A stretch of DNA of 64,000 nt from the IMG/VR virus record IMGVR_UViG_3300042564_002458, positions 1 through 64,000 of that record. One strand, given 5' to 3'. Positions 1 through 64,000 of the stretch are shown here, in pieces. The translations under genes were made by a program, and so were the position numbers. Position 1 is the first letter of the stretch; each line of letters opens with the position of its first letter. A model generated the notes under the pieces. That model worked only from the letters and a program-made list of their open reading frames with translations. It was not told where the DNA came from and made no database searches. Origin of the DNA: a virus.

Positions 1-171
1 GGATTTGATGTTCAAATTAAGTTAAGTAGTGCTAGTATGGCCAATTTATTAAAGAGAAATGAACGATGGGAATTACGAGATGTCAGTAGAAACGTACACA
101 ACATATGGTCAGGAAAAGGTAGAAACGGAAGAATGGACGTTAAAACATACAGTTTTAAGTTTTTAGACTGA
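1..171 (+). CDS. C-terminal fragment of an unrecognised protein
   Basis: Frame 1 is open from the window edge to a TGA at 169-171, giving 56 residues that end in YSFKFLD. It is basic and hydrophilic with no motif I recognise. The true start lies upstream of the window. Confidence 0.6.
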   Translation, partial: GFDVQIKLSSASMANLLKRNERWELRDVSRNVHNIWSGKGRNGRMDVKTYSFKFLD

Positions 172-213
172 AACAGATTGAAACAATTAAAGATATATCT
201 AATCCGAATTTAG

Positions 214-242
214 TTGACTATAAACATAAATAGTAGTATTAT
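214..242 (+). promoter_or_regulatory. sigma70-type promoter
   Basis: TTGACT (214-219) and TATTAT (237-242) are separated by 17 bp, 27 bp before the start of the His-rich exported protein. Confidence 0.65.
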
Positions 243-269
243 AGTTAAAAGTCGATCAAAGGAGATCGT

Positions 270-650
270 ATGTTTATCAAATCAAAATTAGTATTATTGA
301 CCGTAAGTTTATTGTTATCATCCTCAGTATTAGCGGATGGACGTGGACGTAAACACCCACAGGATCATGGATATAATCGTGGTCATAATCATAATCATAA
401 TTATAATCATGGATATAATCGTGGTCATAATCATAATTACAATCGTGGGTATAATAATAATTGGATAGCTCCCGCACTTATTGGTGGAGCAATCGTGGGT
501 TCCATGATTTATGGTGTCACGAGACCTGACCCAGTATATGTAGCGCCGGATCCTGTATACGTTAATCCTCAGATTCCTTACGGATACCATTACGAAACAA
601 TATTTGATGGTAACTGTAATTGTTATAGACGAGTTTTAATTCAAGATTAA
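270..650 (+). CDS. Exported His/Asn/Tyr-rich protein with PVYV repeats
   Basis: A signal peptide is visible at residues 1-22 (Lys, hydrophobic run, then VLA before Asp). Residues 28-65 are a low-complexity tract of His, Asn, Tyr and Gly in repeats of the HNHNYNHGYNRG type. A Gly-rich hydrophobic stretch (about 66-84) follows, then two PVYV repeats and a C-terminal CNCYRR. AAGGAG lies before the ATG. It is probably periplasmic or surface-exposed; the His tract could bind metal, but that is only inference. The lipoprotein at 1703-1915 shares the PVYV repeats. Function unknown. Confidence 0.75.
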   Translation: MFIKSKLVLLTVSLLLSSSVLADGRGRKHPQDHGYNRGHNHNHNYNHGYNRGHNHNYNRGYNNNWIAPALIGGAIVGSMIYGVTRPDPVYVAPDPVYVNPQIPYGYHYETIFDGNCNCYRRVLIQD

Positions 651-695
651 TAATGACTACTACAATTTTCAGACAGTATTTGGATACAGAACTAA

Positions 696-821
696 ATGGA
701 TAAATTATTTCTCATATTGATTATGATTCCGATAATTGGATACACATGTTATAAAATTATAACTTATGATTGGTCTAATCATAATGAAGATATTAAAAGT
801 ATGGGCGATGACATATTTTAA
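696..821 (+). CDS. Small membrane peptide (41 aa)
   Basis: This short ORF starts MDKLFLILIMIPIIGY, a single hydrophobic segment, followed by a charged tail with DWSNHNED. The Shine-Dalgarno is weak, so the call rests on frame, composition and position between a gene and the tmRNA. Confidence 0.4.
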   Translation: MDKLFLILIMIPIIGYTCYKIITYDWSNHNEDIKSMGDDIF

Positions 822-920
822 AGAATTGTTGTAAACCCTGAGTAATCAGGACAGAAGTAAAGAGAAAAGTGTTCAAGACGCGGTTATCGTATACCGCCAG
901 CTCCACCATAAAGGGATTAC

Positions 921-1082
921 ATGAATTACATTGACAATACTATAGTGCTTGAAAACGGCAGAACAGTACATTACACAAAAGATGTATCTAAAATGTCGCT
1001 TAAAGAAGCTAATAAAATGTTAGCCACTATTAGAAAGTCTCTTTATGATGGGGCTGAAAGGATTCGATTGGGCAACAAGTAA
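921..1082 (+). CDS. Small ORF inside the tmRNA intervening segment (53 aa)
   Basis: An ATG at 921, 7 nt after AGGG, opens a 53-codon frame that fills the segment between the two tmRNA pieces and runs 33 nt into the coding piece, stopping at TAA 1080-1082. The peptide starts MNYIDNTIVLENGRTV and is hydrophilic and charged; nothing is recognised. It could be a real gene or a by-chance frame in the spacer. Confidence 0.4.
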   Translation: MNYIDNTIVLENGRTVHYTKDVSKMSLKEANKMLATIRKSLYDGAERIRLGNK

Positions 1083-1134
1083 CGGAATGGACAACTCGTC
1101 AGCGATAGACGTAAAAACTAAACAACCAATAAAT

Positions 1135-1167
1135 GCTAACGATGAAAATTGGGCATTAGCCGCTTGA
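1135..1167 (+). other. tmRNA proteolysis-tag reading frame ANDENWALAA
   Basis: GCT AAC GAT GAA AAT TGG GCA TTA GCC GCT TGA encodes ANDENWALAA. The E. coli tag frame is ANDENYALAA, so one residue differs and the ALAA degron recognised by ClpXP-type proteases is kept. An A-rich stretch precedes the resume codon. Confidence 0.92.
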
Positions 1168-1210
1168 AAAAGTTGCTTAGGGTAGGAAATACCTCGTAAC
1201 AGAAAATACC

Positions 1211-1238
1211 AATAGGGACTTTCGGGTCCCTATTTTAT
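1211..1238 (+). terminator. Rho-independent terminator of the tmRNA gene
   Basis: The stem ATAGGGAC/GTCCCTAT closes a TTTCGG loop and is followed by TTTTATTA. Confidence 0.85.
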
Positions 1239-1242
1239 TAAC

Positions 1243-1250
1243 ACTAAATA
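1243..1250 (+). promoter_or_regulatory. Late-promoter-like motif ACTAAATA
   Basis: It resembles T4 late TATAAATA. The next ATG (1258) is 7 nt downstream with no Shine-Dalgarno. Confidence 0.45.
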
Positions 1251-1257
1251 TCTAATC

Positions 1258-1512
1258 ATGGAAATAAAAACTTCTGCTGATTGGTGGGCAATTGAACAAG
1301 AATTAAAAACTCAATTGAAGTCAATGAATTATAATAGTGATCTTTACAAGATGAAAGATAATATTACAGTTATGGTGGTTGAATTAAACAAAGCTGAAGT
1401 TACTGCCAGAAGAATCAATAACTTTAAGTATTTGGAACCACAAATTTGTGAGATTAATCAAGCGATTAATAATCTAGAAAAATGGATCTTGATGTTGATC
1501 TTAAGCCAGTAA
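1258..1512 (+). CDS. Hypothetical protein (84 aa)
   Basis: A mostly helical, charged protein starting MEIKTSADWW. No motif is recognised. It has no Shine-Dalgarno and starts close behind a late-type motif, so it may be translated from a leaderless transcript. Confidence 0.6.
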   Translation: MEIKTSADWWAIEQELKTQLKSMNYNSDLYKMKDNITVMVVELNKAEVTARRINNFKYLEPQICEINQAINNLEKWILMLILSQ

Positions 1513-1518
1513 TAAATA
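1511..1518 (+). promoter_or_regulatory. Late-promoter-like motif AATAAATA
   Basis: It overlaps the end of the preceding gene and is followed by GGAGAAAG and the ATG at 1537. Confidence 0.45.
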
Positions 1519-1536
1519 CATATGGAGAAAGACATC

Positions 1537-1689
1537 ATGGAAATGAAAACTTATTGGGCATTTGTAAAAGCTGGAACTGGGAACTTTATCAAAGTTACAA
1601 TTCAGGCTGATACCCCATACAATGCCTTACAAATACTAAAAAACACCTACGGTGACAATTTACAAAGTGGGCCGGCTTTAGTCAATTAA
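1537..1689 (+). CDS. Small hypothetical protein (50 aa)
   Basis: The ATG follows GGAGAAAG at good spacing. The peptide contains WAFVKAGTGNFIKVTIQA, which looks like a small beta-rich fold, and ends GPALVN. No function recognised. Confidence 0.6.
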   Translation: MEMKTYWAFVKAGTGNFIKVTIQADTPYNALQILKNTYGDNLQSGPALVN

Positions 1690-1702
1690 TTGGATACTAA
1701 TC

Positions 1703-1915
1703 ATGAAAAAAGTTGTATTGGCAGTTATATTTGGAATCATTACTCTATTATCAGGTTGCGTGGCATATGATCCATATTATCAGTCACGACCAGTATATTA
1801 TCAACCACAACCAGTATATGTACCACGTCCAGTATATATACAACCACGTTGTACGTGGGTTACTCAATGGGACAGATATAATAGAACGTATAGAAACGTT
1901 AAAATTTGTCGTTAA
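1703..1915 (+). CDS. Small lipoprotein with PVYV/PVYI repeats
   Basis: The N-terminus has a lipoprotein signal with the lipobox LLSGC (Cys19). The mature part is Tyr/Pro-rich with repeats RPVYYQPQPVYVPRPVYI and a basic C-terminal domain CTWVTQWDRYNRTYRNVKIC. It shares the PVYV pattern with the exported protein at 270-650. It is probably anchored in the cell envelope; role unknown. Confidence 0.75.
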   Translation: MKKVVLAVIFGIITLLSGCVAYDPYYQSRPVYYQPQPVYVPRPVYIQPRCTWVTQWDRYNRTYRNVKICR

Positions 1916-1918
1916 AAG

Positions 1919-1973
1919 TGTTGTAAAATTACAACAAAAATCTCTTGACATTTAATCAATATTAGTATATAAT
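1919..1973 (+). promoter_or_regulatory. 18-bp palindrome plus sigma70-type promoter
   Basis: TGTTGTAA-AA-TTACAACA (1919-1936) is a perfect palindrome. TTGACA (1945-1950) and TATAAT (1968-1973) follow with a 17-bp spacer. Confidence 0.8.
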
Positions 1974-2003
1974 TATCACATACACTGATAAAAGGAACTA
2001 AAA

Positions 2004-2075
2004 ATGTTAGAAATCATCGTTTATCTCGCTATTTGTGCTGTAATTCAGATCGTTTTAATCAAACTTTTTTTCTAA
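2004..2075 (+). CDS. Tiny membrane peptide (23 aa)
   Basis: MLEIIVYLAICAVIQIVLIKLFF is a single hydrophobic helix. AAAGGAAC precedes the ATG, and the gene has its own strong promoter and the next promoter right behind it, which argues that this very short ORF is real. Confidence 0.6.
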   Translation: MLEIIVYLAICAVIQIVLIKLFF

Positions 2076-2080
2076 AATAC

Positions 2081-2134
2081 TGTTGTTTTAATACAACATT
2101 ATAATTTGACAATAAATCCATTATCTGATATAAT
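2081..2134 (+). promoter_or_regulatory. 18-bp palindrome plus sigma70-type promoter
   Basis: TGTTGT-TTTAAT-ACAACA (2081-2098) lies 7 bp before TTGACA (2106-2111); TATAAT is at 2129-2134 with a 17-bp spacer. The spacer begins ATAAATCC. Confidence 0.85.
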
Positions 2135-2165
2135 ATACACATACACTGAGAAAACGGATACGAAA

Positions 2166-2537
2166 ATGAACGAATTCAAAAGCTGGGAAGAAATGTCAGA
2201 ATTAGAACAACTCGCTTGCGAGTACTCTGATTTTTATAAGGACGCATACGGGTATCGCCCCCGTCTGGACACTTCCAGTTGGACTGTGGAAGAATTCGAA
2301 GTGGTATTTGAGGAACTCGCCAAGGTTTGTAAGGCAAACGCACTTGCTCGTAAAGAAGAAGAATCTTACAAAGCTCGCAAGTTGGAGGCTCGTATTTCTG
2401 AATTACTCACCATGGGTGCCAAAGATCGTGCAATGGCTATTCGCTGGATCAGTGAGGCGGAAGATGCCGGCGGGGATATGGAATATCTCTGTTTTCTACT
2501 CGGCGTAGAATACGGTTATTTTAAAAATAACCAGTAG
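2166..2537 (+). CDS. Conserved-type phage protein (123 aa), early gene
   Basis: The start is the ATG at 2166, because upstream in-frame TTG codons lie inside the promoter. The sequence contains YSDFYKDAYGYRPR and an acidic helical middle, a pattern I recall from many small phage proteins of unknown function. Codons are richer in G and C than in neighbouring genes. Confidence 0.75.
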   Translation: MNEFKSWEEMSELEQLACEYSDFYKDAYGYRPRLDTSSWTVEEFEVVFEELAKVCKANALARKEEESYKARKLEARISELLTMGAKDRAMAIRWISEAEDAGGDMEYLCFLLGVEYGYFKNNQ

Positions 2538-2588
2538 TTGTATTTTTACAACAAATTTGTTGACAATAAATCCCATTTCAGTTATAAT
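2536..2588 (+). promoter_or_regulatory. Palindrome plus sigma70-type promoter
   Basis: GTTGTA-TTTT-TACAAC (2537-2552) overlaps the stop of the previous gene. TTGACA (2560-2565) and TATAAT (2583-2588) are 17 bp apart. Confidence 0.85.
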
Positions 2589-2619
2589 TATTACACACAC
2601 TCACAAAAAGGAATTAAAA

Positions 2620-2946
2620 ATGAAAGAAGCCGTTAAGTTGTTACACTATGTGGATCCGGGTCATTCTTGGTTACGTGTCCCTCTGAAAATGCTCAAGAAA
2701 TTGGGTATTGCCAATAAGATTTCATCTTTCTCGTACCAACGTACTGAATATGTTTATCTTGAAGAAGATTCTGATATGACCGTGTTCATGAAAGCCATGG
2801 AAGCCAAGGGTCAAAAAGTTGTATTCGTTACTCGTCGCACTGATCGCGAATCACGTATTCGTAAGTATGGGCAGTATCAATCTGCTCAATCAGTAGTTGA
2901 TAGCGTTACTCGCCGTTCGTTAGATGAATTGGTTTCGGAGGAATAA
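2620..2946 (+). CDS. Conserved-type phage protein (108 aa), early gene
   Basis: The ATG at 2620 follows AAAAGGAATT. Residues VDPGHSWLRVPLKMLKKLGI and YVYLEEDSDM match a small protein type I recall as widespread in phages, function unknown. It heads a short operon with the next three genes. Confidence 0.75.
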   Translation: MKEAVKLLHYVDPGHSWLRVPLKMLKKLGIANKISSFSYQRTEYVYLEEDSDMTVFMKAMEAKGQKVVFVTRRTDRESRIRKYGQYQSAQSVVDSVTRRSLDELVSEE

Positions 2947-2948
2947 AA

Positions 2949-3137
2949 ATGTGTAAACCTAAATCACTCAAACGAATCACTCCAAAAATGTATGTGTTTT
3001 TAACTGCAAAATCTGGAACTATTTTTGAAGTGCCATATAAAATGGATATTCCTACTACTGCCTGTGCTAGTAGAGGGGTTAAACTTGTTCGTACTGATAG
3101 AAAAGCACTGAACAAAAGTTACGTTCTTGTATTATAA
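2949..3137 (+). CDS. Hypothetical protein (62 aa)
   Basis: A basic protein beginning MCKPKSLKRITPKMYVF, 2 nt after the previous stop and behind GGAGGAAT. Nothing recognised. Confidence 0.6.
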   Translation: MCKPKSLKRITPKMYVFLTAKSGTIFEVPYKMDIPTTACASRGVKLVRTDRKALNKSYVLVL

Positions 3138-3152
3138 TCGGGAGAATTGTCA

Positions 3153-3434
3153 ATGAGTAATACTACTCTGTCAGAAGTGGTCAGATCAATTATGTTTGGT
3201 GATTTGACCAATGATGAATTGAATAATGTTGCACAGGCGATTAAATTTCGCCGTACTGAATTGGCCAAAACTACCAAGAATAGTTTAACTATTGGATCCA
3301 AAGTCAGCTTTGTTGATCGTGGTGGTAGAAAATATTTGGGTAATGTTACTGGCATCAAAGTCAAAAACGTTATCGTCAATACCACTCTTGGAATTTACCG
3401 AGTACCAGCTTCAATGTTAACTGTAGAGGATTAA
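3153..3434 (+). CDS. Hypothetical phage protein with a KOW-like C-terminus (93 aa)
   Basis: The ATG at 3153 follows GGGAGA. The N-terminal half is helical; the C-terminal half (GSKVSFVDRGGRKYLGNVTG, then YRVPASML) looks like a small beta barrel of the kind often seen in phage nucleic-acid-associated proteins. Function unknown. Confidence 0.65.
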   Translation: MSNTTLSEVVRSIMFGDLTNDELNNVAQAIKFRRTELAKTTKNSLTIGSKVSFVDRGGRKYLGNVTGIKVKNVIVNTTLGIYRVPASMLTVED

Positions 3435-3436
3435 TC

Positions 3437-3880
3437 ATGGGTTTAGATATGTATTTGACGGCAAAACGTTATTTGCCAGAATATAACAAAGAAGTTAAAG
3501 AAATGCGAGAATCAATTACTGTCTCTATTGGTAGTCCATTTGGCACTGTTAATGAAGTGTCGGTGGAAGCTGGTTATTGGCGAAAAGCTAATGCCATTCA
3601 TAAATGGTTTGTGACTAATTGTCAAAACGGAATTGATGAATGTCAAGAAACTTATCTTACTCGTAAGAATATGGAATCATTGTTAGAAACGGTAAACACT
3701 GTGTTAGCCGATAATAGTACTGCGGGCGAATTATTGCCTCCATCAGATGGATTCTTTTTCGGATCAACCGAAATTGATGAATATTATATTCAAGATTTAG
3801 AATATACAAAAGAACTTTTAGAAAAGATTCTATCATCCGATCAAAAGGATTGGGATTTTTACTATCGTGCAAGTTGGTAA
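3437..3880 (+). CDS. Conserved-type phage protein, GLDMYL family (147 aa)
   Basis: It begins MGLDMYLTAKRYLPE and has YWRKANAIHKWFV and DEYYIQDLEYT, the hallmark blocks of a small phage and prophage family I recall as uncharacterised. It starts 2 nt after the preceding stop codon, in the same operon. Confidence 0.7.
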   Translation: MGLDMYLTAKRYLPEYNKEVKEMRESITVSIGSPFGTVNEVSVEAGYWRKANAIHKWFVTNCQNGIDECQETYLTRKNMESLLETVNTVLADNSTAGELLPPSDGFFFGSTEIDEYYIQDLEYTKELLEKILSSDQKDWDFYYRASW

Positions 3881-3901
3881 TTTAACTTAATAAGGAAATT
3901 T

Positions 3902-4132
3902 ATGAATTTAAAAGTAAAAGCGGGTTTAAAAACTCTAGCAGTATTCGGTGTTGCAATTGTATCTTCACTTGTGACTACATTGATTATTATGTATGTACCC
4001 CCAATGGTAATTGCCATGAGTTTATTGATTGTGGCACTAACTATTATATCTCATACAGTGTATAAGTATTTTCTTACAATTGGTGAAGTACAAGAAAAAT
4101 TAAACACTCTAATTGGTAAATTGGAAAAATGA
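3902..4132 (+). CDS. Small membrane protein with C-terminal coil (76 aa)
   Basis: Two hydrophobic segments (about residues 10-33 and 36-58) are followed by a short amphipathic helix EVQEKLNTLIGKLEK. TAAGGAAA precedes the ATG. Function unknown. Confidence 0.6.
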   Translation: MNLKVKAGLKTLAVFGVAIVSSLVTTLIIMYVPPMVIAMSLLIVALTIISHTVYKYFLTIGEVQEKLNTLIGKLEK

Positions 4133-4245
4133 AATCTCATCCGGCAAAACTCAGTTACGATATTGTTACTATAGTACTGATGTTTGTGGCTGAAAGTTTA
4201 ATAATCGGACCTATGATTTATTGTATTGTTCAGATTATTTCTTGA
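4129..4245 (+). CDS. Small membrane peptide (38 aa)
   Basis: It overlaps the preceding gene by ATGA, suggesting translational coupling. Most of the peptide (IVTIVLMFVAESLIIGPMIY) is one hydrophobic helix. Its stop overlaps the next promoter. Confidence 0.5.
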   Translation: MKSHPAKLSYDIVTIVLMFVAESLIIGPMIYCIVQIIS

Positions 4246-4270
4246 CAATAAATCGATTATCGTCTATACT
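4242..4270 (+). promoter_or_regulatory. sigma70-type promoter, extended form
   Basis: TTGACAATAAATC starts at 4242; TATACT is at 4265-4270 with a 17-bp spacer. There is no palindrome upstream. Confidence 0.8.
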
Positions 4271-4305
4271 ATCTTTTCAATATTAATTTTAACGGAGTTT
4301 TCCAA

Positions 4306-5409
4306 ATGGCATCAAAACCAGAATCGTATACAGTAACCGCTGTACAGGCACGTAAAGCAATTTTACAATCATTTAAATCCAAACGCCCAACATTTATTTG
4401 GGGTCCACCAGGAATTGGTAAATCAGAAATTGTAGAAGAAATCACTAAAGAACTTGGCGGACATTTGATTGATTTGCGTATGGCTCAAATGGAACCAACC
4501 GACATTCGTGGTATTCCGTTTTATAACAAAGATTTAGGAAAAATGGATTGGGCACCTCCGATTGAATTGCCAGATGAAGAAATGGCTAGTAAATATAAAC
4601 GTATTGTATTGTTTATGGATGAAATGAATAGTGCCCCGCCAACGGTTCAAGCGGCAGCCTATCAATTGATTTTGAATCGCCGAATTGGTAAATATGTCTT
4701 GCCATCTAATGTTGATCTGATTGCCGGTGGTAATCGTGAATCAGACAAGGGTGTTACTTATCGTATGCCAATGCCATTAGCCAATCGTTTCTTACATATT
4801 GAAATGCGGTCTGACTTTAATACATGGCAAACATGGGCAGTTCTTAATGGTATTCATAAAGACGTTGTGTCATATTTGTCATTTGCCAAAAATGATTTGT
4901 ACGATTTTGATGCAAAATCTTCTAGTCATGCATTTGCTACTCCTCGTAGTTGGGTATTTGTATCAGATATCTTGAAAGATTATGATGACAATAGTGATAC
5001 TGATACATTATTTACATTGGTTGCTGGTTGTGTAGGTGAGGGATTGGCCGCAAAATTTTCCGCTCATCGTAAAATTTCAGGTAAACTTCCAAATCCATCC
5101 GATATTTTGAATGGCATCGTAACAACATTAGATATTAAAGAAGTATCGGCTATGTATTCATTGACCATTAGTATGTGTTATGAAATGAAAGACATGATTG
5201 ATAATAAACGAGTATCGATCAAAGATTTCAATCCTATTTTTGATAATTTTCTGTCTTATATGATGACCAACTTTGAAACTGAATTGGTTATCTTGGGCGC
5301 CAAAATTGCTCTCAAGACATATAACTTGGATATGGATCCAACAAAACTCAAACATTTTGAGGAATTTCACAAGAAGTTTGGTAAATATGTATTGGATGCC
5401 GTTAAGTAA
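4306..5409 (+). CDS. MoxR-type AAA+ ATPase
   Basis: Walker A GPPGIGKS is at residues 33-40 and Walker B VLFMDEMNS at about 101-109; NRRIGKYVLP and ANRFLHIEM fit the AAA+ core of MoxR-like proteins. The 367-residue length is normal for that family. MoxR ATPases usually remodel partner complexes together with a VWA protein, and such a protein is encoded next (5521-6786). Its own extended promoter lies 36 bp upstream and a hairpin terminator follows. The target in phage infection is unknown. Confidence 0.85.
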   Translation: MASKPESYTVTAVQARKAILQSFKSKRPTFIWGPPGIGKSEIVEEITKELGGHLIDLRMAQMEPTDIRGIPFYNKDLGKMDWAPPIELPDEEMASKYKRIVLFMDEMNSAPPTVQAAAYQLILNRRIGKYVLPSNVDLIAGGNRESDKGVTYRMPMPLANRFLHIEMRSDFNTWQTWAVLNGIHKDVVSYLSFAKNDLYDFDAKSSSHAFATPRSWVFVSDILKDYDDNSDTDTLFTLVAGCVGEGLAAKFSAHRKISGKLPNPSDILNGIVTTLDIKEVSAMYSLTISMCYEMKDMIDNKRVSIKDFNPIFDNFLSYMMTNFETELVILGAKIALKTYNLDMDPTKLKHFEEFHKKFGKYVLDAVK

Positions 5410-5436
5410 AATTTAAAATGGATGATGCCATTTAAG

Positions 5437-5465
5437 GGATAATGAATTTTCATTATCCTTTTTTT
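5437..5465 (+). terminator. Rho-independent terminator
   Basis: GGATAATGA/TCATTATCC with a 4-nt loop is followed by seven T residues. Confidence 0.85.
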
Positions 5466-5469
5466 AAAC

Positions 5470-5498
5470 TTGACAATAAATCTATCATATGTTACAAT
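5470..5498 (+). promoter_or_regulatory. sigma70-type promoter, extended form
   Basis: TTGACA at 5470-5475 and TACAAT at 5493-5498, spacer 17 bp, spacer start ATAAATC. Confidence 0.8.
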
Positions 5499-5520
5499 AC
5501 AATATAAACTGGAGAATTTT

Positions 5521-6786
5521 ATGAGTGATGTAATTAATAAGTCCAAAAAGAAAAGTAAAAACAAAACTAATAAATTTGATAATCTTATTGGTGTTACAGA
5601 TTCAAAAATTGATGACCGTGCTCGTGATCTATTGATTACTGCTCGTGTTGGTTTGTTGATTCGTCATTCATTTTTTGGTAATTTGGCTACTCGTCTTAAA
5701 TTAATAAATGCAGATGAATGGTGTTCAACGGCAGCTACTGATGGACGTAATTTTTATTACAATAGTAAATTTATCTGTTTATTAAAACCAAAAGAAGTTG
5801 AATTTCTTGTTGGACATGAAGTACTTCATGTTGTATATGATCATATGGGTCGGCGTGATAATCGTGATCCACAAATGTGGAACATTGCCAATGATTATGC
5901 AGTCAATGCCGATTTGAAACGTCATAAAGTTGGTGAATTTATTACCAGTGTTCCCTGTTTGTATGAAGCAAAATATGATGGTAAATATTCAGAATATATC
6001 TATGATGATTTAATGAAAGATGTTACTAAGATTAATCTTGATGATCTTATTGACAAGATGTTAGATGAACATATGGATTCTGAAGATGATTCGGATGGTG
6101 AAGGTGAAGGTAAAGGACGTCCAAAGACAATGACTCAGGAAGAACGTGATGCTCTTCGTCAAGAAATTAAACAAAACATTATTAATGCCGCCAAAGGTGC
6201 TGAGGCCGGACAATTACCAGCTGGCGTTAAACGATTATTGGATGATGTCACCAATCCAAAAATGCCATGGCGCGAATTAATTCAAACTAATTTAACATCA
6301 TCTATTAAAACTGATTATTCATTCTCTCGTCCTAATCGTCGCGGTTGGCACTTAGATGCTATTATGCCTGGAACAACTCCGGGTGAAGAAATTGATGTTG
6401 TTGTTGCTATTGATATGTCAGGTAGTATTAGTAATACACAAGCTCAAATGTTTCTCGGTGAAGTGTCGGGAATGATGCAAATGTTTGATGGTTTCAAAAT
6501 TCATGTATTTTGTTTTGACACTAACATTTATAATCCTCAATCCTTTACTAGTGATAACTTGGATACTATGAGTGATTATGAACCTATGGGTGGTGGTGGA
6601 ACTGACTTTACTGTAATTTTTGATTATCTTAAAGAACGTGGCGAAGATACCAAACGATTAATTGTATTTACTGATGGTATGCCATTTGGTTCGTGGGGTG
6701 ATGAAGATTTTACAGACACAACTTGGATTATTCATGGCAATGACACTATCGTTCCTCCATTTGGGACACATGCATATTTTGATTGA
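5521..6786 (+). CDS. VWA-domain protein with HExxH metallopeptidase-like domain
   Basis: The ATG at 5521 follows CTGGAG; upstream in-frame codons fall in the promoter. The N-terminal half carries GHEVLHVVYDH (HExxH near residue 99) as in VWA-like metallopeptidase proteins. An acidic linker DSEDDSDGEGEG follows. The C-terminal half is a VWA domain with the MIDAS motif DMSGS (about residue 298), GGGGTDF and FTDGMP. It sits directly behind the MoxR ATPase, the usual pairing of the two families. A possible role is chaperone-like metal insertion or complex remodelling; the substrate is unknown. Confidence 0.8.
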   Translation: MSDVINKSKKKSKNKTNKFDNLIGVTDSKIDDRARDLLITARVGLLIRHSFFGNLATRLKLINADEWCSTAATDGRNFYYNSKFICLLKPKEVEFLVGHEVLHVVYDHMGRRDNRDPQMWNIANDYAVNADLKRHKVGEFITSVPCLYEAKYDGKYSEYIYDDLMKDVTKINLDDLIDKMLDEHMDSEDDSDGEGEGKGRPKTMTQEERDALRQEIKQNIINAAKGAEAGQLPAGVKRLLDDVTNPKMPWRELIQTNLTSSIKTDYSFSRPNRRGWHLDAIMPGTTPGEEIDVVVAIDMSGSISNTQAQMFLGEVSGMMQMFDGFKIHVFCFDTNIYNPQSFTSDNLDTMSDYEPMGGGGTDFTVIFDYLKERGEDTKRLIVFTDGMPFGSWGDEDFTDTTWIIHGNDTIVPPFGTHAYFD

Positions 6787-6787
6787 T

Positions 6788-6795
6788 TATAAATA
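6788..6795 (+). promoter_or_regulatory. Late-promoter-like motif TATAAATA
   Basis: It is an exact match to the T4 late motif, 8 nt before the ATG at 6804, with no Shine-Dalgarno between. Confidence 0.6.
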
Positions 6796-6803
6796 CTATT
6801 ACT

Positions 6804-7637
6804 ATGATAGATTATTCAACTCTTAATACTAAAGGATATCTTGTTATTTCCAATATTCTGAATATTGAAGATTTAGAATGGATACGAAATGATTATAAAT
6901 CTATCAAACAGAGATTTGAATCAGAAGGTGCCTCAAACAAAAACTACAAATTATTACTTGGAACTATTAAAGATAATTTATACAATCAATTAAAAGAACA
7001 CTTGTATAACATTTCCAAATTAACCAATCTTAAAACTGATATGTTTTTTTCAAAACGTATTACGTATTTTGATTCATCGTTGATAAATTTTGACTGGCAC
7101 ATAGATCATGAAACATATTATAAGTATCAGCACACTAATAGTGTGCTGAATTTTTGGTTTCCGGTGGTTAAGTCAACGAGTACAACTAGCGGTCTTACAA
7201 TTATACCTCATGATGTTTTTCAAAGTCTTGCGCCAGATGTATTTGAAGAACGAATATTAAACAATGGGGCAAAAAGACTGCGAGTACAACAGAGAAAAAC
7301 CGTATTGTACGACGATGAAACTGGAGATGAGATCATATTAGATTTTGACATCAACGAATATGGTGTGACACCATCTGTTATGCCAGGTGATTTGCTATTA
7401 CTAAAAGGAGACGTAATTCATCGTACTCAGAAATCAAGCGTAGACAGAGTGGCATTTAGTATCCGAGCAATTGACGGAGATGAGGTGTTAACAAAAGAGA
7501 AATTTTATAGCGGTTGCTCACGTAAAAAATTGATGATAAAAAATAATATCGGTGACTATACTGAGGTTGTTAACGCCTTTAATCAATATAATAGTATTAC
7601 TATTAGAAGTTTGTTTAATTCTGATGTTATAAAATAA
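6804..7637 (+). CDS. 2OG-Fe(II) oxygenase (phytanoyl-CoA dioxygenase-like)
   Basis: The ATG at 6804 was chosen over an earlier TTG that precedes the late motif. WHIDHE (HxD, about residue 99) and DVIHRTQ (distal His, about 205) with a following RVAFSIR give the iron and 2-oxoglutarate ligands of the double-stranded beta-helix oxygenases. These enzymes hydroxylate small molecules, proteins or nucleobases; the substrate here is unknown. Such oxygenases are common in T4-type cyanophages. Confidence 0.75.
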   Translation: MIDYSTLNTKGYLVISNILNIEDLEWIRNDYKSIKQRFESEGASNKNYKLLLGTIKDNLYNQLKEHLYNISKLTNLKTDMFFSKRITYFDSSLINFDWHIDHETYYKYQHTNSVLNFWFPVVKSTSTTSGLTIIPHDVFQSLAPDVFEERILNNGAKRLRVQQRKTVLYDDETGDEIILDFDINEYGVTPSVMPGDLLLLKGDVIHRTQKSSVDRVAFSIRAIDGDEVLTKEKFYSGCSRKKLMIKNNIGDYTEVVNAFNQYNSITIRSLFNSDVIK

Positions 7638-7661
7638 AAAAAATCGTCAACGTATCTCACT

Positions 7662-7669
7662 ACTAAATA
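7662..7669 (+). promoter_or_regulatory. Late-promoter-like motif ACTAAATA
   Basis: It lies 30 nt before the GTG at 7700, with AGGAGA in between, so here the leader is conventional. Confidence 0.4.
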
Positions 7670-7699
7670 TTATTAATAACTCATTTTTAGGAGAGTATC

Positions 7700-8434
7700 G
7701 TGGCAAAATTTATCAAACACGTTGGAAAAATAGGGGATCGTAAAGTTGCTGTTGTTTTTAGACAAATTCCCGGTGAAGAACATATGGCTCTGGTCGTATA
7801 TACGGAGTTACTTAATCAAAATATTCATGACCCATTAATTTCATGTATTGACAGTGAATCTGCTCAACGAGAGGATAATCTTGCCGAGGCATTAAATAAG
7901 AATTATACTCGTGATGGTAAAATTTTATTACAAGTTTTGCATCATGAAGGAATGATGAAAAAAGTTCAAACCGCTCAAGTCTTAATGACACCTGCTCCAA
8001 ATCAAGCAATTAAATTAAGTGAACTTAACAACATTTTAAATGAAATGTCCAAGGGTGAAGAGGCAGTTAAACGTTTACGTGAAATCGATGATAGTCGTGG
8101 ATTACAAGATCCAAAAGATATTGCTCGTAGAATGCGCGACAGTACAAAACCAGCGGTAACTGCGACAAGTCCAGATGTATATGGTGATACAGATTTGGCT
8201 CAACAACGTCTTCAACAGGCTCAAAAAATGGCCGCTGAAGCTCGTGGTTTATTGGCCGAAAGTGAAAGATTGGCACAAGAAGCATACGGTATGGATCCAT
8301 CATTGAATCCAGTACAACCAAAAGCTAAAAAGACTACTAAAAAGGCAACTGTTGAATTAACACCTCAACAAATCTTGGAATCCGCTACAGTTAAAAAGGC
8401 AGGACGCCCACGTAAGGCAACTGTAACAGGATAA
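7700..8434 (+). CDS. Conserved T4-type phage protein, probable structural or DNA-associated (244 aa)
   Basis: It starts with GTG behind TTAGGAGA. The N-terminal domain (KHVGKIGDRKVAVVFRQIPG, then ILLQVLHHEGMM and VLMTPAPNQAI) resembles a family I recall as conserved in T4-type cyanophages. The middle is an Ala/Gln-rich coiled coil and the C-terminus is Lys-rich with KKAGRPRKA, an AT-hook-like motif. Function not established. Confidence 0.65.
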   Translation: MAKFIKHVGKIGDRKVAVVFRQIPGEEHMALVVYTELLNQNIHDPLISCIDSESAQREDNLAEALNKNYTRDGKILLQVLHHEGMMKKVQTAQVLMTPAPNQAIKLSELNNILNEMSKGEEAVKRLREIDDSRGLQDPKDIARRMRDSTKPAVTATSPDVYGDTDLAQQRLQQAQKMAAEARGLLAESERLAQEAYGMDPSLNPVQPKAKKTTKKATVELTPQQILESATVKKAGRPRKATVTG

Positions 8435-8440
8435 TAATCA

Positions 8441-8740
8441 ATGTCGCCCGAAGTCTTCGCAAAGTGGGAACATATTGTAGACAGTGTTGAAAAAACAAAG
8501 ATACCATTAGAGTTTATTAAAAAACTAGTTATCAAGTTGAACGGAAGACGCCAACGAACAATAAACATTAAATCTCTGTTCAATCAAGGTTTAGAAAGTG
8601 ATGAGATTGAACAAGCTATTAGTCGTAAATTGGATGAATATGATGATGAAATGATTGGAATAGAATTTGTATTGGACATTGAAGGTATTGCAGAAATTGT
8701 TCAACCTGAAATTGATGATCTATTAAAATCGGTCAAGTAA
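8441..8740 (+). CDS. Conserved T4-type hypothetical protein (99 aa)
   Basis: It follows the previous gene by 6 nt. The acidic C-terminal half (YDDEMIGIEFVLDIEGIAE) and the N-terminal block IPLEFIKKLVIKLN recall a small conserved protein of T4-type phages. No function known to me. Confidence 0.6.
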   Translation: MSPEVFAKWEHIVDSVEKTKIPLEFIKKLVIKLNGRRQRTINIKSLFNQGLESDEIEQAISRKLDEYDDEMIGIEFVLDIEGIAEIVQPEIDDLLKSVK

Positions 8741-8743
8741 AAG

Positions 8744-8772
8744 TTGACATATTGAAAACAGTATGTCATACT
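8744..8772 (+). promoter_or_regulatory. sigma70-type promoter
   Basis: TTGACA (8744-8749), 17 bp, CATACT (8767-8772), directly upstream of thyX. Confidence 0.7.
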
Positions 8773-8791
8773 CTAATTTTAGAGAACATTA

Positions 8792-9466
8792 ATGAAAGTA
8801 AAATTAATTAGTTATTCACAACCAAGTCAAGAAGTCTTAGAAGAAGGCTTAAAAGACGCTCAAGACTTGGTTGCATTTTGCGCTAGAGTATCCAATCCAA
8901 GTAATCAAATGAACACTGAAACAAGTGAAAAGTTGATTAAGTATCTTATCAAACATAAACATTGGTCTCCAATGGAAATGGTTTCAGTATGTTTAGAAGT
9001 AGAAACCACTAGAGATATTGGTCGTCAATTATTACGGCATCGTAGTTTTTCATTTCAAGAATTTTCACAACGTTATGCTGATCCAACAAAAGATTTAAGT
9101 TTTGTTGTTCGTGAAGCCAGACTTCAAGATACAAAAAATCGTCAAAATAGTATTGCACTAGATATGACTAACGATGATCAACGTCGCATTGCCTATCAAT
9201 GGGAACAGGGTCAATTAAATCTTACTAGACAAGCACAGGATTTATATGTCTGGGCAATATCAAAAGGTATTGCCAAAGAACAAGCACGTTCTGTGTTACC
9301 TGAAGGATTAACTATGAGTAGATTGTATGTTAATGGTACTTTACGTAGTTGGATTCATTATATTGATGTTAGAGCCGATGAAAGCACACAACTTGAACAT
9401 AGAGAAATTGCACTTGAATGTGCCAAAATTATTGCTAAAGTATTTCCATTAATATCTGATCTATGA
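8792..9466 (+). CDS. thyX: FAD-dependent thymidylate synthase ThyX
   Basis: The ThyX signature RHRSFSFQEFSQRY is at about residues 82-95, and the length of 224 aa is typical. The enzyme makes dTMP from dUMP with methylenetetrahydrofolate, FAD and NADPH, feeding phage DNA synthesis together with the dCMP deaminase at 57494-57982. Its ATG follows AGAGAAC. It overlaps the epimerase gene by 4 nt. Confidence 0.92.
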   Translation: MKVKLISYSQPSQEVLEEGLKDAQDLVAFCARVSNPSNQMNTETSEKLIKYLIKHKHWSPMEMVSVCLEVETTRDIGRQLLRHRSFSFQEFSQRYADPTKDLSFVVREARLQDTKNRQNSIALDMTNDDQRRIAYQWEQGQLNLTRQAQDLYVWAISKGIAKEQARSVLPEGLTMSRLYVNGTLRSWIHYIDVRADESTQLEHREIALECAKIIAKVFPLISDL

Positions 9467-10428
9467 AAATATTAATAACTGGTGGGTGTGGATTTATTGG
9501 ACATAATGTTGCTGCACAATTATCATCAAAAGGACATAATGTACGAATTGTTGATAACGAAACTGATTATGGAGTAATTTCATATGATGAAATTCAATAC
9601 ATTATGTCAGAGCGTAAAAAGAAAATCCCATCTTCTGTCATTACACATCTAATTGATATAGAAAGCGAAGTATTAAGATATGTATTTGATATGTTTCAAC
9701 CAGATACTATTGTACACTTAGCCAGTTTTCCTCGACAAAAAATAGTTAATAAAAATCCACAACAGGGTAGTAGAGTTATGTGTGAAGGACTACTTAACAT
9801 TCTAGAACTATCAGTCAATCATCAAGTGTCAAAATTTGTTTATATCAGTAGTAGTATGATATACGGCAACTTTAATGACGATGTTAAAGAAGATGCCATT
9901 TGTGATCCCATGGGCCAATATGCCATAATGAAATACATGGGAGAAAAACTTGTTCAAGATTATAGTAGACGAAATCTACTAAATCATACTATTATTAGAC
10001 CAAGTGCTGTATATGGTGAATTAGATGTTGAAGATCGTGTAATTAGTAAGTTCATGTTAGCGGCTTTGAGAGATGAAACTCTTGAAGTTCGTGGAGAAAA
10101 TGAACGATTGGATTTTACTTATGTTCAAGATGTAGTAGATGGAATTGTAGCCGCTACATTAAGTAACAATACTGAAAATAAAACATATAATATAACTAGA
10201 AGTAAATCAATATCTTTATTAGAGGCAGCAGAATTGATAGTTAAAATTGCTGGTAAAGGTACAGTAAATCTAATAGAACGAGATCATTCATTTCCAAGTC
10301 GTGGTTCATTAAATATTGATGCGGCTAAGAAAGATTTTGGATTTAATCCAGTGATTGATATTGATAATGGGTTTTCTTTGTATCATCACTGGATTACTAA
10401 TAGTTCATATTGGAAAAATAATATATAA
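9463..10428 (+). CDS. NAD-dependent nucleotide-sugar epimerase/dehydratase
   Basis: An extended SDR: GGCGFIGHN (residues 7-15) is the NAD-binding loop, SSSMIYG carries the catalytic Ser and YAIMK the Tyr-x3-Lys pair. The length of 321 aa fits sugar-nucleotide epimerases. It starts in an ATGA overlap with thyX. With the cytidylyltransferase-like gene at 23833 and the glycosyltransferase-like gene at 60932 it hints at phage-directed sugar metabolism, but the substrate cannot be told. Confidence 0.85.
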   Translation: MKILITGGCGFIGHNVAAQLSSKGHNVRIVDNETDYGVISYDEIQYIMSERKKKIPSSVITHLIDIESEVLRYVFDMFQPDTIVHLASFPRQKIVNKNPQQGSRVMCEGLLNILELSVNHQVSKFVYISSSMIYGNFNDDVKEDAICDPMGQYAIMKYMGEKLVQDYSRRNLLNHTIIRPSAVYGELDVEDRVISKFMLAALRDETLEVRGENERLDFTYVQDVVDGIVAATLSNNTENKTYNITRSKSISLLEAAELIVKIAGKGTVNLIERDHSFPSRGSLNIDAAKKDFGFNPVIDIDNGFSLYHHWITNSSYWKNNI

Positions 10429-11229
10429 TTATCTACATTTATCTCTTTTAGATTGAGTTAACTTACCAAAATCAACCTTCCATTCCCCACCAGCGGGTAA
10501 TTCATTTGCATTTGATGGAAAAAAGTAAACAACTCCAGATAATTTCATAATTTCTGAAACTGGGACACGAAATTTAGTTAAATCATTACCCAAGTTAGGA
10601 TAAGGCGCTGTATGCGGGAATAACCATCCTGCTACGGATCCTGTGTTATTGTCAATTACTATTTTATAGTAGGCGTGTGGAACAATTACATTATTGCCAA
10701 TTTTTTTATTGGTTGCATTATAAATTCCCCCAACATAGATAACAAATGGTCTATTATATTGAACGACCCATCCTCGAATACTAGTTTCCAACAATTTCCA
10801 AATACCACGATTTAATGATCCTGCTTGTGGTATCATATTAGTCATTAAGAAACTTTCATATTCTACTTGTTGATCCCAACTTTGATCTCCATTTGGCACA
10901 GCATGACCCTTATCATACCCAGTACTCACATAATCGTTTGGTGTAGCACCATTAGCAACACTTTTATCAGCGACAAAAGCATCGCTTCTGACCACACAAC
11001 CAAGAGCATTTTGTGGATGTAAAGTATATGTAACATATTTTGGTAATTTTGATGTGGCATCATATCCAACAAAGTATCCTTGACGACAAATGGATTGAAC
11101 CCCAGAAGTTTGTGGGAATCCATATGGTGTATGTGCAATACAGTTTTGAACTGGTTCTGGGACACGTTGATTCCATGCAAATACGTTAGTTGACATCAAC
11201 ATTGTTAATATGATTAAATATTTTTTCAT
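10429..11229 (-). CDS. Secreted DNA/RNA non-specific endonuclease
   Basis: A signal peptide (MKKYLIILTMLMSTNVFA) is followed by a mature domain with YDKGHAVPNGD and MTNMIPQ, matching the DRGH...N active-site layout of the NucA/nuclease G superfamily (R replaced by K here). The His would be the general base and the Asn would bind Mg2+. Six Cys residues could form disulphides in the periplasm. It runs opposite to the neighbours and is convergent with the epimerase gene, with no terminator between. A role in degrading extracellular or incoming DNA is inference. Confidence 0.8.
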   Translation of the reverse strand: MKKYLIILTMLMSTNVFAWNQRVPEPVQNCIAHTPYGFPQTSGVQSICRQGYFVGYDATSKLPKYVTYTLHPQNALGCVVRSDAFVADKSVANGATPNDYVSTGYDKGHAVPNGDQSWDQQVEYESFLMTNMIPQAGSLNRGIWKLLETSIRGWVVQYNRPFVIYVGGIYNATNKKIGNNVIVPHAYYKIVIDNNTGSVAGWLFPHTAPYPNLGNDLTKFRVPVSEIMKLSGVVYFFPSNANELPAGGEWKVDFGKLTQSKRDKCR

Positions 11230-11253
11230 AGATTTCTTCTTATTATTATGTCT

Positions 11254-11280
11254 TATTTATGGATAGTATTAAGATAAATA
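11254..11280. promoter_or_regulatory. Divergent pair of late-promoter-like motifs
   Basis: CATAAATA on the minus strand (11261-11254) faces the nuclease gene; GATAAATA on the plus strand (11273-11280) lies 6 nt before the ATG at 11287. Confidence 0.55.
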
Positions 11281-11286
11281 CTCTTT

Positions 11287-11721
11287 ATGAGATTAAATGA
11301 AATTGAACAATCAAAGAGTAAGATAGACGATCTTAAGAAATTTATTTCTTGGGCATGTGATCGTTTAGACATTGAAAATATGCCTACTGTCAAGTTTGGT
11401 ACTGATTTATCTGATGTAAAACAAAAAAGAACATTTGGAAGTACTAATAGTGATGGTCAAATATGGGTACATATTGTCAATAGAAACACGGCTGATACAA
11501 TGCGAACATTATGTCATGAATTGATTCATCATAAACAATTTGAAATTGGTACGGCTTATGATGGAATGAATAAAGAACAAACACAATCAATTGAAGACGA
11601 GGCTAATGCTATCGCTGGACGAATGATGAGAGATTATGGTGCTGAACATGAAGAAATTTACGAATCTGTATCAATTTCTAAACATATACGTGATGCCATT
11701 AATGAAATAACAATAAAATAA
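11287..11721 (+). CDS. HExxH metallopeptidase-like protein, possible capsid-targeted
   Basis: CHELIHH (residues 77-83) is a zinc-metallopeptidase motif, with EDEANAIAGRM downstream as a possible third ligand region. The N-terminus MRLNE is a weak match to the capsid-targeting pattern of the genes further right. There is no Shine-Dalgarno; the ATG sits at the expected start of the late transcript. Possibly a virion-delivered peptidase; substrate unknown. Confidence 0.65.
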   Translation: MRLNEIEQSKSKIDDLKKFISWACDRLDIENMPTVKFGTDLSDVKQKRTFGSTNSDGQIWVHIVNRNTADTMRTLCHELIHHKQFEIGTAYDGMNKEQTQSIEDEANAIAGRMMRDYGAEHEEIYESVSISKHIRDAINEITIK

Positions 11722-11733
11722 CTGAGGTAAATC

Positions 11734-13479
11734 ATGACAATTCGTAGAGATGACAACAAATATACAAAATTATCTAAAGCTGAATATGATGGTCAGGCTA
11801 GAAATGGTGAGATTGTTATTGATTTAGATAATCATAGTGTATGGGTTGGTGATGAGAATGGATATTTATTACCTGTAGGTGGAGTAGGTAGTATTGGTGC
11901 TACTGGGCCAAAAGGATTTACTGGAAGTACTGGTGCTACTGGATTTACTGGAAGTACTGGTGCTACTGGAAGTGGTGCTACTGGAGTTACTGGTTCAACT
12001 GGGTTCATTGGATCAACTGGTGCTACTGGATTTACTGGATCAACTGGTGCTACTGGATTTACTGGATCAACAGGCGCAACTGGGTTTGATGGGGCCACTG
12101 GTGCTGGTGCTACTGGCGCTAGTGGTGCAACTGGTCTTCCTGGTGATCGTTTTTCAACTACTAGTAGTAATACACTTACAATATCAACTGGACTTCAGTC
12201 ATTTACTGCCGGAACTGGATTAGGTTATACACCCGCTCAAGATGTAATTATTGCATATGATTTGAGTAATCATATGATAGGTATGGTAGTATCGTATGAT
12301 TATGTAACAGGCGCCATGATAGTAGATGTTAATAACATTGTTGGCGAAGGGTCTTATTCATTATGGACTATTAATCTTAATGGTGCTGTTGGTATTGCTG
12401 GCGCTACTGGGTTTACTGGTGCTACTGGAAGTACTGGTGCTACTGGTTTCACAGGTTCAACTGGTTTCACAGGTTCAACTGGGTTTACCGGCGCTACTGG
12501 TGCTACTGGAAGTACAGGTGCTACTGGAAGTACAGGTGCCACTGGATTTACTGGTTCCACTGGATTTACTGGTTCCACTGGATTTACTGGTTCCACTGGA
12601 TTTACTGGCGCTACTGGAAGTACGGGTGCTACTGGATTTATAGGAAGTACGGGTGCTACTGGATTTACTGGTGCTACTGGATCAACTGGTGCTACTGGAT
12701 TTATAGGAAGTACGGGTGCTACTGGATTTATAGGAAGTACGGGTGCAGGCGCAACTGGTTCCACTGGTCTTACAGGGGCTACTGGTCCAGTCGTATTGGG
12801 TCTATATTATGGATCGTTCTTCTCCGATTCTGATACTACGTTAGTAGATGCCATGAATACTAATAGCACTGCTCCTATAGTGGTGGTGAGTACAGCGGGA
12901 TTCAGATCGGCAGGATATCTTAACATAGAATCAGAACTTATAAGATATACTGGAATTGTAGGTAATACATTTACCGGAATTACTCGTGGAGTATCAAGCA
13001 GTACTAAAGCAGCACATGATCCTGGTGCATCAATTGGATTTGCTCAAGATGGAGCCGCTGGAGTAGCAGAGATAGCGTTGATAGACATAACCCAATTAAG
13101 TAATGGAGTTACTTTAAATGATGCTACTGGACAAGTAACTATAGTAAATGCCGGTACTTATAATATCACTTTCAGTATACAAGCGGCTAACTTTGGAAAT
13201 GCATATGATGACGTAGCAGTTTGGATTGCTGTTGATGGAGTTAACGTACCTCAAACTGCTAGCTATGCCACTATTTTTCTACCACATGCTGGTAAACCTG
13301 GAACCGTTATCATAACCGTGACATTGTATTATGCATTCACTGCTGGTCAAGTATTAACTGTCAAGTGGTACACACGCCTTGGTACCAGTGCGTTAATCTC
13401 AATACCAAAAATTAGCACTACAGTACCAACATCACCAAGTATTATCTTGGCTGTCAGTCAAATAGCATTGGTTCCATAA
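11734..13479 (+). CDS. Collagen-like tail-fibre protein
   Basis: An N-terminal domain of about 50 residues ([19 protein letters not shown], then [17 protein letters not shown]) resembles the base of phage fibres. Two long Gly-X-Y tracts of [13 protein letters not shown] type (about residues 54-132 and 220-350) would form collagen-like triple helices. They flank a beta domain and are followed by a C-terminal globular domain with [15 protein letters not shown], which looks C1q/TNF-like. The 581-residue protein is probably a trimeric receptor-binding or decorating fibre. Confidence 0.85.
11893..12790 (+). repeat. Collagen-coding short tandem repeats
   Basis: Two blocks (about 11893-12150 and 12391-12790) of 9- and 18-bp units built on GGTGCTACTGGA and TTTACTGGA. 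They also create long antisense frames that are not genes. Confidence 0.9.
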
Positions 13480-13519
13480 TTTTTGTCTAGTAATTTAATC
13501 AAGTTTTTATTTTGAGATA

Positions 13520-13527
13520 GATAAATA
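13520..13527 (+). promoter_or_regulatory. Late-promoter-like motif GATAAATA
   Basis: It lies 22 nt before the ATG at 13550 and probably drives the operon of capsid-associated proteins. Confidence 0.55.
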
Positions 13528-13549
13528 CAGTATTACTTGGATTATTACA

Positions 13550-15868
13550 ATGTCAAACATGAAGAAATTACTGGATATTATGAATGAAACCACTGTTAGT
13601 GGTTCAATTGCTGCAGGCCCAGCAGTTGGTCTTGGTACTCAACGTAGAGTTCAAGAAGAAGATTCAGATGATGGTACAAAAGCGCCAGATGCTCCCAAAG
13701 CTAAAGAGTTTGGACTGTGGAAAAACAGTGTATTGGCTGGCGCTGAACAACGTGACAAGAAGAAATCTAAGAAAGTGGCAGAATCCAAAAGTGAAGAACG
13801 TAATGAAATGGATACTCCAGCCGTACAGAGCGGATTAAAGAAAATGGCTGCTCGTCATAATAATGAAAACTGGACTAAAGAACAATTGGCAGATTTAGGT
13901 AGACGATTGGCTTCAGTTAAAACTACACGTAAAAATGGATATACTGAATTCAACGGTATTGATAAGGCTATTATACGTAGTAAAAAGGTCAATGAACTTG
14001 ATTGTGGTTCTGGTCAACGTCAATTAAAATTAGCAGAAGAAAACATTTCAGAAGAACAATTGTTAGCCAAAGAATTGGCTCGTAGACTTGATTTGTTTAT
14101 GAAAGGTTTAGATCGTGACCTAGGTAAGAAATCATCAGATCGTGGAATTCAATCAAAAACTGAACCAAGTACTGGTGCTATGAGAGAAGATAATAAAAGT
14201 ATTGGCCCAGATAAAAATGATCCTTTTGAAAAAGGTTGGCGTGCTAGATACGATGATGCTAATCCATATTCTAAAGGTACTAAAGAATATAATGAGTGGC
14301 AACACGGTAAAGATGAACGTGAAGCACAACCAAATCATTATGATGAAAGTGTTGAAGAAAGTACAGAACAACAATTAAGTGTACAACAACTAGCTACTAT
14401 CAATGAGGGACTAGAAGATCCTAAAGATAATCCCTGCTGGAAAGGCTACAAGCCTGTGGGTACAAAGAAGAAGGCAGGCAAGACTGTACCTAATTGTGTT
14501 CCAAAAGAAGGTATGAAGGAACGTCTAAAAGAATTCGCCCCTAGTGATGGAGACGGTGGCGATGACGGCGAATTTGATGAAGACATATTGCGTAAGTTGG
14601 CCTCACAATGGTTTAACGGTGACGAAGATCCCCGAGTAGAACAGTTATTGGCAGCAGCCGGTTGGGAAATTGGACAGGACGAAGGTTATGACGATGAGCC
14701 TGGAGTATTTGTTGTTATGTCTGGAGACGACGATGGTCGATCTTACATCAGTTGGAGCGCAGATGATTTGCGATCCGAGATGTCTGAGGAATCAGTGATT
14801 GGAATTGGATCCAAACTTCCAAAGAGCGATATTGAAACTTTTGGAATACAAAAAGGACGACCATACAAAATCAATCCTCCTCAAGATTGGAAACCAGGCG
14901 ACAGAAAACGTGCTGTTCAACAACTTATTCCCACTCAAGACAAGAAAGATCACATTCGTAGTCGATTGGGTAAACATGTAGATCCTGTATTGCCCGAGCA
15001 AGATGCGGCCCACAGCTATAAAGACACCGGGGGTACTTTTGTGGATCGTGTAGTTGGAGAGATACTGAACTATCAGTCGCTGAACAATGCAAATCCCAAA
15101 TTTGCTGATCTTAGTTCTGCAGTAAAATCAAAACTAACATCTCTTGGAAAAGACAAGGAAAGTCAAATGTATCAGCAAGCACTCAAGCAATCTGCTGAAT
15201 TATCAGGAAAAGAAGATGTCACAGAAGGCGAGTATCAAGGTCAATACTCTTCGAAAAAGACAGCAATTGAATACGCTAAAGAAAAAGTAAAATCATTTCG
15301 TGATTGGCTCGACGGCATTGAAATATGGTCTTTACCCAGTGGTAGATTTGATGTAGTTCATACTAGCAATTCAAACGGTCGCGAACATGTTATAAAGAAT
15401 GGTGGTAAAAAATTAGGTACAATTTATCCAGAAAAACCATCATTTATAAAAAAGAAAGATGTGACAGAAAACAATTGGTCTCACGACCCTTGGAAAGACA
15501 AATATTTTGGGCCAACCGCTGGTGCAATGAAGAAAATATTTAAAATAAAAATTCAAGATGAAGATTCTAATGTTAAAGCTTTTAATGTTAAAGCAGAAAC
15601 AGAACAACAAGCCAAAGATATAATTGAAAAACATGTACCAGGTTCAAATATTCTATCTGTTAAGTTTGTTAAAAATCTAATGGCAGTTGAACAGATTAAA
15701 GAAACCTCTAACTATGGTGATCTAGATGAAGTTGCTCCACCTGGCAAAGAAGATTGGATTAAATCAAACAAAGACAGATTCAAAAAAGAATATGGCGATA
15801 AAAAAGGAACAAATATTTTATACGCAACTGCCTGGGCAGACTACAATAAAAAACATGGGAAGAAATAA
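13550..15868 (+). CDS. Large modular capsid-associated protein (772 aa)
   Basis: The N-terminus MSNMKKLLDIMNETTVSGSI resembles the targeting ends of the neighbouring proteins. The body is a string of hydrophilic modules: KEFGLWKNSVLAGAEQRDKK, QQLSVQQLATI, NPCWKGYKPVGTKKKAGK then NCVPKEG, a Gly/Asp-rich linker, and a C-terminal block EDWIKSNKDRFKKEYGDKKG. The QQLSVQQLATI and CW...NCVPKEG modules recur in the gene at 52344-54233. The V-x-E junctions VAES, VTEG and VTEN look like prohead-protease sites. Its stop overlaps the next start by one base. Probably an internal head protein; no enzymatic motif seen. Confidence 0.65.
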   Translation: MSNMKKLLDIMNETTVSGSIAAGPAVGLGTQRRVQEEDSDDGTKAPDAPKAKEFGLWKNSVLAGAEQRDKKKSKKVAESKSEERNEMDTPAVQSGLKKMAARHNNENWTKEQLADLGRRLASVKTTRKNGYTEFNGIDKAIIRSKKVNELDCGSGQRQLKLAEENISEEQLLAKELARRLDLFMKGLDRDLGKKSSDRGIQSKTEPSTGAMREDNKSIGPDKNDPFEKGWRARYDDANPYSKGTKEYNEWQHGKDEREAQPNHYDESVEESTEQQLSVQQLATINEGLEDPKDNPCWKGYKPVGTKKKAGKTVPNCVPKEGMKERLKEFAPSDGDGGDDGEFDEDILRKLASQWFNGDEDPRVEQLLAAAGWEIGQDEGYDDEPGVFVVMSGDDDGRSYISWSADDLRSEMSEESVIGIGSKLPKSDIETFGIQKGRPYKINPPQDWKPGDRKRAVQQLIPTQDKKDHIRSRLGKHVDPVLPEQDAAHSYKDTGGTFVDRVVGEILNYQSLNNANPKFADLSSAVKSKLTSLGKDKESQMYQQALKQSAELSGKEDVTEGEYQGQYSSKKTAIEYAKEKVKSFRDWLDGIEIWSLPSGRFDVVHTSNSNGREHVIKNGGKKLGTIYPEKPSFIKKKDVTENNWSHDPWKDKYFGPTAGAMKKIFKIKIQDEDSNVKAFNVKAETEQQAKDIIEKHVPGSNILSVKFVKNLMAVEQIKETSNYGDLDEVAPPGKEDWIKSNKDRFKKEYGDKKGTNILYATAWADYNKKHGKK

Positions 15869-16308
15869 TGTTATCTGACGATTTAAAAGTATTACTTGGA
15901 AGTACATTTGTATTATATACAAAAATACATACCTTTCATTTTAATGTTGAAGGGCCAAGTTTCCCACAATATCATAAATTCTTAAAATCTTTCTATGAAG
16001 ATACATATGAAACTATTGATACTATTGGAGAATATATCAGATCATTAGATTCTTATACTCCAGTTAATTTGGCTAGAATGTTAGAGTTAAGCATCATTGA
16101 AGAACAGACTAAAATTCCTCGTGCCGAACTCATGTTTGCTGAACTGCTAACCAATACTGAGCAAATGATTGAGTTAGTTAAGCAGATATTTGATGTTGCC
16201 ACTGAGATGAAAGAACAGGGCATTTCCAATTTCATGGCCGATTTACAAGATTTGTATTCTAAAAAACGTTGGATGATTAGTAGTATATTGAAAAAAGAAA
16301 GAGCATAA
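15868..16308 (+). CDS. dps: Dps-like ferritin-family protein
   Basis: The Dps ferroxidase pattern is present with correct spacing: His24 (in FHFNVEG), His36, Asp51 and Glu55, offsets 12, 15 and 4 as in E. coli Dps. It is four-helix in composition and 146 aa, slightly short for the family. Dps dodecamers oxidise and store iron and can bind DNA. It is translationally coupled to the capsid-associated gene upstream (TAATG). Whether it acts in the cell or in the virion is open. Confidence 0.85.
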   Translation: MLSDDLKVLLGSTFVLYTKIHTFHFNVEGPSFPQYHKFLKSFYEDTYETIDTIGEYIRSLDSYTPVNLARMLELSIIEEQTKIPRAELMFAELLTNTEQMIELVKQIFDVATEMKEQGISNFMADLQDLYSKKRWMISSILKKERA

Positions 16309-16309
16309 T

Positions 16310-17482
16310 ATGAGATTTTATGAATTTTTAAAAGAAGCGAAACGAACGGGTGGCATTCAAATCATGTCATTAGATCAATTTGCTAATCAAGAAGAACAAA
16401 GTGAACTTGATGAGGCAGATTTATTAGGCGCTCCTACAACTGACTTTTCAGATCCAGAAATGCAAAAGTATCTACGAACAACTGTAGATAAAACAAAAAC
16501 TGCTAGTCAACGTTACAAAATGCCCTACGTACATCGTAGTTCGGCATTGAAATTTTATGATGAATCAGGAAAACAATTTGATCTAGACAAAATGAAAGGC
16601 ATCATCAGTGAGCGTCCAAAACGTTTACTCAAACAGAATGAAAAGATGGAACACAGCAATGGTGAAAAAGAACAATTCTTCAACATTGGTTTTGCTGCTC
16701 TAACTGGATTGGCATTAGATGAAAAGACAAATCAATTTAAGATTGTCAATACTTGCCCAGGTGCTGGTAGTTGTAAAGTAGATTGTTTCGCTCGTGGTGG
16801 TGGTAAGGTTCAGTTTGAAGGTCCATGGATCAGTGATGCTAGAATCTTAACATATTTGTTGAATGATCCAGAAGGATTCAAAAAACAATTGATCAGCGAG
16901 ATTGACAAAGAAAATAAAAAATATGCTAAACAGGGCGCCAAAGTTACTATTCGTTGGCATGATGCTGGTGATTTCTTTAGTCCAGAATATGTAGATTTGG
17001 CTGCTGATGTTGCCAAAACATTCCCAGATACTCAATTCTATGCCTATACTAAAATCGCTAAGGTTGCTCAAGGTGGATTACCAAGTAACTTTCATATTAA
17101 CTGGAGTGAAGGCGCTCATACAAGTCAAGAGAAACAAATCAAATTTGCAGATCCTAAACTTCAAACGACCAAACATAGTAGAATTGTTCCATCTAAGTTG
17201 ACTGATGGCACACCAATCTTCAATGATCTATTGAAGAAAGATGACGAAGGTAAGTTAGAGAAGACTGATGCTGGTGGTTGGATTGTCACTGATATGAACA
17301 AGTTGAAAGATCGTATTGCAAATTTATACAAGATTGATAAAGATACTATTTTGGATTATGATGAGATGATGGCTAAACCAGAAGGTAAAGATAAAAAGTG
17401 GAATGTAATCATTGTTCCTGGACAGGGCGACATCAGTGCCAAGCGTAGTGATGTATTGGGAACATTGTTATTGAAACATTAA
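16310..17482 (+). CDS. Gp88-like Cys-motif protein with capsid-targeting N-terminus (390 aa)
   Basis: The N-terminus MRFYEFLKE|A fits a T4-type capsid-targeting sequence with an L-x-E cleavage site. The central region has CPGAGSCKVDCFARGG and RWHDAGDFFSPEY, the blocks I associate with the uncharacterised gene-product-88 family of phages. The clustered Cys could bind metal. It lies 1 nt after the Dps gene. Molecular function unknown. Confidence 0.65.
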   Translation: MRFYEFLKEAKRTGGIQIMSLDQFANQEEQSELDEADLLGAPTTDFSDPEMQKYLRTTVDKTKTASQRYKMPYVHRSSALKFYDESGKQFDLDKMKGIISERPKRLLKQNEKMEHSNGEKEQFFNIGFAALTGLALDEKTNQFKIVNTCPGAGSCKVDCFARGGGKVQFEGPWISDARILTYLLNDPEGFKKQLISEIDKENKKYAKQGAKVTIRWHDAGDFFSPEYVDLAADVAKTFPDTQFYAYTKIAKVAQGGLPSNFHINWSEGAHTSQEKQIKFADPKLQTTKHSRIVPSKLTDGTPIFNDLLKKDDEGKLEKTDAGGWIVTDMNKLKDRIANLYKIDKDTILDYDEMMAKPEGKDKKWNVIIVPGQGDISAKRSDVLGTLLLKH

Positions 17483-17573
17483 AGAACACCTACCATAGGA
17501 CCGGTGTGGGCGGGTGCTGCCCTAGTTAGTGATTCGCTACCACAATACTATAAAGTGACCATTGGAAACTATT

Positions 17574-17750
17574 ATGAAAATCAACGAACTATTATCCGAA
17601 ATGAAATCAGAATCTAACGAAGAAAAAGTTATTGATAATGAGTCAAAATATCTTACTGGTAAAGATAAAGTAGCCAAGATTAGTCCAGTATTGGGCGCCA
17701 AACCAAAAAAACAAAAAGCATTGATGAATAAGTTTTTCGGATCGGATTAA
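17574..17750 (+). CDS. Small capsid-targeted-type protein (58 aa)
   Basis: The ATG at 17574 (not the earlier TTG) gives MKINELLSE|M, a capsid-targeting-like start with an L-S-E site. The remainder is Lys-rich and hydrophilic and ends KKQKALMNKFFGSD. Possibly an internal head peptide. Confidence 0.55.
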   Translation: MKINELLSEMKSESNEEKVIDNESKYLTGKDKVAKISPVLGAKPKKQKALMNKFFGSD

Positions 17751-17752
17751 AT

Positions 17753-18229
17753 ATGGATGATCTTTTAAAAAAATTCAAAATTCAAAAGTTTGAAATGAAT
17801 TTAAATCAAGATTTGGCTGATAATATTTTAGAGTTGAAAAAAACTTTAAAAGGTGTTACATTGAGTAATAAAGGTGGTTGGCAGGGTGTAATAGATAATA
17901 ATACAAATGTTTCATGGGTAGCACAAACAATAACTCAGATTGAAAAATCCACTAATCTTAAAACTTCAAGATTTTGGTTTAACGTAAATGGTCCAAAACA
18001 TTATAATGATTGGCATATTCATCATAGAAATAGATTGGTTTGTGTGGCATATGTGAAAGTTCCAGAAAATTCTGGAGATATTGAATTTAAATCTAACAAC
18101 AACACAATCTTTTCAATAACTCCATATAACGGTCTTGTTTTGATATTTCCAGGAACATTAAATCATCGTGTATTGCCAAATGAATCAATGGACTACAGAA
18201 TAAGTCTATCAACAAATTTATTATCATGA
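17753..18229 (+). CDS. 2OG-Fe(II) oxygenase-like protein
   Basis: The pattern WFNVNGPKHYNDWHIHHRN, then VAYVKVPENSGDIEF, FPGTLNHRVLPN and DYRISLSTN resembles the small 2OG-Fe(II) oxygenases common in T4-type cyanophages. The metal triad would include the His of WHIHHR and the His of NHRV. It is 158 aa, 2 nt behind the preceding gene. Substrate unknown. Confidence 0.65.
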   Translation: MDDLLKKFKIQKFEMNLNQDLADNILELKKTLKGVTLSNKGGWQGVIDNNTNVSWVAQTITQIEKSTNLKTSRFWFNVNGPKHYNDWHIHHRNRLVCVAYVKVPENSGDIEFKSNNNTIFSITPYNGLVLIFPGTLNHRVLPNESMDYRISLSTNLLS

Positions 18230-18255
18230 AAATTTAAATTAAGAGATAAATTAAA

Positions 18256-18642
18256 ATGAGAGCATATGAATTTCTAATTGAAAATGATATATCACTAAGT
18301 CAATTGTATTCTGACAACTATCCAGATCATGATGAAATTTTTTGGAATTATGTTTCAAATTCAGATTTAAATATCAAATTTGAAGTGGAAAAACTCTCAC
18401 CAATGAAACTAGATATTTTATTGTTGAGCCAATATCGTGTTGAACATATTGATGAAATTGTTGATATGTTAAAAGATGAACAAATTGAAATCATTAATGA
18501 CTATAGATCATCACCAAACTTATCTGATTCAATTATAGTAGTAGCAAACAATAGAATCATAGATGGTAATCATAGAGCATTAGCGGCAGCATTAAATAAT
18601 GTATCAATTAAATATATAGATTTGGATCAAGAGATAAATTAA
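18256..18642 (+). CDS. ParB/Srx-fold protein with capsid-targeting N-terminus
   Basis: MRAYEFLIE|N is a near-ideal T4-type capsid-targeting sequence. The C-terminal half has IIVVANNRIIDGNHRALAAAL, the DGNHR motif of the ParB N-terminal/sulfiredoxin fold, which in different members binds CTP or ATP or has nuclease activity. The string GAGATAAATTAAAATGAGAG spans its start and recurs at the start of the next gene. Delivery into the host with the DNA is inferred. Confidence 0.6.
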   Translation: MRAYEFLIENDISLSQLYSDNYPDHDEIFWNYVSNSDLNIKFEVEKLSPMKLDILLLSQYRVEHIDEIVDMLKDEQIEIINDYRSSPNLSDSIIVVANNRIIDGNHRALAAALNNVSIKYIDLDQEIN

Positions 18643-18643
18643 A

Positions 18644-19357
18644 ATGAGAGCCAGTGAATTTCTTATAGAATCCGCTCAGAGTCTCAATAGACTAGACGAT
18701 CCGCAATATTATAAATCGTGTGTTGACAGTTGGACCAAATATTACGGTCACGAAGATCGCGCTCGTTCAGAACTTGATGATTATAAAAATGTTGTTGATG
18801 GTTTGATTCATCGTGGTGGTAAAGTATATCGAATAATATTTGCTGATAGTCCAGAAGAAATTAGAATGAACGATCTTGGCAGTCACTGGACAACTGAATC
18901 ACATAACATTGACGATTATCTAGATAGTCTTTGGTCTAATTATGGCAAAGGTAAAAAGAACTCATATGTTGTAGTAGCCACAGTTGGTCCAAATAATATC
19001 AGCAATGATGTGGTTGATATCTCTGGAAATCCAGAAGAAAAAGAAGTCAACATCAATGATACTAGTCGAGCAACTTATCAAGCATTTGAATACAAGGGCA
19101 AGCAAATAGGTCAAAGAGTTCGCGAGAATATGGATCATAGTAAAGATGATCAAGCCGTATCGCAATTGAAGGCGGCATTATTGGCTCAGAAAAATAAAAT
19201 CAAATCAGTTAAAAACGATAAAGATGATGTATATGATATCATTGATGATATGATGACTAGTATATCCAAATCACATGGTATCAGTGGACAAAAACTACAT
19301 GACATGTGGACATCCAAATATAAAGAAATTCCAGATACTTGGATCATGCATCAGTAA
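18644..19357 (+). CDS. Probable mono-ADP-ribosyltransferase, Alt-like, capsid-targeted
   Basis: MRASEFLIE|S is a capsid-targeting-like N-terminus. The body shows the R-S-E layout of arginine-type ADP-ribosyltransferases: an Arg strand (LIHRGGKVYRI), an STS-like block (GSHWTTES) and an E-x-E candidate (EEKEV). In T4 the internal protein Alt is packaged in the same way and ADP-ribosylates host RNA polymerase on injection. The 237-aa length is shorter than Alt (about 680 aa), so only a catalytic domain is present. Confidence 0.55.
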   Translation: MRASEFLIESAQSLNRLDDPQYYKSCVDSWTKYYGHEDRARSELDDYKNVVDGLIHRGGKVYRIIFADSPEEIRMNDLGSHWTTESHNIDDYLDSLWSNYGKGKKNSYVVVATVGPNNISNDVVDISGNPEEKEVNINDTSRATYQAFEYKGKQIGQRVRENMDHSKDDQAVSQLKAALLAQKNKIKSVKNDKDDVYDIIDDMMTSISKSHGISGQKLHDMWTSKYKEIPDTWIMHQ

Positions 19358-19372
19358 ATCTTCCAAAATGTA

Positions 19373-19400
19373 TTGACATATAGCGCAACTCCTGTATAAT
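19373..19400 (+). promoter_or_regulatory. sigma70-type promoter of the replication operon
   Basis: TTGACA (19373-19378), 16 bp, TATAAT (19395-19400), 24 bp before the ATG at 19425. Confidence 0.8.
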
Positions 19401-19424
19401 AAGTAGACTACTAAAGGAGTTACA

Positions 19425-19712
19425 ATGTCAGACACACAAGACAATCAAGAGCACGATACAACCATTTTCTCAAATGATCAAAAACTTAAACTCACTCAGT
19501 TGATCAACGAAGGGATGCAGATAATGAATGAAGTTGAAACACTCAACAGTGGTTTATCAGATACTATCAAGGCAGTAGCTGAAGAAATGAATATCAAATC
19601 AACTGTGCTTAAAAAGGCAATCAGAACCGCACATAAAATGGAATTTGGTAAAACACAAAAGGAACAAGAATTACTAGAAAATATATTGGTAACAGTAGGT
19701 AAAACGCTTTAA
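19425..19712 (+). CDS. Small helical protein, possible DsbA-type double-stranded DNA-binding protein
   Basis: It is a 95-residue, all-helical, acidic-then-basic protein with KLTQLINEGMQIMNEVETLN and TIKAVAEEMNIKSTVLKKAI, which resembles the T4-type late-transcription accessory DsbA proteins I recall. It is coupled to the polymerase gene by TAATG. The assignment is tentative. Confidence 0.5.
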   Translation: MSDTQDNQEHDTTIFSNDQKLKLTQLINEGMQIMNEVETLNSGLSDTIKAVAEEMNIKSTVLKKAIRTAHKMEFGKTQKEQELLENILVTVGKTL

Positions 19713-22432
19713 TGTCATATGTAGATGCTATATTAGATAGAGACAAGGATATTATTCACGTTGTGGAACGTGATGCTGACGGTACTCGTCGTTATGATCA
19801 ATATCCAACCAATTACACTTTCTATTACTCCGATCCTAAAGGAAAATATCGTACTGTTTATGACGATACGGTAACTAGATTCTCTACTCGTAAGCGTAGT
19901 GAGTTTCAAAAAGAACTCAAAATGCATAGTGGTAAGAAAATCTTTGAAAGTGATATCAATCCTATCTTTCGTATGTTAGCTGATAACTATCTTGGAAAAG
20001 ATAGTCCACCACTTCATACTTGTTTTTTTGACATTGAAACGGATTTTGATCCGAAAAAAGGTTTTGCCCCAACCACTGATCCATTTAATCCAGTTACGGC
20101 AATTTCGTTATATCTAGATTGGTGTGATCAATTGGTTACCTTATGTATTCCACCAAAACATATGAGTTCAGAAATGGCCAAAGATATATCAAAAGATTTT
20201 GAAAATACTTTTGTATTTGATAATGAAATTGATATGTTCAATATGTTTTTTGATTTGATAGAAGATTCAGATGTATTAACTGGTTGGAACTCAGCTGGGT
20301 ATGATATACCATACATGGTTAATCGTGTTACTAGAGTTATGTCCAAGGATGATACTCGTAGATTTTGTTTATGGAATCAATTACCAAAACCAAGAACATA
20401 TATCATGTTTGATCAAGAACAAGAGACATATGACTTGTTTGGACGAGTTCATATGGATTATCTTGAACTATATAAGAAATATAACTATGAAAGTCGTCAT
20501 AGTTATAAACTTGATTATATTGGTGAAATGGAAGTTGGTGAAAACAAAACTCAATATGAAGGTTCATTGGATCAATTATACAATAAAGATTGGCGTAAGT
20601 TTCTAGAATACAATCGTCAAGATACAATGTTGTTGTTCAAGATTCACGACAAATTAAAATTCTTAAATCTCGCTAATGATATCGCTCATCAAAACGGCGT
20701 ATTGATAGCAACTGCCATGGGTTCTGTGGCCATGATTGATCAAGCAGTGGTCAATGAAGCTCATTCTCGTGGTCTAATAGTTCCTGACAAAGTAAGGAGA
20801 AGTAATGATTTATCGGACGAACCAACGGCAGCTGGTGCCTATGTTGCTGTGCCTAAAAAAGGAATCCATGAATGGATCGCGGCGGTTGACATCAACTCGC
20901 TTTACCCGTCAGTCATCCGTGCTCTTAACATGGCGCCAGAAACCATCGTTGGACAAATCAGACCACACATGACCGATAAGTATATCACTGATCGTATGAC
21001 TGATAAAGTGATAAACGGTAAGAAAGTTAAGGCAATGACTTTTGCTCAGGCATGGGACGGATTGTTTGGTACATTAGAATATACTGCTGTTATGAATCAA
21101 GAACGTGGCACTATATTAACCATTGATTGGGAACGTGGTAATAGTGAAGAAGCTAGTGCGGCAGAAATCTGGAAAATGATTTTTGATAGTAATCAACCAT
21201 GGATGTTATCGGCCAATGGAACCATTTATACCTATGAAAAAGAAGGTGTGATTCCAGGTCTATTAACTAAATGGTATAGTGAACGTAAAGATATTCAAAA
21301 GCAATTGAAATCTGCCACTACAAAAGAAGATAGAGAATTCTTTGACAAACGACAGTTAGTTAGAAAAATTCTACTTAACTCTGCATATGGGGCTTTGTTA
21401 AATCCACATTCACGATTTTATGATTTAAGATTAGGACAAAGTACTACGCTAAATGGACGTTGTATTGTTAGACATATGAGTGCCTATCTTAATGAAGCAA
21501 TTGCTGGAGTATATGATCATAACGGTGATGCAATTATTTACGGTGATACTGACTCATGTTATTTCAGTGCTTGGCCAATTCTAGGAAAAGATCCAGAGAT
21601 GAGTAAGAATTGGAACAAAGATGTAGCGGTAGAAATCTATGACAATCTTGGTGAGGCAGTTAATGCCAGTTTCCCTGAATTTATGGAACGATCATTTCAT
21701 ACTACACATAAGAATGGTTCTATTATTGCCGCTGGTCGTGAATTAGTGGCTGATCGTGGAATCTTTATGAGTAAGAAACGTTATGCTGTAAACATCTATG
21801 ATAAAGAAGGTAAACGATTGGATGTTAATGGTGAAACTGGTAAGATCAAAGCCATGGGTTTGGATTTGAAACGAGCCGATACTCCAAAATATGTACAGGA
21901 ATTTCTGTATGACATTCTTAAAATGGTTCTTCTTGGCACTGATCGTGAAAAAGTTATTGCTGACATTCGTGAATTCAAACTTAAATTATCCAAGAATGAA
22001 AGTTGGACCAAGGGTAGACCAATGGGTGTTAAGAAGATTACTCATTACGAAGAAATGTTACGTAGAGAAAATGAAAGTCATGGTAAAAGAACTGCCAAGA
22101 AAGTCAGTCCACCAGGTCACGTTAATGCCAGTATCAATTGGAACTATTTACGAAAAATGAATGGTGATAACTATTCACAACAAATTGTAGATGGTATGAA
22201 AATTGTAGTATGTCAGTTAAAAGCCAATCCGCTTGGTATGACCAGTGTGGCTTATCCAACTGATGAATTACGATTGCCAGATTGGTTCAAAGAACTTCCA
22301 TTTGATGATGAAGGTATGGAACGAAGTTTAGTAGATGAAAAGATTGAAAACATGATTGGTGTATTGGAATGGGATATTAGACAAGACACCAATATTAATT
22401 CAACATTTGGAACATTGTTTTCATTTGAATAG
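19712..22432 (+). CDS. 43: Family B DNA polymerase, T4 gp43 type
   Basis: Exonuclease motif I FFDIETDF is at about residues 107-114; polymerase motif A DINSLYPSVIRALNMAPETI near 393, motif B KILLNSAYGALLNP near 552 and motif C YGDTDSCY near 609. The length (906 aa) matches T4 gp43 (898 aa). It is the replicative polymerase with 3'-5' proofreading, acting with the gp45-type clamp encoded next. Both catalytic centres look intact. Confidence 0.95.
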   Translation: MSYVDAILDRDKDIIHVVERDADGTRRYDQYPTNYTFYYSDPKGKYRTVYDDTVTRFSTRKRSEFQKELKMHSGKKIFESDINPIFRMLADNYLGKDSPPLHTCFFDIETDFDPKKGFAPTTDPFNPVTAISLYLDWCDQLVTLCIPPKHMSSEMAKDISKDFENTFVFDNEIDMFNMFFDLIEDSDVLTGWNSAGYDIPYMVNRVTRVMSKDDTRRFCLWNQLPKPRTYIMFDQEQETYDLFGRVHMDYLELYKKYNYESRHSYKLDYIGEMEVGENKTQYEGSLDQLYNKDWRKFLEYNRQDTMLLFKIHDKLKFLNLANDIAHQNGVLIATAMGSVAMIDQAVVNEAHSRGLIVPDKVRRSNDLSDEPTAAGAYVAVPKKGIHEWIAAVDINSLYPSVIRALNMAPETIVGQIRPHMTDKYITDRMTDKVINGKKVKAMTFAQAWDGLFGTLEYTAVMNQERGTILTIDWERGNSEEASAAEIWKMIFDSNQPWMLSANGTIYTYEKEGVIPGLLTKWYSERKDIQKQLKSATTKEDREFFDKRQLVRKILLNSAYGALLNPHSRFYDLRLGQSTTLNGRCIVRHMSAYLNEAIAGVYDHNGDAIIYGDTDSCYFSAWPILGKDPEMSKNWNKDVAVEIYDNLGEAVNASFPEFMERSFHTTHKNGSIIAAGRELVADRGIFMSKKRYAVNIYDKEGKRLDVNGETGKIKAMGLDLKRADTPKYVQEFLYDILKMVLLGTDREKVIADIREFKLKLSKNESWTKGRPMGVKKITHYEEMLRRENESHGKRTAKKVSPPGHVNASINWNYLRKMNGDNYSQQIVDGMKIVVCQLKANPLGMTSVAYPTDELRLPDWFKELPFDDEGMERSLVDEKIENMIGVLEWDIRQDTNINSTFGTLFSFE

Positions 22433-22445
22433 TTGTCCAAATGAT

Positions 22446-22474
22446 TTGACAATCTATACAAAATACAGTATTAT
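22446..22474 (+). promoter_or_regulatory. sigma70-type promoter
   Basis: TTGACA (22446-22451), 17 bp, TATTAT (22469-22474), upstream of the clamp gene. Confidence 0.8.
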
Positions 22475-22503
22475 TACACTAACGAGCAAATAAAAGGAAA
22501 AAA

Positions 22504-23235
22504 ATGAAGGATTATCTAACAGATATTATTAGTCACACAAGTCAATTAGGTTTTATTAATCTTATTAAGATTACTGGAACTGATAAAGAAACCATTATTA
22601 ATGCTATGGCTGAAGACAGAACAGTTATTGTTTCTGCAAAGTTTAAGAATCCACAATCGGATTTTAAAGGTATATTTGGTATGCCAAATCTTCCTAAACT
22701 CAAAACCATTCTTGGATTTGATGAATATAATGAAAATGCCACTATTGTCATGACACGTAAAATTCGTGATGGCGAAGATGTTCCAGAGGCAATTCACTTT
22801 GAAACCAGTACTGGAGATTTTGTCAATGACTATCGTTTGATGGGTAAGTCAGTTGTTGAAGATACAGTCAAGCCAGTTAAGTTTGCTGGTGCTGCTTGGA
22901 ACGTAGAATTTGTTCCTAAAGTTGTAAACATTCTTCGTCTTAAGAAACAGTCAGGCGCTAATAGTGAACAAACTACATTTACTACCAAAACTGATGGTAC
23001 TAATCTTAAAGTATATTTTGGTGATGTAAGTACACATAGTGCCAATTTTGTATTTGAAGAAAACATTGTTGGATCATTACAGCGTACATGGGCATGGCCA
23101 GTAACTCAAGTATTGGCTATTCTCGGTCTTGATGGTGACAAAAAGATGTATATCGGTGATGCTGGTGCTATGAAAATCACTGTTGATAGTGGTCTTGTTG
23201 AGTATGAATATTTAATGCCAGCACAACAACCATAA
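22504..23235 (+). CDS. 45: DNA polymerase sliding clamp, T4 gp45 type
   Basis: It is 243 aa, close to T4 gp45 (228 aa), and lies directly after the gp43-type polymerase under its own promoter. Two repeated beta-alpha-beta halves are visible, with the C-terminal EYEYLMPAQQP. In T4-type phages the clamp gives processivity and also activates late transcription at TATAAATA promoters, which fits the late motifs in this window. Confidence 0.75.
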   Translation: MKDYLTDIISHTSQLGFINLIKITGTDKETIINAMAEDRTVIVSAKFKNPQSDFKGIFGMPNLPKLKTILGFDEYNENATIVMTRKIRDGEDVPEAIHFETSTGDFVNDYRLMGKSVVEDTVKPVKFAGAAWNVEFVPKVVNILRLKKQSGANSEQTTFTTKTDGTNLKVYFGDVSTHSANFVFEENIVGSLQRTWAWPVTQVLAILGLDGDKKMYIGDAGAMKITVDSGLVEYEYLMPAQQP

Positions 23236-23248
23236 GTAAGGATTAATA

Positions 23249-23590
23249 ATGGATCCTCATCAGACAGCAATGGCCGAACGCAGAATTAAAAATTCATTTA
23301 ATGCCACTAGGATATTTTGGCTACCAGTTAATTTCAAAGAATATGAAATTAACATTGGGGTTCAAGTAACCAATGATACTGATTTATCCAATCTTGACAA
23401 ATTAGAGTTGTCCAATGTCATTGACAATATAGATGACAATGTGTTACAATCTAATTTGTTGGACCTAATAGTAGTTAGCAATTTACTTTATGATTATGTT
23501 GCTAGTTATTATACCACACATGATATTCGTATTGATATCATGAATTTTAATCAACCGGTATTTACTACCATTTATCTTTTTAAACAATAG
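23249..23590 (+). CDS. Hypothetical protein (113 aa)
   Basis: An acidic protein with two blocks, MDPHQTAMAERRIKNSF and DNVLQSNLLDLIVVSNLLYDY. It sits in the clamp operon, 13 nt after the clamp stop. Not recognised. Confidence 0.6.
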   Translation: MDPHQTAMAERRIKNSFNATRIFWLPVNFKEYEINIGVQVTNDTDLSNLDKLELSNVIDNIDDNVLQSNLLDLIVVSNLLYDYVASYYTTHDIRIDIMNFNQPVFTTIYLFKQ

Positions 23591-23599
23591 AGAAACATC

Positions 23600-23833
23600 A
23601 TGGCAAAACCACAAATTCAATCTAATCCTCGTGTCAACCAAATTTTTGATGACTTGGAAAAGTTCAAAGATTTCTGTGTAGAATTCGGATATAAGTTTGA
23701 TGAATCATGTCTTTATAACATGCGAAATTATGCTTATCAACAGTATTCAAAGTTTTGTAGTCATAAAAACTTTAAGAATCAATGGACGGAAGATCAACGA
23801 AGATTTGCCCAACAAGAACAACGCTTTTCGTAA
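23600..23833 (+). CDS. Conserved-type phage protein (77 aa)
   Basis: An aromatic-rich protein with FKDFCVEFGYKFDESCLYNM, similar to a small protein I recall near replication genes in cyanophages. It is coupled to the next gene by TAATG. Confidence 0.6.
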   Translation: MAKPQIQSNPRVNQIFDDLEKFKDFCVEFGYKFDESCLYNMRNYAYQQYSKFCSHKNFKNQWTEDQRRFAQQEQRFS

Positions 23834-24363
23834 TGTCTATTTCTTTGATAGAACAGAAGAACAATAAACTTAAAATTGGGTTTAATTGTTCTTCTTTTGA
23901 CATGTTACATCCTGGACACATAACCATGCTTAAAATGGAAAAGCAGTTATGTGATTATCTTATAGTTGGACTTCAAGTTGATCCAACTATTGATCGCCCT
24001 GGCATCAAGAACAAACCTGTTCAAAGTGTCTACGAACGTTATGTACAACTTCAAGGTTGTAAATATGTAGATGAAATTCTAGTATATGAAACTGAGTTTG
24101 ATTTATTACAACTACTTAAAACTCAAATGATTCATATTAGATTTTTAGGAGATGAATACAGATCACGAGACTTCACTGGAAAAGAATATTGTCTTAACAA
24201 TGATATTGAGTTATATTATCATGTTCGTCAACATATATATTCTTCTACTGAATTACGTGAACGTGTGACCAGATTGGAAAATTTAAAGATCAAAGATAAA
24301 TCTGTTAGTTTGCCGCAACATTCGTCAGATTTGATCAACTCGAAATTATTTGACAACAAATAA
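23833..24363 (+). CDS. Cytidylyltransferase-like nucleotidyltransferase
   Basis: The ATG in the TAATG overlap gives a 176-aa protein. HPGH (about residue 26) in GFNCSSFDMLHPGHITMLK is the HxGH active site, and IYSSTELRER near 136 corresponds to the ISSTxIR motif of glycerol-3-phosphate/ethanolamine-phosphate cytidylyltransferases. It would join a nucleoside monophosphate to a phosphorylated alcohol or sugar. The substrate is unknown. Confidence 0.8.
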   Translation: MSISLIEQKNNKLKIGFNCSSFDMLHPGHITMLKMEKQLCDYLIVGLQVDPTIDRPGIKNKPVQSVYERYVQLQGCKYVDEILVYETEFDLLQLLKTQMIHIRFLGDEYRSRDFTGKEYCLNNDIELYYHVRQHIYSSTELRERVTRLENLKIKDKSVSLPQHSSDLINSKLFDNK

Positions 24364-24378
24364 CAATTAAGATATACT
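24350..24378 (+). promoter_or_regulatory. sigma70-type promoter giving a leaderless transcript
   Basis: TTGACA (24350-24355), 17 bp, TATACT (24373-24378). The ATG at 24385 is where transcription should begin. Confidence 0.7.
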
Positions 24379-24384
24379 CATATT

Positions 24385-24537
24385 ATGAAATCATTTATAT
24401 CACTTATTTTACTCGTGGCTTGGTTAGGTGGAATTTATTTGGCCAAAGGTTTTTGGTCAGTATTTTTTGCCGTAATTTTTCCATTTTGGGGATATTATCT
24501 TGTCGTTGAACAATTAATAATTAAATATCTATTATGA
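24385..24537 (+). CDS. Small membrane protein (50 aa)
   Basis: Two hydrophobic stretches, FISLILLVAWLGGIYLA and FFAVIFPFWGYYLVV, suggest a hairpin in the inner membrane. It has no leader and overlaps the UvdE-type gene by ATGA, so it may mainly couple translation. Confidence 0.55.
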   Translation: MKSFISLILLVAWLGGIYLAKGFWSVFFAVIFPFWGYYLVVEQLIIKYLL

Positions 24538-25550
24538 ACAAAATTGGATTTGCTTGTAAATGGATTGATACTCCAGATCAAGTCAATGGTATCAAACCTA
24601 AAGATGATGCTAAAAAGTATACAACTGGAACAACAACTGTAGCCTGGCTTAATCGTCAAACTCGTGACGTAGCAGAACAACGATTGTGGGACTTGATGAT
24701 TCAAAACATCGAATCCACTCGTAAACTTGTAGAAAAGGTAGGAAAATTAGATGAAAATCTTAGAATGGTACGACTCAGTAGCGATATACTTCCTGTATAT
24801 ACTGAGTCTAGCTGGTCGTGGTTTTATAGACAGCAATTCATACGAGATGCCGCCGCTAGAGGATTTGCGGAAATCGGAAATATTGCTCGCGAGATGGGTG
24901 TTAGGCTTAGTATGCATCCTGGTCAGTTTGTTGTTCTTGCTAGTATTGATGAGGGTATTGTTCAACGAAGTATAGAGGAGTTTGAATATCATGCAGACAT
25001 GGCTAGATGGATGGGATATGGAAAAACTTTTCAAGATTTTAAAATTAATGTACATATCTCTGGTAAACGAGGACCAGAAGGTATTAGATTAGCATATAAA
25101 CGCTTATCGCCAGAGGCAAGAAATTGCATCACAATCGAAAACGAAGAAAACTCATGGGGATTAGAAGATGTACTTACTATTAGAGATATCGTTCCTATTG
25201 TTGTTGATATCCATCATCATTGGATACATTCGGGGGAATATATTCAATCTGAAGATGATCGTATATTACGGGTGTTGGATAGCTGGCGTGGTATCAGGCC
25301 TACTTGCCATTATTCTGTTAGTCGCGAAGATTGGTTAAAAGATCATTGTATTAATACGTTACCTAATCGTGATCGTTTAGTTGAGAGTAAAATCAACAAA
25401 CAAAAATTACGTGCTCACAGTAATTTTTATTGGAATAATGCTGTGAATGATTGGGCATTGAGTCATTGGAAATGGGCTGATATTATGTGTGAGAGTAAAG
25501 GTAAAAACTTAGCTTCATTTGAATTATATAGGAGAATTAAAAATGAGTAA
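24534..25550 (+). CDS. uvdE: UV-damage endonuclease UvdE/UVDE
   Basis: A TIM-barrel nuclease pattern: LSMHPGQFVVL, ITIENEE and VVDIHHHWIH are the metal-binding blocks of the UVDE family, which nicks DNA 5' to UV photoproducts and other lesions. The 338-aa length is normal for the bacterial enzymes. It gives the phage a light-independent UV repair route. Confidence 0.88.
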   Translation: MNKIGFACKWIDTPDQVNGIKPKDDAKKYTTGTTTVAWLNRQTRDVAEQRLWDLMIQNIESTRKLVEKVGKLDENLRMVRLSSDILPVYTESSWSWFYRQQFIRDAAARGFAEIGNIAREMGVRLSMHPGQFVVLASIDEGIVQRSIEEFEYHADMARWMGYGKTFQDFKINVHISGKRGPEGIRLAYKRLSPEARNCITIENEENSWGLEDVLTIRDIVPIVVDIHHHWIHSGEYIQSEDDRILRVLDSWRGIRPTCHYSVSREDWLKDHCINTLPNRDRLVESKINKQKLRAHSNFYWNNAVNDWALSHWKWADIMCESKGKNLASFELYRRIKNE

Positions 25551-26202
25551 AATGGGTAAAATTATTAAGATTCCAAAATCTAAACTTATAACATTGTCTA
25601 ATAAAATGTATGATGACATTAACATTTTTAAACCTGACGAAATTATTATATGTTCTGAACTTAATACTACGGCAGAGATATATGAAAAACTGAGATCAAT
25701 GAATACATCATCATTTGCTTACATGTTTAACTATGCTCCATATAATAAATATCCAGATGAAGAAGGAAGTTATCTTGAATATGCTTTTTTAAAAGCTGGT
25801 GAAAGTAATGGATATGTTAAGGGTGAAAGACTTGTTAGACAATTGCGTCATTTAGATGGTTGGAACGAGAAGAAACCCCCATATAGTTGTAATGGAGTTG
25901 ATTTTAAAGGTGGACTAGAACGATTAATTGCAGAACTTGATTATCCATTAGATATATTAAATAAAAATAATATTAATATTGGAATTTGGAGTATCAACGA
26001 TGAATTTAGATGGTCTAATTTACTGACAGAAGAAGATGGTGAAAAAGCTATATGGATAGAGGGTGAACTATGTGATCAACATATTAAAATTTACGGTAAA
26101 TTGCCACCATTGAATATAAAAGATCCATCTAAGTGTAAGATTTATACTGATCCAAGAATGCCAAATCCGAATATTAGACCAGTACAATTTAAAGTTGGCT
26201 AA
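25543..26202 (+). CDS. Hypothetical protein (219 aa)
   Basis: The ATG at 25543 follows TAGGAGA and overlaps the stop of the uvdE-type gene by 8 nt; the upstream TTG is unlikely. Blocks YAPYNKYPDEEGSYLEYAFL and CNGVDFKGGLERLIAELDYP are seen. Not recognised. Confidence 0.6.
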   Translation: MSKMGKIIKIPKSKLITLSNKMYDDINIFKPDEIIICSELNTTAEIYEKLRSMNTSSFAYMFNYAPYNKYPDEEGSYLEYAFLKAGESNGYVKGERLVRQLRHLDGWNEKKPPYSCNGVDFKGGLERLIAELDYPLDILNKNNINIGIWSINDEFRWSNLLTEEDGEKAIWIEGELCDQHIKIYGKLPPLNIKDPSKCKIYTDPRMPNPNIRPVQFKVG

Positions 26203-26207
26203 AATAT

Positions 26208-26438
26208 ATGTCTGATCTTCATTTACCAATTAGTCCATTCTTAGATAATGCTTCTAATTGGTATCTTAGTACTCATAGGAATCCTTATGATGATCATTCC
26301 GAACTTTATTCTAGATATAAAGTTTGGATTAATGAACAAGGTGTTATATTACGAGATATGGATGAGAAAGTTAGAACATATCTTTATTTTAAAGATGAAC
26401 AATCAATGTTGTTATTTGCCCTACGTTGGGGAAATTAA
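26208..26438 (+). CDS. Small F-x-L-(K/R)-W family protein (76 aa)
   Basis: It ends DEQSMLLFALRWGN, the C-terminal signature shared by the tandem gene family at the right end of the window. Function unknown. Confidence 0.6.
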   Translation: MSDLHLPISPFLDNASNWYLSTHRNPYDDHSELYSRYKVWINEQGVILRDMDEKVRTYLYFKDEQSMLLFALRWGN

Positions 26439-26702
26439 TTGGATGAAATTGAATATTATAAATATACTATGCCACTAGATAATCTTTTTTTGATTGGCAA
26501 TCATGCAATATATTCTAATGTTGTATTTAATAGAAAATTTGCTTGGTTTCCTCATCGTTGTAAATTAAGTAATAGAATTATATGGTTACAAATGGCACAA
26601 TATGTAACTGAGATGTGGATCTCAATACGAATAGATGGTCCAATATATGAAAATTATTGGCATCATGATCATGAACATTTAATCTGGCTATTAAAGAAAT
26701 AG
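26439..26702 (+). CDS. Small protein, divergent F-x-L-(K/R)-W family member (87 aa)
   Basis: It uses a TTG directly after the previous stop, with GGGGA upstream; an ATG at 26469 is the alternative. The C-terminus HEHLIWLLKK is a degenerate form of the family signature. Confidence 0.5.
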   Translation: MDEIEYYKYTMPLDNLFLIGNHAIYSNVVFNRKFAWFPHRCKLSNRIIWLQMAQYVTEMWISIRIDGPIYENYWHHDHEHLIWLLKK

Positions 26703-26709
26703 GAAAAAC

Positions 26710-27153
26710 ATGTTTGAATTATTAAAGAAATTATTTATTAACCAAGAACCAATTATAGAATCAAAACCTGAAGTGGTTAAAAATCCTCGCAAACCACGTA
26801 AATCTAAAGTTGTACTTAGTGAAAAAGAACGAGCAACGGCCGCGGGTGAACCATATATCAGCGTACTTAAAATGGATATTGATCCAGAAAATATCAATAG
26901 CGGTAGTTTTGAACTGGATTGGAATAGTAAATTTGCCGCTAATTTGGCACGTGCTGGATATCAACAAAAACCAGGCGAAAGTGAAGATGTAATCGTTGAT
27001 CGTTGGTTTCAAACTGTATGTAGAAATATAGCACTTGAAGTATATGAACAAAATATTGCAGATCCAATTAATCGTGAAACTGATCAATTAAAAGAAGAAT
27101 TACGAAATATCCGCCGCACTGATATAGGTAACGGTCGTTCAGAAATCAGTTGA
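26710..27153 (+). CDS. Conserved T4-type hypothetical protein (147 aa)
   Basis: Lys/Pro-rich N-terminus, then KERATAAGEPYISVLKMDID, GSFELDWNSKFAANLARAGY and DRWFQTVCRNIALEVYEQ, a pattern I recall as conserved in T4-type cyanophages. Function unknown. Confidence 0.65.
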   Translation: MFELLKKLFINQEPIIESKPEVVKNPRKPRKSKVVLSEKERATAAGEPYISVLKMDIDPENINSGSFELDWNSKFAANLARAGYQQKPGESEDVIVDRWFQTVCRNIALEVYEQNIADPINRETDQLKEELRNIRRTDIGNGRSEIS

Positions 27154-27178
27154 TTTAGATCAATTCATCCATATTTCA

Positions 27179-27207
27179 TTGACATAAACGCTTAATAATA
27201 GTATAAT
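27179..27207 (+). promoter_or_regulatory. sigma70-type promoter
   Basis: TTGACA (27179-27184), 17 bp, TATAAT (27202-27207). A late-like GCTAAATA (27223-27230) lies between it and the RNase H ATG. Confidence 0.75.
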
Positions 27208-27239
27208 ATACGTATATTATAAGCTAAATAAAGATCACA

Positions 27240-28271
27240 ATGAAATATATACTCATAGATACTGCCAATCTGTTTTTCAAAAGCCGTCATTTTGCTAGTA
27301 AACACAGTGACGATTGGGAAAAGATTGGAATGGCATTACATCTTACTTTAAGTGGTGTTCAAAGTATTGTCAGACGTTTCATTGGTTCAGAACCATGTCA
27401 TGTTATCTTTGCTCTTGAAGGTAGATCCTGGCGTAAAGATTTTTATCTGCCTTACAAAGCCAATCGTGCTGTCAAACGTGCGGCACTAACAGAAAAAGAA
27501 GTTGAACAGGATCAAATGTTCTGGGATACTTATGACACATTCACAAAATTTCTAGACGAAAAAACCAACGTATCAGTATTACGTTGTCCTACGGCAGAAG
27601 CAGATGATATCATTGCCAGATTTGTACAACTTCATACAGAAGATGAACATTTCATTATCAGTAGTGATGGTGATTTTGCTCAACTTATTGATTCAAATGT
27701 AAAACAATATAACAGTATGACTGGTCATTTGATTACACTTGAAGGATATTATGATGATCGTGGACGTGAAGTTAAAGATAAAAAAACAAAAGAACATAAA
27801 AAACTAGAAGCCCCACAATATTTGTTGTTTGAAAAATGTATGCGTGGTGATACTAGTGATAATGTATTCAGTGCCTATCCTGGCATTAGAACTAAAGGCA
27901 CCAAGAAAACAGTTGGATTGATTGACGCTTATCATGATCGTGAAAGCAAAGGATTCAATTGGAATAACGTAATGTTACAACGTTGGGTTGATCATAATGG
28001 TGTTGAACATAGAGTTTTGGATGATTATAATCGTAATGTTACATTGTGTGACTTAACAGCACAACCACAAGAAGTCAAGAATGCAGTAGATCAATGTATA
28101 CATGAACAGATCAGAGTAGTTCCCAAAACAGGAGTTGGAATGAGTCTTATGAAGTTTGTTGCCAAATATGAACTAACAAAAATCAGCGAACAAGTTGAGC
28201 AATATGCCAAGTGGATGAATGCAACTTATGATGGAAAACTTAAACTTATAGAAGAAAATAATGTGGTATGA
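27240..28271 (+). CDS. rnh: RNase H / 5'-3' exonuclease, T4 Rnh (FEN-like) type
   Basis: It begins MKYILIDTANLFFKSRHF with the first acidic residue of the FEN/PIN fold. AEADDIIARF, IISSDGDFAQLI and KCMRGDTSDNVF carry the further metal-binding acids. The length (343 aa) fits T4 Rnh (305 aa). It removes RNA primers and flaps during lagging-strand synthesis. Confidence 0.85.
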   Translation: MKYILIDTANLFFKSRHFASKHSDDWEKIGMALHLTLSGVQSIVRRFIGSEPCHVIFALEGRSWRKDFYLPYKANRAVKRAALTEKEVEQDQMFWDTYDTFTKFLDEKTNVSVLRCPTAEADDIIARFVQLHTEDEHFIISSDGDFAQLIDSNVKQYNSMTGHLITLEGYYDDRGREVKDKKTKEHKKLEAPQYLLFEKCMRGDTSDNVFSAYPGIRTKGTKKTVGLIDAYHDRESKGFNWNNVMLQRWVDHNGVEHRVLDDYNRNVTLCDLTAQPQEVKNAVDQCIHEQIRVVPKTGVGMSLMKFVAKYELTKISEQVEQYAKWMNATYDGKLKLIEENNVV

Positions 28272-28500
28272 ATTCCCAAAAATGTATAAATGTCCCAAAT
28301 GTCATCATACAATGAATTATAGTTCATATGATGATTACAAAGAGACGCCGCTTACACAAAACAATAATCCAATTTGTCCTAAATGTTGGAATGATTTTAT
28401 TCTAGGTATTGGGGCGGAAATGCGATGTATAGTTGATTTTGGTGTTGGTAGTGATTATGATAATACTCATGGAGATAAGAAATTAAATAATGAAATCTGA
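28261..28500 (+). CDS. Small zinc-ribbon protein (79 aa)
   Basis: Two CxxC pairs, CPKCHH and CPKCWN, about 26 residues apart suggest a zinc ribbon. The gene overlaps the RNase H stop by 11 nt; an ATG at 28282 is an alternative start. Confidence 0.6.
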   Translation: MWYEFPKMYKCPKCHHTMNYSSYDDYKETPLTQNNNPICPKCWNDFILGIGAEMRCIVDFGVGSDYDNTHGDKKLNNEI

Positions 28501-28696
28501 ATTTAAGAAAATAGCAGATGATTGTGAGTTGTACATTGAGCCACAAAGTCAAAGTAGAATGTTAGAAGTAGAATTCTTTGGCGAACAAGTGGCTAAGAAA
28601 TGTTGCGAGATACTTGATGATAAACGTTTTGATAATGTTAGACCAAGTATGATAATTGATCAGGCAATGATTAAACAATTTTTTGAGATAAAATAA
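28490..28696 (+). CDS. Small conserved-type phage protein (68 aa)
   Basis: ECELYIE-like start (DDCELYIEPQSQSRMLEVEFF), then FGEQVAKKCCEIL. It overlaps the previous gene by 11 nt and is coupled to the bilin reductase gene by TAATG. Not recognised. Confidence 0.6.
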   Translation: MKSEFKKIADDCELYIEPQSQSRMLEVEFFGEQVAKKCCEILDDKRFDNVRPSMIIDQAMIKQFFEIK

Positions 28697-29376
28697 TGAG
28701 TAATGTTTGGGATACACTAATTAAAGTAGAACAATACTTTGAAAGTCAGTTTTATGCTACTGGTAGTATAATTGAAGAACCTGGAATGCATCGTTTTAAT
28801 CAATCAGGTTGGATCAATAAAGTTTGGGCAAGTAGCAGATATCGTAGAGCGCACATTGACGTTGTAGATGCCAGAGACACTAAAGGATTGTGGATGATGC
28901 ATTGTTGTGTTTTCCCACATTTACATAATCCTGCTCCTATCTTTGGATTTGATGTAGTCGCAGGTAAAAATAAAATTACAGGATGTTTTCATGATTTTAG
29001 TCCAGCCGGAGATGCAGAACATCCGCTAATAGATTGGTTTGCAAACGAATCTGGCAAATTAGAATGGAATAAGCCACGTCCATTACCTGAGTGGGCACAA
29101 CGTATATTTACTAAACATATGATTGCCGCTGGTAATGTAAGTGATCCTATAGAATTAGAACAAATATTAGTTATGTCTAGAAAACATCTAGATCATTATC
29201 TGAATGTCATAGATGAAACTAATAATACAGTAACTAGTACCAAAGATCATCAAAATTATTACGCACAAAATCAGAAACAAAACCCACATACACCTAAAGT
29301 AATGGTTAGTTTAGGGTTAAGTGAATCAGATGTAAAAGTTTTTGTACAGGATTGTTTGTTTCCAGAAATACTATAA
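28696..29376 (+). CDS. Ferredoxin-dependent bilin reductase (PcyA/PebS/PcyX family)
   Basis: The family blocks are present in order: RRAHIDVVDA, HCCVFPHLHNPAPIFGFDVVAG, FHDFSP and the C-terminal YYAQNQKQNPHTPKVMVSLG. His69 and Asp86 are 17 residues apart, as are His88 and Asp105 of PcyA. At 226 aa it is close to the phage-type enzymes. These use reduced ferredoxin to reduce biliverdin to phycobilins; which product forms cannot be read from sequence alone. Heme oxygenase, which makes biliverdin, is the next gene. Confidence 0.82.
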   Translation: MSNVWDTLIKVEQYFESQFYATGSIIEEPGMHRFNQSGWINKVWASSRYRRAHIDVVDARDTKGLWMMHCCVFPHLHNPAPIFGFDVVAGKNKITGCFHDFSPAGDAEHPLIDWFANESGKLEWNKPRPLPEWAQRIFTKHMIAAGNVSDPIELEQILVMSRKHLDHYLNVIDETNNTVTSTKDHQNYYAQNQKQNPHTPKVMVSLGLSESDVKVFVQDCLFPEIL

Positions 29377-29420
29377 TAAAGTATGGAAATTGATCACTAA
29401 AAAATTTTAAAGGTAAAACA

Positions 29421-29978
29421 ATGAGTATTTTAAGAGAACATACAAACGAAAAACATAGAGCGATAGAAAGTCATATATTTGTACAAATGATGATGAATGG
29501 TGAATTGTCTAAAGAACAACATGCCATGTATTTACAACAAATGTATCATGTTTATCGTGATATTGAATATTATGGTGAAATGGTTGGATTATTTCATGAT
29601 ATGCGTTCTATTAAAAGAACAGATGCCATTAAAGAAGATATTCATGAACTTGGATATAAAGTATTAAACTCTGATGAAATTTTTCCTAGTACACAAGCCT
29701 ATCGTGAACATATTTTAAATTTGTACTATGGTAAAAAAGGTGATCAGATTTTAGCTCATATTTATGTAAGACATATGGGTGATTTATATGGTGGTAAACT
29801 TATTGCTAGAAAAGTACCAGGATCAGGAAAGGTCTATCAATTTGAGAATAGTCAAGAATTGATTAAGACATTAGATGCAAAACTAACTATGAATATTCTT
29901 GATGAAGCTTTGTTGGCATTTGATATGAATGGTCATATGTTTGATGATATGTTAAAAAAGGTAAATGAAACAAAATGA
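29421..29978 (+). CDS. ho1: Heme oxygenase
   Basis: LREHTNEKHRAIES carries the proximal heme ligand His12, with Glu16 at the usual offset. GDLYGGKLIAR is the distal helix with the paired Gly. The 185-aa length suits the short bacterial and phage forms. The enzyme opens heme to biliverdin, CO and Fe2+. Together with the preceding reductase it forms a complete heme-to-phycobilin route. Confidence 0.88.
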   Translation: MSILREHTNEKHRAIESHIFVQMMMNGELSKEQHAMYLQQMYHVYRDIEYYGEMVGLFHDMRSIKRTDAIKEDIHELGYKVLNSDEIFPSTQAYREHILNLYYGKKGDQILAHIYVRHMGDLYGGKLIARKVPGSGKVYQFENSQELIKTLDAKLTMNILDEALLAFDMNGHMFDDMLKKVNETK

Positions 29979-30511
29979 TTACTTTAAAAGATTTTATGGA
30001 AACAGTTAACTACAAGATCAGTGAAGGTAGTGATTACTTGTGGAACTGTTATGGTGAAAATAGTTATCGTTTAGATAGTTGGAATGGTGAAAATGATGGA
30101 TACAGTGCTAGTATAGTATTTGATACAAAAACTCAAGTAGTTTACGAAACAACAGCATATGACTATCAGTTTAATCGTGCCTATCGTATGATCAATCCAG
30201 ACTATATTAAGAAACATAACAAAGAAGGAAAAAAATGTGGTGTTAACGTAAAACAAGCATGGGACGATGTTGATTATGTTGATCTAGACGTTGAAGAAGA
30301 CTTTTTAGAAAAATTGTTAGCTATTGTATCAGGAGAGGATTATGATACTAGAGTATTAATTCCTGTTGATATGACTGAAGTTCAATTCGCATTAGTTGCT
30401 CGTGCTGCTCATGAGGCTGATATTACAGTGAATGAATTTTTTGAACGAGCCTTGACTGAATATGTCAAAGAGAATCATAAATTAAAGGAACAAAATGACA
30501 CTGATTGCTAA
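29975..30511 (+). CDS. Hypothetical phage protein with RHH-like C-terminus (178 aa)
   Basis: It overlaps the heme oxygenase gene by ATGA. The N-terminal part (KISEGSDYLWNCYG) looks like a small beta fold; the C-terminal TEVQFALVARAAHEADITVNEFFERAL resembles a ribbon-helix-helix or coiled motif. Function unknown. Confidence 0.6.
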   Translation: MITLKDFMETVNYKISEGSDYLWNCYGENSYRLDSWNGENDGYSASIVFDTKTQVVYETTAYDYQFNRAYRMINPDYIKKHNKEGKKCGVNVKQAWDDVDYVDLDVEEDFLEKLLAIVSGEDYDTRVLIPVDMTEVQFALVARAAHEADITVNEFFERALTEYVKENHKLKEQNDTDC

Positions 30512-30938
30512 AACTATTGTACGAGATCAACTATGGGTTATTACTGATGGTGATAGAAAAATTGGTAATGTAGAGGCAGATCAATCGGGTTATTGTATTA
30601 AGATTGGTGGTGATACTAAACATTATGCCAGTACTAAGGCCATTGAACAAACACTTCACGTAATGTTTGATAAACCAGTGACATTAGAATCACATGAAGA
30701 AACTCCATTTGCTCATTGGCCAGTAGAAGGAAAAACGTTTAATAATTTTTATGATATCAAACGTAAGTTACATGTTTATACCAAAAGTGAAAAGAGTTTA
30801 TGTTATCATTGTGCCGGATATTTTAATATCAAAATGAATGATGAATGGGAAACAATATTTTGTCCAAAATATATCTTTGTTCAACGATATCCATATCATG
30901 GTCCATTTAAAACCAAAGATGAGGCTTTATATAGATAA
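30495..30938 (+). CDS. Conserved T4-type hypothetical protein (147 aa)
   Basis: Start behind AAAGGAAC, overlapping the previous gene by 17 nt. Blocks CYHCAGYFNIKMNDEWE and FCPKYIFVQRYPYHGPF match a protein type I recall from cyanophages and pelagiphages. The four Cys might bind zinc. Confidence 0.65.
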   Translation: MTLIAKTIVRDQLWVITDGDRKIGNVEADQSGYCIKIGGDTKHYASTKAIEQTLHVMFDKPVTLESHEETPFAHWPVEGKTFNNFYDIKRKLHVYTKSEKSLCYHCAGYFNIKMNDEWETIFCPKYIFVQRYPYHGPFKTKDEALYR

Positions 30939-30941
30939 ATA
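30934..30941 (+). promoter_or_regulatory. Late-promoter-like motif GATAAATA
   Basis: It includes the stop codon of the previous gene and lies 7 nt before the ATG at 30949, with no Shine-Dalgarno. Confidence 0.45.
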
Positions 30942-30948
30942 ATTAACT

Positions 30949-31143
30949 ATGGTAAATATTAAACGTTTTATTGATAGAGTAAGTTCTATGGATCAAAATC
31001 CAGGAAAAAATCTAGTTCTTCCAATAGATGAGGCAAGACAATTGCGCGATGAAATCGTTAAATTGTTGGCAGATAAACTTAATGATAGAATAAATGCCCC
31101 ACAGGATGTGATTCAGATAGAAGTCACTGGTGGTGGTTTCTAA
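30949..31143 (+). CDS. Small conserved-type protein (64 aa)
   Basis: Helical, with NLVLPIDEARQLRDEIVKLL, ending VIQIEVTGGGF. Coupled by TAATG to the next gene. Similar small proteins exist in T4-type phages; function unknown. Confidence 0.6.
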   Translation: MVNIKRFIDRVSSMDQNPGKNLVLPIDEARQLRDEIVKLLADKLNDRINAPQDVIQIEVTGGGF

Positions 31144-31433
31144 TGTCAAGAACTCAACCAAAAATCCTATTAGAATTAGTAGACAAACAAACTTATAAAG
31201 TAGATCAGATTGTAGAGGCCAGTGGTATTTGGGCAGTTTATTATAATGATCAGCCAATCAATTTAAAAAATCAACATTACTTAGACAGTAATAGTGTACC
31301 TAAATATAAGAAAACTAGTTTTAGTAATCCAGGACATGCTAGAAATTTATGTCGTAAATTGAACAATCAATTTAAAACCGATCAATTTTCAGTTGTATTT
31401 TTAAATCAGGGACAAAAAGTTTATCCGGATTAA
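31143..31433 (+). CDS. Hypothetical protein (96 aa)
   Basis: Blocks DQIVEASGIWAVYYNDQPI and NPGHARNLCRKLNNQF. Basic, no motif recognised. Confidence 0.55.
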   Translation: MSRTQPKILLELVDKQTYKVDQIVEASGIWAVYYNDQPINLKNQHYLDSNSVPKYKKTSFSNPGHARNLCRKLNNQFKTDQFSVVFLNQGQKVYPD

Positions 31434-31436
31434 TAT

Positions 31437-31838
31437 ATGATATCATACGTAACTAATAAAGAAGAAATAACTAGAAAAATTCTTCCTTTGATAGATTCAA
31501 CGGAGATATCAGATTTTGATTATGCCATGAAAACATGGTGGGTTAACATTCGTAATACGGGTGGATTATGTTTAACTGCACTTGGTGATAAAGTGTTTCG
31601 TCAGGCAAAGATAGAATGTTATGATTTAATTTTTAGTTGGACAAATTTCAACAATTCCAGTGTATTAAAGTTAGATAGAAAAATGCCATGTCCATATCAT
31701 TTATATGTTTCTAACAAACAAAATTTTGTTAGAGTATATGATAGTAGAGTGGCAATGATGATTGCTCTACAGGGTGGAATAGAACACTTTTTGAAAAATA
31801 AAGTAGATATAAATTACTCAGAGACCGATAATGACTGA
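31437..31838 (+). CDS. Hypothetical protein (133 aa)
   Basis: Blocks DYAMKTWWVNIRNTGGLCLT and CPYHLYVSNKQNFVRVYDSR are seen. No motif recognised. Confidence 0.55.
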   Translation: MISYVTNKEEITRKILPLIDSTEISDFDYAMKTWWVNIRNTGGLCLTALGDKVFRQAKIECYDLIFSWTNFNNSSVLKLDRKMPCPYHLYVSNKQNFVRVYDSRVAMMIALQGGIEHFLKNKVDINYSETDND

Positions 31839-32010
31839 AAAAAAACACAATCCAAACCCATTTATAAGATTAGCTCAAGAGGCTAAAGAACAAAAACAAG
31901 CCTTAACTGGGATTATTGACAAAACTGATAAGTTATCTCATACTGGGACTGCCCCAAAAATAACTCCAAGAGCTACTAAAATTATGAGAAAAGCTGGAAG
32001 AGGACGTTAA
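31831..32010 (+). CDS. Small basic protein (59 aa)
   Basis: The ATG overlaps the previous stop by 8 nt. The peptide starts MTEKKHNPNPFIRLAQEAKE and ends in a basic tail KIMRKAGRGR, which could contact nucleic acid. Not recognised. Confidence 0.55.
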   Translation: MTEKKHNPNPFIRLAQEAKEQKQALTGIIDKTDKLSHTGTAPKITPRATKIMRKAGRGR

Positions 32011-32099
32011 GGCGTAATATAGTATCATATTATGTATTAGTGGAAACGAGTAAGTATTTGTGTATAAAAACAGTTTATACTTACACACAGGACACTAAT

Positions 32100-32267
32100 A
32101 TGAAAACACTATACACAATTTTTGAAAAACTTACAAACATGATTCCAAAACAAGATTATGGACATCGTTTGAATCGCTATGTAAAATTAAATAGACCAAC
32201 CAATCCCTCTGAAGTAGAATACTTGATTAAAAGTTTTGAACGTAGAGAATTTAGAGGATTTCATTAA
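32100..32267 (+). CDS. Small basic protein (55 aa)
   Basis: The ATG at 32100 is preferred over an upstream in-frame TTG. MKTLYTIFEKLTNMIPKQDY begins it, and EVEYLIKSFERREFRGF closes it. It is coupled to the next gene by TAATG. Confidence 0.5.
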   Translation: MKTLYTIFEKLTNMIPKQDYGHRLNRYVKLNRPTNPSEVEYLIKSFERREFRGFH

Positions 32268-32368
32268 TGAAAACAATTATAACAGCCATAATTAATTATA
32301 TGCAACGATATGAAGAATATCGTATGAAACAATTTGATCGTGTATTGCGTATAAGAGGGTGGGAATAA
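32267..32368 (+). CDS. Tiny basic protein (33 aa)
   Basis: The 33 residues (start MKTIITAIINYMQRYEEYRM) are flanked by TAATG overlaps on both sides, which supports it as a real link in the operon. Confidence 0.45.
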   Translation: MKTIITAIINYMQRYEEYRMKQFDRVLRIRGWE

Positions 32369-32496
32369 TGATGAAAATTTTAAAATCAATTTGGGCCAGT
32401 TTAGAATATATTGGTCGTGTCAGAGCGGCTGGTGTATTAGCTCGTCAGGGAAATACTAAAGGCGCAATTGAGTTAATGGATAAAAAGTTCATTTAA
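32368..32496 (+). CDS. Small protein (42 aa)
   Basis: It has two adjacent ATG codons. IWASLEYIGRVRAAGVLARQ followed by GAIELMDKKF is a pattern I recall in small phage proteins. Function unknown. Confidence 0.5.
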   Translation: MMKILKSIWASLEYIGRVRAAGVLARQGNTKGAIELMDKKFI

Positions 32497-32505
32497 CCAA
32501 ATCAC

Positions 32506-32534
32506 TTGATTTTTGTATAAATATCAAGTACACT
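32506..32534 (+). promoter_or_regulatory. sigma70-type promoter
   Basis: TTGATT (32506-32511), 17 bp, TACACT (32529-32534), upstream of the 32580 gene. Confidence 0.55.
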
Positions 32535-32579
32535 AGTACTACAGTAGAAATACTGTTTTGACACACACAGGAGATTATT

Positions 32580-32849
32580 ATGTCATTTGAAACACCAAAA
32601 CTACCAGAAGTTAAATTCAACAAGAACGGCTATGAGATTCGTACAGAAATCTTAGATATGGCCAAGAGCATGGTTAGTGAAGAATTTCACGCCAAGTTTC
32701 TAGGATGGGAAATGTCTACCGCCAAAGATGAAAAAACAGGCAAATTGGTTACCACAGTTGGTATGCCAGAATTTCCAGGACTTGATAAAGTTCTTGAAAC
32801 TGCAGAAAAAATGTATGCCTTTGTAAACGCCTCATCTTCAAAGAAGTAA
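32580..32849 (+). CDS. Conserved T4-type protein (89 aa)
   Basis: KNGYEIRTEILDMAKSMVSE, GWEMSTAKDEKTGKLVTTV and MPEFPGLDKVLETAEKMYAF form a compact conserved protein that I recall next to a membrane protein in T4-type cyanophages, the same arrangement as here. AGGAGAT precedes the ATG. Confidence 0.65.
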   Translation: MSFETPKLPEVKFNKNGYEIRTEILDMAKSMVSEEFHAKFLGWEMSTAKDEKTGKLVTTVGMPEFPGLDKVLETAEKMYAFVNASSSKK

Positions 32850-32852
32850 TCA

Positions 32853-33143
32853 ATGACCGAAATTCTATTCAATGTATTTGAATGGATACGCCAAGATTTT
32901 CGTAGCAACAGTATTCGTTGTGTATTGGAAATCTTGGCGTGGTTTCTTAGTATCTCATGTAGTGTTGTTATGATGCTAACAGTACCAAATCCACCATTTC
33001 TAATCTTATATCCATTGTTCATCGCTCAATGTGTAATATTTGCATGGGCATCATATTCTAGACGTTCATTTGGCATGTTAGCCAATTATATTTTACTTAG
33101 TTCCATTGACGGAATAGCGTTAGTTAGACTGATTCTAATGTAA
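32853..33143 (+). CDS. Conserved T4-type membrane protein (96 aa)
   Basis: Three hydrophobic segments (about residues 24-45, 47-66 and 73-95) with the motif TVPNPPFLILYPLFIAQC between the first two. Probably an inner-membrane protein. Function unknown. Confidence 0.65.
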   Translation: MTEILFNVFEWIRQDFRSNSIRCVLEILAWFLSISCSVVMMLTVPNPPFLILYPLFIAQCVIFAWASYSRRSFGMLANYILLSSIDGIALVRLILM

Positions 33144-33150
33144 ATTTAGT

Positions 33151-33204
33151 GTTGTTTTTATACAACAATAATTATTGACAATAAATCTATTATAGTTTAT
33201 AATA
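33151..33204 (+). promoter_or_regulatory. 18-bp palindrome plus sigma70-type promoter
   Basis: TGTTGT-TTTTAT-ACAACA (33151-33168), 7 bp, TTGACA (33176-33181), 17 bp, TATAAT (33199-33204). Confidence 0.85.
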
Positions 33205-33232
33205 GTTGTACAGTAAATAAAACGGAATGAAA

Positions 33233-33418
33233 ATGTCAGATAAAATTGATCGTAATGAATACGATATGTTATTTCCCTTAGAACAAGAATTCAAAACTTG
33301 GGTCAAACATCAAGAAGTTCGAGCCGAACTCAAAAAACGCTTAATGACTAGTTTGAGTGAAAACACTCGTAAATCTTCTAAAGAAGATTTTAGTCCATTT
33401 AATACTGTTAATAGTTAA
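33233..33418 (+). CDS. Small hydrophilic protein (61 aa), early gene
   Basis: Of two in-frame ATGs, that at 33233 is better placed after ACGGAA; 33227 is the alternative. The peptide is charged (FKTWVKHQEVRAELKKRLM) and not recognised. Confidence 0.6.
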   Translation: MSDKIDRNEYDMLFPLEQEFKTWVKHQEVRAELKKRLMTSLSENTRKSSKEDFSPFNTVNS

Positions 33419-33420
33419 TT

Positions 33421-33474
33421 TGTTGTTTTTATACAACAATAATTATTGACAATAAATCCATTTTGTGCTATAAT
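33421..33474 (+). promoter_or_regulatory. 18-bp palindrome plus sigma70-type promoter
   Basis: TGTTGT-TTTTAT-ACAACA (33421-33438), identical to the copy at 33151; TTGACA 33446-33451; TATAAT 33469-33474. Confidence 0.85.
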
Positions 33475-33509
33475 ATATACATACAATTGAATAATACAAG
33501 GATCTACAA

Positions 33510-33851
33510 ATGGAATACACTCAAACACAAATTAATGTAATCGTTGCAGAATCTCAACAAGCCGCTCAAAAAGCCGCAATTAAATTTTTCAATGAGAAAC
33601 TGGGTGGTCGCGATCAGTTTGCCTGTGGTTTTGCATGGGTTGAGATTTTTGGTGTAAAAGGAAATACTAAGTTGGGCAAGATGTTGAAGGCGGCAGGCGT
33701 GAGTCAGAATTATAATAAAACTTTTGAAATTTGGAATCCCAGTGGTGTTAACTGTCAAAACATTGACACCAAAGAAGAGGGTGCACGAGCCGCGGCAGAA
33801 GTGTTCACTCGATATGGATTTAAAGCCTATGCTGGCTCACGATTAGATTAA
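33510..33851 (+). CDS. Conserved-type phage protein (113 aa), early gene
   Basis: CGFAWVEIFGVKGNTKLGKM, IWNPSGVNCQNIDTKEEGA and AYAGSRLD form a protein type I recall from many phages of different hosts. AAGGATC precedes the ATG. Function unknown. Confidence 0.7.
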   Translation: MEYTQTQINVIVAESQQAAQKAAIKFFNEKLGGRDQFACGFAWVEIFGVKGNTKLGKMLKAAGVSQNYNKTFEIWNPSGVNCQNIDTKEEGARAAAEVFTRYGFKAYAGSRLD

Positions 33852-33863
33852 TATAGTATTGTG

Positions 33864-33917
33864 TGTTGTAAAAATACAACAGTATTAATTGACAACAAAT
33901 CCATATTCCTGTATAAT
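33864..33917 (+). promoter_or_regulatory. 18-bp palindrome plus sigma70-type promoter
   Basis: TGTTGT-AAAAAT-ACAACA (33864-33881), 7 bp, TTGACA (33889-33894), 17 bp, TATAAT (33912-33917). Confidence 0.85.
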
Positions 33918-33949
33918 ATACACATACACTGATAAAAAGGAAGTAAAAA

Positions 33950-34186
33950 ATGAATCCAAATTTTCTCAAAGCCCTGACTGAGCCTACGGTTTTTGTCGTA
34001 AGTATGAAATATACATTAGACGGTCAGGATATTGATGATGTTGATGCCGATCAAGTGGCAGAAATGGTTCGTGGCGTTTTCTCTACTGAGAAAGCCGCAT
34101 TGGATTTTGTCAAGACTAAGAATAAAGAATATAAGGGACAAGATGATGTTCATTTCACCGTTCGTATGCACTTTATTCAAGACTAA
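33950..34186 (+). CDS. Small protein (78 aa), early gene
   Basis: Acidic centre DGQDIDDVDADQVAEMVRGV; ends FTVRMHFIQD. AAAGGAAG precedes the ATG. Not recognised. Confidence 0.6.
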   Translation: MNPNFLKALTEPTVFVVSMKYTLDGQDIDDVDADQVAEMVRGVFSTEKAALDFVKTKNKEYKGQDDVHFTVRMHFIQD

Positions 34187-34188
34187 TT

Positions 34189-34242
34189 TGTTGTTTAAAT
34201 ACAACAGTATTAATTGACAACAAATCCATATTCCTGTATAAT
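34189..34242 (+). promoter_or_regulatory. 18-bp palindrome plus sigma70-type promoter
   Basis: TGTTGT-TTAAAT-ACAACA (34189-34206), 7 bp, TTGACA (34214-34219), 17 bp, TATAAT (34237-34242). From the palindrome through the leader it is almost a copy of the preceding cassette. Confidence 0.85.
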
Positions 34243-34273
34243 ATACACATACACTGATGAAAAGGAAGTAAAT

Positions 34274-34543
34274 ATGAAAGTTGATTTAAGCCCACAATCT
34301 AATCGTTTTGTTGAGTCAATTCTAGTTGCCTGTCCGGCTGGTTTACGTGAACGTGCCACATATAAAAATATTCCCATTGAATATTTGCCACAAGTCCGTG
34401 CCTATTTCAAATCACTGGGTAAAAAAATTCATGTTCGTTTTCGCGGCCCACGTAATAACCCACTTGACCGCCGTTATCGTAATCAACGAATGCAAGATTG
34501 TGTCAAACAATTCGCTAATCGTTTCACGATTTATTTTAAATAA
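34274..34543 (+). CDS. Small basic phage protein (89 aa), early gene
   Basis: The ATG at 34274 follows AAAGGAAGT. The peptide is strongly basic (KKIHVRFRGPRNNPLDRRYR) with SPQSNRFVESILVACPAGLR before it; it could bind nucleic acid. A related protein is common in phages in my recollection. Confidence 0.65.
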   Translation: MKVDLSPQSNRFVESILVACPAGLRERATYKNIPIEYLPQVRAYFKSLGKKIHVRFRGPRNNPLDRRYRNQRMQDCVKQFANRFTIYFK

Positions 34544-34558
34544 TTTTAAGGATAAAAC

Positions 34559-34747
34559 ATGACTAACGAAGAACTCGCACGAAAAATTCGTTGTAACTGG
34601 TTTGCTGATCGTGACTCACTTGACGAGGCATTTGAATACGCCCACATGGTGATGAAGGGTGACCCAGCGACAATGACTGCCATGTACGTGATTTTGAATA
34701 CTGTGGCTAAAGAACTTCTCAAATTAGAACAAAAGGAAACTGTATAA
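34559..34747 (+). CDS. Small helical protein (62 aa)
   Basis: MTNEELARKIRCNWFADRDS, then a helical segment. Coupled to the next gene by TAATG. Not recognised. Confidence 0.55.
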   Translation: MTNEELARKIRCNWFADRDSLDEAFEYAHMVMKGDPATMTAMYVILNTVAKELLKLEQKETV

Positions 34748-35178
34748 TGGCAACTCGCTCAACAATCGCCGTAATTCATGAAGACGGAACTGTATCACAA
34801 ATTTATTGTCATTATGATGGTTATGTATCACATAATGGTCAACTATTAGTAACAAATTATAATAGTCTTTTAGCTGCCGAATTTTTGGTAAGTAAAGGCG
34901 ACCTCAGTACATTGGGTGAACGTGTTACTGCTCAAGGTGAACATTCATTTTCAAATCCTGAAGATGGTGTATGCGTTTATTATGGTCGTGATCGTGGCGA
35001 AACTGGGGTTGAACCTCGTGTATTTGCCAGTGTTCATGATTATCGTCTTTATGCCAAACTTCAAGAAGTAAATTACTTGTTTATCAATGGCGAATGGTTA
35101 TATCAATATGAAGTCAATGATCCCACTATGAAATCTGTGGCAGAAGAATTGAAATTTTGCACTCCAATTGAAGATTGA
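34747..35178 (+). CDS. Conserved-type phage protein, MATRSTIAV family (143 aa)
   Basis: It starts MATRSTIAVIHEDGTVSQIY and continues with CHYDGYVSHNG, a pattern I recall from many bacterial and phage genomes without assigned function. Confidence 0.7.
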   Translation: MATRSTIAVIHEDGTVSQIYCHYDGYVSHNGQLLVTNYNSLLAAEFLVSKGDLSTLGERVTAQGEHSFSNPEDGVCVYYGRDRGETGVEPRVFASVHDYRLYAKLQEVNYLFINGEWLYQYEVNDPTMKSVAEELKFCTPIED

Positions 35179-35182
35179 AGAA

Positions 35183-35533
35183 ATGAAATTTCTTAAAGAA
35201 CTTACGGAATGGTCAGATAATACTCCCAATCATACTTATCTAGTAGTAGATAGTAAAGATAAGATGTTGGGATATATTCGGTCGGATTCTAAGAAATTAG
35301 AAATGTTCAAGCAGCCCTTGCCATTTGATGCTCGCCGCCGCAAGTTTACAGAAGTTGCCAATACTTTTGGTTATGTAGAACCAAAATTGGTAAATACTGC
35401 TAATAGTTGGCAGGTGAAATCGTCAAGTGGATCAGTATATACACTAGAACGAAATGATGGACGTATCTCATGTAGTTGTAGCGGGTTTAAATTTAGAGGG
35501 AAATGTAAACATGTTGAGGCTGAGACTGTATGA
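35183..35533 (+). CDS. SWIM-type zinc-finger protein (116 aa)
   Basis: The ATG at 35183 is preferred to the overlapping TTG. The C-terminal CSCSGFKFRGKCKH (CxC...CxH) is a SWIM zinc finger, likely for nucleic-acid or protein contact. GSVYTLERNDGRISCSC matches small SWIM proteins seen in phages. Confidence 0.75.
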   Translation: MKFLKELTEWSDNTPNHTYLVVDSKDKMLGYIRSDSKKLEMFKQPLPFDARRRKFTEVANTFGYVEPKLVNTANSWQVKSSSGSVYTLERNDGRISCSCSGFKFRGKCKHVEAETV

Positions 35534-35691
35534 AAAACAGTAATTTCAGAAAATGGGTAGAAGACATTTGGAAAGAGAATTGTGAAGAATGTCGTGAATG
35601 GCGAGAAACCCCTTTAACACTAAATTTATATTGGAACAAATATAAATGGTGGTTAAAACGAGAATTCAAATATCGTAATTTGGACAAATAA
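35530..35691 (+). CDS. Small Trp-rich protein (53 aa)
   Basis: ATGA overlap with the SWIM gene. WKENCEECREWRETP, then YWNKYKWWLKREFKYR. Not recognised beyond similarity to small phage proteins. Confidence 0.55.
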   Translation: MKNSNFRKWVEDIWKENCEECREWRETPLTLNLYWNKYKWWLKREFKYRNLDK

Positions 35692-35743
35692 TCTATTGTA
35701 GTTAATATCAATAAATGTTATAATTAGTTATATAGGAAATAAA

Positions 35744-35869
35744 ATGAAATTTTTAGCTGGTGTTGTAGTTGGTGTTGTTCTCTCTGTTATTGGAGTGGAT
35801 GGTGCTGTTCGTGTACTTACCAATGCCGTAGATTCTATCAAAACATATTCACAAGGTTTGTCCAAATAA
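35744..35869 (+). CDS. Small membrane protein (41 aa)
   Basis: MKFLAGVVVGVVLSVIGVDG is one hydrophobic helix; a short polar tail follows. TAGGAAAT precedes the ATG and TAATG links it to the next gene. Confidence 0.55.
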   Translation: MKFLAGVVVGVVLSVIGVDGAVRVLTNAVDSIKTYSQGLSK

Positions 35870-36132
35870 TGTTTAACTTTTTAAAATCATCAAAATCTGA
35901 TTATATTGTTCCGTCTGAAACTGTTCCGTCTGAAATTCCATATTCTATTCCAGAGAAAAAACAAGCTAACGGTGGATATACTGTTGGGATCAATAGTATG
36001 GGTTTTACTACATTGACATTAATTGATGGTAATTCTAGTATTACTATGACCATGTCTGACACTGGGATCAATAAACTTATCAGTCTATTACAGGCTGCTT
36101 TGCCAGAAGAACATGATGGAGTTGAAGAATGA
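35869..36132 (+). CDS. Hypothetical protein (87 aa)
   Basis: GGYTVGINSMGFTTLTLIDG and a C-terminal helix INKLISLLQAALPEEHDG. Small beta-sheet domain; not recognised. Confidence 0.55.
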   Translation: MFNFLKSSKSDYIVPSETVPSEIPYSIPEKKQANGGYTVGINSMGFTTLTLIDGNSSITMTMSDTGINKLISLLQAALPEEHDGVEE

Positions 36133-36332
36133 AATACGATAGATTTGATTTAGAACAACAAATACTAGATTGTTGGAAAATCACAGATGATATTCCCATG
36201 ATGGAACAACAAGACGCAAATACCGCGGACATGACTAGTTTGGCATGTGTGTATGAATACAAGTTCAAAAAACTTTGGGATACATTTACACATCTAGTTG
36301 AAACTAAACAATTTAAATGGAATGATGAATGA
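36129..36332 (+). CDS. Hypothetical protein (67 aa)
   Basis: ATGA overlap at both ends. DLEQQILDCWKITDDIPMME begins a helical protein of a kind seen in cyanophages; function unknown. Confidence 0.6.
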   Translation: MKYDRFDLEQQILDCWKITDDIPMMEQQDANTADMTSLACVYEYKFKKLWDTFTHLVETKQFKWNDE

Positions 36333-36529
36333 AAGTTAATTTTTATTATGTAGTTAAAGTACATCAACCTGGAACTGATAGTATAGATCGTTCGGCTGAT
36401 GCAGAATATGTGGCTGGCCCATTTAGAACAGATGGCGAAGGTCGCGATTATATCAAAGATAATTTTATTCTTCAAAGTGATCGTATGATTCATACAGTTG
36501 TACATATTAATACAAAAGTGACTCTATAA
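36329..36529 (+). CDS. Hypothetical protein (66 aa)
   Basis: Blocks ADAEYVAGPFRTDGEGRDYI. Coupled on both sides (ATGA, TAATG). Not recognised. Confidence 0.55.
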   Translation: MKVNFYYVVKVHQPGTDSIDRSADAEYVAGPFRTDGEGRDYIKDNFILQSDRMIHTVVHINTKVTL

Positions 36530-36816
36530 TGAACTATAAATGGATTGGTTCTATTTCAGAAAAAGATCATTATTTGATTTGGGGTATTATTGAACTTGAT
36601 CGTGCAGGTTTTGATCCAGTTGCCAATGATAATGTCAATACATATAGAATGTTTAGTGGTCGTTCAGATAAAAAATTAACTACTAAAAATTTTATTGATA
36701 CTGAAGGTAGTATCATTGAATTAATCAAACGTAAACAACTTAAAGGATATACACTTCTTTCAGAACAAAAATTCTTAGAGTTAATTCCAAACGTGAAAAG
36801 CACATTGACAGTATGA
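36529..36816 (+). CDS. Hypothetical protein (95 aa)
   Basis: KDHYLIWGIIELDRAG and FSGRSDKKLTTKNF; basic C-terminal half. Coupled to the next gene by ATGA. Not recognised. Confidence 0.55.
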   Translation: MNYKWIGSISEKDHYLIWGIIELDRAGFDPVANDNVNTYRMFSGRSDKKLTTKNFIDTEGSIIELIKRKQLKGYTLLSEQKFLELIPNVKSTLTV

Positions 36817-37019
36817 TTGATCTTGATGAACAACCATTGACATTTGGTAAATATATCGGATATAGTTCTGATAAAATCGCCAAAACTGATCCAGAATATT
36901 TGATTTGGCTATATGATAATAGCGAAGTAAAACCATGTACTAAACATCTACGTGATTTATGTGAGATGGATATTCACGAAGAACAAGAATGGTTTAATGA
37001 TAATGACATGGAATGTTAA
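36813..37019 (+). CDS. Small protein of the FGKY...DPEYLIWL type (68 aa)
   Basis: PLTFGKYIGYSSDKIAKTDP and EYLIWLYDN match the short domain found in DUF3820-like proteins and in some exonuclease C-termini. Function unknown. Confidence 0.6.
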   Translation: MIDLDEQPLTFGKYIGYSSDKIAKTDPEYLIWLYDNSEVKPCTKHLRDLCEMDIHEEQEWFNDNDMEC

Positions 37020-37028
37020 AGGCATAAT

Positions 37029-38357
37029 ATGAGTTCAAATTGGATTAGAAAATTAAACGAATCAAATAGTAAACTTCATAAAGAGGATGTTTATAAACAA
37101 GCATTGTCTTTTGCAACATTAGGTGATAATAACAGTCATCGTTTTCTCACGTTGGTTCATTATTGTTATAATCCAATGATAACATTTGGAGTAAAACAAG
37201 TTCCAGAAACTGTTGGAATCACTAACGCAGAAAACCCATGGACAGAATTTCAAAGTTTATTAGATTCTTTAAGTCGTAGAGAATTAACTGGTAATGCAGC
37301 TCGTGATGCTATTGATGCAATGAGTCTACGTTTTGATACAGACGAATGGAATGAATTTTGTGCGGCGGTATTACGAAAAGATTTACGAACCAATTGTAGT
37401 GAAAAGACAATTAATAAAGTTTGTAAAAAAACTGATTATGAGATTCCAATTTTCAGTTGTCAATTGGCAACCAGTTGTGAAGATCGACCACAAATGAAAG
37501 GTGAAATGCGACTTGAACCAAAATTGGATGGGGTTCGAGTTCTCATGTGGTGCGCATATGATGAATTAAATGATGCTGTGGCAGTAGTTCCATATAGTCG
37601 TAATGGAAAAGTATTTGATAATTTTGGTCATATTGAAAGTCAAATTTCAAATCAATTAAAACATATTTGTAAAATTACAGGATATAATTCATTCTTTCTG
37701 GATGGTGAAGTAGTAGGTAAATCATTTAATGAGTTGATGAGAGTGGCTCGTAAAAAAGATGGTGTCGCGGCTACTGATAGTGTATTTCATATATTTGATT
37801 TTATACCTCATGTTAATTTTAAAGAAGGTTATTGGAATTCTCAACTATATAAGCGACTATCTGTCTTAGATAAAATGAAACGTTTTATTAACAAAATGTC
37901 AAGTGTAGAATATCCAGATCATTTGATTGTTAATTTAGATACAAGTCAGGGTCGTAATCAAATGGAACGTTATGCCAAAGATTGTGTCAATGATGGTTAT
38001 GAAGGTATTATGATTAAATCCATGGAAGCCCCATATGAATGTAGACGTAGCACATTCTGGATGAAATGGAAACCTGTAATTACAGTTGACTTACAAATTG
38101 TTGAAGTAGAACAGGGTACTGGTAAAAATAGTAAACGAATGGGTGCTTTTGTTTGTGAGGGTACAGATGATGGTAAATTCATTAGTGTGAATGTTGGTAG
38201 CGGAGTGTCGGATTCTGAACGAGAATCATATTGGGAAAATCGTGATCAATTAATTGGTCGTACAGTTGAAATTTTATGTGATAGTGTAAGTCAGAATCAG
38301 GATGAAACCTATTCTTTACGCTTTCCACGCTTTGTTCGTTTTAGAGATGATAAGTAA
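37029..38357 (+). CDS. ATP-dependent DNA ligase
   Basis: The nucleotidyl-acceptor motif EPKLDGVR places the active Lys near residue 165; later motifs SFFLDGEVV, DGYEGIMIKS and WMKWKP are present, then an OB-fold-like C-terminus. At 442 aa it is close to T4 ligase gp30 (487 aa). It seals Okazaki fragments and repair nicks. Confidence 0.85.
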   Translation: MSSNWIRKLNESNSKLHKEDVYKQALSFATLGDNNSHRFLTLVHYCYNPMITFGVKQVPETVGITNAENPWTEFQSLLDSLSRRELTGNAARDAIDAMSLRFDTDEWNEFCAAVLRKDLRTNCSEKTINKVCKKTDYEIPIFSCQLATSCEDRPQMKGEMRLEPKLDGVRVLMWCAYDELNDAVAVVPYSRNGKVFDNFGHIESQISNQLKHICKITGYNSFFLDGEVVGKSFNELMRVARKKDGVAATDSVFHIFDFIPHVNFKEGYWNSQLYKRLSVLDKMKRFINKMSSVEYPDHLIVNLDTSQGRNQMERYAKDCVNDGYEGIMIKSMEAPYECRRSTFWMKWKPVITVDLQIVEVEQGTGKNSKRMGAFVCEGTDDGKFISVNVGSGVSDSERESYWENRDQLIGRTVEILCDSVSQNQDETYSLRFPRFVRFRDDK

Positions 38358-38371
38358 TTAAGGAGATTATC

Positions 38372-39412
38372 ATGGTAACAATTGTTAAAAGTGAATGGCA
38401 TCAGGTAGAAAAACGTTATAATTTTGATTTTGACGAATCTATCTTATCTGAAATTTATCCTGATTTAGAAGAGGATGATATTAAAACACTACTAGTTAGA
38501 ATTCAAAATGGTGAGATTGATATTGAAGAATTAGTCAATAATGCCTGGGAAAATAGTGTTGATATTGATTGGGATTGGATGGATAAGGATGATTGGTGGA
38601 CTGATCGTAAAGGTGGATATGAAGTTACATACAGTGTGTCAGACGAATCAACAGAGATCAATCTTCCGTATTCAGTCGCCTGGCCATTTCCGGCTAGTAG
38701 TATAGTTCCCGAAACTGATGAAGTTGAAGATAAAGAAATATTAAACATGTTAGCTGAATTAACTGGTGCCTATGAAAAAAAACTTGAAAATTCAGAAATA
38801 AAAGAATTTACTATCAAACTTTATGGTCGTGGAACTGATCGTGGTATTGGTACTATTACCAAGGAACAATATGAATATTGGAATGAACATAGTGATGATC
38901 TAGGTGATGCACTTAATGATCAATATGATTATGAAGAAAATGAAACACCAGAAGATGCCAAACTTCCATATGAATATTATAATGAATATGAAGATATTGC
39001 CTTTGAAACTGGAATAGATGAAGATTCATGTTATATTTCAATCACTGATTCAGATGGTAATGAATTATATGATGATGAATTGTTTTCGTTCTTGACCACA
39101 GTTCATGGTGATTCTGACTCATGTGATGAGGCTACTGAAGAAAAAGACGAAGTATATTTTAATACTGCCTGTATGTCAGAGGGATATTATGTATATTGGC
39201 AACAGGGTGGTAAAGGAACATATTTTGAAGGAACAATTGAAATTGATAAAGATTCAGAATTTAATCCAAAATTATTAAAGTTTAACACTGTTGATTTTGA
39301 TGGTAATAGTATGGTTACCAATGTATTATATGATGATGAAGACATTGAAAATAGTGGTGGAGAATGGTCTGGTAAATGGGACGATTATCAAGTTATTAAA
39401 TTGGGATTATAA
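38372..39412 (+). CDS. Acidic hypothetical protein (346 aa)
   Basis: Very acidic, with Asp/Glu/Tyr-rich segments (DWDWMDKDDWWTD, YDYEENETPEDA). AAGGAG precedes the ATG. No domain recognised; the composition would suit a nucleic-acid mimic or structural protein, but this is speculation. Confidence 0.65.
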   Translation: MVTIVKSEWHQVEKRYNFDFDESILSEIYPDLEEDDIKTLLVRIQNGEIDIEELVNNAWENSVDIDWDWMDKDDWWTDRKGGYEVTYSVSDESTEINLPYSVAWPFPASSIVPETDEVEDKEILNMLAELTGAYEKKLENSEIKEFTIKLYGRGTDRGIGTITKEQYEYWNEHSDDLGDALNDQYDYEENETPEDAKLPYEYYNEYEDIAFETGIDEDSCYISITDSDGNELYDDELFSFLTTVHGDSDSCDEATEEKDEVYFNTACMSEGYYVYWQQGGKGTYFEGTIEIDKDSEFNPKLLKFNTVDFDGNSMVTNVLYDDEDIENSGGEWSGKWDDYQVIKLGL

Positions 39413-39633
39413 TGTCTAGTGACATAGAACAATTTATTGGAAAAATATATGAGTTTGATGATGGTAGATCAATTAAGATTATTGATGTAACCTTACGAGA
39501 TACTGGCGAAGTTCAATACTATGTTAACTATGAAGTTAAGTATTCTAAAACTAGTATACCAAAAAGAATGTTAATGACTGAAAAAGAATTTATAAGTAAC
39601 TTCAATCATTTATTCTTTGATAAGGGTTTTTAG
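39412..39633 (+). CDS. Hypothetical protein (73 aa)
   Basis: TAATG-coupled to the gene before. EFDDGRSIKIIDVTLRDTG followed by QYYVNYEVKY suggests a small beta barrel. Not recognised. Confidence 0.55.
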   Translation: MSSDIEQFIGKIYEFDDGRSIKIIDVTLRDTGEVQYYVNYEVKYSKTSIPKRMLMTEKEFISNFNHLFFDKGF

Positions 39634-39645
39634 AAACAACTTTAT

Positions 39646-39653
39646 GATAAATA
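39646..39653 (+). promoter_or_regulatory. Late-promoter-like motif GATAAATA
   Basis: Only 4 nt separate it from the ATG at 39658; no Shine-Dalgarno fits between. Confidence 0.5.
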
Positions 39654-39657
39654 CTAC

Positions 39658-41589
39658 ATGCTATTAACTTATCTTATGTTATCAGTGGCTCTGTGTCTCA
39701 GCGCAGTAGCCGCTTTTTATTCTATAGTTGGTCTTACAGCGATATTTGCCGCGGCTGTAATTCCAGTTATCATCATGGGATCAATATTAGAAATAGCCAA
39801 ACTGGTAATTACAGTTTGGTTACATGAGTTTTGGACACAAGTCAAACTCACAATGAAAATATATTTGATTCCTGCCGTGATCACACTGATGTTCATTACT
39901 AGTATGGGTATCTTTGGATTCTTATCCAAAGCACATATTGAACAAGTGGGGGTTGGTCAAGAAAACGCAGCACAATTACAACGAATAACTGTAGAGATAC
40001 AGCGTCAGACAGACATTGTAAAAGCGGCCGAAGTCAGAGCAAAGACATTAGAAACTACTGGTACCGGAGCAGATGCCAACGTACAGAGTCAAATCAATCA
40101 AGAACAACAACGAATTGATAGTTCTTATACTAGAATTCAACCAGCAATAGAAGATCAACAAAAAATCATTGACGCTCAAACAAAGATTTATCAAGATCAG
40201 ATAACAAAAATAGATGAACAACTTGCTCAATTACAAAAGTACATGGACTCAAAAGAAGTTGAACGAGTACAGACCTTGGTTGGAGTAAAACCGGATGGAG
40301 ATTGGGGTCCGGGAACAGCCAGAGCAATAATTATATGGAAGAATCTACGAGTCAATGAACGATCAGCGGCAGTATCTAAATTAGAAGAGGCTAATACAAA
40401 TCCTACTATAAAATCAGCCAGAGATGAGATATTGCGTATAAGAAAAACGGTAGAAACTCAAATATCAGAGAGTAACAAACTTATTGATCGTTTACGAAAT
40501 CAATTGGGCAAGGGTGATACTGCCAGTGTAGAAACATTGGTTACAGAACAACAGGAAAAAATCAAAACTTCTAATTTAGAAATAGAAAAGTTAACACAAA
40601 AGAAATATGAACTAGAGGCTGAATATAGAAAATTAGAAGTAGAAGTTGGACCAATCAAGTATATTGCCGAATTAGTATATGGTGATAGTACTGATAAGAA
40701 TATGTTAGAGCATGCAGTTCGTTGGGTAATTATATTGATCGTGGCAGTGTTTGATCCTCTGGCAGTTATGATGTTGTTGGCTGCATCAGAAAGTATAGTA
40801 TGGATTCGTCAACGATTACCTAAACCTAAGACTGTAGTTACGGAACCAAATTTAGAAAAATCACATCATAATTCTCAATTGATAGAAGAACTAAACAGTA
40901 TGGTGTATAAATTTCAAGAAGAGAATACTTCTTTATATGATCAATTGGATGAGCGTGAACATCAATTAACAAAAGTTCAAAGTGAACGTGATAAATTATT
41001 CACTGCTCATGGTTATGAAATGGAACGAGCTGACACATTGGCAGTTAAATTGAGCGAAGTGAAAAGTAGCAAGCGTAAAAGTCTTACTGAATTACTGACA
41101 GAAACTCCTGAAAATATTGAGATTATCAAACCAGTGATCGAACCAGAAACTGTCACTGAACAAATTATAGAAATTCCAGTAGAAATACAGACTGAAGGAG
41201 TAACTACTCAAACTGTCATGTATCATCCGTCTGAGGGATATGTTACATTTGATGGAAAGTTAATAAGTATTGATGCATTGAAATCACTACGCCCAGACTT
41301 GGTACTATCAAACAATAATCACGCTACACAAATAATGTTTGGAAATAAATTCCCACAATATGCCAAGATGGGTGACATCTATATCAGAACTGATGTTGTT
41401 CCACATATTGTATTTAAATTCAATGGTCAAAAATGGATTGAAATTGATAAACAATTAAATCATTCATATTTACAGTACATTCCGTACATTCAATATTTGA
41501 TTCAAAAGATAGAAAGTGGTGAATATGATGCTGAATTATTAACCGAAGATGAGCGTGAAGAAATCGCCACTCATCTTCAACAAAAATAA
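39658..41589 (+). CDS. Large membrane protein with coiled coil and peptidoglycan-binding motif (643 aa)
   Basis: Three N-terminal membrane segments (about residues 1-50 and 63-90) lead into a long coiled coil (about 100-340). The coil is interrupted by ERVQTLVGVKPDGDWGPGTA (about 202-221), a peptidoglycan-binding-1 type motif. A further membrane segment (about 355-375) precedes a second coil and a C-terminal globular domain. Such proteins are known to me from T4-type cyanophages without clear function. A role at the cell envelope during entry or lysis is plausible. Confidence 0.65.
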   Translation: MLLTYLMLSVALCLSAVAAFYSIVGLTAIFAAAVIPVIIMGSILEIAKLVITVWLHEFWTQVKLTMKIYLIPAVITLMFITSMGIFGFLSKAHIEQVGVGQENAAQLQRITVEIQRQTDIVKAAEVRAKTLETTGTGADANVQSQINQEQQRIDSSYTRIQPAIEDQQKIIDAQTKIYQDQITKIDEQLAQLQKYMDSKEVERVQTLVGVKPDGDWGPGTARAIIIWKNLRVNERSAAVSKLEEANTNPTIKSARDEILRIRKTVETQISESNKLIDRLRNQLGKGDTASVETLVTEQQEKIKTSNLEIEKLTQKKYELEAEYRKLEVEVGPIKYIAELVYGDSTDKNMLEHAVRWVIILIVAVFDPLAVMMLLAASESIVWIRQRLPKPKTVVTEPNLEKSHHNSQLIEELNSMVYKFQEENTSLYDQLDEREHQLTKVQSERDKLFTAHGYEMERADTLAVKLSEVKSSKRKSLTELLTETPENIEIIKPVIEPETVTEQIIEIPVEIQTEGVTTQTVMYHPSEGYVTFDGKLISIDALKSLRPDLVLSNNNHATQIMFGNKFPQYAKMGDIYIRTDVVPHIVFKFNGQKWIEIDKQLNHSYLQYIPYIQYLIQKIESGEYDAELLTEDEREEIATHLQQK

Positions 41590-43152
41590 TTAGAAAGTTA
41601 AACTCAGTCCGGGCGTTATATAAAATGCACCGCTAACTGACAATGTAGTTGTTGCTGAAACACTATATGGTTGATAGGCAAATAAATTTGCACCACCGTG
41701 AAGACTCTCAGCATTACTATAATCAGTAGACAATCCAGTACTATATAGTGCATCTGAAGTTCCAACATCTAATATTTCTTGTTTAATTTGAGCAGGAGTA
41801 TAACTTGGATATTTTTGAGCCATTTGTACTGCCACTCCGGCTACATTAGGACTTGCCATACTGGTGCCACTAATACTCATTATCTTATAATTAGAATCAA
41901 ATGGATAATCAGTAGTTGCCCCGAAATCATTTACTGTACTAGTAGTACTAACAATATTTGTTCCGGGTGCCCAAATATCTACTCTGGGTCCAGACTCACT
42001 AGATCCGGCTTTACGCTCTGGACTATCATATCCTGTGCTTACATTACCTACACAAATTACGCCGGGTGCGGATGGAGGACTTCCTCCCTGCATGTAATAT
42101 CGCGAACTTACACCATCAGTAAAATAATTATCATAATCTAATCCACCAGGAACATCAATAGTTTGATAATAGTTACCGGCTGCTCCACATAATATTACTC
42201 CAGCACTTAGTAGTTCATCAACATCAACATCAACAGTTCCTACTCTGATTCCGAAGCGTTCACCTGATCCACCAATCATTCCATAATTAGGTTGTTTTGT
42301 TGTTCCTGTCCATGAAGTACCACGATATACTCCACCTTGAATATTAGTAAATGTATTAACATAACTCCAACTCATATTAACTACGGTTGGTCTTTTATAT
42401 CCAGTAACAGGATCGATTGGCTTATTTAAATGCCATCCTTTTATAACATCAAATACATCACTAACTGGTAATCCTTGAGTTCCTCCCCCATTAAGTCCCT
42501 CAACCATGACTGAGTATATTCTAGCATTTTTAGCTCGGCCATATGTTAAACCAGCAGCAATTCCGGTACAGTGTGTTCCGTGACCATCAGTATCAGTATA
42601 AAAAAGATTATCGGCTGGTTGAGTACCTGCCAATCCACTGGCTGTATACCAATTTATTTTTTGAACTCTAGTTACCCCCAATGAATCATTAAATTCTGGA
42701 TGATCACACTGTAGACCACTATCTTGAATAACAAAATCGACACCAGTACCATCTAAAATATAATCATAGTCTAATGTACCACTAGAGCCTGGAGTATTAT
42801 TAGTAGTACTGTTTAGTCTAAATAACCCCCAATTAATTCCCATGTTATTAGCGGGATTTGTACCAGGAGATTTATAATATAATCCAGTTTGAGTAGTACT
42901 AGGCATTATCATAATGTCTGTACGTTGATCTGGTGGAATTTCTACACAATATACTCTGGGATCATTTCGTAATAAGGCAGCCTCTTCATCTGATAATTCA
43001 TATGTACAGGTTCGTAAACTCAAGTCACGATTGTTGACAATTTCTACTCTACGACTTGGTACAAAACCATCCTCACTAGATAGATTTTCAATTTCATTCC
43101 AGAATTGATTATAATCAATATCTTTGTTTAAACTTACAGAATATTCTCTCAT
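41590..43152 (-). CDS. Subtilisin-like serine protease (peptidase S8), probable virion protein
   Basis: The S8 triad is complete: Asp in VIQDSGLQCDH (about residue 141), His in DGHGTHCTGIAAG (about 190) and Ser in GTSMASPNVAG (about 428). The N-terminal part (residues 1-90) may be a pro-region. There is no signal peptide. It starts 2 nt after the fibre gene on the same strand and so is probably made late and attached to the tail. It might mature the fibre or cut host surface proteins. Confidence 0.85.
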   Translation of the reverse strand: MREYSVSLNKDIDYNQFWNEIENLSSEDGFVPSRRVEIVNNRDLSLRTCTYELSDEEAALLRNDPRVYCVEIPPDQRTDIMIMPSTTQTGLYYKSPGTNPANNMGINWGLFRLNSTTNNTPGSSGTLDYDYILDGTGVDFVIQDSGLQCDHPEFNDSLGVTRVQKINWYTASGLAGTQPADNLFYTDTDGHGTHCTGIAAGLTYGRAKNARIYSVMVEGLNGGGTQGLPVSDVFDVIKGWHLNKPIDPVTGYKRPTVVNMSWSYVNTFTNIQGGVYRGTSWTGTTKQPNYGMIGGSGERFGIRVGTVDVDVDELLSAGVILCGAAGNYYQTIDVPGGLDYDNYFTDGVSSRYYMQGGSPPSAPGVICVGNVSTGYDSPERKAGSSESGPRVDIWAPGTNIVSTTSTVNDFGATTDYPFDSNYKIMSISGTSMASPNVAGVAVQMAQKYPSYTPAQIKQEILDVGTSDALYSTGLSTDYSNAESLHGGANLFAYQPYSVSATTTLSVSGAFYITPGLSLTF

Positions 43153-43154
43153 GA

Positions 43155-46100
43155 TTAAATTAAATTAGCCCAAGCACCGTTTTCATAACCCTGAAATTTG
43201 TTAAGATCAGTATCATATAATATGTCACCATTGACGGCGGCAAGAGTATTTTTTTGTACTGTACTTAATTTTGGTAGTCTGAATACAGCCCCACCCGTAA
43301 CATTAACAACTGTGGTACCCTGTAGAGTAATACTAGTAGTAGATACGAATGTTGGTGTTCCAACTGTATTACTAACAATATTACCACTAATATTAACATT
43401 ACCAGCACTAATATTACCAGTTACATCCAGACTACTTAATGTACCAACTGATGTAATATTTGGTTGAGCATTTGTCGTAATAGTTCCAGAATAATAATTA
43501 GCAGTTACTAAATTACCTAAATTTGCATTTGAACCATTAACATTTCCATTTGATTGAATTGTGTTGGCAATTACTATATTGGGAATTAATAAATTACCAG
43601 TACTTCCAAAAGTAAATGTACTTAGTGCATTTGCAGTTGAAATTGTTATAATACTATATTCGGTTGGAAGATATGCACCACTGGATTGAGGTAATCCAAT
43701 TGCCGTCATTTCTGTTCTTCCACCAAAACTCCATCCAGAAATAGAATCAATCGTTGTCAGTCCATTTCCAGTATATCCGTAATAAGTTTGTTTATAAATA
43801 TCATCATTGATCTGAACAATATTAATATTACCGGAGTCTGTTCCTCTGGCTCTTGCTGTTCTTGTACTATATTGATTTGCTATATTACTATATGCGGCTT
43901 GATTAATTTGTCCAGGAACTGTTAAGAGACCAGTATCATCCAATTTCAAATCATATTCAAGACCAGCATTATTAGTAGAATATATTTTTACTATAGACGG
44001 AATATATGAAGAACCACTACTAGCAGATCCATTAGCGATAACATTAATACCACCACCTTCTTGGTATTGATTATATGAAGTGTAACCTAAACTTTGTATG
44101 TCCAGCATTACATCATTTGTTTGAATCTGCAATGGAGAAGTACTAGTTCCACGAGATTTTTTCATTTCAATACCAAATAAATTAGCATCATTTGATGATG
44201 TACTAATTGTTATTCCATTTGATTGAATTGTGTTGGCAATTACTGTATTGGGAATTAATAAATTACCAGTACTTCCAAAAGTAAATGTATTTAAGGCATT
44301 TGCAGTTGAAATTGTTGTAACAAGATATTCAGTTGGAAGATATGCACCACTGGATTGAGGTAATCCAATCACTTGCATTTCTGTTCTTCCACCAAAACTC
44401 CATCCAGAAATAGAATCAATCGTTGTCAGTCCATTTCCAGTATATCCGTAATAAGTTTGTTTATAAATATCATCATTTACTTGAACAATATTAATATTAC
44501 CGGGATCTGTTCCTCTGGCTCTCGATGTTCTTGTACTATATTGAGTTGCTATATTACTGTATGCGGCTTGATTAATTTGTCCAGGAATTGTTAAGAGAGC
44601 AGTATCATCCAAGATCAAATCATATTCAAGACCAGCATTATTAGTAGAATATATTTTTACTATAGATGGGATGTATGAAGACCCGCCACTGGCAGATCCA
44701 TTAGCAATAATATTAATACCACCACCTTCCTGGTATTGGTTATATGAAGTGTAACCTAAACTTTGTATATTTAATAGTGTATCATTTGTTTGAATCTGCA
44801 ATGGAGAAGTACTAGTTCCACGAGATTTTTTCATTTCAATACCAAATAAATTAGCGTCATTTGATGATGTACTAATTGTTATTCCATTTGATTGAATAGT
44901 ATTGGAAATTACTGTATTGGCAATTACTGTATTGGGAATTAATAAATTACCAGTACTTCCAAAGGTAAATGTATTTAACGCATTTGCAGTTGAAATTGTT
45001 GTAATAAGATATTCGGTTGGAAGATATGCACCACTGGATTGAGGTAATCCAATTATCTGCATTTCTGTTCTTCCACCAAAACTCCATCCAGAAATAGAAT
45101 CAATTGTCGTCAATCCATTTCCGGTATATCCGTAATAAGTTTGCTTATAAATATCATCATTGATCTGAACAATATTAATATTACCGGAGTCTGTTCCTCT
45201 GGCTCTCGATGTTCTTGCACTATATTGTGTTGATACATTACTATATGCTATTTGATTAATTTGTCCAGGAACTGTTAAGAGAGCAGTATTGTCCAAGATC
45301 AAATCATATTCAAGGCCAGTATTATTAGTAGAATATATTTTTACTATAGATGGAATATATGAAGACCCATTACTAGCAGATCCATTAGCGATAATATTAA
45401 TACCACCACCTTCCTGGTATTGGTTATATGAAGTATAACCTAAACTTTGTAAATTTAATAGTGTATCATTTGTTTGAATCTGTAATGGAGAAGCATTGGT
45501 ACCACGAGATTTTTTCATTTCAATACCAAATAAATTAGCGTCATTTGATGATGTACTAATTTTTATTCCGGTATTACTATTTGGTGTAGTAACATTAATA
45601 CTATTAATATTTCCAATATTTGCGGTAATTTGATTTACTGTAACATTACTTGGTAAATCAACTGTTATATTTCCACTAGTGATGATAGGACTTCCTGTGA
45701 TTGTGAGATTATTACTTAATACTCCAACTCTAGTTACAGTCCCTCCCCCATTGCCACCACCGCCAGTCGCGCTTATAGTAACGGCACCATTTGATTGATT
45801 TATAGATACTCCACTACCGGCAACAATACTAGTTACTCCAGTATTGGTTATCGCTATTGTTCCGCTGGTTGTAATTGGACTTCCGCTTACTGATAACCCA
45901 GTTCCACCTGTTACGGCAATACTAGTAACAGTTCCACTACCGCTACCACTTGATGCACTAATTATTCTACCAAATTGATCTACTACTATATTAGCACTAG
46001 AATATGACCCTGATACTGATGGACTAATAGTGGGTAAATTAACATTAATATTTCCACTACTGATTATTGGACTATTAGTCACTGATAAAGTATTACTAGT

Positions 46101-46439
46101 AACACCAACACTATTTACCGAACCTCCGCCATTACCTGTTCCAGTACTATTAATTACTAATGTACCGTTACTACTTGGCGCGCCCCCGAGTGTCGTAATT
46201 GTTACATTTTCACCTGCTATTAGATTAGTTACACCAATATTAGTAATAACAAACGTTGAAGAATCACTATTACTAATAGCGATTCCATTACCTGGTAACA
46301 ATGTCTGAACTTGACCGGCGGTTTCGAATAATTCAGTAAAATTGTTTTGTATAGTGTTAAACGCTGTATACAAACTATCTGAGTTTGCTGAGTCGTTTGG
46401 TTGACCAATATTGATTAGTTGTTGACCTGGTATTGTCAT
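43155..46439 (-). CDS. Large repeat-containing tail-fibre protein (1094 aa)
   Basis: The N-terminus (PNDSANSDSLYTAFNTIQNN, FTELFETAG) and TGTGNGGGSVNSVGV resemble phage fibre or baseplate-wedge proteins. Three near-identical units of about 225 residues, each with SNDANLFGIEMKKSRGT and GGGINIIANGSAS, follow. The C-terminus (RLPKLSTVQKNTLAAVNGDI, LYDTDLNKFQGYENGAWAN) is a typical fibre tip. Composition is Asn/Thr/Ser/Gly-rich. GAGGAAA and a late motif lie upstream. Confidence 0.85.
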   Translation of the reverse strand: MTIPGQQLINIGQPNDSANSDSLYTAFNTIQNNFTELFETAGQVQTLLPGNGIAISNSDSSTFVITNIGVTNLIAGENVTITTLGGAPSSNGTLVINSTGTGNGGGSVNSVGVTSNTLSVTNSPIISSGNINVNLPTISPSVSGSYSSANIVVDQFGRIISASSGSGSGTVTSIAVTGGTGLSVSGSPITTSGTIAITNTGVTSIVAGSGVSINQSNGAVTISATGGGGNGGGTVTRVGVLSNNLTITGSPIITSGNITVDLPSNVTVNQITANIGNINSINVTTPNSNTGIKISTSSNDANLFGIEMKKSRGTNASPLQIQTNDTLLNLQSLGYTSYNQYQEGGGINIIANGSASNGSSYIPSIVKIYSTNNTGLEYDLILDNTALLTVPGQINQIAYSNVSTQYSARTSRARGTDSGNINIVQINDDIYKQTYYGYTGNGLTTIDSISGWSFGGRTEMQIIGLPQSSGAYLPTEYLITTISTANALNTFTFGSTGNLLIPNTVIANTVISNTIQSNGITISTSSNDANLFGIEMKKSRGTSTSPLQIQTNDTLLNIQSLGYTSYNQYQEGGGINIIANGSASGGSSYIPSIVKIYSTNNAGLEYDLILDDTALLTIPGQINQAAYSNIATQYSTRTSRARGTDPGNINIVQVNDDIYKQTYYGYTGNGLTTIDSISGWSFGGRTEMQVIGLPQSSGAYLPTEYLVTTISTANALNTFTFGSTGNLLIPNTVIANTIQSNGITISTSSNDANLFGIEMKKSRGTSTSPLQIQTNDVMLDIQSLGYTSYNQYQEGGGINVIANGSASSGSSYIPSIVKIYSTNNAGLEYDLKLDDTGLLTVPGQINQAAYSNIANQYSTRTARARGTDSGNINIVQINDDIYKQTYYGYTGNGLTTIDSISGWSFGGRTEMTAIGLPQSSGAYLPTEYSIITISTANALSTFTFGSTGNLLIPNIVIANTIQSNGNVNGSNANLGNLVTANYYSGTITTNAQPNITSVGTLSSLDVTGNISAGNVNISGNIVSNTVGTPTFVSTTSITLQGTTVVNVTGGAVFRLPKLSTVQKNTLAAVNGDILYDTDLNKFQGYENGAWANLI
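43550..45570 (-). repeat. Three tandem repeats of about 670 bp within the fibre gene
   Basis: Marker segments recur 669 bp and then 684 bp apart (for example at 44161, 44830 and 45514). The third period is longer by an extra 15-bp duplication around 44890-44930. The copies are nearly identical. Confidence 0.9.
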
Positions 46440-46459
46440 TGTTATTTTCCTCTATCTTA

Positions 46460-46467
46460 TATTTATC
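46460..46467 (-). promoter_or_regulatory. Late-promoter-like motif GATAAATA
   Basis: It is 20 nt upstream of the fibre ATG, with GAGGAAA between, giving a short conventional leader. Confidence 0.55.
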
Positions 46468-46494
46468 TAATTTGATAGAGAAAATCAATGACAA

Positions 46495-46821
46495 TCAATA
46501 GGGATTAAATGAACTTCCGCATCCACATGTGGTTTGAGCATTGGGATTAGATATAACAAAATTACTACCCATATCGTCTTCACAAAAATCTATAGACGCT
46601 CCTTGAAGATATTGCATACTGGCACTATCTACTAATAAATTGATATCATCTGATTTAATTATAAAATCATCATCACTAATATCTTCATCTATTGTGAATC
46701 CATATGACATACCGCTACATCCACCACCTTTAACAAATACTCTGAGTTTAGCATTTGAGTTATTTTCATCAATTATGATGTCTTTAATACGATTGGTGGC
46801 TGATTCTGTTATTGTTATCAT
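46495..46821 (-). CDS. A-type iron-sulfur carrier (IscA/ErpA/HesB family)
   Basis: The three Cys are in family positions: KGGGCSGMSYGF near residue 35 and TTCGCGSSFNPY at the C-terminus. At 108 aa it has standard length. A-type carriers hand [Fe-S] clusters to target enzymes. Host targets are not evident; the phage's own ferredoxin-dependent enzymes might profit. Confidence 0.88.
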   Translation of the reverse strand: MITITESATNRIKDIIIDENNSNAKLRVFVKGGGCSGMSYGFTIDEDISDDDFIIKSDDINLLVDSASMQYLQGASIDFCEDDMGSNFVISNPNAQTTCGCGSSFNPY

Positions 46822-46838
46822 TTATTTTGTCCATAATA

Positions 46839-46857
46839 AAAGGGCATAACGCCCTTT
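46839..46857 (-). terminator. Hairpin behind IF-1, terminator-like
   Basis: AAAGGGC/GCCCTTT with a 5-nt loop is followed on the minus strand by TTTTATTATGG. It also lies in the leader of the IscA-like gene, so it could instead be a leader structure. Confidence 0.6.
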
Positions 46858-46861
46858 GATG

Positions 46862-46869
46862 TATTTATC
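46862..46869 (-). promoter_or_regulatory. Late-promoter-like motif GATAAATA
   Basis: It overlaps the IF-1 stop codon and would give the IscA-like gene a leader of about 34 nt containing the hairpin. Could be coincidental. Confidence 0.35.
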
Positions 46870-47080
46870 TACGTCTTGTTATTCTACCTCTTGTTAGATC
46901 GTAGGGTGAGAATTCCACCTCAACTGTATCTCCCAAGAGTATTTTAATGCCATTCTGACGCATTTTGCCAGAAATCACACCAATTATAATTTTTTCGTTT
47001 GGTAGTTTAACTCTAAACATAGCATTTGGAAGTAATTCCAGTACTATGCCATCTATCTTAATTCCGTCTTCTTTGGCCAT
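46865..47080 (-). CDS. infA: Translation initiation factor IF-1
   Basis: A 71-residue OB-fold protein that begins [11 protein letters not shown] and contains [30 protein letters not shown] and [14 protein letters not shown], matching bacterial IF-1 along its full length (E. coli IF-1 has 72 aa). IF-1 binds the 30S A site and helps IF-2 and IF-3. The gene has a late-type motif just before its ATG and no Shine-Dalgarno. A phage IF-1 is unusual. Confidence 0.93.
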
Positions 47081-47086
47081 ATAGTT

Positions 47087-47094
47087 TATTTAGT
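47087..47094 (-). promoter_or_regulatory. Late-promoter-like motif ACTAAATA
   Basis: It is 6 nt before the infA ATG on the minus strand. Confidence 0.45.
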
Positions 47095-47095
47095 G

Positions 47096-47488
47096 CTACC
47101 CTCTCCGCATTTTAGAAATATCTACTGCTTCCTCATCTGAGAAAACAGGTACAGCATTACTCTTATGTAATACACCAATTCCAATCATTTTGTCACCTGT
47201 ATATATTGGAATATCTGTCTTAACTGCAGTTCCAACACCAGTACTTAATGATGGAAGATCAAGTAAACTTTGACCACGAAATACTCGTTTAGTTATTGTC
47301 AATGGTTTGACAATAAGTCCAGATTTTCGTTTCTTTTCATCCAATTCCGCACCATAAGATTTCTTTAGTACTTGCCAATCTTGTTCCAATTGTTCTGCCT
47401 GTCGTTTATGTTCAGCCGAAGCATACTTGAATTTGGCTCGTTTTTTGCCAGTAGTAGTAAATGCCGGACTCATCATGTGCATTGTCAT
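47096..47488 (-). CDS. Hypothetical phage protein (130 aa)
   Basis: A basic helical N-terminal half (FKYASAEHKRQAEQLEQDWQ) and a beta C-terminal half with TDIPIYTGDKMIGIGVLHKS. Several ATGs are clustered at the start (MTMHMM), so the exact start is uncertain. Function unknown. Confidence 0.6.
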   Translation of the reverse strand: MTMHMMSPAFTTTGKKRAKFKYASAEHKRQAEQLEQDWQVLKKSYGAELDEKKRKSGLIVKPLTITKRVFRGQSLLDLPSLSTGVGTAVKTDIPIYTGDKMIGIGVLHKSNAVPVFSDEEAVDISKMRRG

Positions 47489-47517
47489 ATAGTTACCATT
47501 ATAGTAGATTATAGTAC

Positions 47518-47546
47518 ATTATATCACAAATCAGATTTATTGTCAA
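47518..47546 (-). promoter_or_regulatory. sigma70-type promoter, extended form
   Basis: On the minus strand TTGACAATAAATC begins at 47546 and TATAAT is at 47523-47518, spacer 17 bp. Confidence 0.75.
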
Positions 47547-47551
47547 GTTTA

Positions 47552-47938
47552 TTATCGTTTAAGAATACGTATTATTTCTTCTTTTTCCAAAATATCTTTC
47601 TCTAATTTCAGATATTGGCGTCTAAGTTCTCTTAATGTTTCCCAGCGTTCTTCTAATTCTGTATTTGGTTTAAAAATTGACAATTTATCTTTTATTTCTT
47701 CTAATAAATCTTTTATACTTTCGCCCTGTATTTTTAGATCACCCTCTATGATTACGTCACCCTCTATGATTACGTCACCAGTAGCATGAATAGAACTATG
47801 TTTATTATTGGATGGGAACGTATTTGATGATGAGATTGTTCCAGTTTGCCAACTTTGATCAGATGCGGTCAACGTAATAGTTTGAATAGTTTCATCATCT
47901 GATGATAGTGATACTGTAGAAATTGATTGATCAGACAT
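47552..47938 (-). CDS. T4-type conserved protein with beta-repeat and coiled coil (128 aa)
   Basis: Ser/Thr-rich N-terminus, a short GDVIIEGDVIIEGDLKIQG beta repeat, then a helical tail TELEERWETLRELRRQYLKL. I recall this tail on many T4-type cyanophage proteins. A 1-nt overlap couples it to the AbrB-like gene. Probably structural. Confidence 0.6.
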   Translation of the reverse strand: MSDQSISTVSLSSDDETIQTITLTASDQSWQTGTISSSNTFPSNNKHSSIHATGDVIIEGDVIIEGDLKIQGESIKDLLEEIKDKLSIFKPNTELEERWETLRELRRQYLKLEKDILEKEEIIRILKR

Positions 47939-48117
47939 TATGATCTTTTCATTATAATGATACGACCATCTTCATCTTGATTAAAATCAAAGTTATCACC
48001 CTCTTTCCAACCCATTTGAGTCATAAGTTCTGGTGGTAATGGTATTAACAATTCTCCAGTTTCTGGATCTTCTTGTACAATTACTTCATACATAGTGGAA
48101 TCAATGTTTTTTGTCAT
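47938..48117 (-). CDS. AbrB/SpoVT-type DNA-binding protein (59 aa)
   Basis: LLIPLPPELMTQMGWKEGDN and GRIIIMKRS fit the swapped-hairpin AbrB fold. The ATG at 48117 is chosen since an earlier in-frame codon lies upstream of the promoter -10. The transcript should start at about the ATG. Candidate transcription regulator or antitoxin-like protein; no toxin partner is seen. Confidence 0.7.
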   Translation of the reverse strand: MTKNIDSTMYEVIVQEDPETGELLIPLPPELMTQMGWKEGDNFDFNQDEDGRIIIMKRS

Positions 48118-48123
48118 AATATT

Positions 48124-48151
48124 ATTATAACACAATGATTAAAAATGTCAA
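48124..48151 (-). promoter_or_regulatory. sigma70-type promoter giving a leaderless transcript
   Basis: On the minus strand TTGACA (48151-48146), 16 bp, TATAAT (48129-48124); the ATG is 6 nt further on. Confidence 0.75.
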
Positions 48152-48170
48152 TAAATTTGGATACATTTTA

Positions 48171-48881
48171 TTATAGAGGATTTAACTCTGGATTCCAACC
48201 AGTATTAATTTTAATCTTATCATTTTTCTTACTACGAGATTCTAACTCTTTATATATTTCAATTGCTTGTTTTTTACTAATTGTTGGCAATTCTTCCCAT
48301 GATCTGATTTTAAATCCTAATTCTATCAATCCTTTGGTCAAATTACAAGAATCAGTTTTTGTAAAAAATCTCGGAGCATCTGAATCATTAATAGTTAATC
48401 CACTTCCATTTTTCAATCCAGTTCCACCATTAGTAATGTCGGACTTTGCCTCAGTAACAAACGGATTAGCAATTATAGCTTGTTCTATTGTTACAGAATC
48501 TTCTTTTTCAAAATCAAATAAATTTTTAATTATTTCTTTCGATCTCCATACTTCAATTACATCTACACTATTGTTGAAAGGATTATTAATTTTAATTCTC
48601 CATACAATATTTCCCAGATGTCCTTGATTAATAATCAATGCGTTATGTGGAATCCAATACTTTTCTAAATTGACAGAAGATTTTCTAACATTAGATTTTA
48701 TTCCATCATGATTAGAATGATAATTCTCTAAAAAATTATCATCTTGATCTTTTTTTATCCATAGATATCTAATTGCCCATGGACCCAATTCATCAGGAAT
48801 AAACAACGGTATAGATTCTTCCAATATATCAGGCAATAATCCATTATATCCCGATACTGATTTTTTATCTTTATTAAACAT
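48171..48881 (-). CDS. Hypothetical protein (236 aa)
   Basis: Blocks FIPDELGPWAIRYLWIKKDQ and NGGTGLKNGSGLTINDSD are visible. It lies at the end of the late minus-strand cluster. No domain recognised. Confidence 0.6.
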   Translation of the reverse strand: MFNKDKKSVSGYNGLLPDILEESIPLFIPDELGPWAIRYLWIKKDQDDNFLENYHSNHDGIKSNVRKSSVNLEKYWIPHNALIINQGHLGNIVWRIKINNPFNNSVDVIEVWRSKEIIKNLFDFEKEDSVTIEQAIIANPFVTEAKSDITNGGTGLKNGSGLTINDSDAPRFFTKTDSCNLTKGLIELGFKIRSWEELPTISKKQAIEIYKELESRSKKNDKIKINTGWNPELNPL

Positions 48882-48886
48882 GAATA

Positions 48887-48894
48887 TATTTATT
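48887..48894 (-). promoter_or_regulatory. Late-promoter-like motif AATAAATA
   Basis: Its last base is 5 nt before the ATG at 48881, so the predicted start of transcription is the A of the ATG. Confidence 0.5.
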
Positions 48895-48935
48895 CAGAAT
48901 GATTAATGAAAATATTAATCACATTTGGATAACAA

Positions 48936-51026
48936 TTATCTGAAATTCTGTGCAACGTCAATTGGTACGTCTGGAATTGATTGACTACGTTGAGATGTGA
49001 CATTAGCAAGTTCTTGATCATCCGCTCTCTGTAACAAAAAGTCCTGACGAGGTATTCCCTGTGAAGTAGCCCATTGTCTAGCTTTTTCCATAGCATCTCT
49101 CACATCTGTGGCTGAGAATCTATACGCCACATTGCCCGCGCCGACCACACCCGCTCGTCTGCGCATTATATATTCTTGTGAACTTGCATTGTTTCCTCTA
49201 ACGGGTTCAGAGACAGGTTGTTCTTCATAGGGTCTTATTGGGCGAGCAATCATACCACGTTGATCTCTTATCCCCCATTCAAGTGCGGCTTTATTTTTGG
49301 CTTCTGGTTCACCAGTAGCTACTAATTCCATACTGTGGTTTCCAAGTGTTACATTCCACCACATTTTTTTATCAACATATTTGTTTTTTTCAACTTCTCT
49401 CTTGAATTGAACCTGTTTTAAATAATCTTTAAGTGTGGATACTGGCATTACTCCAGAGGAATATTGACTGAATAGTTGAATAATAGTTTGATCTTCTGGC
49501 ATAGCATCAGCAAATAATTTGTACAACTTTTTGGCATATTCTTCGCGTTCTAATTTTGGATTGCTGGCAATTGTAGTGGCATAAGCATATCTCAATAAAG
49601 TATTTTGTATTTTACTCATGTCTTCAAAATAATTCATACCACCAGCAGAACGAAATTCTATATATTTTTCTTTAGGATTAATACTTGTATATTTTCCAAA
49701 CCCACTAGGTTTAGCTAAACTATTACTTGCCAGTTGTGACAAATGATTACGCATTTGATTAAATGATGCCGTAATATCTATACCTTTGGCAGAACTTTTA
49801 ATCTTACTAATGGCACTTTTACAATAAGTATTAGCTGCACGATCAAATGATTGTAATACATATTCATCGCCCAAGAACAATGCAAGTTTAGTGAAATCAA
49901 TATTATCTGATGCATGATCAGGAAGACTTACTGACATATGAAACCCAGTTGATTCATTGGCATAAGCACCGTTATCTTCAGCCCACTTAAAAAACTTTGG
50001 TAACATTTCTATTGTTTCTGGTAATGGCATTGGTGGGCTAACAATTTCTACTGGCATATCTTCATCTTGATTTGCAGTCAAACTAGAATCAGGTTCAAAA
50101 ATCCATGTTGTATCATCTCTTCTAGCACTATGATAACCACTACTGACTATTGTATCAACATCTAAATCTTGTTCTAATGAGGAGGCTAAACTTTCAGCAT
50201 AGTCTTTATTAAACTCGCCATCACCGCTAAGACCTTCATTCTGATCATACATATGAGGCCATATAAGATCATAACGACCTTCTACATCTTGAGCAGAGTT
50301 AATACCTTGAGAACGTAACCATTCAGTTTCATCATAATCGGATTCCTCATTAGCCGTATCTAAAAAATTTTCGTATGCACTATCCCAATCATCATTATGA
50401 TCATTTATTGCTTCTTCTACACGATGATCTAATTGATCAGTGATTCCATCACTAGCGTTAATATAGTTATCAAAGTTTTTATTTTTTTTTCTAATTTCTG
50501 CTTGTTGTTTACTACTTTCTATTTTTCTTGACCACATTTGTCCAGCAGTCAGTGCGCTCTCAACTTCCCTATCACTGAGCTCCATTTCATCTCTCAAATA
50601 TTCTTCAATCTTAGAATCAAAATCCCAATCATCACCTTCAATCCAATCTTTTATTAATTCTTCTGCCTTATCAATAAAATCACTCATTAATTGTTCATCA
50701 CGCCATTCAAGATATTCGTTTAACATTTCTTCACGTATACGTTCTGATTGTCTTGGACCAAGATCAGAAAAATCACCACCTTGATAAAAATTTATGATAT
50801 CATCAATGTTATCAACACGTTCATCCGCATCATAATTATAATCATATTCTGGTTCATAATCATCACGAGATTCATTTCCTCCACTAAAGATTAATTCAGA
50901 TTCAAAACCGGCTTTCATACTTTGAGCTAATGGACTTTTAAGAAATTTTTGAAGATCACTAGAACCCATTCTTACTTCATCAAGTTCTTGATTTTCTAAT
51001 AATGATTTTATTTCTTGATATCTCAT
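48936..51026 (-). CDS. Amidoligase-like protein with capsid-targeting-type N-terminus (696 aa)
   Basis: The N-terminus MRYQEIKSLLE|N has an L-L-E site. An acidic helical region (EYDYNYDADERVDNIDDIIN) is followed by a central domain with WIFEPDSSL, PVEIVSPPMP and ESTGFHMSVSLPD, matching the putative amidoligase (COOH-NH2 ligase) family. A smaller C-terminal domain ends in QNFR. Amidoligases join amino acids or peptides to carboxyl groups, for example in cell-wall or capsule chemistry; the substrate here is unknown. Confidence 0.6.
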   Translation of the reverse strand: MRYQEIKSLLENQELDEVRMGSSDLQKFLKSPLAQSMKAGFESELIFSGGNESRDDYEPEYDYNYDADERVDNIDDIINFYQGGDFSDLGPRQSERIREEMLNEYLEWRDEQLMSDFIDKAEELIKDWIEGDDWDFDSKIEEYLRDEMELSDREVESALTAGQMWSRKIESSKQQAEIRKKNKNFDNYINASDGITDQLDHRVEEAINDHNDDWDSAYENFLDTANEESDYDETEWLRSQGINSAQDVEGRYDLIWPHMYDQNEGLSGDGEFNKDYAESLASSLEQDLDVDTIVSSGYHSARRDDTTWIFEPDSSLTANQDEDMPVEIVSPPMPLPETIEMLPKFFKWAEDNGAYANESTGFHMSVSLPDHASDNIDFTKLALFLGDEYVLQSFDRAANTYCKSAISKIKSSAKGIDITASFNQMRNHLSQLASNSLAKPSGFGKYTSINPKEKYIEFRSAGGMNYFEDMSKIQNTLLRYAYATTIASNPKLEREEYAKKLYKLFADAMPEDQTIIQLFSQYSSGVMPVSTLKDYLKQVQFKREVEKNKYVDKKMWWNVTLGNHSMELVATGEPEAKNKAALEWGIRDQRGMIARPIRPYEEQPVSEPVRGNNASSQEYIMRRRAGVVGAGNVAYRFSATDVRDAMEKARQWATSQGIPRQDFLLQRADDQELANVTSQRSQSIPDVPIDVAQNFR

Positions 51027-51030
51027 GATA

Positions 51031-51351
51031 TTATTTTGTTGATCTTTGTCTTTTTACTTCAGTAACAGTTTCTAATATTGCCAATTTTACTTCTTGTTCA
51101 TGTAATTTATCGTGAATGTCGTTGACTGTACTTTCTATTTTATTTAATCTTTCTTCTAATATATCAGTTTTCTGTTGAATATGTTCTAACATATTGGTCT
51201 GATTATCATGTTGTAATAACGCCTGATCTAATCCACTTGTAACTTTAGCAAACCAATGTTTACCTTGCCACCAGGCTCCACCCATGCCGAATACAAACAC
51301 AAGTATAATCCAGTCTTCTTGAATAGTTTTAATAATATCTAATAAATTCAT
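51031..51351 (-). CDS. Membrane-anchored coiled-coil protein (106 aa)
   Basis: One hydrophobic helix (WIILVFVFGMGGAWW) and then a long coiled coil (LEHIQQKTDILEERLNKIES). An ATGA overlap links it to the gene before. Holin-accessory-like in shape, but unassigned. Confidence 0.6.
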   Translation of the reverse strand: MNLLDIIKTIQEDWIILVFVFGMGGAWWQGKHWFAKVTSGLDQALLQHDNQTNMLEHIQQKTDILEERLNKIESTVNDIHDKLHEQEVKLAILETVTEVKRQRSTK

Positions 51352-51752
51352 CTTTCGTATCCTTTGAAACCTTGTATTGGACTATTAGTATCTACTTCAG
51401 ACATTTCTTCACTTTTTTTAGTACTAATCAACTTTTTGTCTGAAGATTTAAGACCAACGATATTAAGAGCATAGTCTATGATATCAGTATCTAAATCATA
51501 AGCTATAATAATTTCATTTTCACCCCATGCACTAGATGGAGCCATAGATGCGCCGCCAGAATCTGATAGTCTTTGTTCTGCGCTACGTGCACCCGCAATG
51601 GCTACTCCAAATCTATATTGTTTGTAGAAATCACTGTTTGGTAATGCGGGAATTGAATATGTGGATGGTAATGATCTTGAAACACTACTACTCAATCTAG
51701 TGTCACTGACTGGCATAGTACTGTTCTCAATTATGAATTCTTTTGCTCTCAT
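51348..51752 (-). CDS. Capsid-targeted-type protein, paralogue A (134 aa)
   Basis: MRAKEFIIE|N is the capsid-targeting pattern. The middle has YRFGVAIAGARSAEQRL and the end SEEMSEVDTNSPIQGFKGYER, which matches the end of the next gene upstream. It overlaps that gene by ATGA. Confidence 0.65.
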   Translation of the reverse strand: MRAKEFIIENSTMPVSDTRLSSSVSRSLPSTYSIPALPNSDFYKQYRFGVAIAGARSAEQRLSDSGGASMAPSSAWGENEIIIAYDLDTDIIDYALNIVGLKSSDKKLISTKKSEEMSEVDTNSPIQGFKGYER

Positions 51753-52132
51753 CTTTCATATCCTTTGAAACTTTGAACTGGACTAACTCTATTGACTTCT
51801 GGCATTTCTTCGCTGTTCATGTCACCACTATTTAAATCTTTATATTGTAATCCGGCAGCTTTATATGCCAATTTAAGCATATTCTCTTCTTCTTTAGTGT
51901 AAGCATGTGCAGTATTATGTTTGCCAACCCAACTTTCAGCATCCATTTCTATTGGGTTTATACCATCACTAGATGCAACTGCCATCATTAAACGATTTAA
52001 ATCATATAGTTTATCGTAAGCGTCTATTTTCTTTGTAAAAATATGTAATCCACGAGTTGATTGCTGATTTCCGGGAGAAATTTTGGAAGCCGCTTCGATT
52101 ATCGTAGTAGGAACGAATTCTTTTGCTCTCAT
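51749..52132 (-). CDS. Capsid-targeted-type protein, paralogue B (127 aa)
   Basis: MRAKEFVPTTIIE|A starts like paralogue A and keeps an I-I-E site. It ends SEEMPEVNRVSPVQSFKGYE-R, almost the same tail as paralogue A. The middle differs, so head and tail are conserved while the cargo changes. Unknown function. Confidence 0.65.
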   Translation of the reverse strand: MRAKEFVPTTIIEAASKISPGNQQSTRGLHIFTKKIDAYDKLYDLNRLMMAVASSDGINPIEMDAESWVGKHNTAHAYTKEEENMLKLAYKAAGLQYKDLNSGDMNSEEMPEVNRVSPVQSFKGYER

Positions 52133-52134
52133 TA

Positions 52135-52344
52135 TTATTTTTCCAATTTACTAATACGGGGTTTAAATAATTTTTGATCACCTTTAGTAGTTTTTAACAC
52201 TGGTTGATTATGATCATCAGTACTGAATCCAGTTACTTCTGTCTTACGATTCTTGAATTTACCAACTTTAATCTCATCACCAACATTGATAGTAGGTGGT
52301 GTATATGTCTTGGAACTTTCTTGTATGATTTCGTTAATGTTCAT
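52135..52344 (-). CDS. Small capsid-targeted-type protein (69 aa)
   Basis: The ATG at 52344 overlaps the upstream stop (TAATG) and gives MNINEIIQE|S. The rest is a small beta domain, VGDEIKVGKFKNRKTEVTG. A start 12 nt further upstream is possible but lacks the targeting pattern. Confidence 0.6.
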   Translation of the reverse strand: MNINEIIQESSKTYTPPTINVGDEIKVGKFKNRKTEVTGFSTDDHNQPVLKTTKGDQKLFKPRISKLEK

Positions 52345-54233
52345 TAGCAGTTCCATTTACGTAGTGCTAATGCTTTACGAGTAGGTTTACCATCTTTTTT
52401 CATTGGTCCCTTGACCCCTGACATTCTGGCACAAAAACTCTTACGTCTTTTAGCAGCCTTACTTCCAGGCTTTAATTTACTTGGTTTAGTAGTCACTGCA
52501 GTTTGCAGTTTACTACCAGGATGTTCACGACGATAACTGTTAACACCCTTTTGATTGAGCCCACCAGTCTTGTTCTTACCTGATTTTTTCTGCCATGCAG
52601 CTACTTCATCTAACTTGTTTAATTCTTCTTGTAACCAATTTGATTCGTCTACTTGTGGATCAATACCTTGCTCTTCTTGACTTTTTAAATAATCCCATGA
52701 AGAAACAATCATACCTTCTACATTAGCAATTTTCTCTTGTACCCATTCTGGTAAATTTTCATTGTCATCAATAGTATCTAATAAACCTTCGGCTGCACGT
52801 ATAATAGTATGTAAATTAGTATGAGCCATGCCTGATTCATCATCATACTCAGCGTTATTTTCCATAATTCCAGCTGAACTAACACCTACCGCAACGCTCG
52901 CCAATCCAGTTTTAATGGCATCTGACCAACTCATACCGTGTAGTTTTGCGGCCAGTGTTGGTATTACTGAATTCATTGAACCTTGAAGTATCATGTTAAA
53001 TTGTTGTGGTGACAGACCCATGCTACCAAAATGTTTGATAACTGCACCTGATACTATACTACCAACGATAGTTATAATAACACCTTGTAGATAGGGATTT
53101 TTTGATCCTGCTTTCAACATTGTTAATACTTTGGCACGTTGTTTTCCTGTGGCTTGTGATAATAATTCTTTTGCTTTAGAATTATAATTCTCAACTTTTC
53201 CTGGTTTACTTTGTGACAATTGAGTTTTGTAGAAGTCAGTAATGACACTAGTGACATTTGATTTAGATTCACTACTGCCTTCCGCCACACCTTCTTTTGG
53301 CACACAGTTAGGAACTTTCTTACCGTTTTTCTTCTTCATGCCAACTTGCTTATAGTTATCCCAACATGGGTCTGAGTCTTCCGACACCGCTTGCTCTGCC
53401 AAATCACTATCATCATAATATTGTAGCGCATCCGATACACGATTAATAAGTTCTCTTTCAAGTTTTTGCATGAGAGCATCCGATGCTTTGATTTTTAACT
53501 TTTTAAGAGCGTCCAAAATGTCGTCATCTATATCCCAATGAACATTATTAGATAAAAGTATTCTCTCTACTGCGCTATACACTTGTTCAAACTTAGAGTT
53601 GGCAGATGGTTTCGCAACATCAGCAGCATTTTTAGTGATATTGTTCATCATGCTACCGTATGCTGTATCAGCACGTTGATCGGCTGCGGCACCTTTGTAT
53701 CTAGCACCTTTAACTATCTTTCCCATCATTGAATCAAATGATGTGTCGCCAGTTGTCTCCGCCACACCTTGCTGACCTTTAAGTGCTTGTAATAACGCTC
53801 TAGCAACTACACGATCTTTTTCTTGTTCTTCATCAGGCAATTGAGCATACCCAATGTTCATCAACTTTTCTCGTTGTTGAAGTTTTGCTTCTAATTTTCC
53901 AGCCGCTTTTAACTTTTCTGTATCATCAAATTGATCAGGATTTTGTACAAATGCTTTAGCCGTTACATTCCAACCTTTATGAATAGCATCACTGATTGCT
54001 TCAATATCAGTAATACCTTTATCAATCATTTGTTTAGCATATGCAGCTGATTTTAAATTTGCTTGCCATCCAAATGTATTACCAGGAGAACTACGACCAT
54101 AATGATATGCATTATCTAATGCTTCGTCACTGATAGTGGCCAGTTGTTGTACGCTTAATTGTTTTTGATCACCTTCCGCCACACCTTGAGCGTTCAAGAT
54201 AGTATTTTCTGAGAGAATTTGAGTTATTTTCAT
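52344..54233 (-). CDS. Modular capsid-targeted polyprotein with DUF6321-like C-terminus (629 aa)
   Basis: It begins MKITQILSE|N. QGVAEGD, QGVAETT and EGVAEGS punctuate the protein at about residues 18, 157 and 315. Between them lie QQLSVQQLATI, a helical domain, a MMGKIVKGARYK / MMNNITKN repeat and a DPCWDNYKQVGMKKKNGKK...NCVPKEG module, also found in the gene at 13550-15868. A hydrophobic stretch (about 385-440) follows. The basic Cys-containing C-terminus (KSFCARMSGVKGPMKK, then RKALALRKWNC) matches a phage domain I know as DUF6321. Confidence 0.65.
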   Translation of the reverse strand: MKITQILSENTILNAQGVAEGDQKQLSVQQLATISDEALDNAYHYGRSSPGNTFGWQANLKSAAYAKQMIDKGITDIEAISDAIHKGWNVTAKAFVQNPDQFDDTEKLKAAGKLEAKLQQREKLMNIGYAQLPDEEQEKDRVVARALLQALKGQQGVAETTGDTSFDSMMGKIVKGARYKGAAADQRADTAYGSMMNNITKNAADVAKPSANSKFEQVYSAVERILLSNNVHWDIDDDILDALKKLKIKASDALMQKLERELINRVSDALQYYDDSDLAEQAVSEDSDPCWDNYKQVGMKKKNGKKVPNCVPKEGVAEGSSESKSNVTSVITDFYKTQLSQSKPGKVENYNSKAKELLSQATGKQRAKVLTMLKAGSKNPYLQGVIITIVGSIVSGAVIKHFGSMGLSPQQFNMILQGSMNSVIPTLAAKLHGMSWSDAIKTGLASVAVGVSSAGIMENNAEYDDESGMAHTNLHTIIRAAEGLLDTIDDNENLPEWVQEKIANVEGMIVSSWDYLKSQEEQGIDPQVDESNWLQEELNKLDEVAAWQKKSGKNKTGGLNQKGVNSYRREHPGSKLQTAVTTKPSKLKPGSKAAKRRKSFCARMSGVKGPMKKDGKPTRKALALRKWNC

Positions 54234-54255
54234 GTTATGTAACCAATATTACTTG

Positions 54256-54263
54256 TATTTATC
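54256..54263 (-). promoter_or_regulatory. Late-promoter-like motif GATAAATA
   Basis: It is 22 nt before the ATG of the modular polyprotein and heads an operon of six minus-strand genes. Confidence 0.55.
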
Positions 54264-54322
54264 AATAACAAATTATATTATAAATTCAAAATGTTACTTT
54301 ATTTTTATATCATATTCAATCT

Positions 54323-54330
54323 GATAAATA
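54323..54330 (+). promoter_or_regulatory. Late-promoter-like motif GATAAATA
   Basis: It gives dnaK a leader of about 55 nt that ends in a strong AAGGAG; no heat-shock-type or TTGACA promoter is obvious. Confidence 0.5.
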
Positions 54331-54390
54331 AATGTTACAGATGCCGATTGGGTCTGTAAATTTAACTTGCTTAATTAAGGAGATAATATC

Positions 54391-56253
54391 ATGAGCAAAA
54401 ATGTTGTCATAGGCGTAGATTTGGGCACCACTAATAGTTGTGTATCCATTGTTGAAAACGGAAAATACAAAATCATTGAAAATAGCGAGGGTGGAAGAAC
54501 AACACCTAGTATTGTAGCATATTCGAACGATGAAATTCTAGTTGGCGCATCAGCCAAGAGACAATCCGTAACTAATCCCATAAATACAATTTATGCTGCC
54601 AAACGACTAATTGGTCGTAAATTCAAAGAACAGGCGGTTCAGAAAGACATTGACTTGATGCCATATAAAATCATTGAGTCAAAGAATGGCGATGCATGGG
54701 TATATGCCGCAGATAAAGAATTAGCACCACCTCAAATTAGTGCAGAAGTTCTTCGTAAAATGAAGAAGACTGCCGAAGATTATCTTGGTCATGAAGTCAC
54801 TCAGGCAGTTATAACAGTACCAGCCTACTTTAATGATAGTCAACGTCAAGCAACTAAAGATGCTGGTAAAATAGCTGGGCTTGAAGTTCTTCGTATTATC
54901 AATGAACCAACTGCTGCAGCGTTAGCATACGGTGTTGATAAACAAGATAAAAAAGATCGTAAAATTGCAGTATATGACTTGGGTGGTGGAACGTTTGATG
55001 TTTCAATTATAGAAATAGCCAATGTTGATGGAGATAAGCAAATTGAAGTTTTATCGACCAACGGAGATACATTCTTGGGCGGTGAAGATTTTGATCAACG
55101 ATTGATGGATTATTTAGTAGACGAATTCAAAAAAGATAGTGGAGTTGATCTTAAAAATGATATGTTGGCACTACAGAGATTAAAAGATTCTGCAGAACGA
55201 GCAAAGATTGAATTGTCAAGTTCACAACAAACTGCGGTTAATTTACCATATATTACCGCTGATAGTTCTGGCCCACGACACATGAATATTATTATTACTC
55301 GTTCTAAGTTGGAATCATTAGTAGAAGACTTAATCAAGCGTAGTATTGAACCATGTAAAATTGCTCTAAAAGATGCGGGAATGTCAACAAGTGACATAGA
55401 CGAGATAATTCTTGTTGGGGGGCAAACTCGTATGCCAAAAGTACAAGAGGCCGTAGAGAAATTATTTGGTAAAATTCCACGAAAAGATATTAATCCAGAT
55501 GAGGCTGTAGCCGCGGGCGCCGCAATTCAGGGTGCAGTATTATCAGGTGATCGCAATGATGTTCTATTACTTGATGTGACTCCACTATCACTTGGTATTG
55601 AAACAATGGGTGGTGTAATGACTAAATTAGTTCAAAAGAATACAACTATTCCAACCAAGGCAAGTCAAATATTCTCTACAGCAGAAGATAATCAATCGGC
55701 CGTTACTGTAAAAGTATTTCAGGGTGAACGTGAATTAGTTCAATACAATAAGTCATTAGGTGAGTTTAATTTGGAAGGAATTCCACCATCTCGTCGAGGT
55801 ATTCCACAAATTGAAGTTACATTTGATATTGACGCAAACGGAATCATGCATATCAAAGCTAGCGACAAAGGTACTGGTAAAGAAAATAAAATTACCATTA
55901 AATCAAATAGTGGATTGAGCGAAAGTGAAATTCAACAAATGGTTCAAGAAGCAGAAGACAATGCCGATTCTGATAAAAAGATGAAAGATTTAATTCTTAC
56001 AAGAAATCATGCTGAGTCAGTAATTCATGAATGTACAACAGATTTAAAAGATTTCGGAAATCAATTAAGTCAAGAAGAAAAAACTTCAATTGAATCTGTC
56101 ATTGAATCTATTAAAACTGTCATGACAGGTGAAGATAGTGAGTTGATTACTAGTGAAATAACAAAACTATATGAAGTTTCCAAACCGCTTAATGAGAAGA
56201 AAATGAAAAAACAGTCATCAGATGAATTAGATGATACTGTGGTAGATGTCTAA
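54391..56253 (+). CDS. dnaK: Hsp70 chaperone DnaK
   Basis: [15 protein letters not shown] (residues 5-19), [12 protein letters not shown] (about 195) and [13 protein letters not shown] (about 337) are the Hsp70 ATPase signatures. [16 protein letters not shown] opens the substrate-binding domain. At 620 aa it is full length (E. coli 638) and ends [10 protein letters not shown]. No dnaJ or grpE is seen in this window, so it presumably uses host co-chaperones. It could help fold large late proteins such as the fibres. Confidence 0.95.
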
Positions 56254-56273
56254 TTTACAGAATCTAAGTAAAT

Positions 56274-56305
56274 AAAAATATCCACGATTAATCGTGGATA
56301 TTTTT
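56274..56305. terminator. Bidirectional terminator between dnaK and the BI-1-like gene
   Basis: Perfect 15-bp arms, AAAAATATCCACGAT and its complement, around a TA loop give T runs on both strands. Confidence 0.92.
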
Positions 56306-56321
56306 TATTGATAATTATTAA

Positions 56322-56993
56322 TCAGTCTTTCTTAATACCAAATAATTGTAATAGATTTAAGAATAAGTTAATAAAGTCCAAATATAATCTAAGTGCCCCA
56401 ACCACCTCGGCGTTACCATCAGTACTTATACTTAATTGTTCACGAATATTTTGTGTATCATAAGCAGTTAATCCCAAAAAGATTATAATGGCAATTGCAG
56501 AAATAACCATGGTCATTACTGTACTTCCAATAAAGATATTGATAATACTAGCAATAACAATAGCAATCAATCCAATAAACATAAATTGACCCATGGTTTC
56601 AAGACTTCGTTTTGTAAAATAACCATAAAAACTCATAGTACCAAACAAAACAGCAGCACCCATAAATGCCGATGTAATACTACCAATAGTATAAATTACA
56701 AAGATTGTGGCAAAACTCAATCCCATTAAGGCAGCAAATACATGTAACATCAATGTGGCAGCTACTTTTCCAACTTTATCAATAGTAAATGAAACTAGTA
56801 ATACAACAACCAATGGTGCAAAAATTACAACCCATTTAAGTGGCGTTCCAAAAATAGTTGCCATTAACTGGGTATTGGTACTAACAAGATAACCAACAAT
56901 CATTGAGTTTAATACAGCTAAACACATATGATTGTAAACACGAATCATACTATCATTCAATTCACTAACACTACGGTAAGATAAACTACTCAT
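56322..56993 (-). CDS. Bax inhibitor-1/YbhL-like membrane protein
   Basis: It has seven hydrophobic segments and the family end TAYDTQNIREQL...GALRLYLDFINLFLNLLQLFG, very like E. coli YbhL/YccA. It is 223 aa, a normal length. Bacterial members regulate FtsH or calcium leak; in a phage it might protect the membrane or phage proteins from host quality control. GGAGAC precedes the ATG. Confidence 0.88.
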   Translation of the reverse strand: MSSLSYRSVSELNDSMIRVYNHMCLAVLNSMIVGYLVSTNTQLMATIFGTPLKWVVIFAPLVVVLLVSFTIDKVGKVAATLMLHVFAALMGLSFATIFVIYTIGSITSAFMGAAVLFGTMSFYGYFTKRSLETMGQFMFIGLIAIVIASIINIFIGSTVMTMVISAIAIIIFLGLTAYDTQNIREQLSISTDGNAEVVGALRLYLDFINLFLNLLQLFGIKKD

Positions 56994-57011
56994 TTAAGTC
57001 TCCTATTTAAA

Positions 57012-57305
57012 TTAAATCCACTTTAGTGAAAACGCAATTGATTCAGAATCATCACGTAAATAAATTCGTGTACAATATGAATCATTTTGCCAACACCATC
57101 GTGAGTTACTACAACTAACATCATCAAACAAATCATGATTATCATAAGAATTCACTTCTTTACTGGGACCCCAATGAGCCCAACACCATTCACTCATTTT
57201 ACAAAAGTTAATTCTATCGTTTTTGTTATTAACCGATAACTGAACATAATATTTCCAATAAGAATATCCAACATTACGTTTGTCTAATTTTTTAATTTTG
57301 ATCAT
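57012..57305 (-). CDS. F-x-L-(K/R)-W family protein (97 aa)
   Basis: MSEWCWAHWGP in the middle and ESIAFSLKWI at the end carry the family marks (WC.. block, C-terminal F-x-L-K-W). Cys-rich for its size. Function unknown. Confidence 0.6.
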   Translation of the reverse strand: MIKIKKLDKRNVGYSYWKYYVQLSVNNKNDRINFCKMSEWCWAHWGPSKEVNSYDNHDLFDDVSCSNSRWCWQNDSYCTRIYLRDDSESIAFSLKWI

Positions 57306-57309
57306 AATA

Positions 57310-57516
57310 TTACATCCATCTTAGATTAAACATTACAAAATCTTTTTCACTATGAAATACAAAACTCCAACTATCCACATAATATGAATGTGGAGGATCG
57401 GTAAAATACCAATTTTCAGTACAATTCTTTTCACACCAATCAAGAATATTGGTCAATGATCCATGTTTAACAGAGATTGTAACTCTACAAGTATTATCCT
57501 TGATATTTTGTAACAT
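57310..57516 (-). CDS. F-x-L-(K/R)-W family protein (68 aa)
   Basis: LDWCEKNCTENWYF and the end KDFVMFNLRWM. GGAGTGA precedes the ATG, which overlaps the deaminase gene by 23 nt. Confidence 0.6.
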   Translation of the reverse strand: MLQNIKDNTCRVTISVKHGSLTNILDWCEKNCTENWYFTDPPHSYYVDSWSFVFHSEKDFVMFNLRWM

Positions 57517-57982
57517 TCACTCCACTTTTAGTTAAGAACTCTAGTCCCAATTCATTCTTATATGTATCATGATAATATACAGTAAATATTCCAGCCTGAT
57601 AGATCATTTTTGCACAATCTATACAGGGAGCATGTGTACAAAATAATGTTGCTCCTTCACTAGATATAGTACTCTTGGCAATTTTCATCAAAGCATTAGC
57701 TTCGCTATGAAGCACCTCTGGTTTAGTTTTAAGTTTAATCCAATTGCTATTATCAGTTTGAGTGTATCCTAAGGATACCATATCAGTACCCATAACTTCT
57801 TCATTGATAACAAAAACAGTATCTTCACAGTTGTTGTCCCAACCACTGGGTGTTCCATTGTATCCAAATGTCACTACATTGTCTTTGACAATTACAGTAC
57901 CAACTTTTAATCTGACTGCACTACTCAATTGACTTACTGATTGAGCCATGTTCATATATAAATCAATGAATTTCTGTTTCAT
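57494..57982 (-). CDS. cd: dCMP deaminase
   Basis: HSEANALMK and THAPCIDCAK are the zinc-binding HxE and PCxxC motifs of cytidine/deoxycytidylate deaminases. At 162 aa it is near T4 Cd (193 aa). It makes dUMP from dCMP, the substrate of the phage ThyX. Confidence 0.9.
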   Translation of the reverse strand: MKQKFIDLYMNMAQSVSQLSSAVRLKVGTVIVKDNVVTFGYNGTPSGWDNNCEDTVFVINEEVMGTDMVSLGYTQTDNSNWIKLKTKPEVLHSEANALMKIAKSTISSEGATLFCTHAPCIDCAKMIYQAGIFTVYYHDTYKNELGLEFLTKSGVNVTKYQG

Positions 57983-58241
57983 TTTTTACCAAATAGTTGT
58001 CACAAATCCAACGATCACAAATTTCATGTGATTTAAAATAGTATAATGGACTACCGTTGGGTATATTAAATCTATCACAAAATGCCTGACCATAACGTTT
58101 ACCCTTCAGTACATCAATTACATAATAGTGTTTGAATTCTGTATATTGTTCTTGAGTTATAGTGTGATATATATCATCTTTAAAAGAGATAGGAATCATA
58201 TTTAAATCATGATAATGTTGTACGTCTTGCAAGTTGATCAT
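57963..58241 (-). CDS. Hypothetical protein (92 aa)
   Basis: It overlaps the deaminase gene by 20 nt. It contains VLKGKRYGQAFCDRFNIPNG and ICDRWICDNYLV. Not recognised. Confidence 0.6.
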   Translation of the reverse strand: MINLQDVQHYHDLNMIPISFKDDIYHTITQEQYTEFKHYYVIDVLKGKRYGQAFCDRFNIPNGSPLYYFKSHEICDRWICDNYLVKNETEIH

Positions 58242-58567
58242 TATTCTTCAACTCGTTCAATTTTACCATCAATAATAAAGAACGGTACATTTAATGGAGT
58301 TTCTTTAACATGACCAATATATCCAGCATAATTCAAACTATAGTTTTTAGCTGTTTCTTCTAATGTATTACCTTGACTGGCAAATGAATCATCTTCCATA
58401 AAATATAGATAATGTTGATCCTCTACAATCTCATGTTTTAGAAATTCAATTTGATCAGTAATCATATTGGACAATTCTTTGATCATTTTGTCATAACAAT
58501 ATTGATAACCTACATATCCACCAACTGAAAGACCAATTATAAATGATAATGGGATTAACATATCCAT
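58241..58567 (-). CDS. Membrane-anchored hypothetical protein (108 aa)
   Basis: N-terminal hydrophobic helix (LIPLSFIIGLSVGGYVGYQY), then an acidic helical and beta region. Coupled to the neighbours by overlaps. Not recognised. Confidence 0.55.
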   Translation of the reverse strand: MDMLIPLSFIIGLSVGGYVGYQYCYDKMIKELSNMITDQIEFLKHEIVEDQHYLYFMEDDSFASQGNTLEETAKNYSLNYAGYIGHVKETPLNVPFFIIDGKIERVEE

Positions 58568-58569
58568 AA

Positions 58570-58848
58570 TTATTCCATATTCTTTAGATTAAGAGTGCTC
58601 CATTGACTAAGTTTTTTAAACTTACGTTGTTTGGCTTCTAATAATCTTTCTAATGATATTTCACCTTGATTAGTTAAGATATCAATCATTGCCAATACAT
58701 CTCCAATCTCTTGTTCTAGACGATCTAGATTAGATTGTTGTAAATACATACCATGTAATCCAAATCTAAAACATTTACTTGTGGCTTGTACAACTTCGGC
58801 ACATTCTTCTTGTAATATTAGCAATGCTTCTTTGGTAGATTCTTTCAT
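58570..58848 (-). CDS. MazG-like nucleotide pyrophosphohydrolase (92 aa)
   Basis: The ATG at 58848 is preferred to a TTG 48 nt upstream. EECAEVVQATSKCFRFG and LEQEIGDVLAMID give the EExxE...ExxD metal-binding pattern of all-alpha NTP pyrophosphatases. It may trim dNTP or (p)ppGpp-type nucleotides; substrate not known. Confidence 0.7.
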   Translation of the reverse strand: MKESTKEALLILQEECAEVVQATSKCFRFGLHGMYLQQSNLDRLEQEIGDVLAMIDILTNQGEISLERLLEAKQRKFKKLSQWSTLNLKNME

Positions 58849-58921
58849 AATAGTATATTTGAAATTAGTAAGAGACTTTTGTATAGTGTCTCTCAAACTA
58901 TTTAATTATATTAATATTGTG

Positions 58922-58938
58922 TCGGGAATTTCACCCGA
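58922..58938 (-). terminator. Weak hairpin, possible terminator of the HTH gene
   Basis: TCGGG/CCCGA with a 7-nt loop lies 12 nt beyond the stop of the minus-strand HTH gene; the T tract is poor. Confidence 0.45.
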
Positions 58939-58949
58939 TACTAATATAA

Positions 58950-59210
58950 TTACGCTACTAAACCAGCAGCCAAAGCACGATAACCAGCCGAGATAACTTT
59001 ACGTGTTGGTGTACCGATACGATAACGAGTTACTGATTGACCCTTGCTGTTTTTACGTGAGTTAGCATAAACAGCATAGCCAGCGAAACGAATATCGCTA
59101 ACAGTTGCAGTTGGGTTCTTGATGTCAAAACGAGCTGCAATTTGAGCTGCAGTAAGTTGTTCACCATTCAAGAGTGCTTCGGTAAGTTTAGATTGTTTAG
59201 TTACTTGCAT
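58950..59210 (-). CDS. Winged-helix/HTH DNA-binding protein (86 aa)
   Basis: LTEALLNGEQLTAAQIAARF followed by NPTATVSDIRFAGYAVY looks like a helix-turn-helix with a wing (SQSVTRYRIG-like strand). It is a lone transcription unit with its own strong promoter and flanking hairpins, and its codons are richer in G and C than its neighbours. AAAAAGGAAAT precedes the ATG. Candidate phage transcription regulator. Confidence 0.7.
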   Translation of the reverse strand: MQVTKQSKLTEALLNGEQLTAAQIAARFDIKNPTATVSDIRFAGYAVYANSRKNSKGQSVTRYRIGTPTRKVISAGYRALAAGLVA

Positions 59211-59259
59211 TTTATTTCCTTTTTAAGTTGTCACTGCAACAATGTTACAGCGTGATACT

Positions 59260-59288
59260 ATTATAACATGACTTGTAATAATAGTCAA
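59260..59288 (-). promoter_or_regulatory. sigma70-type promoter of the HTH gene
   Basis: On the minus strand TTGACT (59288-59283), 17 bp, TATAAT (59265-59260). Confidence 0.8.
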
Positions 59289-59291
59289 TGT

Positions 59292-59316
59292 AAAATGGAC
59301 ACATAGTGTCCATTTT
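59292..59316 (-). terminator. Rho-independent terminator
   Basis: AAAATGGACAC/GTGTCCATTTT around ATA directly follows the phosphoesterase stop; symmetric, so it may work both ways. Confidence 0.85.
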
Positions 59317-59318
59317 AA

Positions 59319-60167
59319 TTATACTTCAATGATCTTTGGATAGTATGGATCAGTTTCCTGTGAACCACGTTCATAACCAACATAACCACGTGGGTGGGCC
59401 ATGATTCGTGTTTCACCAATCATATAATCAAATTCATCATGTGTATGTCCATGAACCCAAACTTTGATTTGTGGACGATCCAAAATAAACTCAGATAAAT
59501 CAGTACTATAAGCACCATTCATATAACGATCATCAGCATAACGTGGATGTGTACTAAGTTTACTTGGTGCATGATGACCGATTACAAAGAACTTTTCATC
59601 TGACTTTTCGGCTGTTACATGACGAATATAATCCAATGTCTTATAGTGACGAACAATGGTATCGGCTGGACGTAAACGTCTAAATTCATCCTGTTCAACA
59701 CGAATAATACGAAAATCATTCATACTTGAATCAATAACTTTAAGCGTTAATGGATCAGATTTATTGCAATCAGTCCATAATGTTCCACCGATAAATGTTA
59801 CATCATCAAGTTTAAATACATCATTTTCCATAAAATGAACATTATGAAATTTTTTACATTCATCTTTTAATATATCTAAAGTTTGTACCCATTTACCATT
59901 ATAAAACTCATGATTGCCAGCAACATATAATACATGAGGAAACTCTGTACTACAACGCTTTAAAAAGTCCCGAAATTTCTGTGATTGTTGATAACGACCA
60001 GGCAAATTATTAACCCACTCTGGTTTCATAACATCTTCTGGAAAGTCATGCATATCAGCGGCAACCATAATATCACCAGCCAATATCAATACATCCGAGT
60101 TTTCTGTATTTTTAATATTCAAATCACCAAATTCTAGATGAAGATCACTACAAAGCGCCGCTTTCAT
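59319..60167 (-). CDS. Calcineurin-like metallophosphoesterase
   Basis: CSDLHLEFGD (DxH), LAGDI (GD), YVAGNHEFYN (GNHE), IGHHAPS and VHGHTHDEFD (GHxH) give the complete dinuclear metal site. It is 282 aa. The family cuts phosphodiesters or phosphomonoesters; the substrate is unknown. It is the last gene of a minus-strand operon. Confidence 0.88.
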   Translation of the reverse strand: MKAALCSDLHLEFGDLNIKNTENSDVLILAGDIMVAADMHDFPEDVMKPEWVNNLPGRYQQSQKFRDFLKRCSTEFPHVLYVAGNHEFYNGKWVQTLDILKDECKKFHNVHFMENDVFKLDDVTFIGGTLWTDCNKSDPLTLKVIDSSMNDFRIIRVEQDEFRRLRPADTIVRHYKTLDYIRHVTAEKSDEKFFVIGHHAPSKLSTHPRYADDRYMNGAYSTDLSEFILDRPQIKVWVHGHTHDEFDYMIGETRIMAHPRGYVGYERGSQETDPYYPKIIEV

Positions 60168-60169
60168 AA

Positions 60170-60583
60170 TTATTCCTTAACTCTATTTTCTCTTTCATTT
60201 TGATGTTCATCACATAATGTGATAATCCACCCTGATTGATTACTCTTTCCTGGTCTGCCGCACTGTTCGCAGATACGACCACTCATTGACTCAGCAAACC
60301 AAATCATACCATCTATCAGTCTGTCACCACCACTAGTGTAAAAACGTAGTGTGCCAAACTTTTCTTTGACCTGATCTGCCACTACCTGTGGAATAACTCT
60401 AGTCTCTGAACTGTTGTTGTCAATGTAGCTTTGAATATTCCAACATAATGTATCAATTAAATCATACCAACCATCACCAACGGATAAACCCCAATACATG
60501 CATGATTGAGTCATATCTTTGTCAACATTAACAAAAATCTTGGGATATTTCTTACATAGTTTAGATTCTAATTCTGGACTCAT
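60170..60583 (-). CDS. Conserved-type phage protein with zinc-binding C-terminus (137 aa)
   Basis: The ATG at 60583 follows GGGAGA; an upstream TTG is unlikely. GLSVGDGWYDLIDTLCWNI and the C-terminal CEQCGRPGKSNQSGWIITLC...H (C-C-C-H) are typical of a small phage protein family I recall as widespread. Function unknown. Confidence 0.7.
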   Translation of the reverse strand: MSPELESKLCKKYPKIFVNVDKDMTQSCMYWGLSVGDGWYDLIDTLCWNIQSYIDNNSSETRVIPQVVADQVKEKFGTLRFYTSGGDRLIDGMIWFAESMSGRICEQCGRPGKSNQSGWIITLCDEHQNERENRVKE

Positions 60584-60584
60584 A

Positions 60585-60911
60585 TTATTCTCCCATAAAA
60601 TTTGATTCAAGATTAATGATCTTAATTGATCCTTTATCTCCTAAATCGTTAACAAAACCGTTAAAAATACTTGAAGTATATCCACTCATACCAATATTAT
60701 GTTTACCACAATTGTAAATACTTCCGCTTGCATTATGAATTTCATAATGATTATCATGTTCTACAATGTTAGTGATACCTGAACTTAATTTCCAACGATC
60801 ACTACCTAAATAACCACCATACCAACTGGCTAATACTTTACGAGTACTTTCTTCATCTTCATTAAATTTTAGTTCTACAATTACCCAACTATCAGGTGTA
60901 TATGTGCTCAT
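60585..60911 (-). CDS. Conserved-type phage protein (108 aa)
   Basis: YTPDSWVIVELK and VLASWYGGYLGSDRWKLSSG match a small protein I recall in many T4-type and other phages. Beta-rich. Function unknown. Confidence 0.7.
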   Translation of the reverse strand: MSTYTPDSWVIVELKFNEDEESTRKVLASWYGGYLGSDRWKLSSGITNIVEHDNHYEIHNASGSIYNCGKHNIGMSGYTSSIFNGFVNDLGDKGSIKIINLESNFMGE

Positions 60912-60931
60912 TTTTAATCCTAAAGTTATTG

Positions 60932-61768
60932 TTAAATATCATCATATTGTATAATTTGTCTAGTATCCATATTAATAATTACTCCATCATAATTTAGATA
61001 TTTTTTAAACAAATAGTTATAAGTATTATACTCTGAATCGTTTACTAAAATAACATCATATATTTCATATTTATATTTTGATAAATGATCACTGAATGGT
61101 TCAGTCAATATATGTTTTTGAAATAAAGATGGGCATTTTTTTATTTTAATAAAATCATTATCATGGTCAATAGGCAGATAAAATAGATTTTTTATTTTTG
61201 GTAATGGATATCTACCCCACCAATATGAATATAAACCCCAAAACTCTGCATGAAATCTATAAGTCGGACTTAATTTCATTGGATCAATCAATTGTTTGAC
61301 ATATTCTGATTTGAACCAAAAGAAATTTCCCTTAAAATGCCAATGAAATAATGATCCAACAAAATCTGAACCACAATCTAAATGATAACGACATAGATCA
61401 CTATGATCAACTACACCATACATCATTAATGTAGACCAGTTTAAGCTATTGTGATATTCTGAACCATTCGGTCTACTAGCACCCTTACAATGAAGATATA
61501 ATCCATAAAAATCTAAAGTAGATGAATCTTTCCAAAGTTTCTGAAGAGCAGGATATTCATATGATGTTGCATCCAATCCGGTATCAAAATATTCAATATC
61601 TAAATTACTATTAGTTAAAAAATCATATTTTCCCCAGTTAAGAGAATGTACAATAATTATTTTTTCATATTTCAAATTACTATTTTGTATACTATTAATA
61701 ATATGTAATAAACTAGATTTAGTATTAATCATTTCAATTACTGAAATATAAATTCGTACTGGTTTCAC
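60932..61768 (-). CDS. Glycosyltransferase-like protein (278 aa)
   Basis: The GTG at 61768 is taken, as an upstream TTG overlaps the previous stop. YGLYLHCKGASRPNGSEYHN, NWSTLMMYGVVDH and GNFFWFKSEYVKQL resemble the uncharacterised glycosyltransferase-like proteins (HTKG/HCKG motif) found in large viruses and bacteria. Target unknown. Confidence 0.6.
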   Translation of the reverse strand: MKPVRIYISVIEMINTKSSLLHIINSIQNSNLKYEKIIIVHSLNWGKYDFLTNSNLDIEYFDTGLDATSYEYPALQKLWKDSSTLDFYGLYLHCKGASRPNGSEYHNSLNWSTLMMYGVVDHSDLCRYHLDCGSDFVGSLFHWHFKGNFFWFKSEYVKQLIDPMKLSPTYRFHAEFWGLYSYWWGRYPLPKIKNLFYLPIDHDNDFIKIKKCPSLFQKHILTEPFSDHLSKYKYEIYDVILVNDSEYNTYNYLFKKYLNYDGVIINMDTRQIIQYDDI

Positions 61769-61770
61769 GT

Positions 61771-62472
61771 TTAATCCCAAAGACCTTGATAATATTTACC
61801 AAACAAACGAAAACCATTCTGAATACGATCTTGTACTAGTTTCATACCATCATAATCACATTCATATGTATGATTCGGGCCATCTGCCATCTGATAAAGT
61901 TTGGCATCTTCTTCTGGTACTGGGTTGCCATCTCGATCAACCGGTAACCAAACAGTATCAAAGTTTCCTGAACGGAACGCATCTTCCCACGAATCGTCTA
62001 GCTCACATTCAAATGCAAAGATCATTTCATCTATGACCCAATCCCAGCGTTTAAAATGATTATCATCTGTATCATATTCATTTTCTTTTGGTGATGCTTC
62101 TGTACTACGCAGATTCATGTTCTCCGGTACATCTTCGTCATCAACAAATGGAGCACCGTGCTTAGTTTCTTTCAATTGTTTAAGCATTGGAAGAATGATA
62201 TATGCCAATGTATGATCCATTGACCACGTATCCCAACGATCAATTTTTACTTTGATTGTACGTTGACGTTTAGATTCAACCCACAAACAAAATTTTTGTA
62301 GTAATGAATCTTTGTCGTCTCCCCCGGATAGCCAAGTACCAAAATTATGAACCCAGTCCGGTTTACGTTTGAATCCATATTCATCTGTTTCTTTTTTAGC
62401 CCAAAAGCATAGCATTTCCGCGATTTGGTAGGGACCAATCCAGTTCTTATACTTTCCAATTTTAACTTTCAT
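61771..62472 (-). CDS. Conserved-type phage protein, KIGxYxxWIGPYQ family (233 aa)
   Basis: MKVKIGKYKNWIGPYQIAEM, VKIDRWDTWSMDHTLAYIIL and PMLKQLKETKHGAPFVDDED are highly characteristic of a protein found in many large phages; no function is known to me. It has a strong promoter of its own. Confidence 0.8.
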   Translation of the reverse strand: MKVKIGKYKNWIGPYQIAEMLCFWAKKETDEYGFKRKPDWVHNFGTWLSGGDDKDSLLQKFCLWVESKRQRTIKVKIDRWDTWSMDHTLAYIILPMLKQLKETKHGAPFVDDEDVPENMNLRSTEASPKENEYDTDDNHFKRWDWVIDEMIFAFECELDDSWEDAFRSGNFDTVWLPVDRDGNPVPEEDAKLYQMADGPNHTYECDYDGMKLVQDRIQNGFRLFGKYYQGLWD

Positions 62473-62497
62473 TTTTATCCTAAATCTATTATACTCT

Positions 62498-62526
62498 ATT
62501 ATACTCTATTAATGAGTTATTGTCAA
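62498..62526 (-). promoter_or_regulatory. sigma70-type promoter
   Basis: On the minus strand TTGACA (62526-62521), 17 bp, TATAAT (62503-62498), followed by a second TATAAT 10 bp on. Confidence 0.8.
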
Positions 62527-62529
62527 GAA

Positions 62530-62832
62530 TTATAACCACCGCAAAATGAACAACGCGGCCTGTTTTTCATCATGAAATCCGAATACATCATTCCATCCAT
62601 AATTTATACCATTACCACTCATACGAGAGAATAATTCTTTATTGTTTACGTAATAGAAATCCCATGTAGTCCCAGGTGGTCCAAAATGGTCAATGGCCCA
62701 ATCATAGGCTTGATTATAATCCAGACGTTTTTCTTCATTAAGTATAACTTCATGCTCAAATATTTCGTCTCTAGTAAAGTTAATCAATGCTCTTTTAACT
62801 CTACTATGTTTTGGAATGTATCTTATTCCCAT
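62530..62832 (-). CDS. F-x-L-(K/R)-W family protein (100 aa)
   Basis: YDWAIDHFGPPGTTWDFYYV and the end KQAALFILRWL. Its ATG is formed within the last Lys-Trp codons of the preceding gene. Confidence 0.65.
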   Translation of the reverse strand: MGIRYIPKHSRVKRALINFTRDEIFEHEVILNEEKRLDYNQAYDWAIDHFGPPGTTWDFYYVNNKELFSRMSGNGINYGWNDVFGFHDEKQAALFILRWL

Positions 62833-63083
62833 TTTAATAAAAAAAATGTTAAATCTTCAGGATTTCTAAAATAGTACTTACTATGACCATCTATACTAAC
62901 ACACCATCTACTATCTGGAACACTTCTACGTTGAGCAATACCAAATTTTTTTGTACACCAACGATATATGTCAGCAGCCTCAAGATGATCAATATAATAT
63001 AGATGATTTCTCACTCTACGAGCCGTCATCCAAACTGTACCATTACTATGATAATCTTCTCTAACAACAAATTTCATGACCAT
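62823..63083 (-). CDS. F-x-L-(K/R)-W family protein (86 aa)
   Basis: IYRWCTKKFGIAQRR and the end PEDLTFFLLKWE. Two in-frame ATGs (63083, 63077) overlap the previous stop. Confidence 0.65.
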   Translation of the reverse strand: MVMKFVVREDYHSNGTVWMTARRVRNHLYYIDHLEAADIYRWCTKKFGIAQRRSVPDSRWCVSIDGHSKYYFRNPEDLTFFLLKWE

Positions 63084-63283
63084 TTCAATAAAAATAATGT
63101 GGCATCACTTTCTTTGTTAAATTCCGCCTCAAACTCAAACCATGGATCCGAATCTACACGATCAACAGTCCACTCTAGTTCTATTATACGAAAATTTATA
63201 AAACTTGTACAGTGTTCATTTATCCAATCCACAACTTCCTGTACATCAAAGTCATTGATAATTTTAATCTTGACTACGACCAT
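63074..63283 (-). CDS. F-x-L-(K/R)-W family protein (69 aa)
   Basis: VVDWINEHCTSFINF and the end SDATLFLLKWS. Start overlaps the previous gene. Confidence 0.65.
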   Translation of the reverse strand: MVVVKIKIINDFDVQEVVDWINEHCTSFINFRIIELEWTVDRVDSDPWFEFEAEFNKESDATLFLLKWS

Positions 63284-63555
63284 TTTAATATAAATGCAGT
63301 TAATACTAGAGGATCATAAATTTTTAATGACAACCCAACAATATCAACCGAATTAATAATACACCATCTATTTAATTCGTCAAAATTATTATTCCAATAT
63401 GCTACATCGGTTAAAATTATTGAAGTATAATTAACGTCTTCTTCCAAATATTCTTCTGGAACCAAATAGAATTTATGTCCTTTCATTTCTGTCAATACAT
63501 CAATATGATCTTTTAACCAATGGTTACGTTGTGATTGATATTCGTCTGAATTCAT
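63274..63555 (-). CDS. F-x-L-(K/R)-W family protein (93 aa)
   Basis: The ATG at 63555 shares ATGA with the previous stop; a GTG at 63564 is possible. LNRWCIINSVDIVG and the end LVLTAFILKWS mark it as a family member. Confidence 0.6.
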   Translation of the reverse strand: MNSDEYQSQRNHWLKDHIDVLTEMKGHKFYLVPEEYLEEDVNYTSIILTDVAYWNNNFDELNRWCIINSVDIVGLSLKIYDPLVLTAFILKWS

Positions 63556-63767
63556 AATATCCACTTTAATGTAAATATCAAAGCATCTTTGCTCTGAGTA
63601 AATGTAAATGTTCCATCAAACAAATCAAGACACCATTGACCGTCAATCCATCTGTCACCGGCCATAATACATGATCCAAAATTATCTGTGCACCAATCTT
63701 TCATTTCATATATTTTTTGAATACTAGAATCATTTTCAAATGATATTGGAATTTTTGTCATGACCAT
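63552..63767 (-). CDS. F-x-L-(K/R)-W family protein (71 aa)
   Basis: MKDWCTDNFGSCIMAGDRW and the end KDALIFTLKWIL. Starts at 63767 or 63761, overlapping the previous gene. Confidence 0.65.
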   Translation of the reverse strand: MVMTKIPISFENDSSIQKIYEMKDWCTDNFGSCIMAGDRWIDGQWCLDLFDGTFTFTQSKDALIFTLKWIL

Positions 63768-64000
63768 CTCAATAAAAATAAAAGTGCTGATTTCTCATCT
63801 GGTATACTCACAGTAACATGTAAGGTCGTTCCGACACTATTTGTTCTAGTTCCATGACCTCTCCATATATAGTCAATATTGTGTTCTTTCAACCAGTTAC
63901 ATATCTGATTCATAAAGATAGATGCATCACCATACTTACTACGATCTCCGTATACTGTACGGTCTGTATCAGGTCTCTGTAACTCACCAACATAATAAGT
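63758..64000 (-). CDS. F-x-L-(K/R)-W family protein, 5' end outside the window
   Basis: An open frame of 80 residues from the edge, ending DEKSALLFLLRWS before TGA at 63760-63758, with NWLKEHNIDYIWRG in place of the usual WC block. The start lies beyond the window. Confidence 0.6.
   Translation of the reverse strand, partial: TYYVGELQRPDTDRTVYGDRSKYGDASIFMNQICNWLKEHNIDYIWRGHGTRTNSVGTTLHVTVSIPDEKSALLFLLRWS

Follow-up and report, generated by a model that had tools for sequence, protein, structure and literature searches.

A permuted two-piece tmRNA gene of a T4-superfamily phage probably carries a small protein gene in its intervening segment

Introduction

Few bacterial RNAs have been studied as thoroughly as transfer-messenger RNA (tmRNA), whose circularly permuted form is regarded as a pair of RNA pieces flanking a disposable spacer. 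For isolate phages, the main-text passages of one report describe 53 two-piece structures, mostly aquatic and with T4-type phages included (PMC9004378). As in the locus studied here, the phages treated in those passages (Methylophilales phage Melnitz and Pelagibacter phage HTVC008M) carry the permuted gene in a T4-type genome and presumably rely on SmpB of the host; a glutamine riboswitch is reported there for Melnitz, unlike our locus, and those passages make no mention of a nested open reading frame (ORF). The intervening segment (IVS) of HTVC008M is short (49 nt) and has a closing helix, as in the type described below, and in the published phage tmRNAs that were checked the IVS is non-coding, whereas ours has an ORF. 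Bacterial permuted tmRNAs (RF01850, RF04321) resemble our locus in gene order, in the pairing of the acceptor and P2 strands, in the tag frame and in score. Their IVSs, however, were 42-55 nt in those examined and none was coding, in contrast to an IVS of 141 nt with an ORF and a T-loop of 8 nt here.

There are precedents for a second gene in tmRNA gene sequence that maturation discards. A recent tmRNA survey reported homing endonucleases encoded by group I introns and, for permuted IVSs, one with a tRNA-Ala and another with a repeat (PMC11915505). The introns self-splice and lie in the T-loop, and the tRNA-Ala is an RNA gene seen in a single sequence, whereas the phage class described here has many unrelated microproteins in a permuted IVS and no intron. 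Searches of the open literature brought up no description of protein-coding genes within the IVS of permuted tmRNAs. Here we analyze a stretch of 64,000 nt of viral DNA (positions 1 to 64,000 of IMG/VR record IMGVR_UViG_3300042564_002458; hereafter the window) and compare its tmRNA locus with those of other phages.

Results and Discussion

Identity and anatomy of the tmRNA gene

Two permuted tmRNA covariance models of Rfam matched the window above their curated cut-offs, each as a single hit across both halves of the gene and far above chance: RF01850 (beta_tmRNA), the best subtype and a betaproteobacterial one, at 86.0 bits (cut-off 84, E=1.7e-24), and RF04321 (tmRNA_permuted) at 78.7 bits (cut-off 47, E=2.1e-13). 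Along with a complete set of helices, these matches bear out the first-pass annotation, made from the sequence alone, of a circularly permuted two-piece tmRNA gene at 828-1238. The acceptor 3′ half precedes the 5′ half, and the boundaries originally read were exact to the base, with the acceptor and T-arm half running to CAGCTCCACCA at 908 and the GGGGCTG...GGATTCGA half beginning at 1050. The acceptor halves (898-908 with 1050-1056) pair at 7/7 positions with G3.U70 and the CCA present, and the inner P2 helix (UGUUCAA 870-876 with UUGGGCA 1068-1074) is likewise complete at 7/7. A possible outer P2 helix (GUUGU 828-832 with ACAAC 1091-1095) also joins the two pieces, and it is from this pairing that the 5′ end at 828 was placed. 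The tag frame was correctly read as ANDENWALAA (GCT AAC GAT GAA AAT TGG GCA TTA GCC GCT TGA), one residue apart from the ANDENYALAA to which it had been likened. Coordinates of all features are collected in Table 1.

Table 1. Features of the permuted tmRNA locus in the window and examples of ORFs found at the same site in other phages (a slash in a sequence marks the predicted RNase P cleavage site)
Feature	Position	Strand	Evidence
5′ piece (acceptor piece): P2 5′ strands, T-arm, acceptor 3′ strand, CCA	828..908	+	RF01850/RF04321; direct reading
Optional hairpin CCTGA-GTAA-TCAGG within P2 5′ strand	837..850	+	sequence comparison
P2 inner helix 5′ strand UGUUCAA, partner 1068-1074	870..876	+	7/7 pairs; covariation, 45 copies
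T-arm: stem GCGGU/ACCGC (strands), non-canonical 8-nt loop UAUCGUAU	880..897	+	comparison of 45 copies
Acceptor 3′ strand CAGCTCC + ACCA	898..908	+	7/7 pairs with 1050-1056
IVS, 141 nt, predicted excised; ends ...TGAT at RNase P site 1049/1050	909..1049	+	
IVS-closing helix, 5′ strand (UAAAGGGAUU), holds AAAGGG 910-915, partner 1036-1045	909..918	+	duplex energies
Nested ORF, 53 codons (MNYIDNTIVLENGRTVHYTKDVSKMSLKEANKMLATIRKSLYD/GAERIRLGNK)	921..1082	+	open frame, class comparison, AlphaFold2
IVS-closing helix, 3′ strand, encodes the last IVS codons of the ORF	1036..1045	+	duplex energies
3′ piece (coding piece): acceptor 5′ strand GGGGCUG 1050-1056, D-loop GGAUUCGA 1060-1067, P2 strands 1068-1074 and 1091-1095, tag region, 3′ helices; 3′ end (1205) approximate	1050..1205	+	Rfam; direct reading
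Tag reading frame: resume codon GCT, ANDENWALAA, stop TGA	1135..1167	+	translation; Rfam alignment
Intrinsic terminator hairpin AATAGGGAC-TTTCGG-GTCCCTATT + T tract	1211..1238	+	sequence; RF01850 3′ helix; stem scan
32-aa membrane peptide	IVS of L036 and others		
22-aa membrane peptide	IVS of L051		
41-aa membrane peptide	IVS of L078		
MNSLEEVGKW... ORF	IVS of L081		
Zinc-finger-like ORF	IVS of L170/L211		
62-aa ORF	IVS of L188/L213		
86-aa CxxCxxCC protein	IVS of L236		

For comparison, permuted tmRNA copies were collected from IMG/VR by DNA patterns and parsed by pairing rules. Across 45 distinct phage copies the acceptor, T and P2 helices covary: strands paired with their own partners at an average of 7.00/7 (acceptor), 5.00/5 (T-stem) and 6.96/7 (P2) positions, and worse with partners swapped in from other copies (5.91, 4.00 and 5.56, respectively); the own-partner values were reached in 0 of 10,000 permutations for each of the three helices. 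Two other assemblies (L013 and L014) have exactly the same sequence for the window copy, so it is not a read error. It is an additional member of the phage two-piece tmRNAs already published. The hairpin at 837-850 is common to a subset of phages (L020, L026, L030, L031, L032).

Two variants were noted elsewhere in the collection. One class of phage permuted tmRNA has a tag of 31 aa (ANASKGEVTVSAGKGIRFSARGSVKAETFAV), which is roughly three times as long as usual and lacks a terminal LAA (L009, L017, L028, L029, L032, L033, L035, L037, L041-L044). Separately, L029 has a decayed extra acceptor piece (1099-1190) about 400 nt upstream of its intact permuted tmRNA, and a small CDS separates the two.

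The phage, its host and the spread of the permuted form

The virus had been taken for a T4-type phage, and its DNA polymerase (PHROG_262, E=8e-196) places it in the T4 superfamily, with the jumbo phages Phosso, CBB and GAP32 as closest relatives of that protein; T4-type DNA ligase and exonuclease families agree with this placement. The full virus record is 120,921 bases and may be a fragment. We found no SmpB in the 121-kb record, so the SmpB of the host would be needed if the phage tmRNA acts in ribosome rescue.

The first-pass annotation further took the permutation as a pointer to a host lineage with two-piece tmRNA, or to acquisition from one, and this part was not supported. Permuted tmRNAs were present in cultured phages of Stenotrophomonas, Xanthomonas, Alcaligenes, Pelagibacter and Synechococcus elongatus, and the first two of these are gammaproteobacterial hosts whose own tmRNA is one-piece. 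Since the permuted form occurs in phages of one-piece-tmRNA hosts, it is no guide to a two-piece host, which argues against host guesses based on it; it looks inherited within phages. A recent capture of ssrA from a two-piece host would fit the beta_tmRNA subtype and the beta/gamma-like tag, but the closest relatives of the cassette are all viral contigs, and with the same form found in phages of one-piece hosts we consider such a capture very unlikely.

When the window cassette was searched against cultured phage DNA, only BUCT-ZZ01 was returned, and no tmRNA was marked for Rb1, QDWS595, QDWS359 or BUCT-ZZ01 in the annotation examined. At the level of records, permuted tmRNA genes were unmarked in the returned annotation of the cultured phages ON615601.1, PQ569993.1, OK149171.2 and ON331942.1. 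A scan of a genome collection gave one permuted tmRNA present as a second copy in Herbaspirillum, with a non-coding IVS, and one WOR-3 match without a recognizable second piece. The Herbaspirillum sp. SJZ106 copy (C1:414463-414701, 105 bits) lies about 47 kb from a sub-threshold tmRNA match (461714-461930) and is possibly prophage-borne, beside the host's own gene.

An unusual T-arm in the window copy

The T-stem of the window copy is fully paired (5/5), but its loop (UAUCGUAU) has 8 nt in place of the canonical 7, a length found only in this copy among the 45. A syntenic relative (L020) has the canonical T-arm GAGGG-UUCGAUU-CCCUC; the two cassettes are 94% identical overall and about 94-98% identical outside the T-arm. 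With default and relaxed settings, ARAGORN made no call of the window tmRNA, plausibly because of the 8-nt T-loop and a D-loop that is one base short; a minus-strand call under the relaxed setting was spurious.

These departures from consensus in the T-loop and D-loop, of which the 8-nt T-loop could weaken tmRNA function, raise the question of whether the window copy is a decaying or inhibitory tmRNA acting as a decoy. The canonical loop of L020 in an otherwise nearly identical cassette would agree with that reading, as would the TLD-only tmRNA of phage DS6A, which resembles a known tmRNA inhibitor (PMC4131195); the DS6A type itself was ruled out by the tag frame at 1135-1167. Yet the T-stem changes relative to L020 are compensated on both strands, so the stem has been kept under constraint, and the acceptor, P2, tag and terminator are intact. 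In addition, the same copy was found in three assemblies, and other phage copies tolerate unusual T-loops (GGCAGUA, UGCAAAU). On this balance a decoy seems to us rather improbable. The T-arm (880-897) resembles the outcome of one local replacement, by template switch or by recombination. Another phage tRNA was considered as donor and rejected, with no donor found and the sequence occurring only in the same phage.

The intervening segment and its open reading frame

Our preferred reading is that the window holds a phage permuted tmRNA gene whose IVS has been taken over to house a small protein gene, and we regard this as probable. The ORF begins at ATG 921, at +12 after the CCA, downstream of the Shine-Dalgarno-like AAAGGG (910-915), which is a partial Shine-Dalgarno sequence and is predicted to be paired within a 10-bp closing helix (909-918/1036-1045). 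Its first 43 codons lie inside the IVS, a codon boundary falls exactly at the predicted RNase P site, and the stop (TAA, 1080-1082) is within the second piece. In these features the window fits the nested-gene class that we propose below. The TGAT/GGG ending of the IVS is common to most phage copies.

Taken by itself, an IVS open over 43 codons has a p of about 0.02 under shuffling. The IVS is 97.9% identical to that of L020 (3 of 141 bases differ), compared with 70-78% for neighbouring genes, and the three substitutions that separate the ORF from this sole diverged relative are two synonymous changes and one A-to-V. A single-sequence AlphaFold2 model of the product gives a beta-hairpin and a helix (pLDDT 80), which had no significant Foldseek match in BFVD or PDB, and no homologue of the protein was found in phage records (tblastn), PHROGs or Pfam. 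The window ORF is thus a candidate coding sequence whose status derives mainly from the class to which it belongs, its own evidence being modest.

Small ORFs at the same site in other phages

Among 87 distinct phage IVSs, ORFs at the same exact site fell into 31 BLAST families that are mutually unrelated, about 29 of them credible; the L052 and L066 families are short frames without a Shine-Dalgarno sequence and are probably due to chance. The ATG is mostly 9-14 nt 3′ of the CCA. Counting distinct IVSs with an ATG 7-15 nt after the CCA, and bearing in mind that loci within one family are not independent, the frame stays open to the IVS end in 41 of 42 with a Shine-Dalgarno sequence vs 17 of 27 without; after shuffling, the share of trials with an open IVS ranged from 0.03 to 23% by family. 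Scans not conditioned on an ATG gave such an ORF in about 6 of 24 distinct IVSs. Substitutions at codon positions 1, 2 and 3 numbered 81, 40 and 109 (chi-square p=1.5e-7) over the 10 families with diverged members, a signal that is significant only when pooled over families; one family pair (L074/L081) gave 7, 1 and 14. Two analyses were set aside: grouping of IVSs by global identity, which merged unrelated spacers, and a Fisher combination of openness p-values, which is inflated because only open families enter and was replaced by the contrast between IVSs with and without a Shine-Dalgarno sequence.

Homology outside the tmRNA locus was found for two of the nested ORFs. The L082 ORF aligns at 41-56% identity with the C-terminus of the RB69 orf052c-like protein found in T4-type phages (PHROG_4098, E=1e-10), and the 86-aa ORF of L236 has a Pfam CxxCxxCC match above cut-off. 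Eight ORF-bearing loci were scored by Rfam as permuted tmRNAs across the ORF itself. The alternative of a conventional two-piece phage tmRNA, with a spacer that encodes no protein and a frame in the window that is open by accident, is in keeping with the bacterial IVSs examined, with the absence of a coding IVS among all six cultured phages with permuted tmRNA that were examined, and with the weak shuffling result for the window ORF alone. Against it stand the Shine-Dalgarno-linked openness, the codon-position bias, the outside homologues of two ORFs and the placement of the ATG mostly 9-14 nt after the CCA, and we therefore judge it quite unlikely. Two other IVSs (L015 3326-3415 and that of L066) are non-coding with T-arm-like hairpins (GAAGGTTCGAACCCTTC, GCTGGTTCGACTCCAGC) and are possibly tRNA remnants.

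The spacer of many uncultured phages, then, appears to be a site for small protein genes, of about 29 unrelated families. The nested-gene part looks new. Such genes would escape notice because annotation assumes that RNA genes encode no protein or, in the case of the window copy, fails to find the tmRNA. They offer a systematic route to phage microproteins, many of which resemble single-pass membrane peptides.

A helix closing the IVS and the ends of the ORFs

Nearly all IVSs, coding or not, are closed by a helix of about 8-13 bp that extends the acceptor stem. This helix covaries: the mean duplex energy with the own partner was -10.8 kcal/mol, vs -3.8 kcal/mol with the partners of other copies (0 of 20,000 permutations), and the preference also holds among ORF-bearing IVSs alone. 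In ORF-bearing IVSs this helix takes in the Shine-Dalgarno sequence and is completed by the last codons of the ORF. With the start of the ORF inside the processing helix, tmRNA maturation and translation should therefore compete.

We propose the following course for the window locus. A single transcript, ended at the 1211-1238 terminator, would comprise the acceptor piece, a mini-mRNA and the coding piece, and the acceptor halves and IVS ends would fold as one long helix. RNase P would cut at 1049/1050 and tRNA 3′-end nucleases after the CCA at 908, leaving a two-piece tmRNA joined by the acceptor and P2 helices that, with host SmpB, would free stalled ribosomes and append ANDENWALAA. Ribosomes may also start at ATG 921, ahead of processing or in its place, once the helix over the Shine-Dalgarno sequence opens, yielding the 53-residue protein. 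Each transcript would then face a possible choice of becoming tmRNA or making protein, which suggests one transcript with two exclusive fates and would tie translation of the message directly to production of the ribosome-rescue RNA.

The families differ in how their ORFs end. In 15 of the 31, a TGA stands immediately before the cleavage site (...TGAT/GGG); nine, the window included, read across it on a codon boundary (GAT/GGG; frame 0) with no earlier stop; four stop slightly earlier; and the other three stay open in a different frame, one of them probably by chance. The nine stopless families allow a reading in which the nested ORF acts as an inbuilt nonstop message: RNase P cleavage would remove the stop, the product would be tagged and destroyed by the phage's own tmRNA, and it would accumulate only if tmRNA maturation or trans-translation failed. 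There is a precedent in ArfA of Escherichia coli, which is regulated in this manner via a nonstop mRNA made by RNase III (PMC3989581). For the frame-0 class only, the likeness is that a nuclease cut at a hairpin would leave a stopless ORF subject to trans-translation; arfA is not homologous, and its nuclease is RNase III, vs the RNase P of the tmRNA precursor proposed here. The 15 families with a TGA before the site show that this reading is not general, and the comparison of frame 0 with the remaining frame is a small sample, so that we hold it to be unlikely. In a broader version, the excised segment would act as a slot for exchangeable mini-genes, their translation start locked by the processing helix, with maturation in frame 0 stripping the stop to give an ArfA-like sensor; this is speculative, and we would put it at a similarly low probability. 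If true, a frame-0 protein would survive only while the tmRNA system fails, as a sensor built into the tmRNA gene.

Other features of the phage genome

Elsewhere in the window, a ferredoxin-dependent bilin reductase (PF05996) adjoins a heme oxygenase (PF01126) at 28696-29978, phycobilin-type auxiliary genes in a jumbo-phage-like genome, and a full-length phage-encoded Hsp70/DnaK (PF00012, 848 bits) lies at 54391-56253. We also noted a DNA/RNA non-specific endonuclease (PF01223) with a signal-like N-terminus at 10429-11229 on the minus strand, and a long collagen-like protein of GATGSTG repeats at 11734-13479 on the plus strand. A repeated leader element precedes small genes, consisting of TTGACA, 17 nt and a TATAAT-like motif followed by ACACATACACTGA, in copies that are 72-87% alike (1916-2006, 2078-2174, 2537-2628, 33147-33485, 33863-33960 and 34189-34276). 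This element is probably a dispersed family of early promoters.
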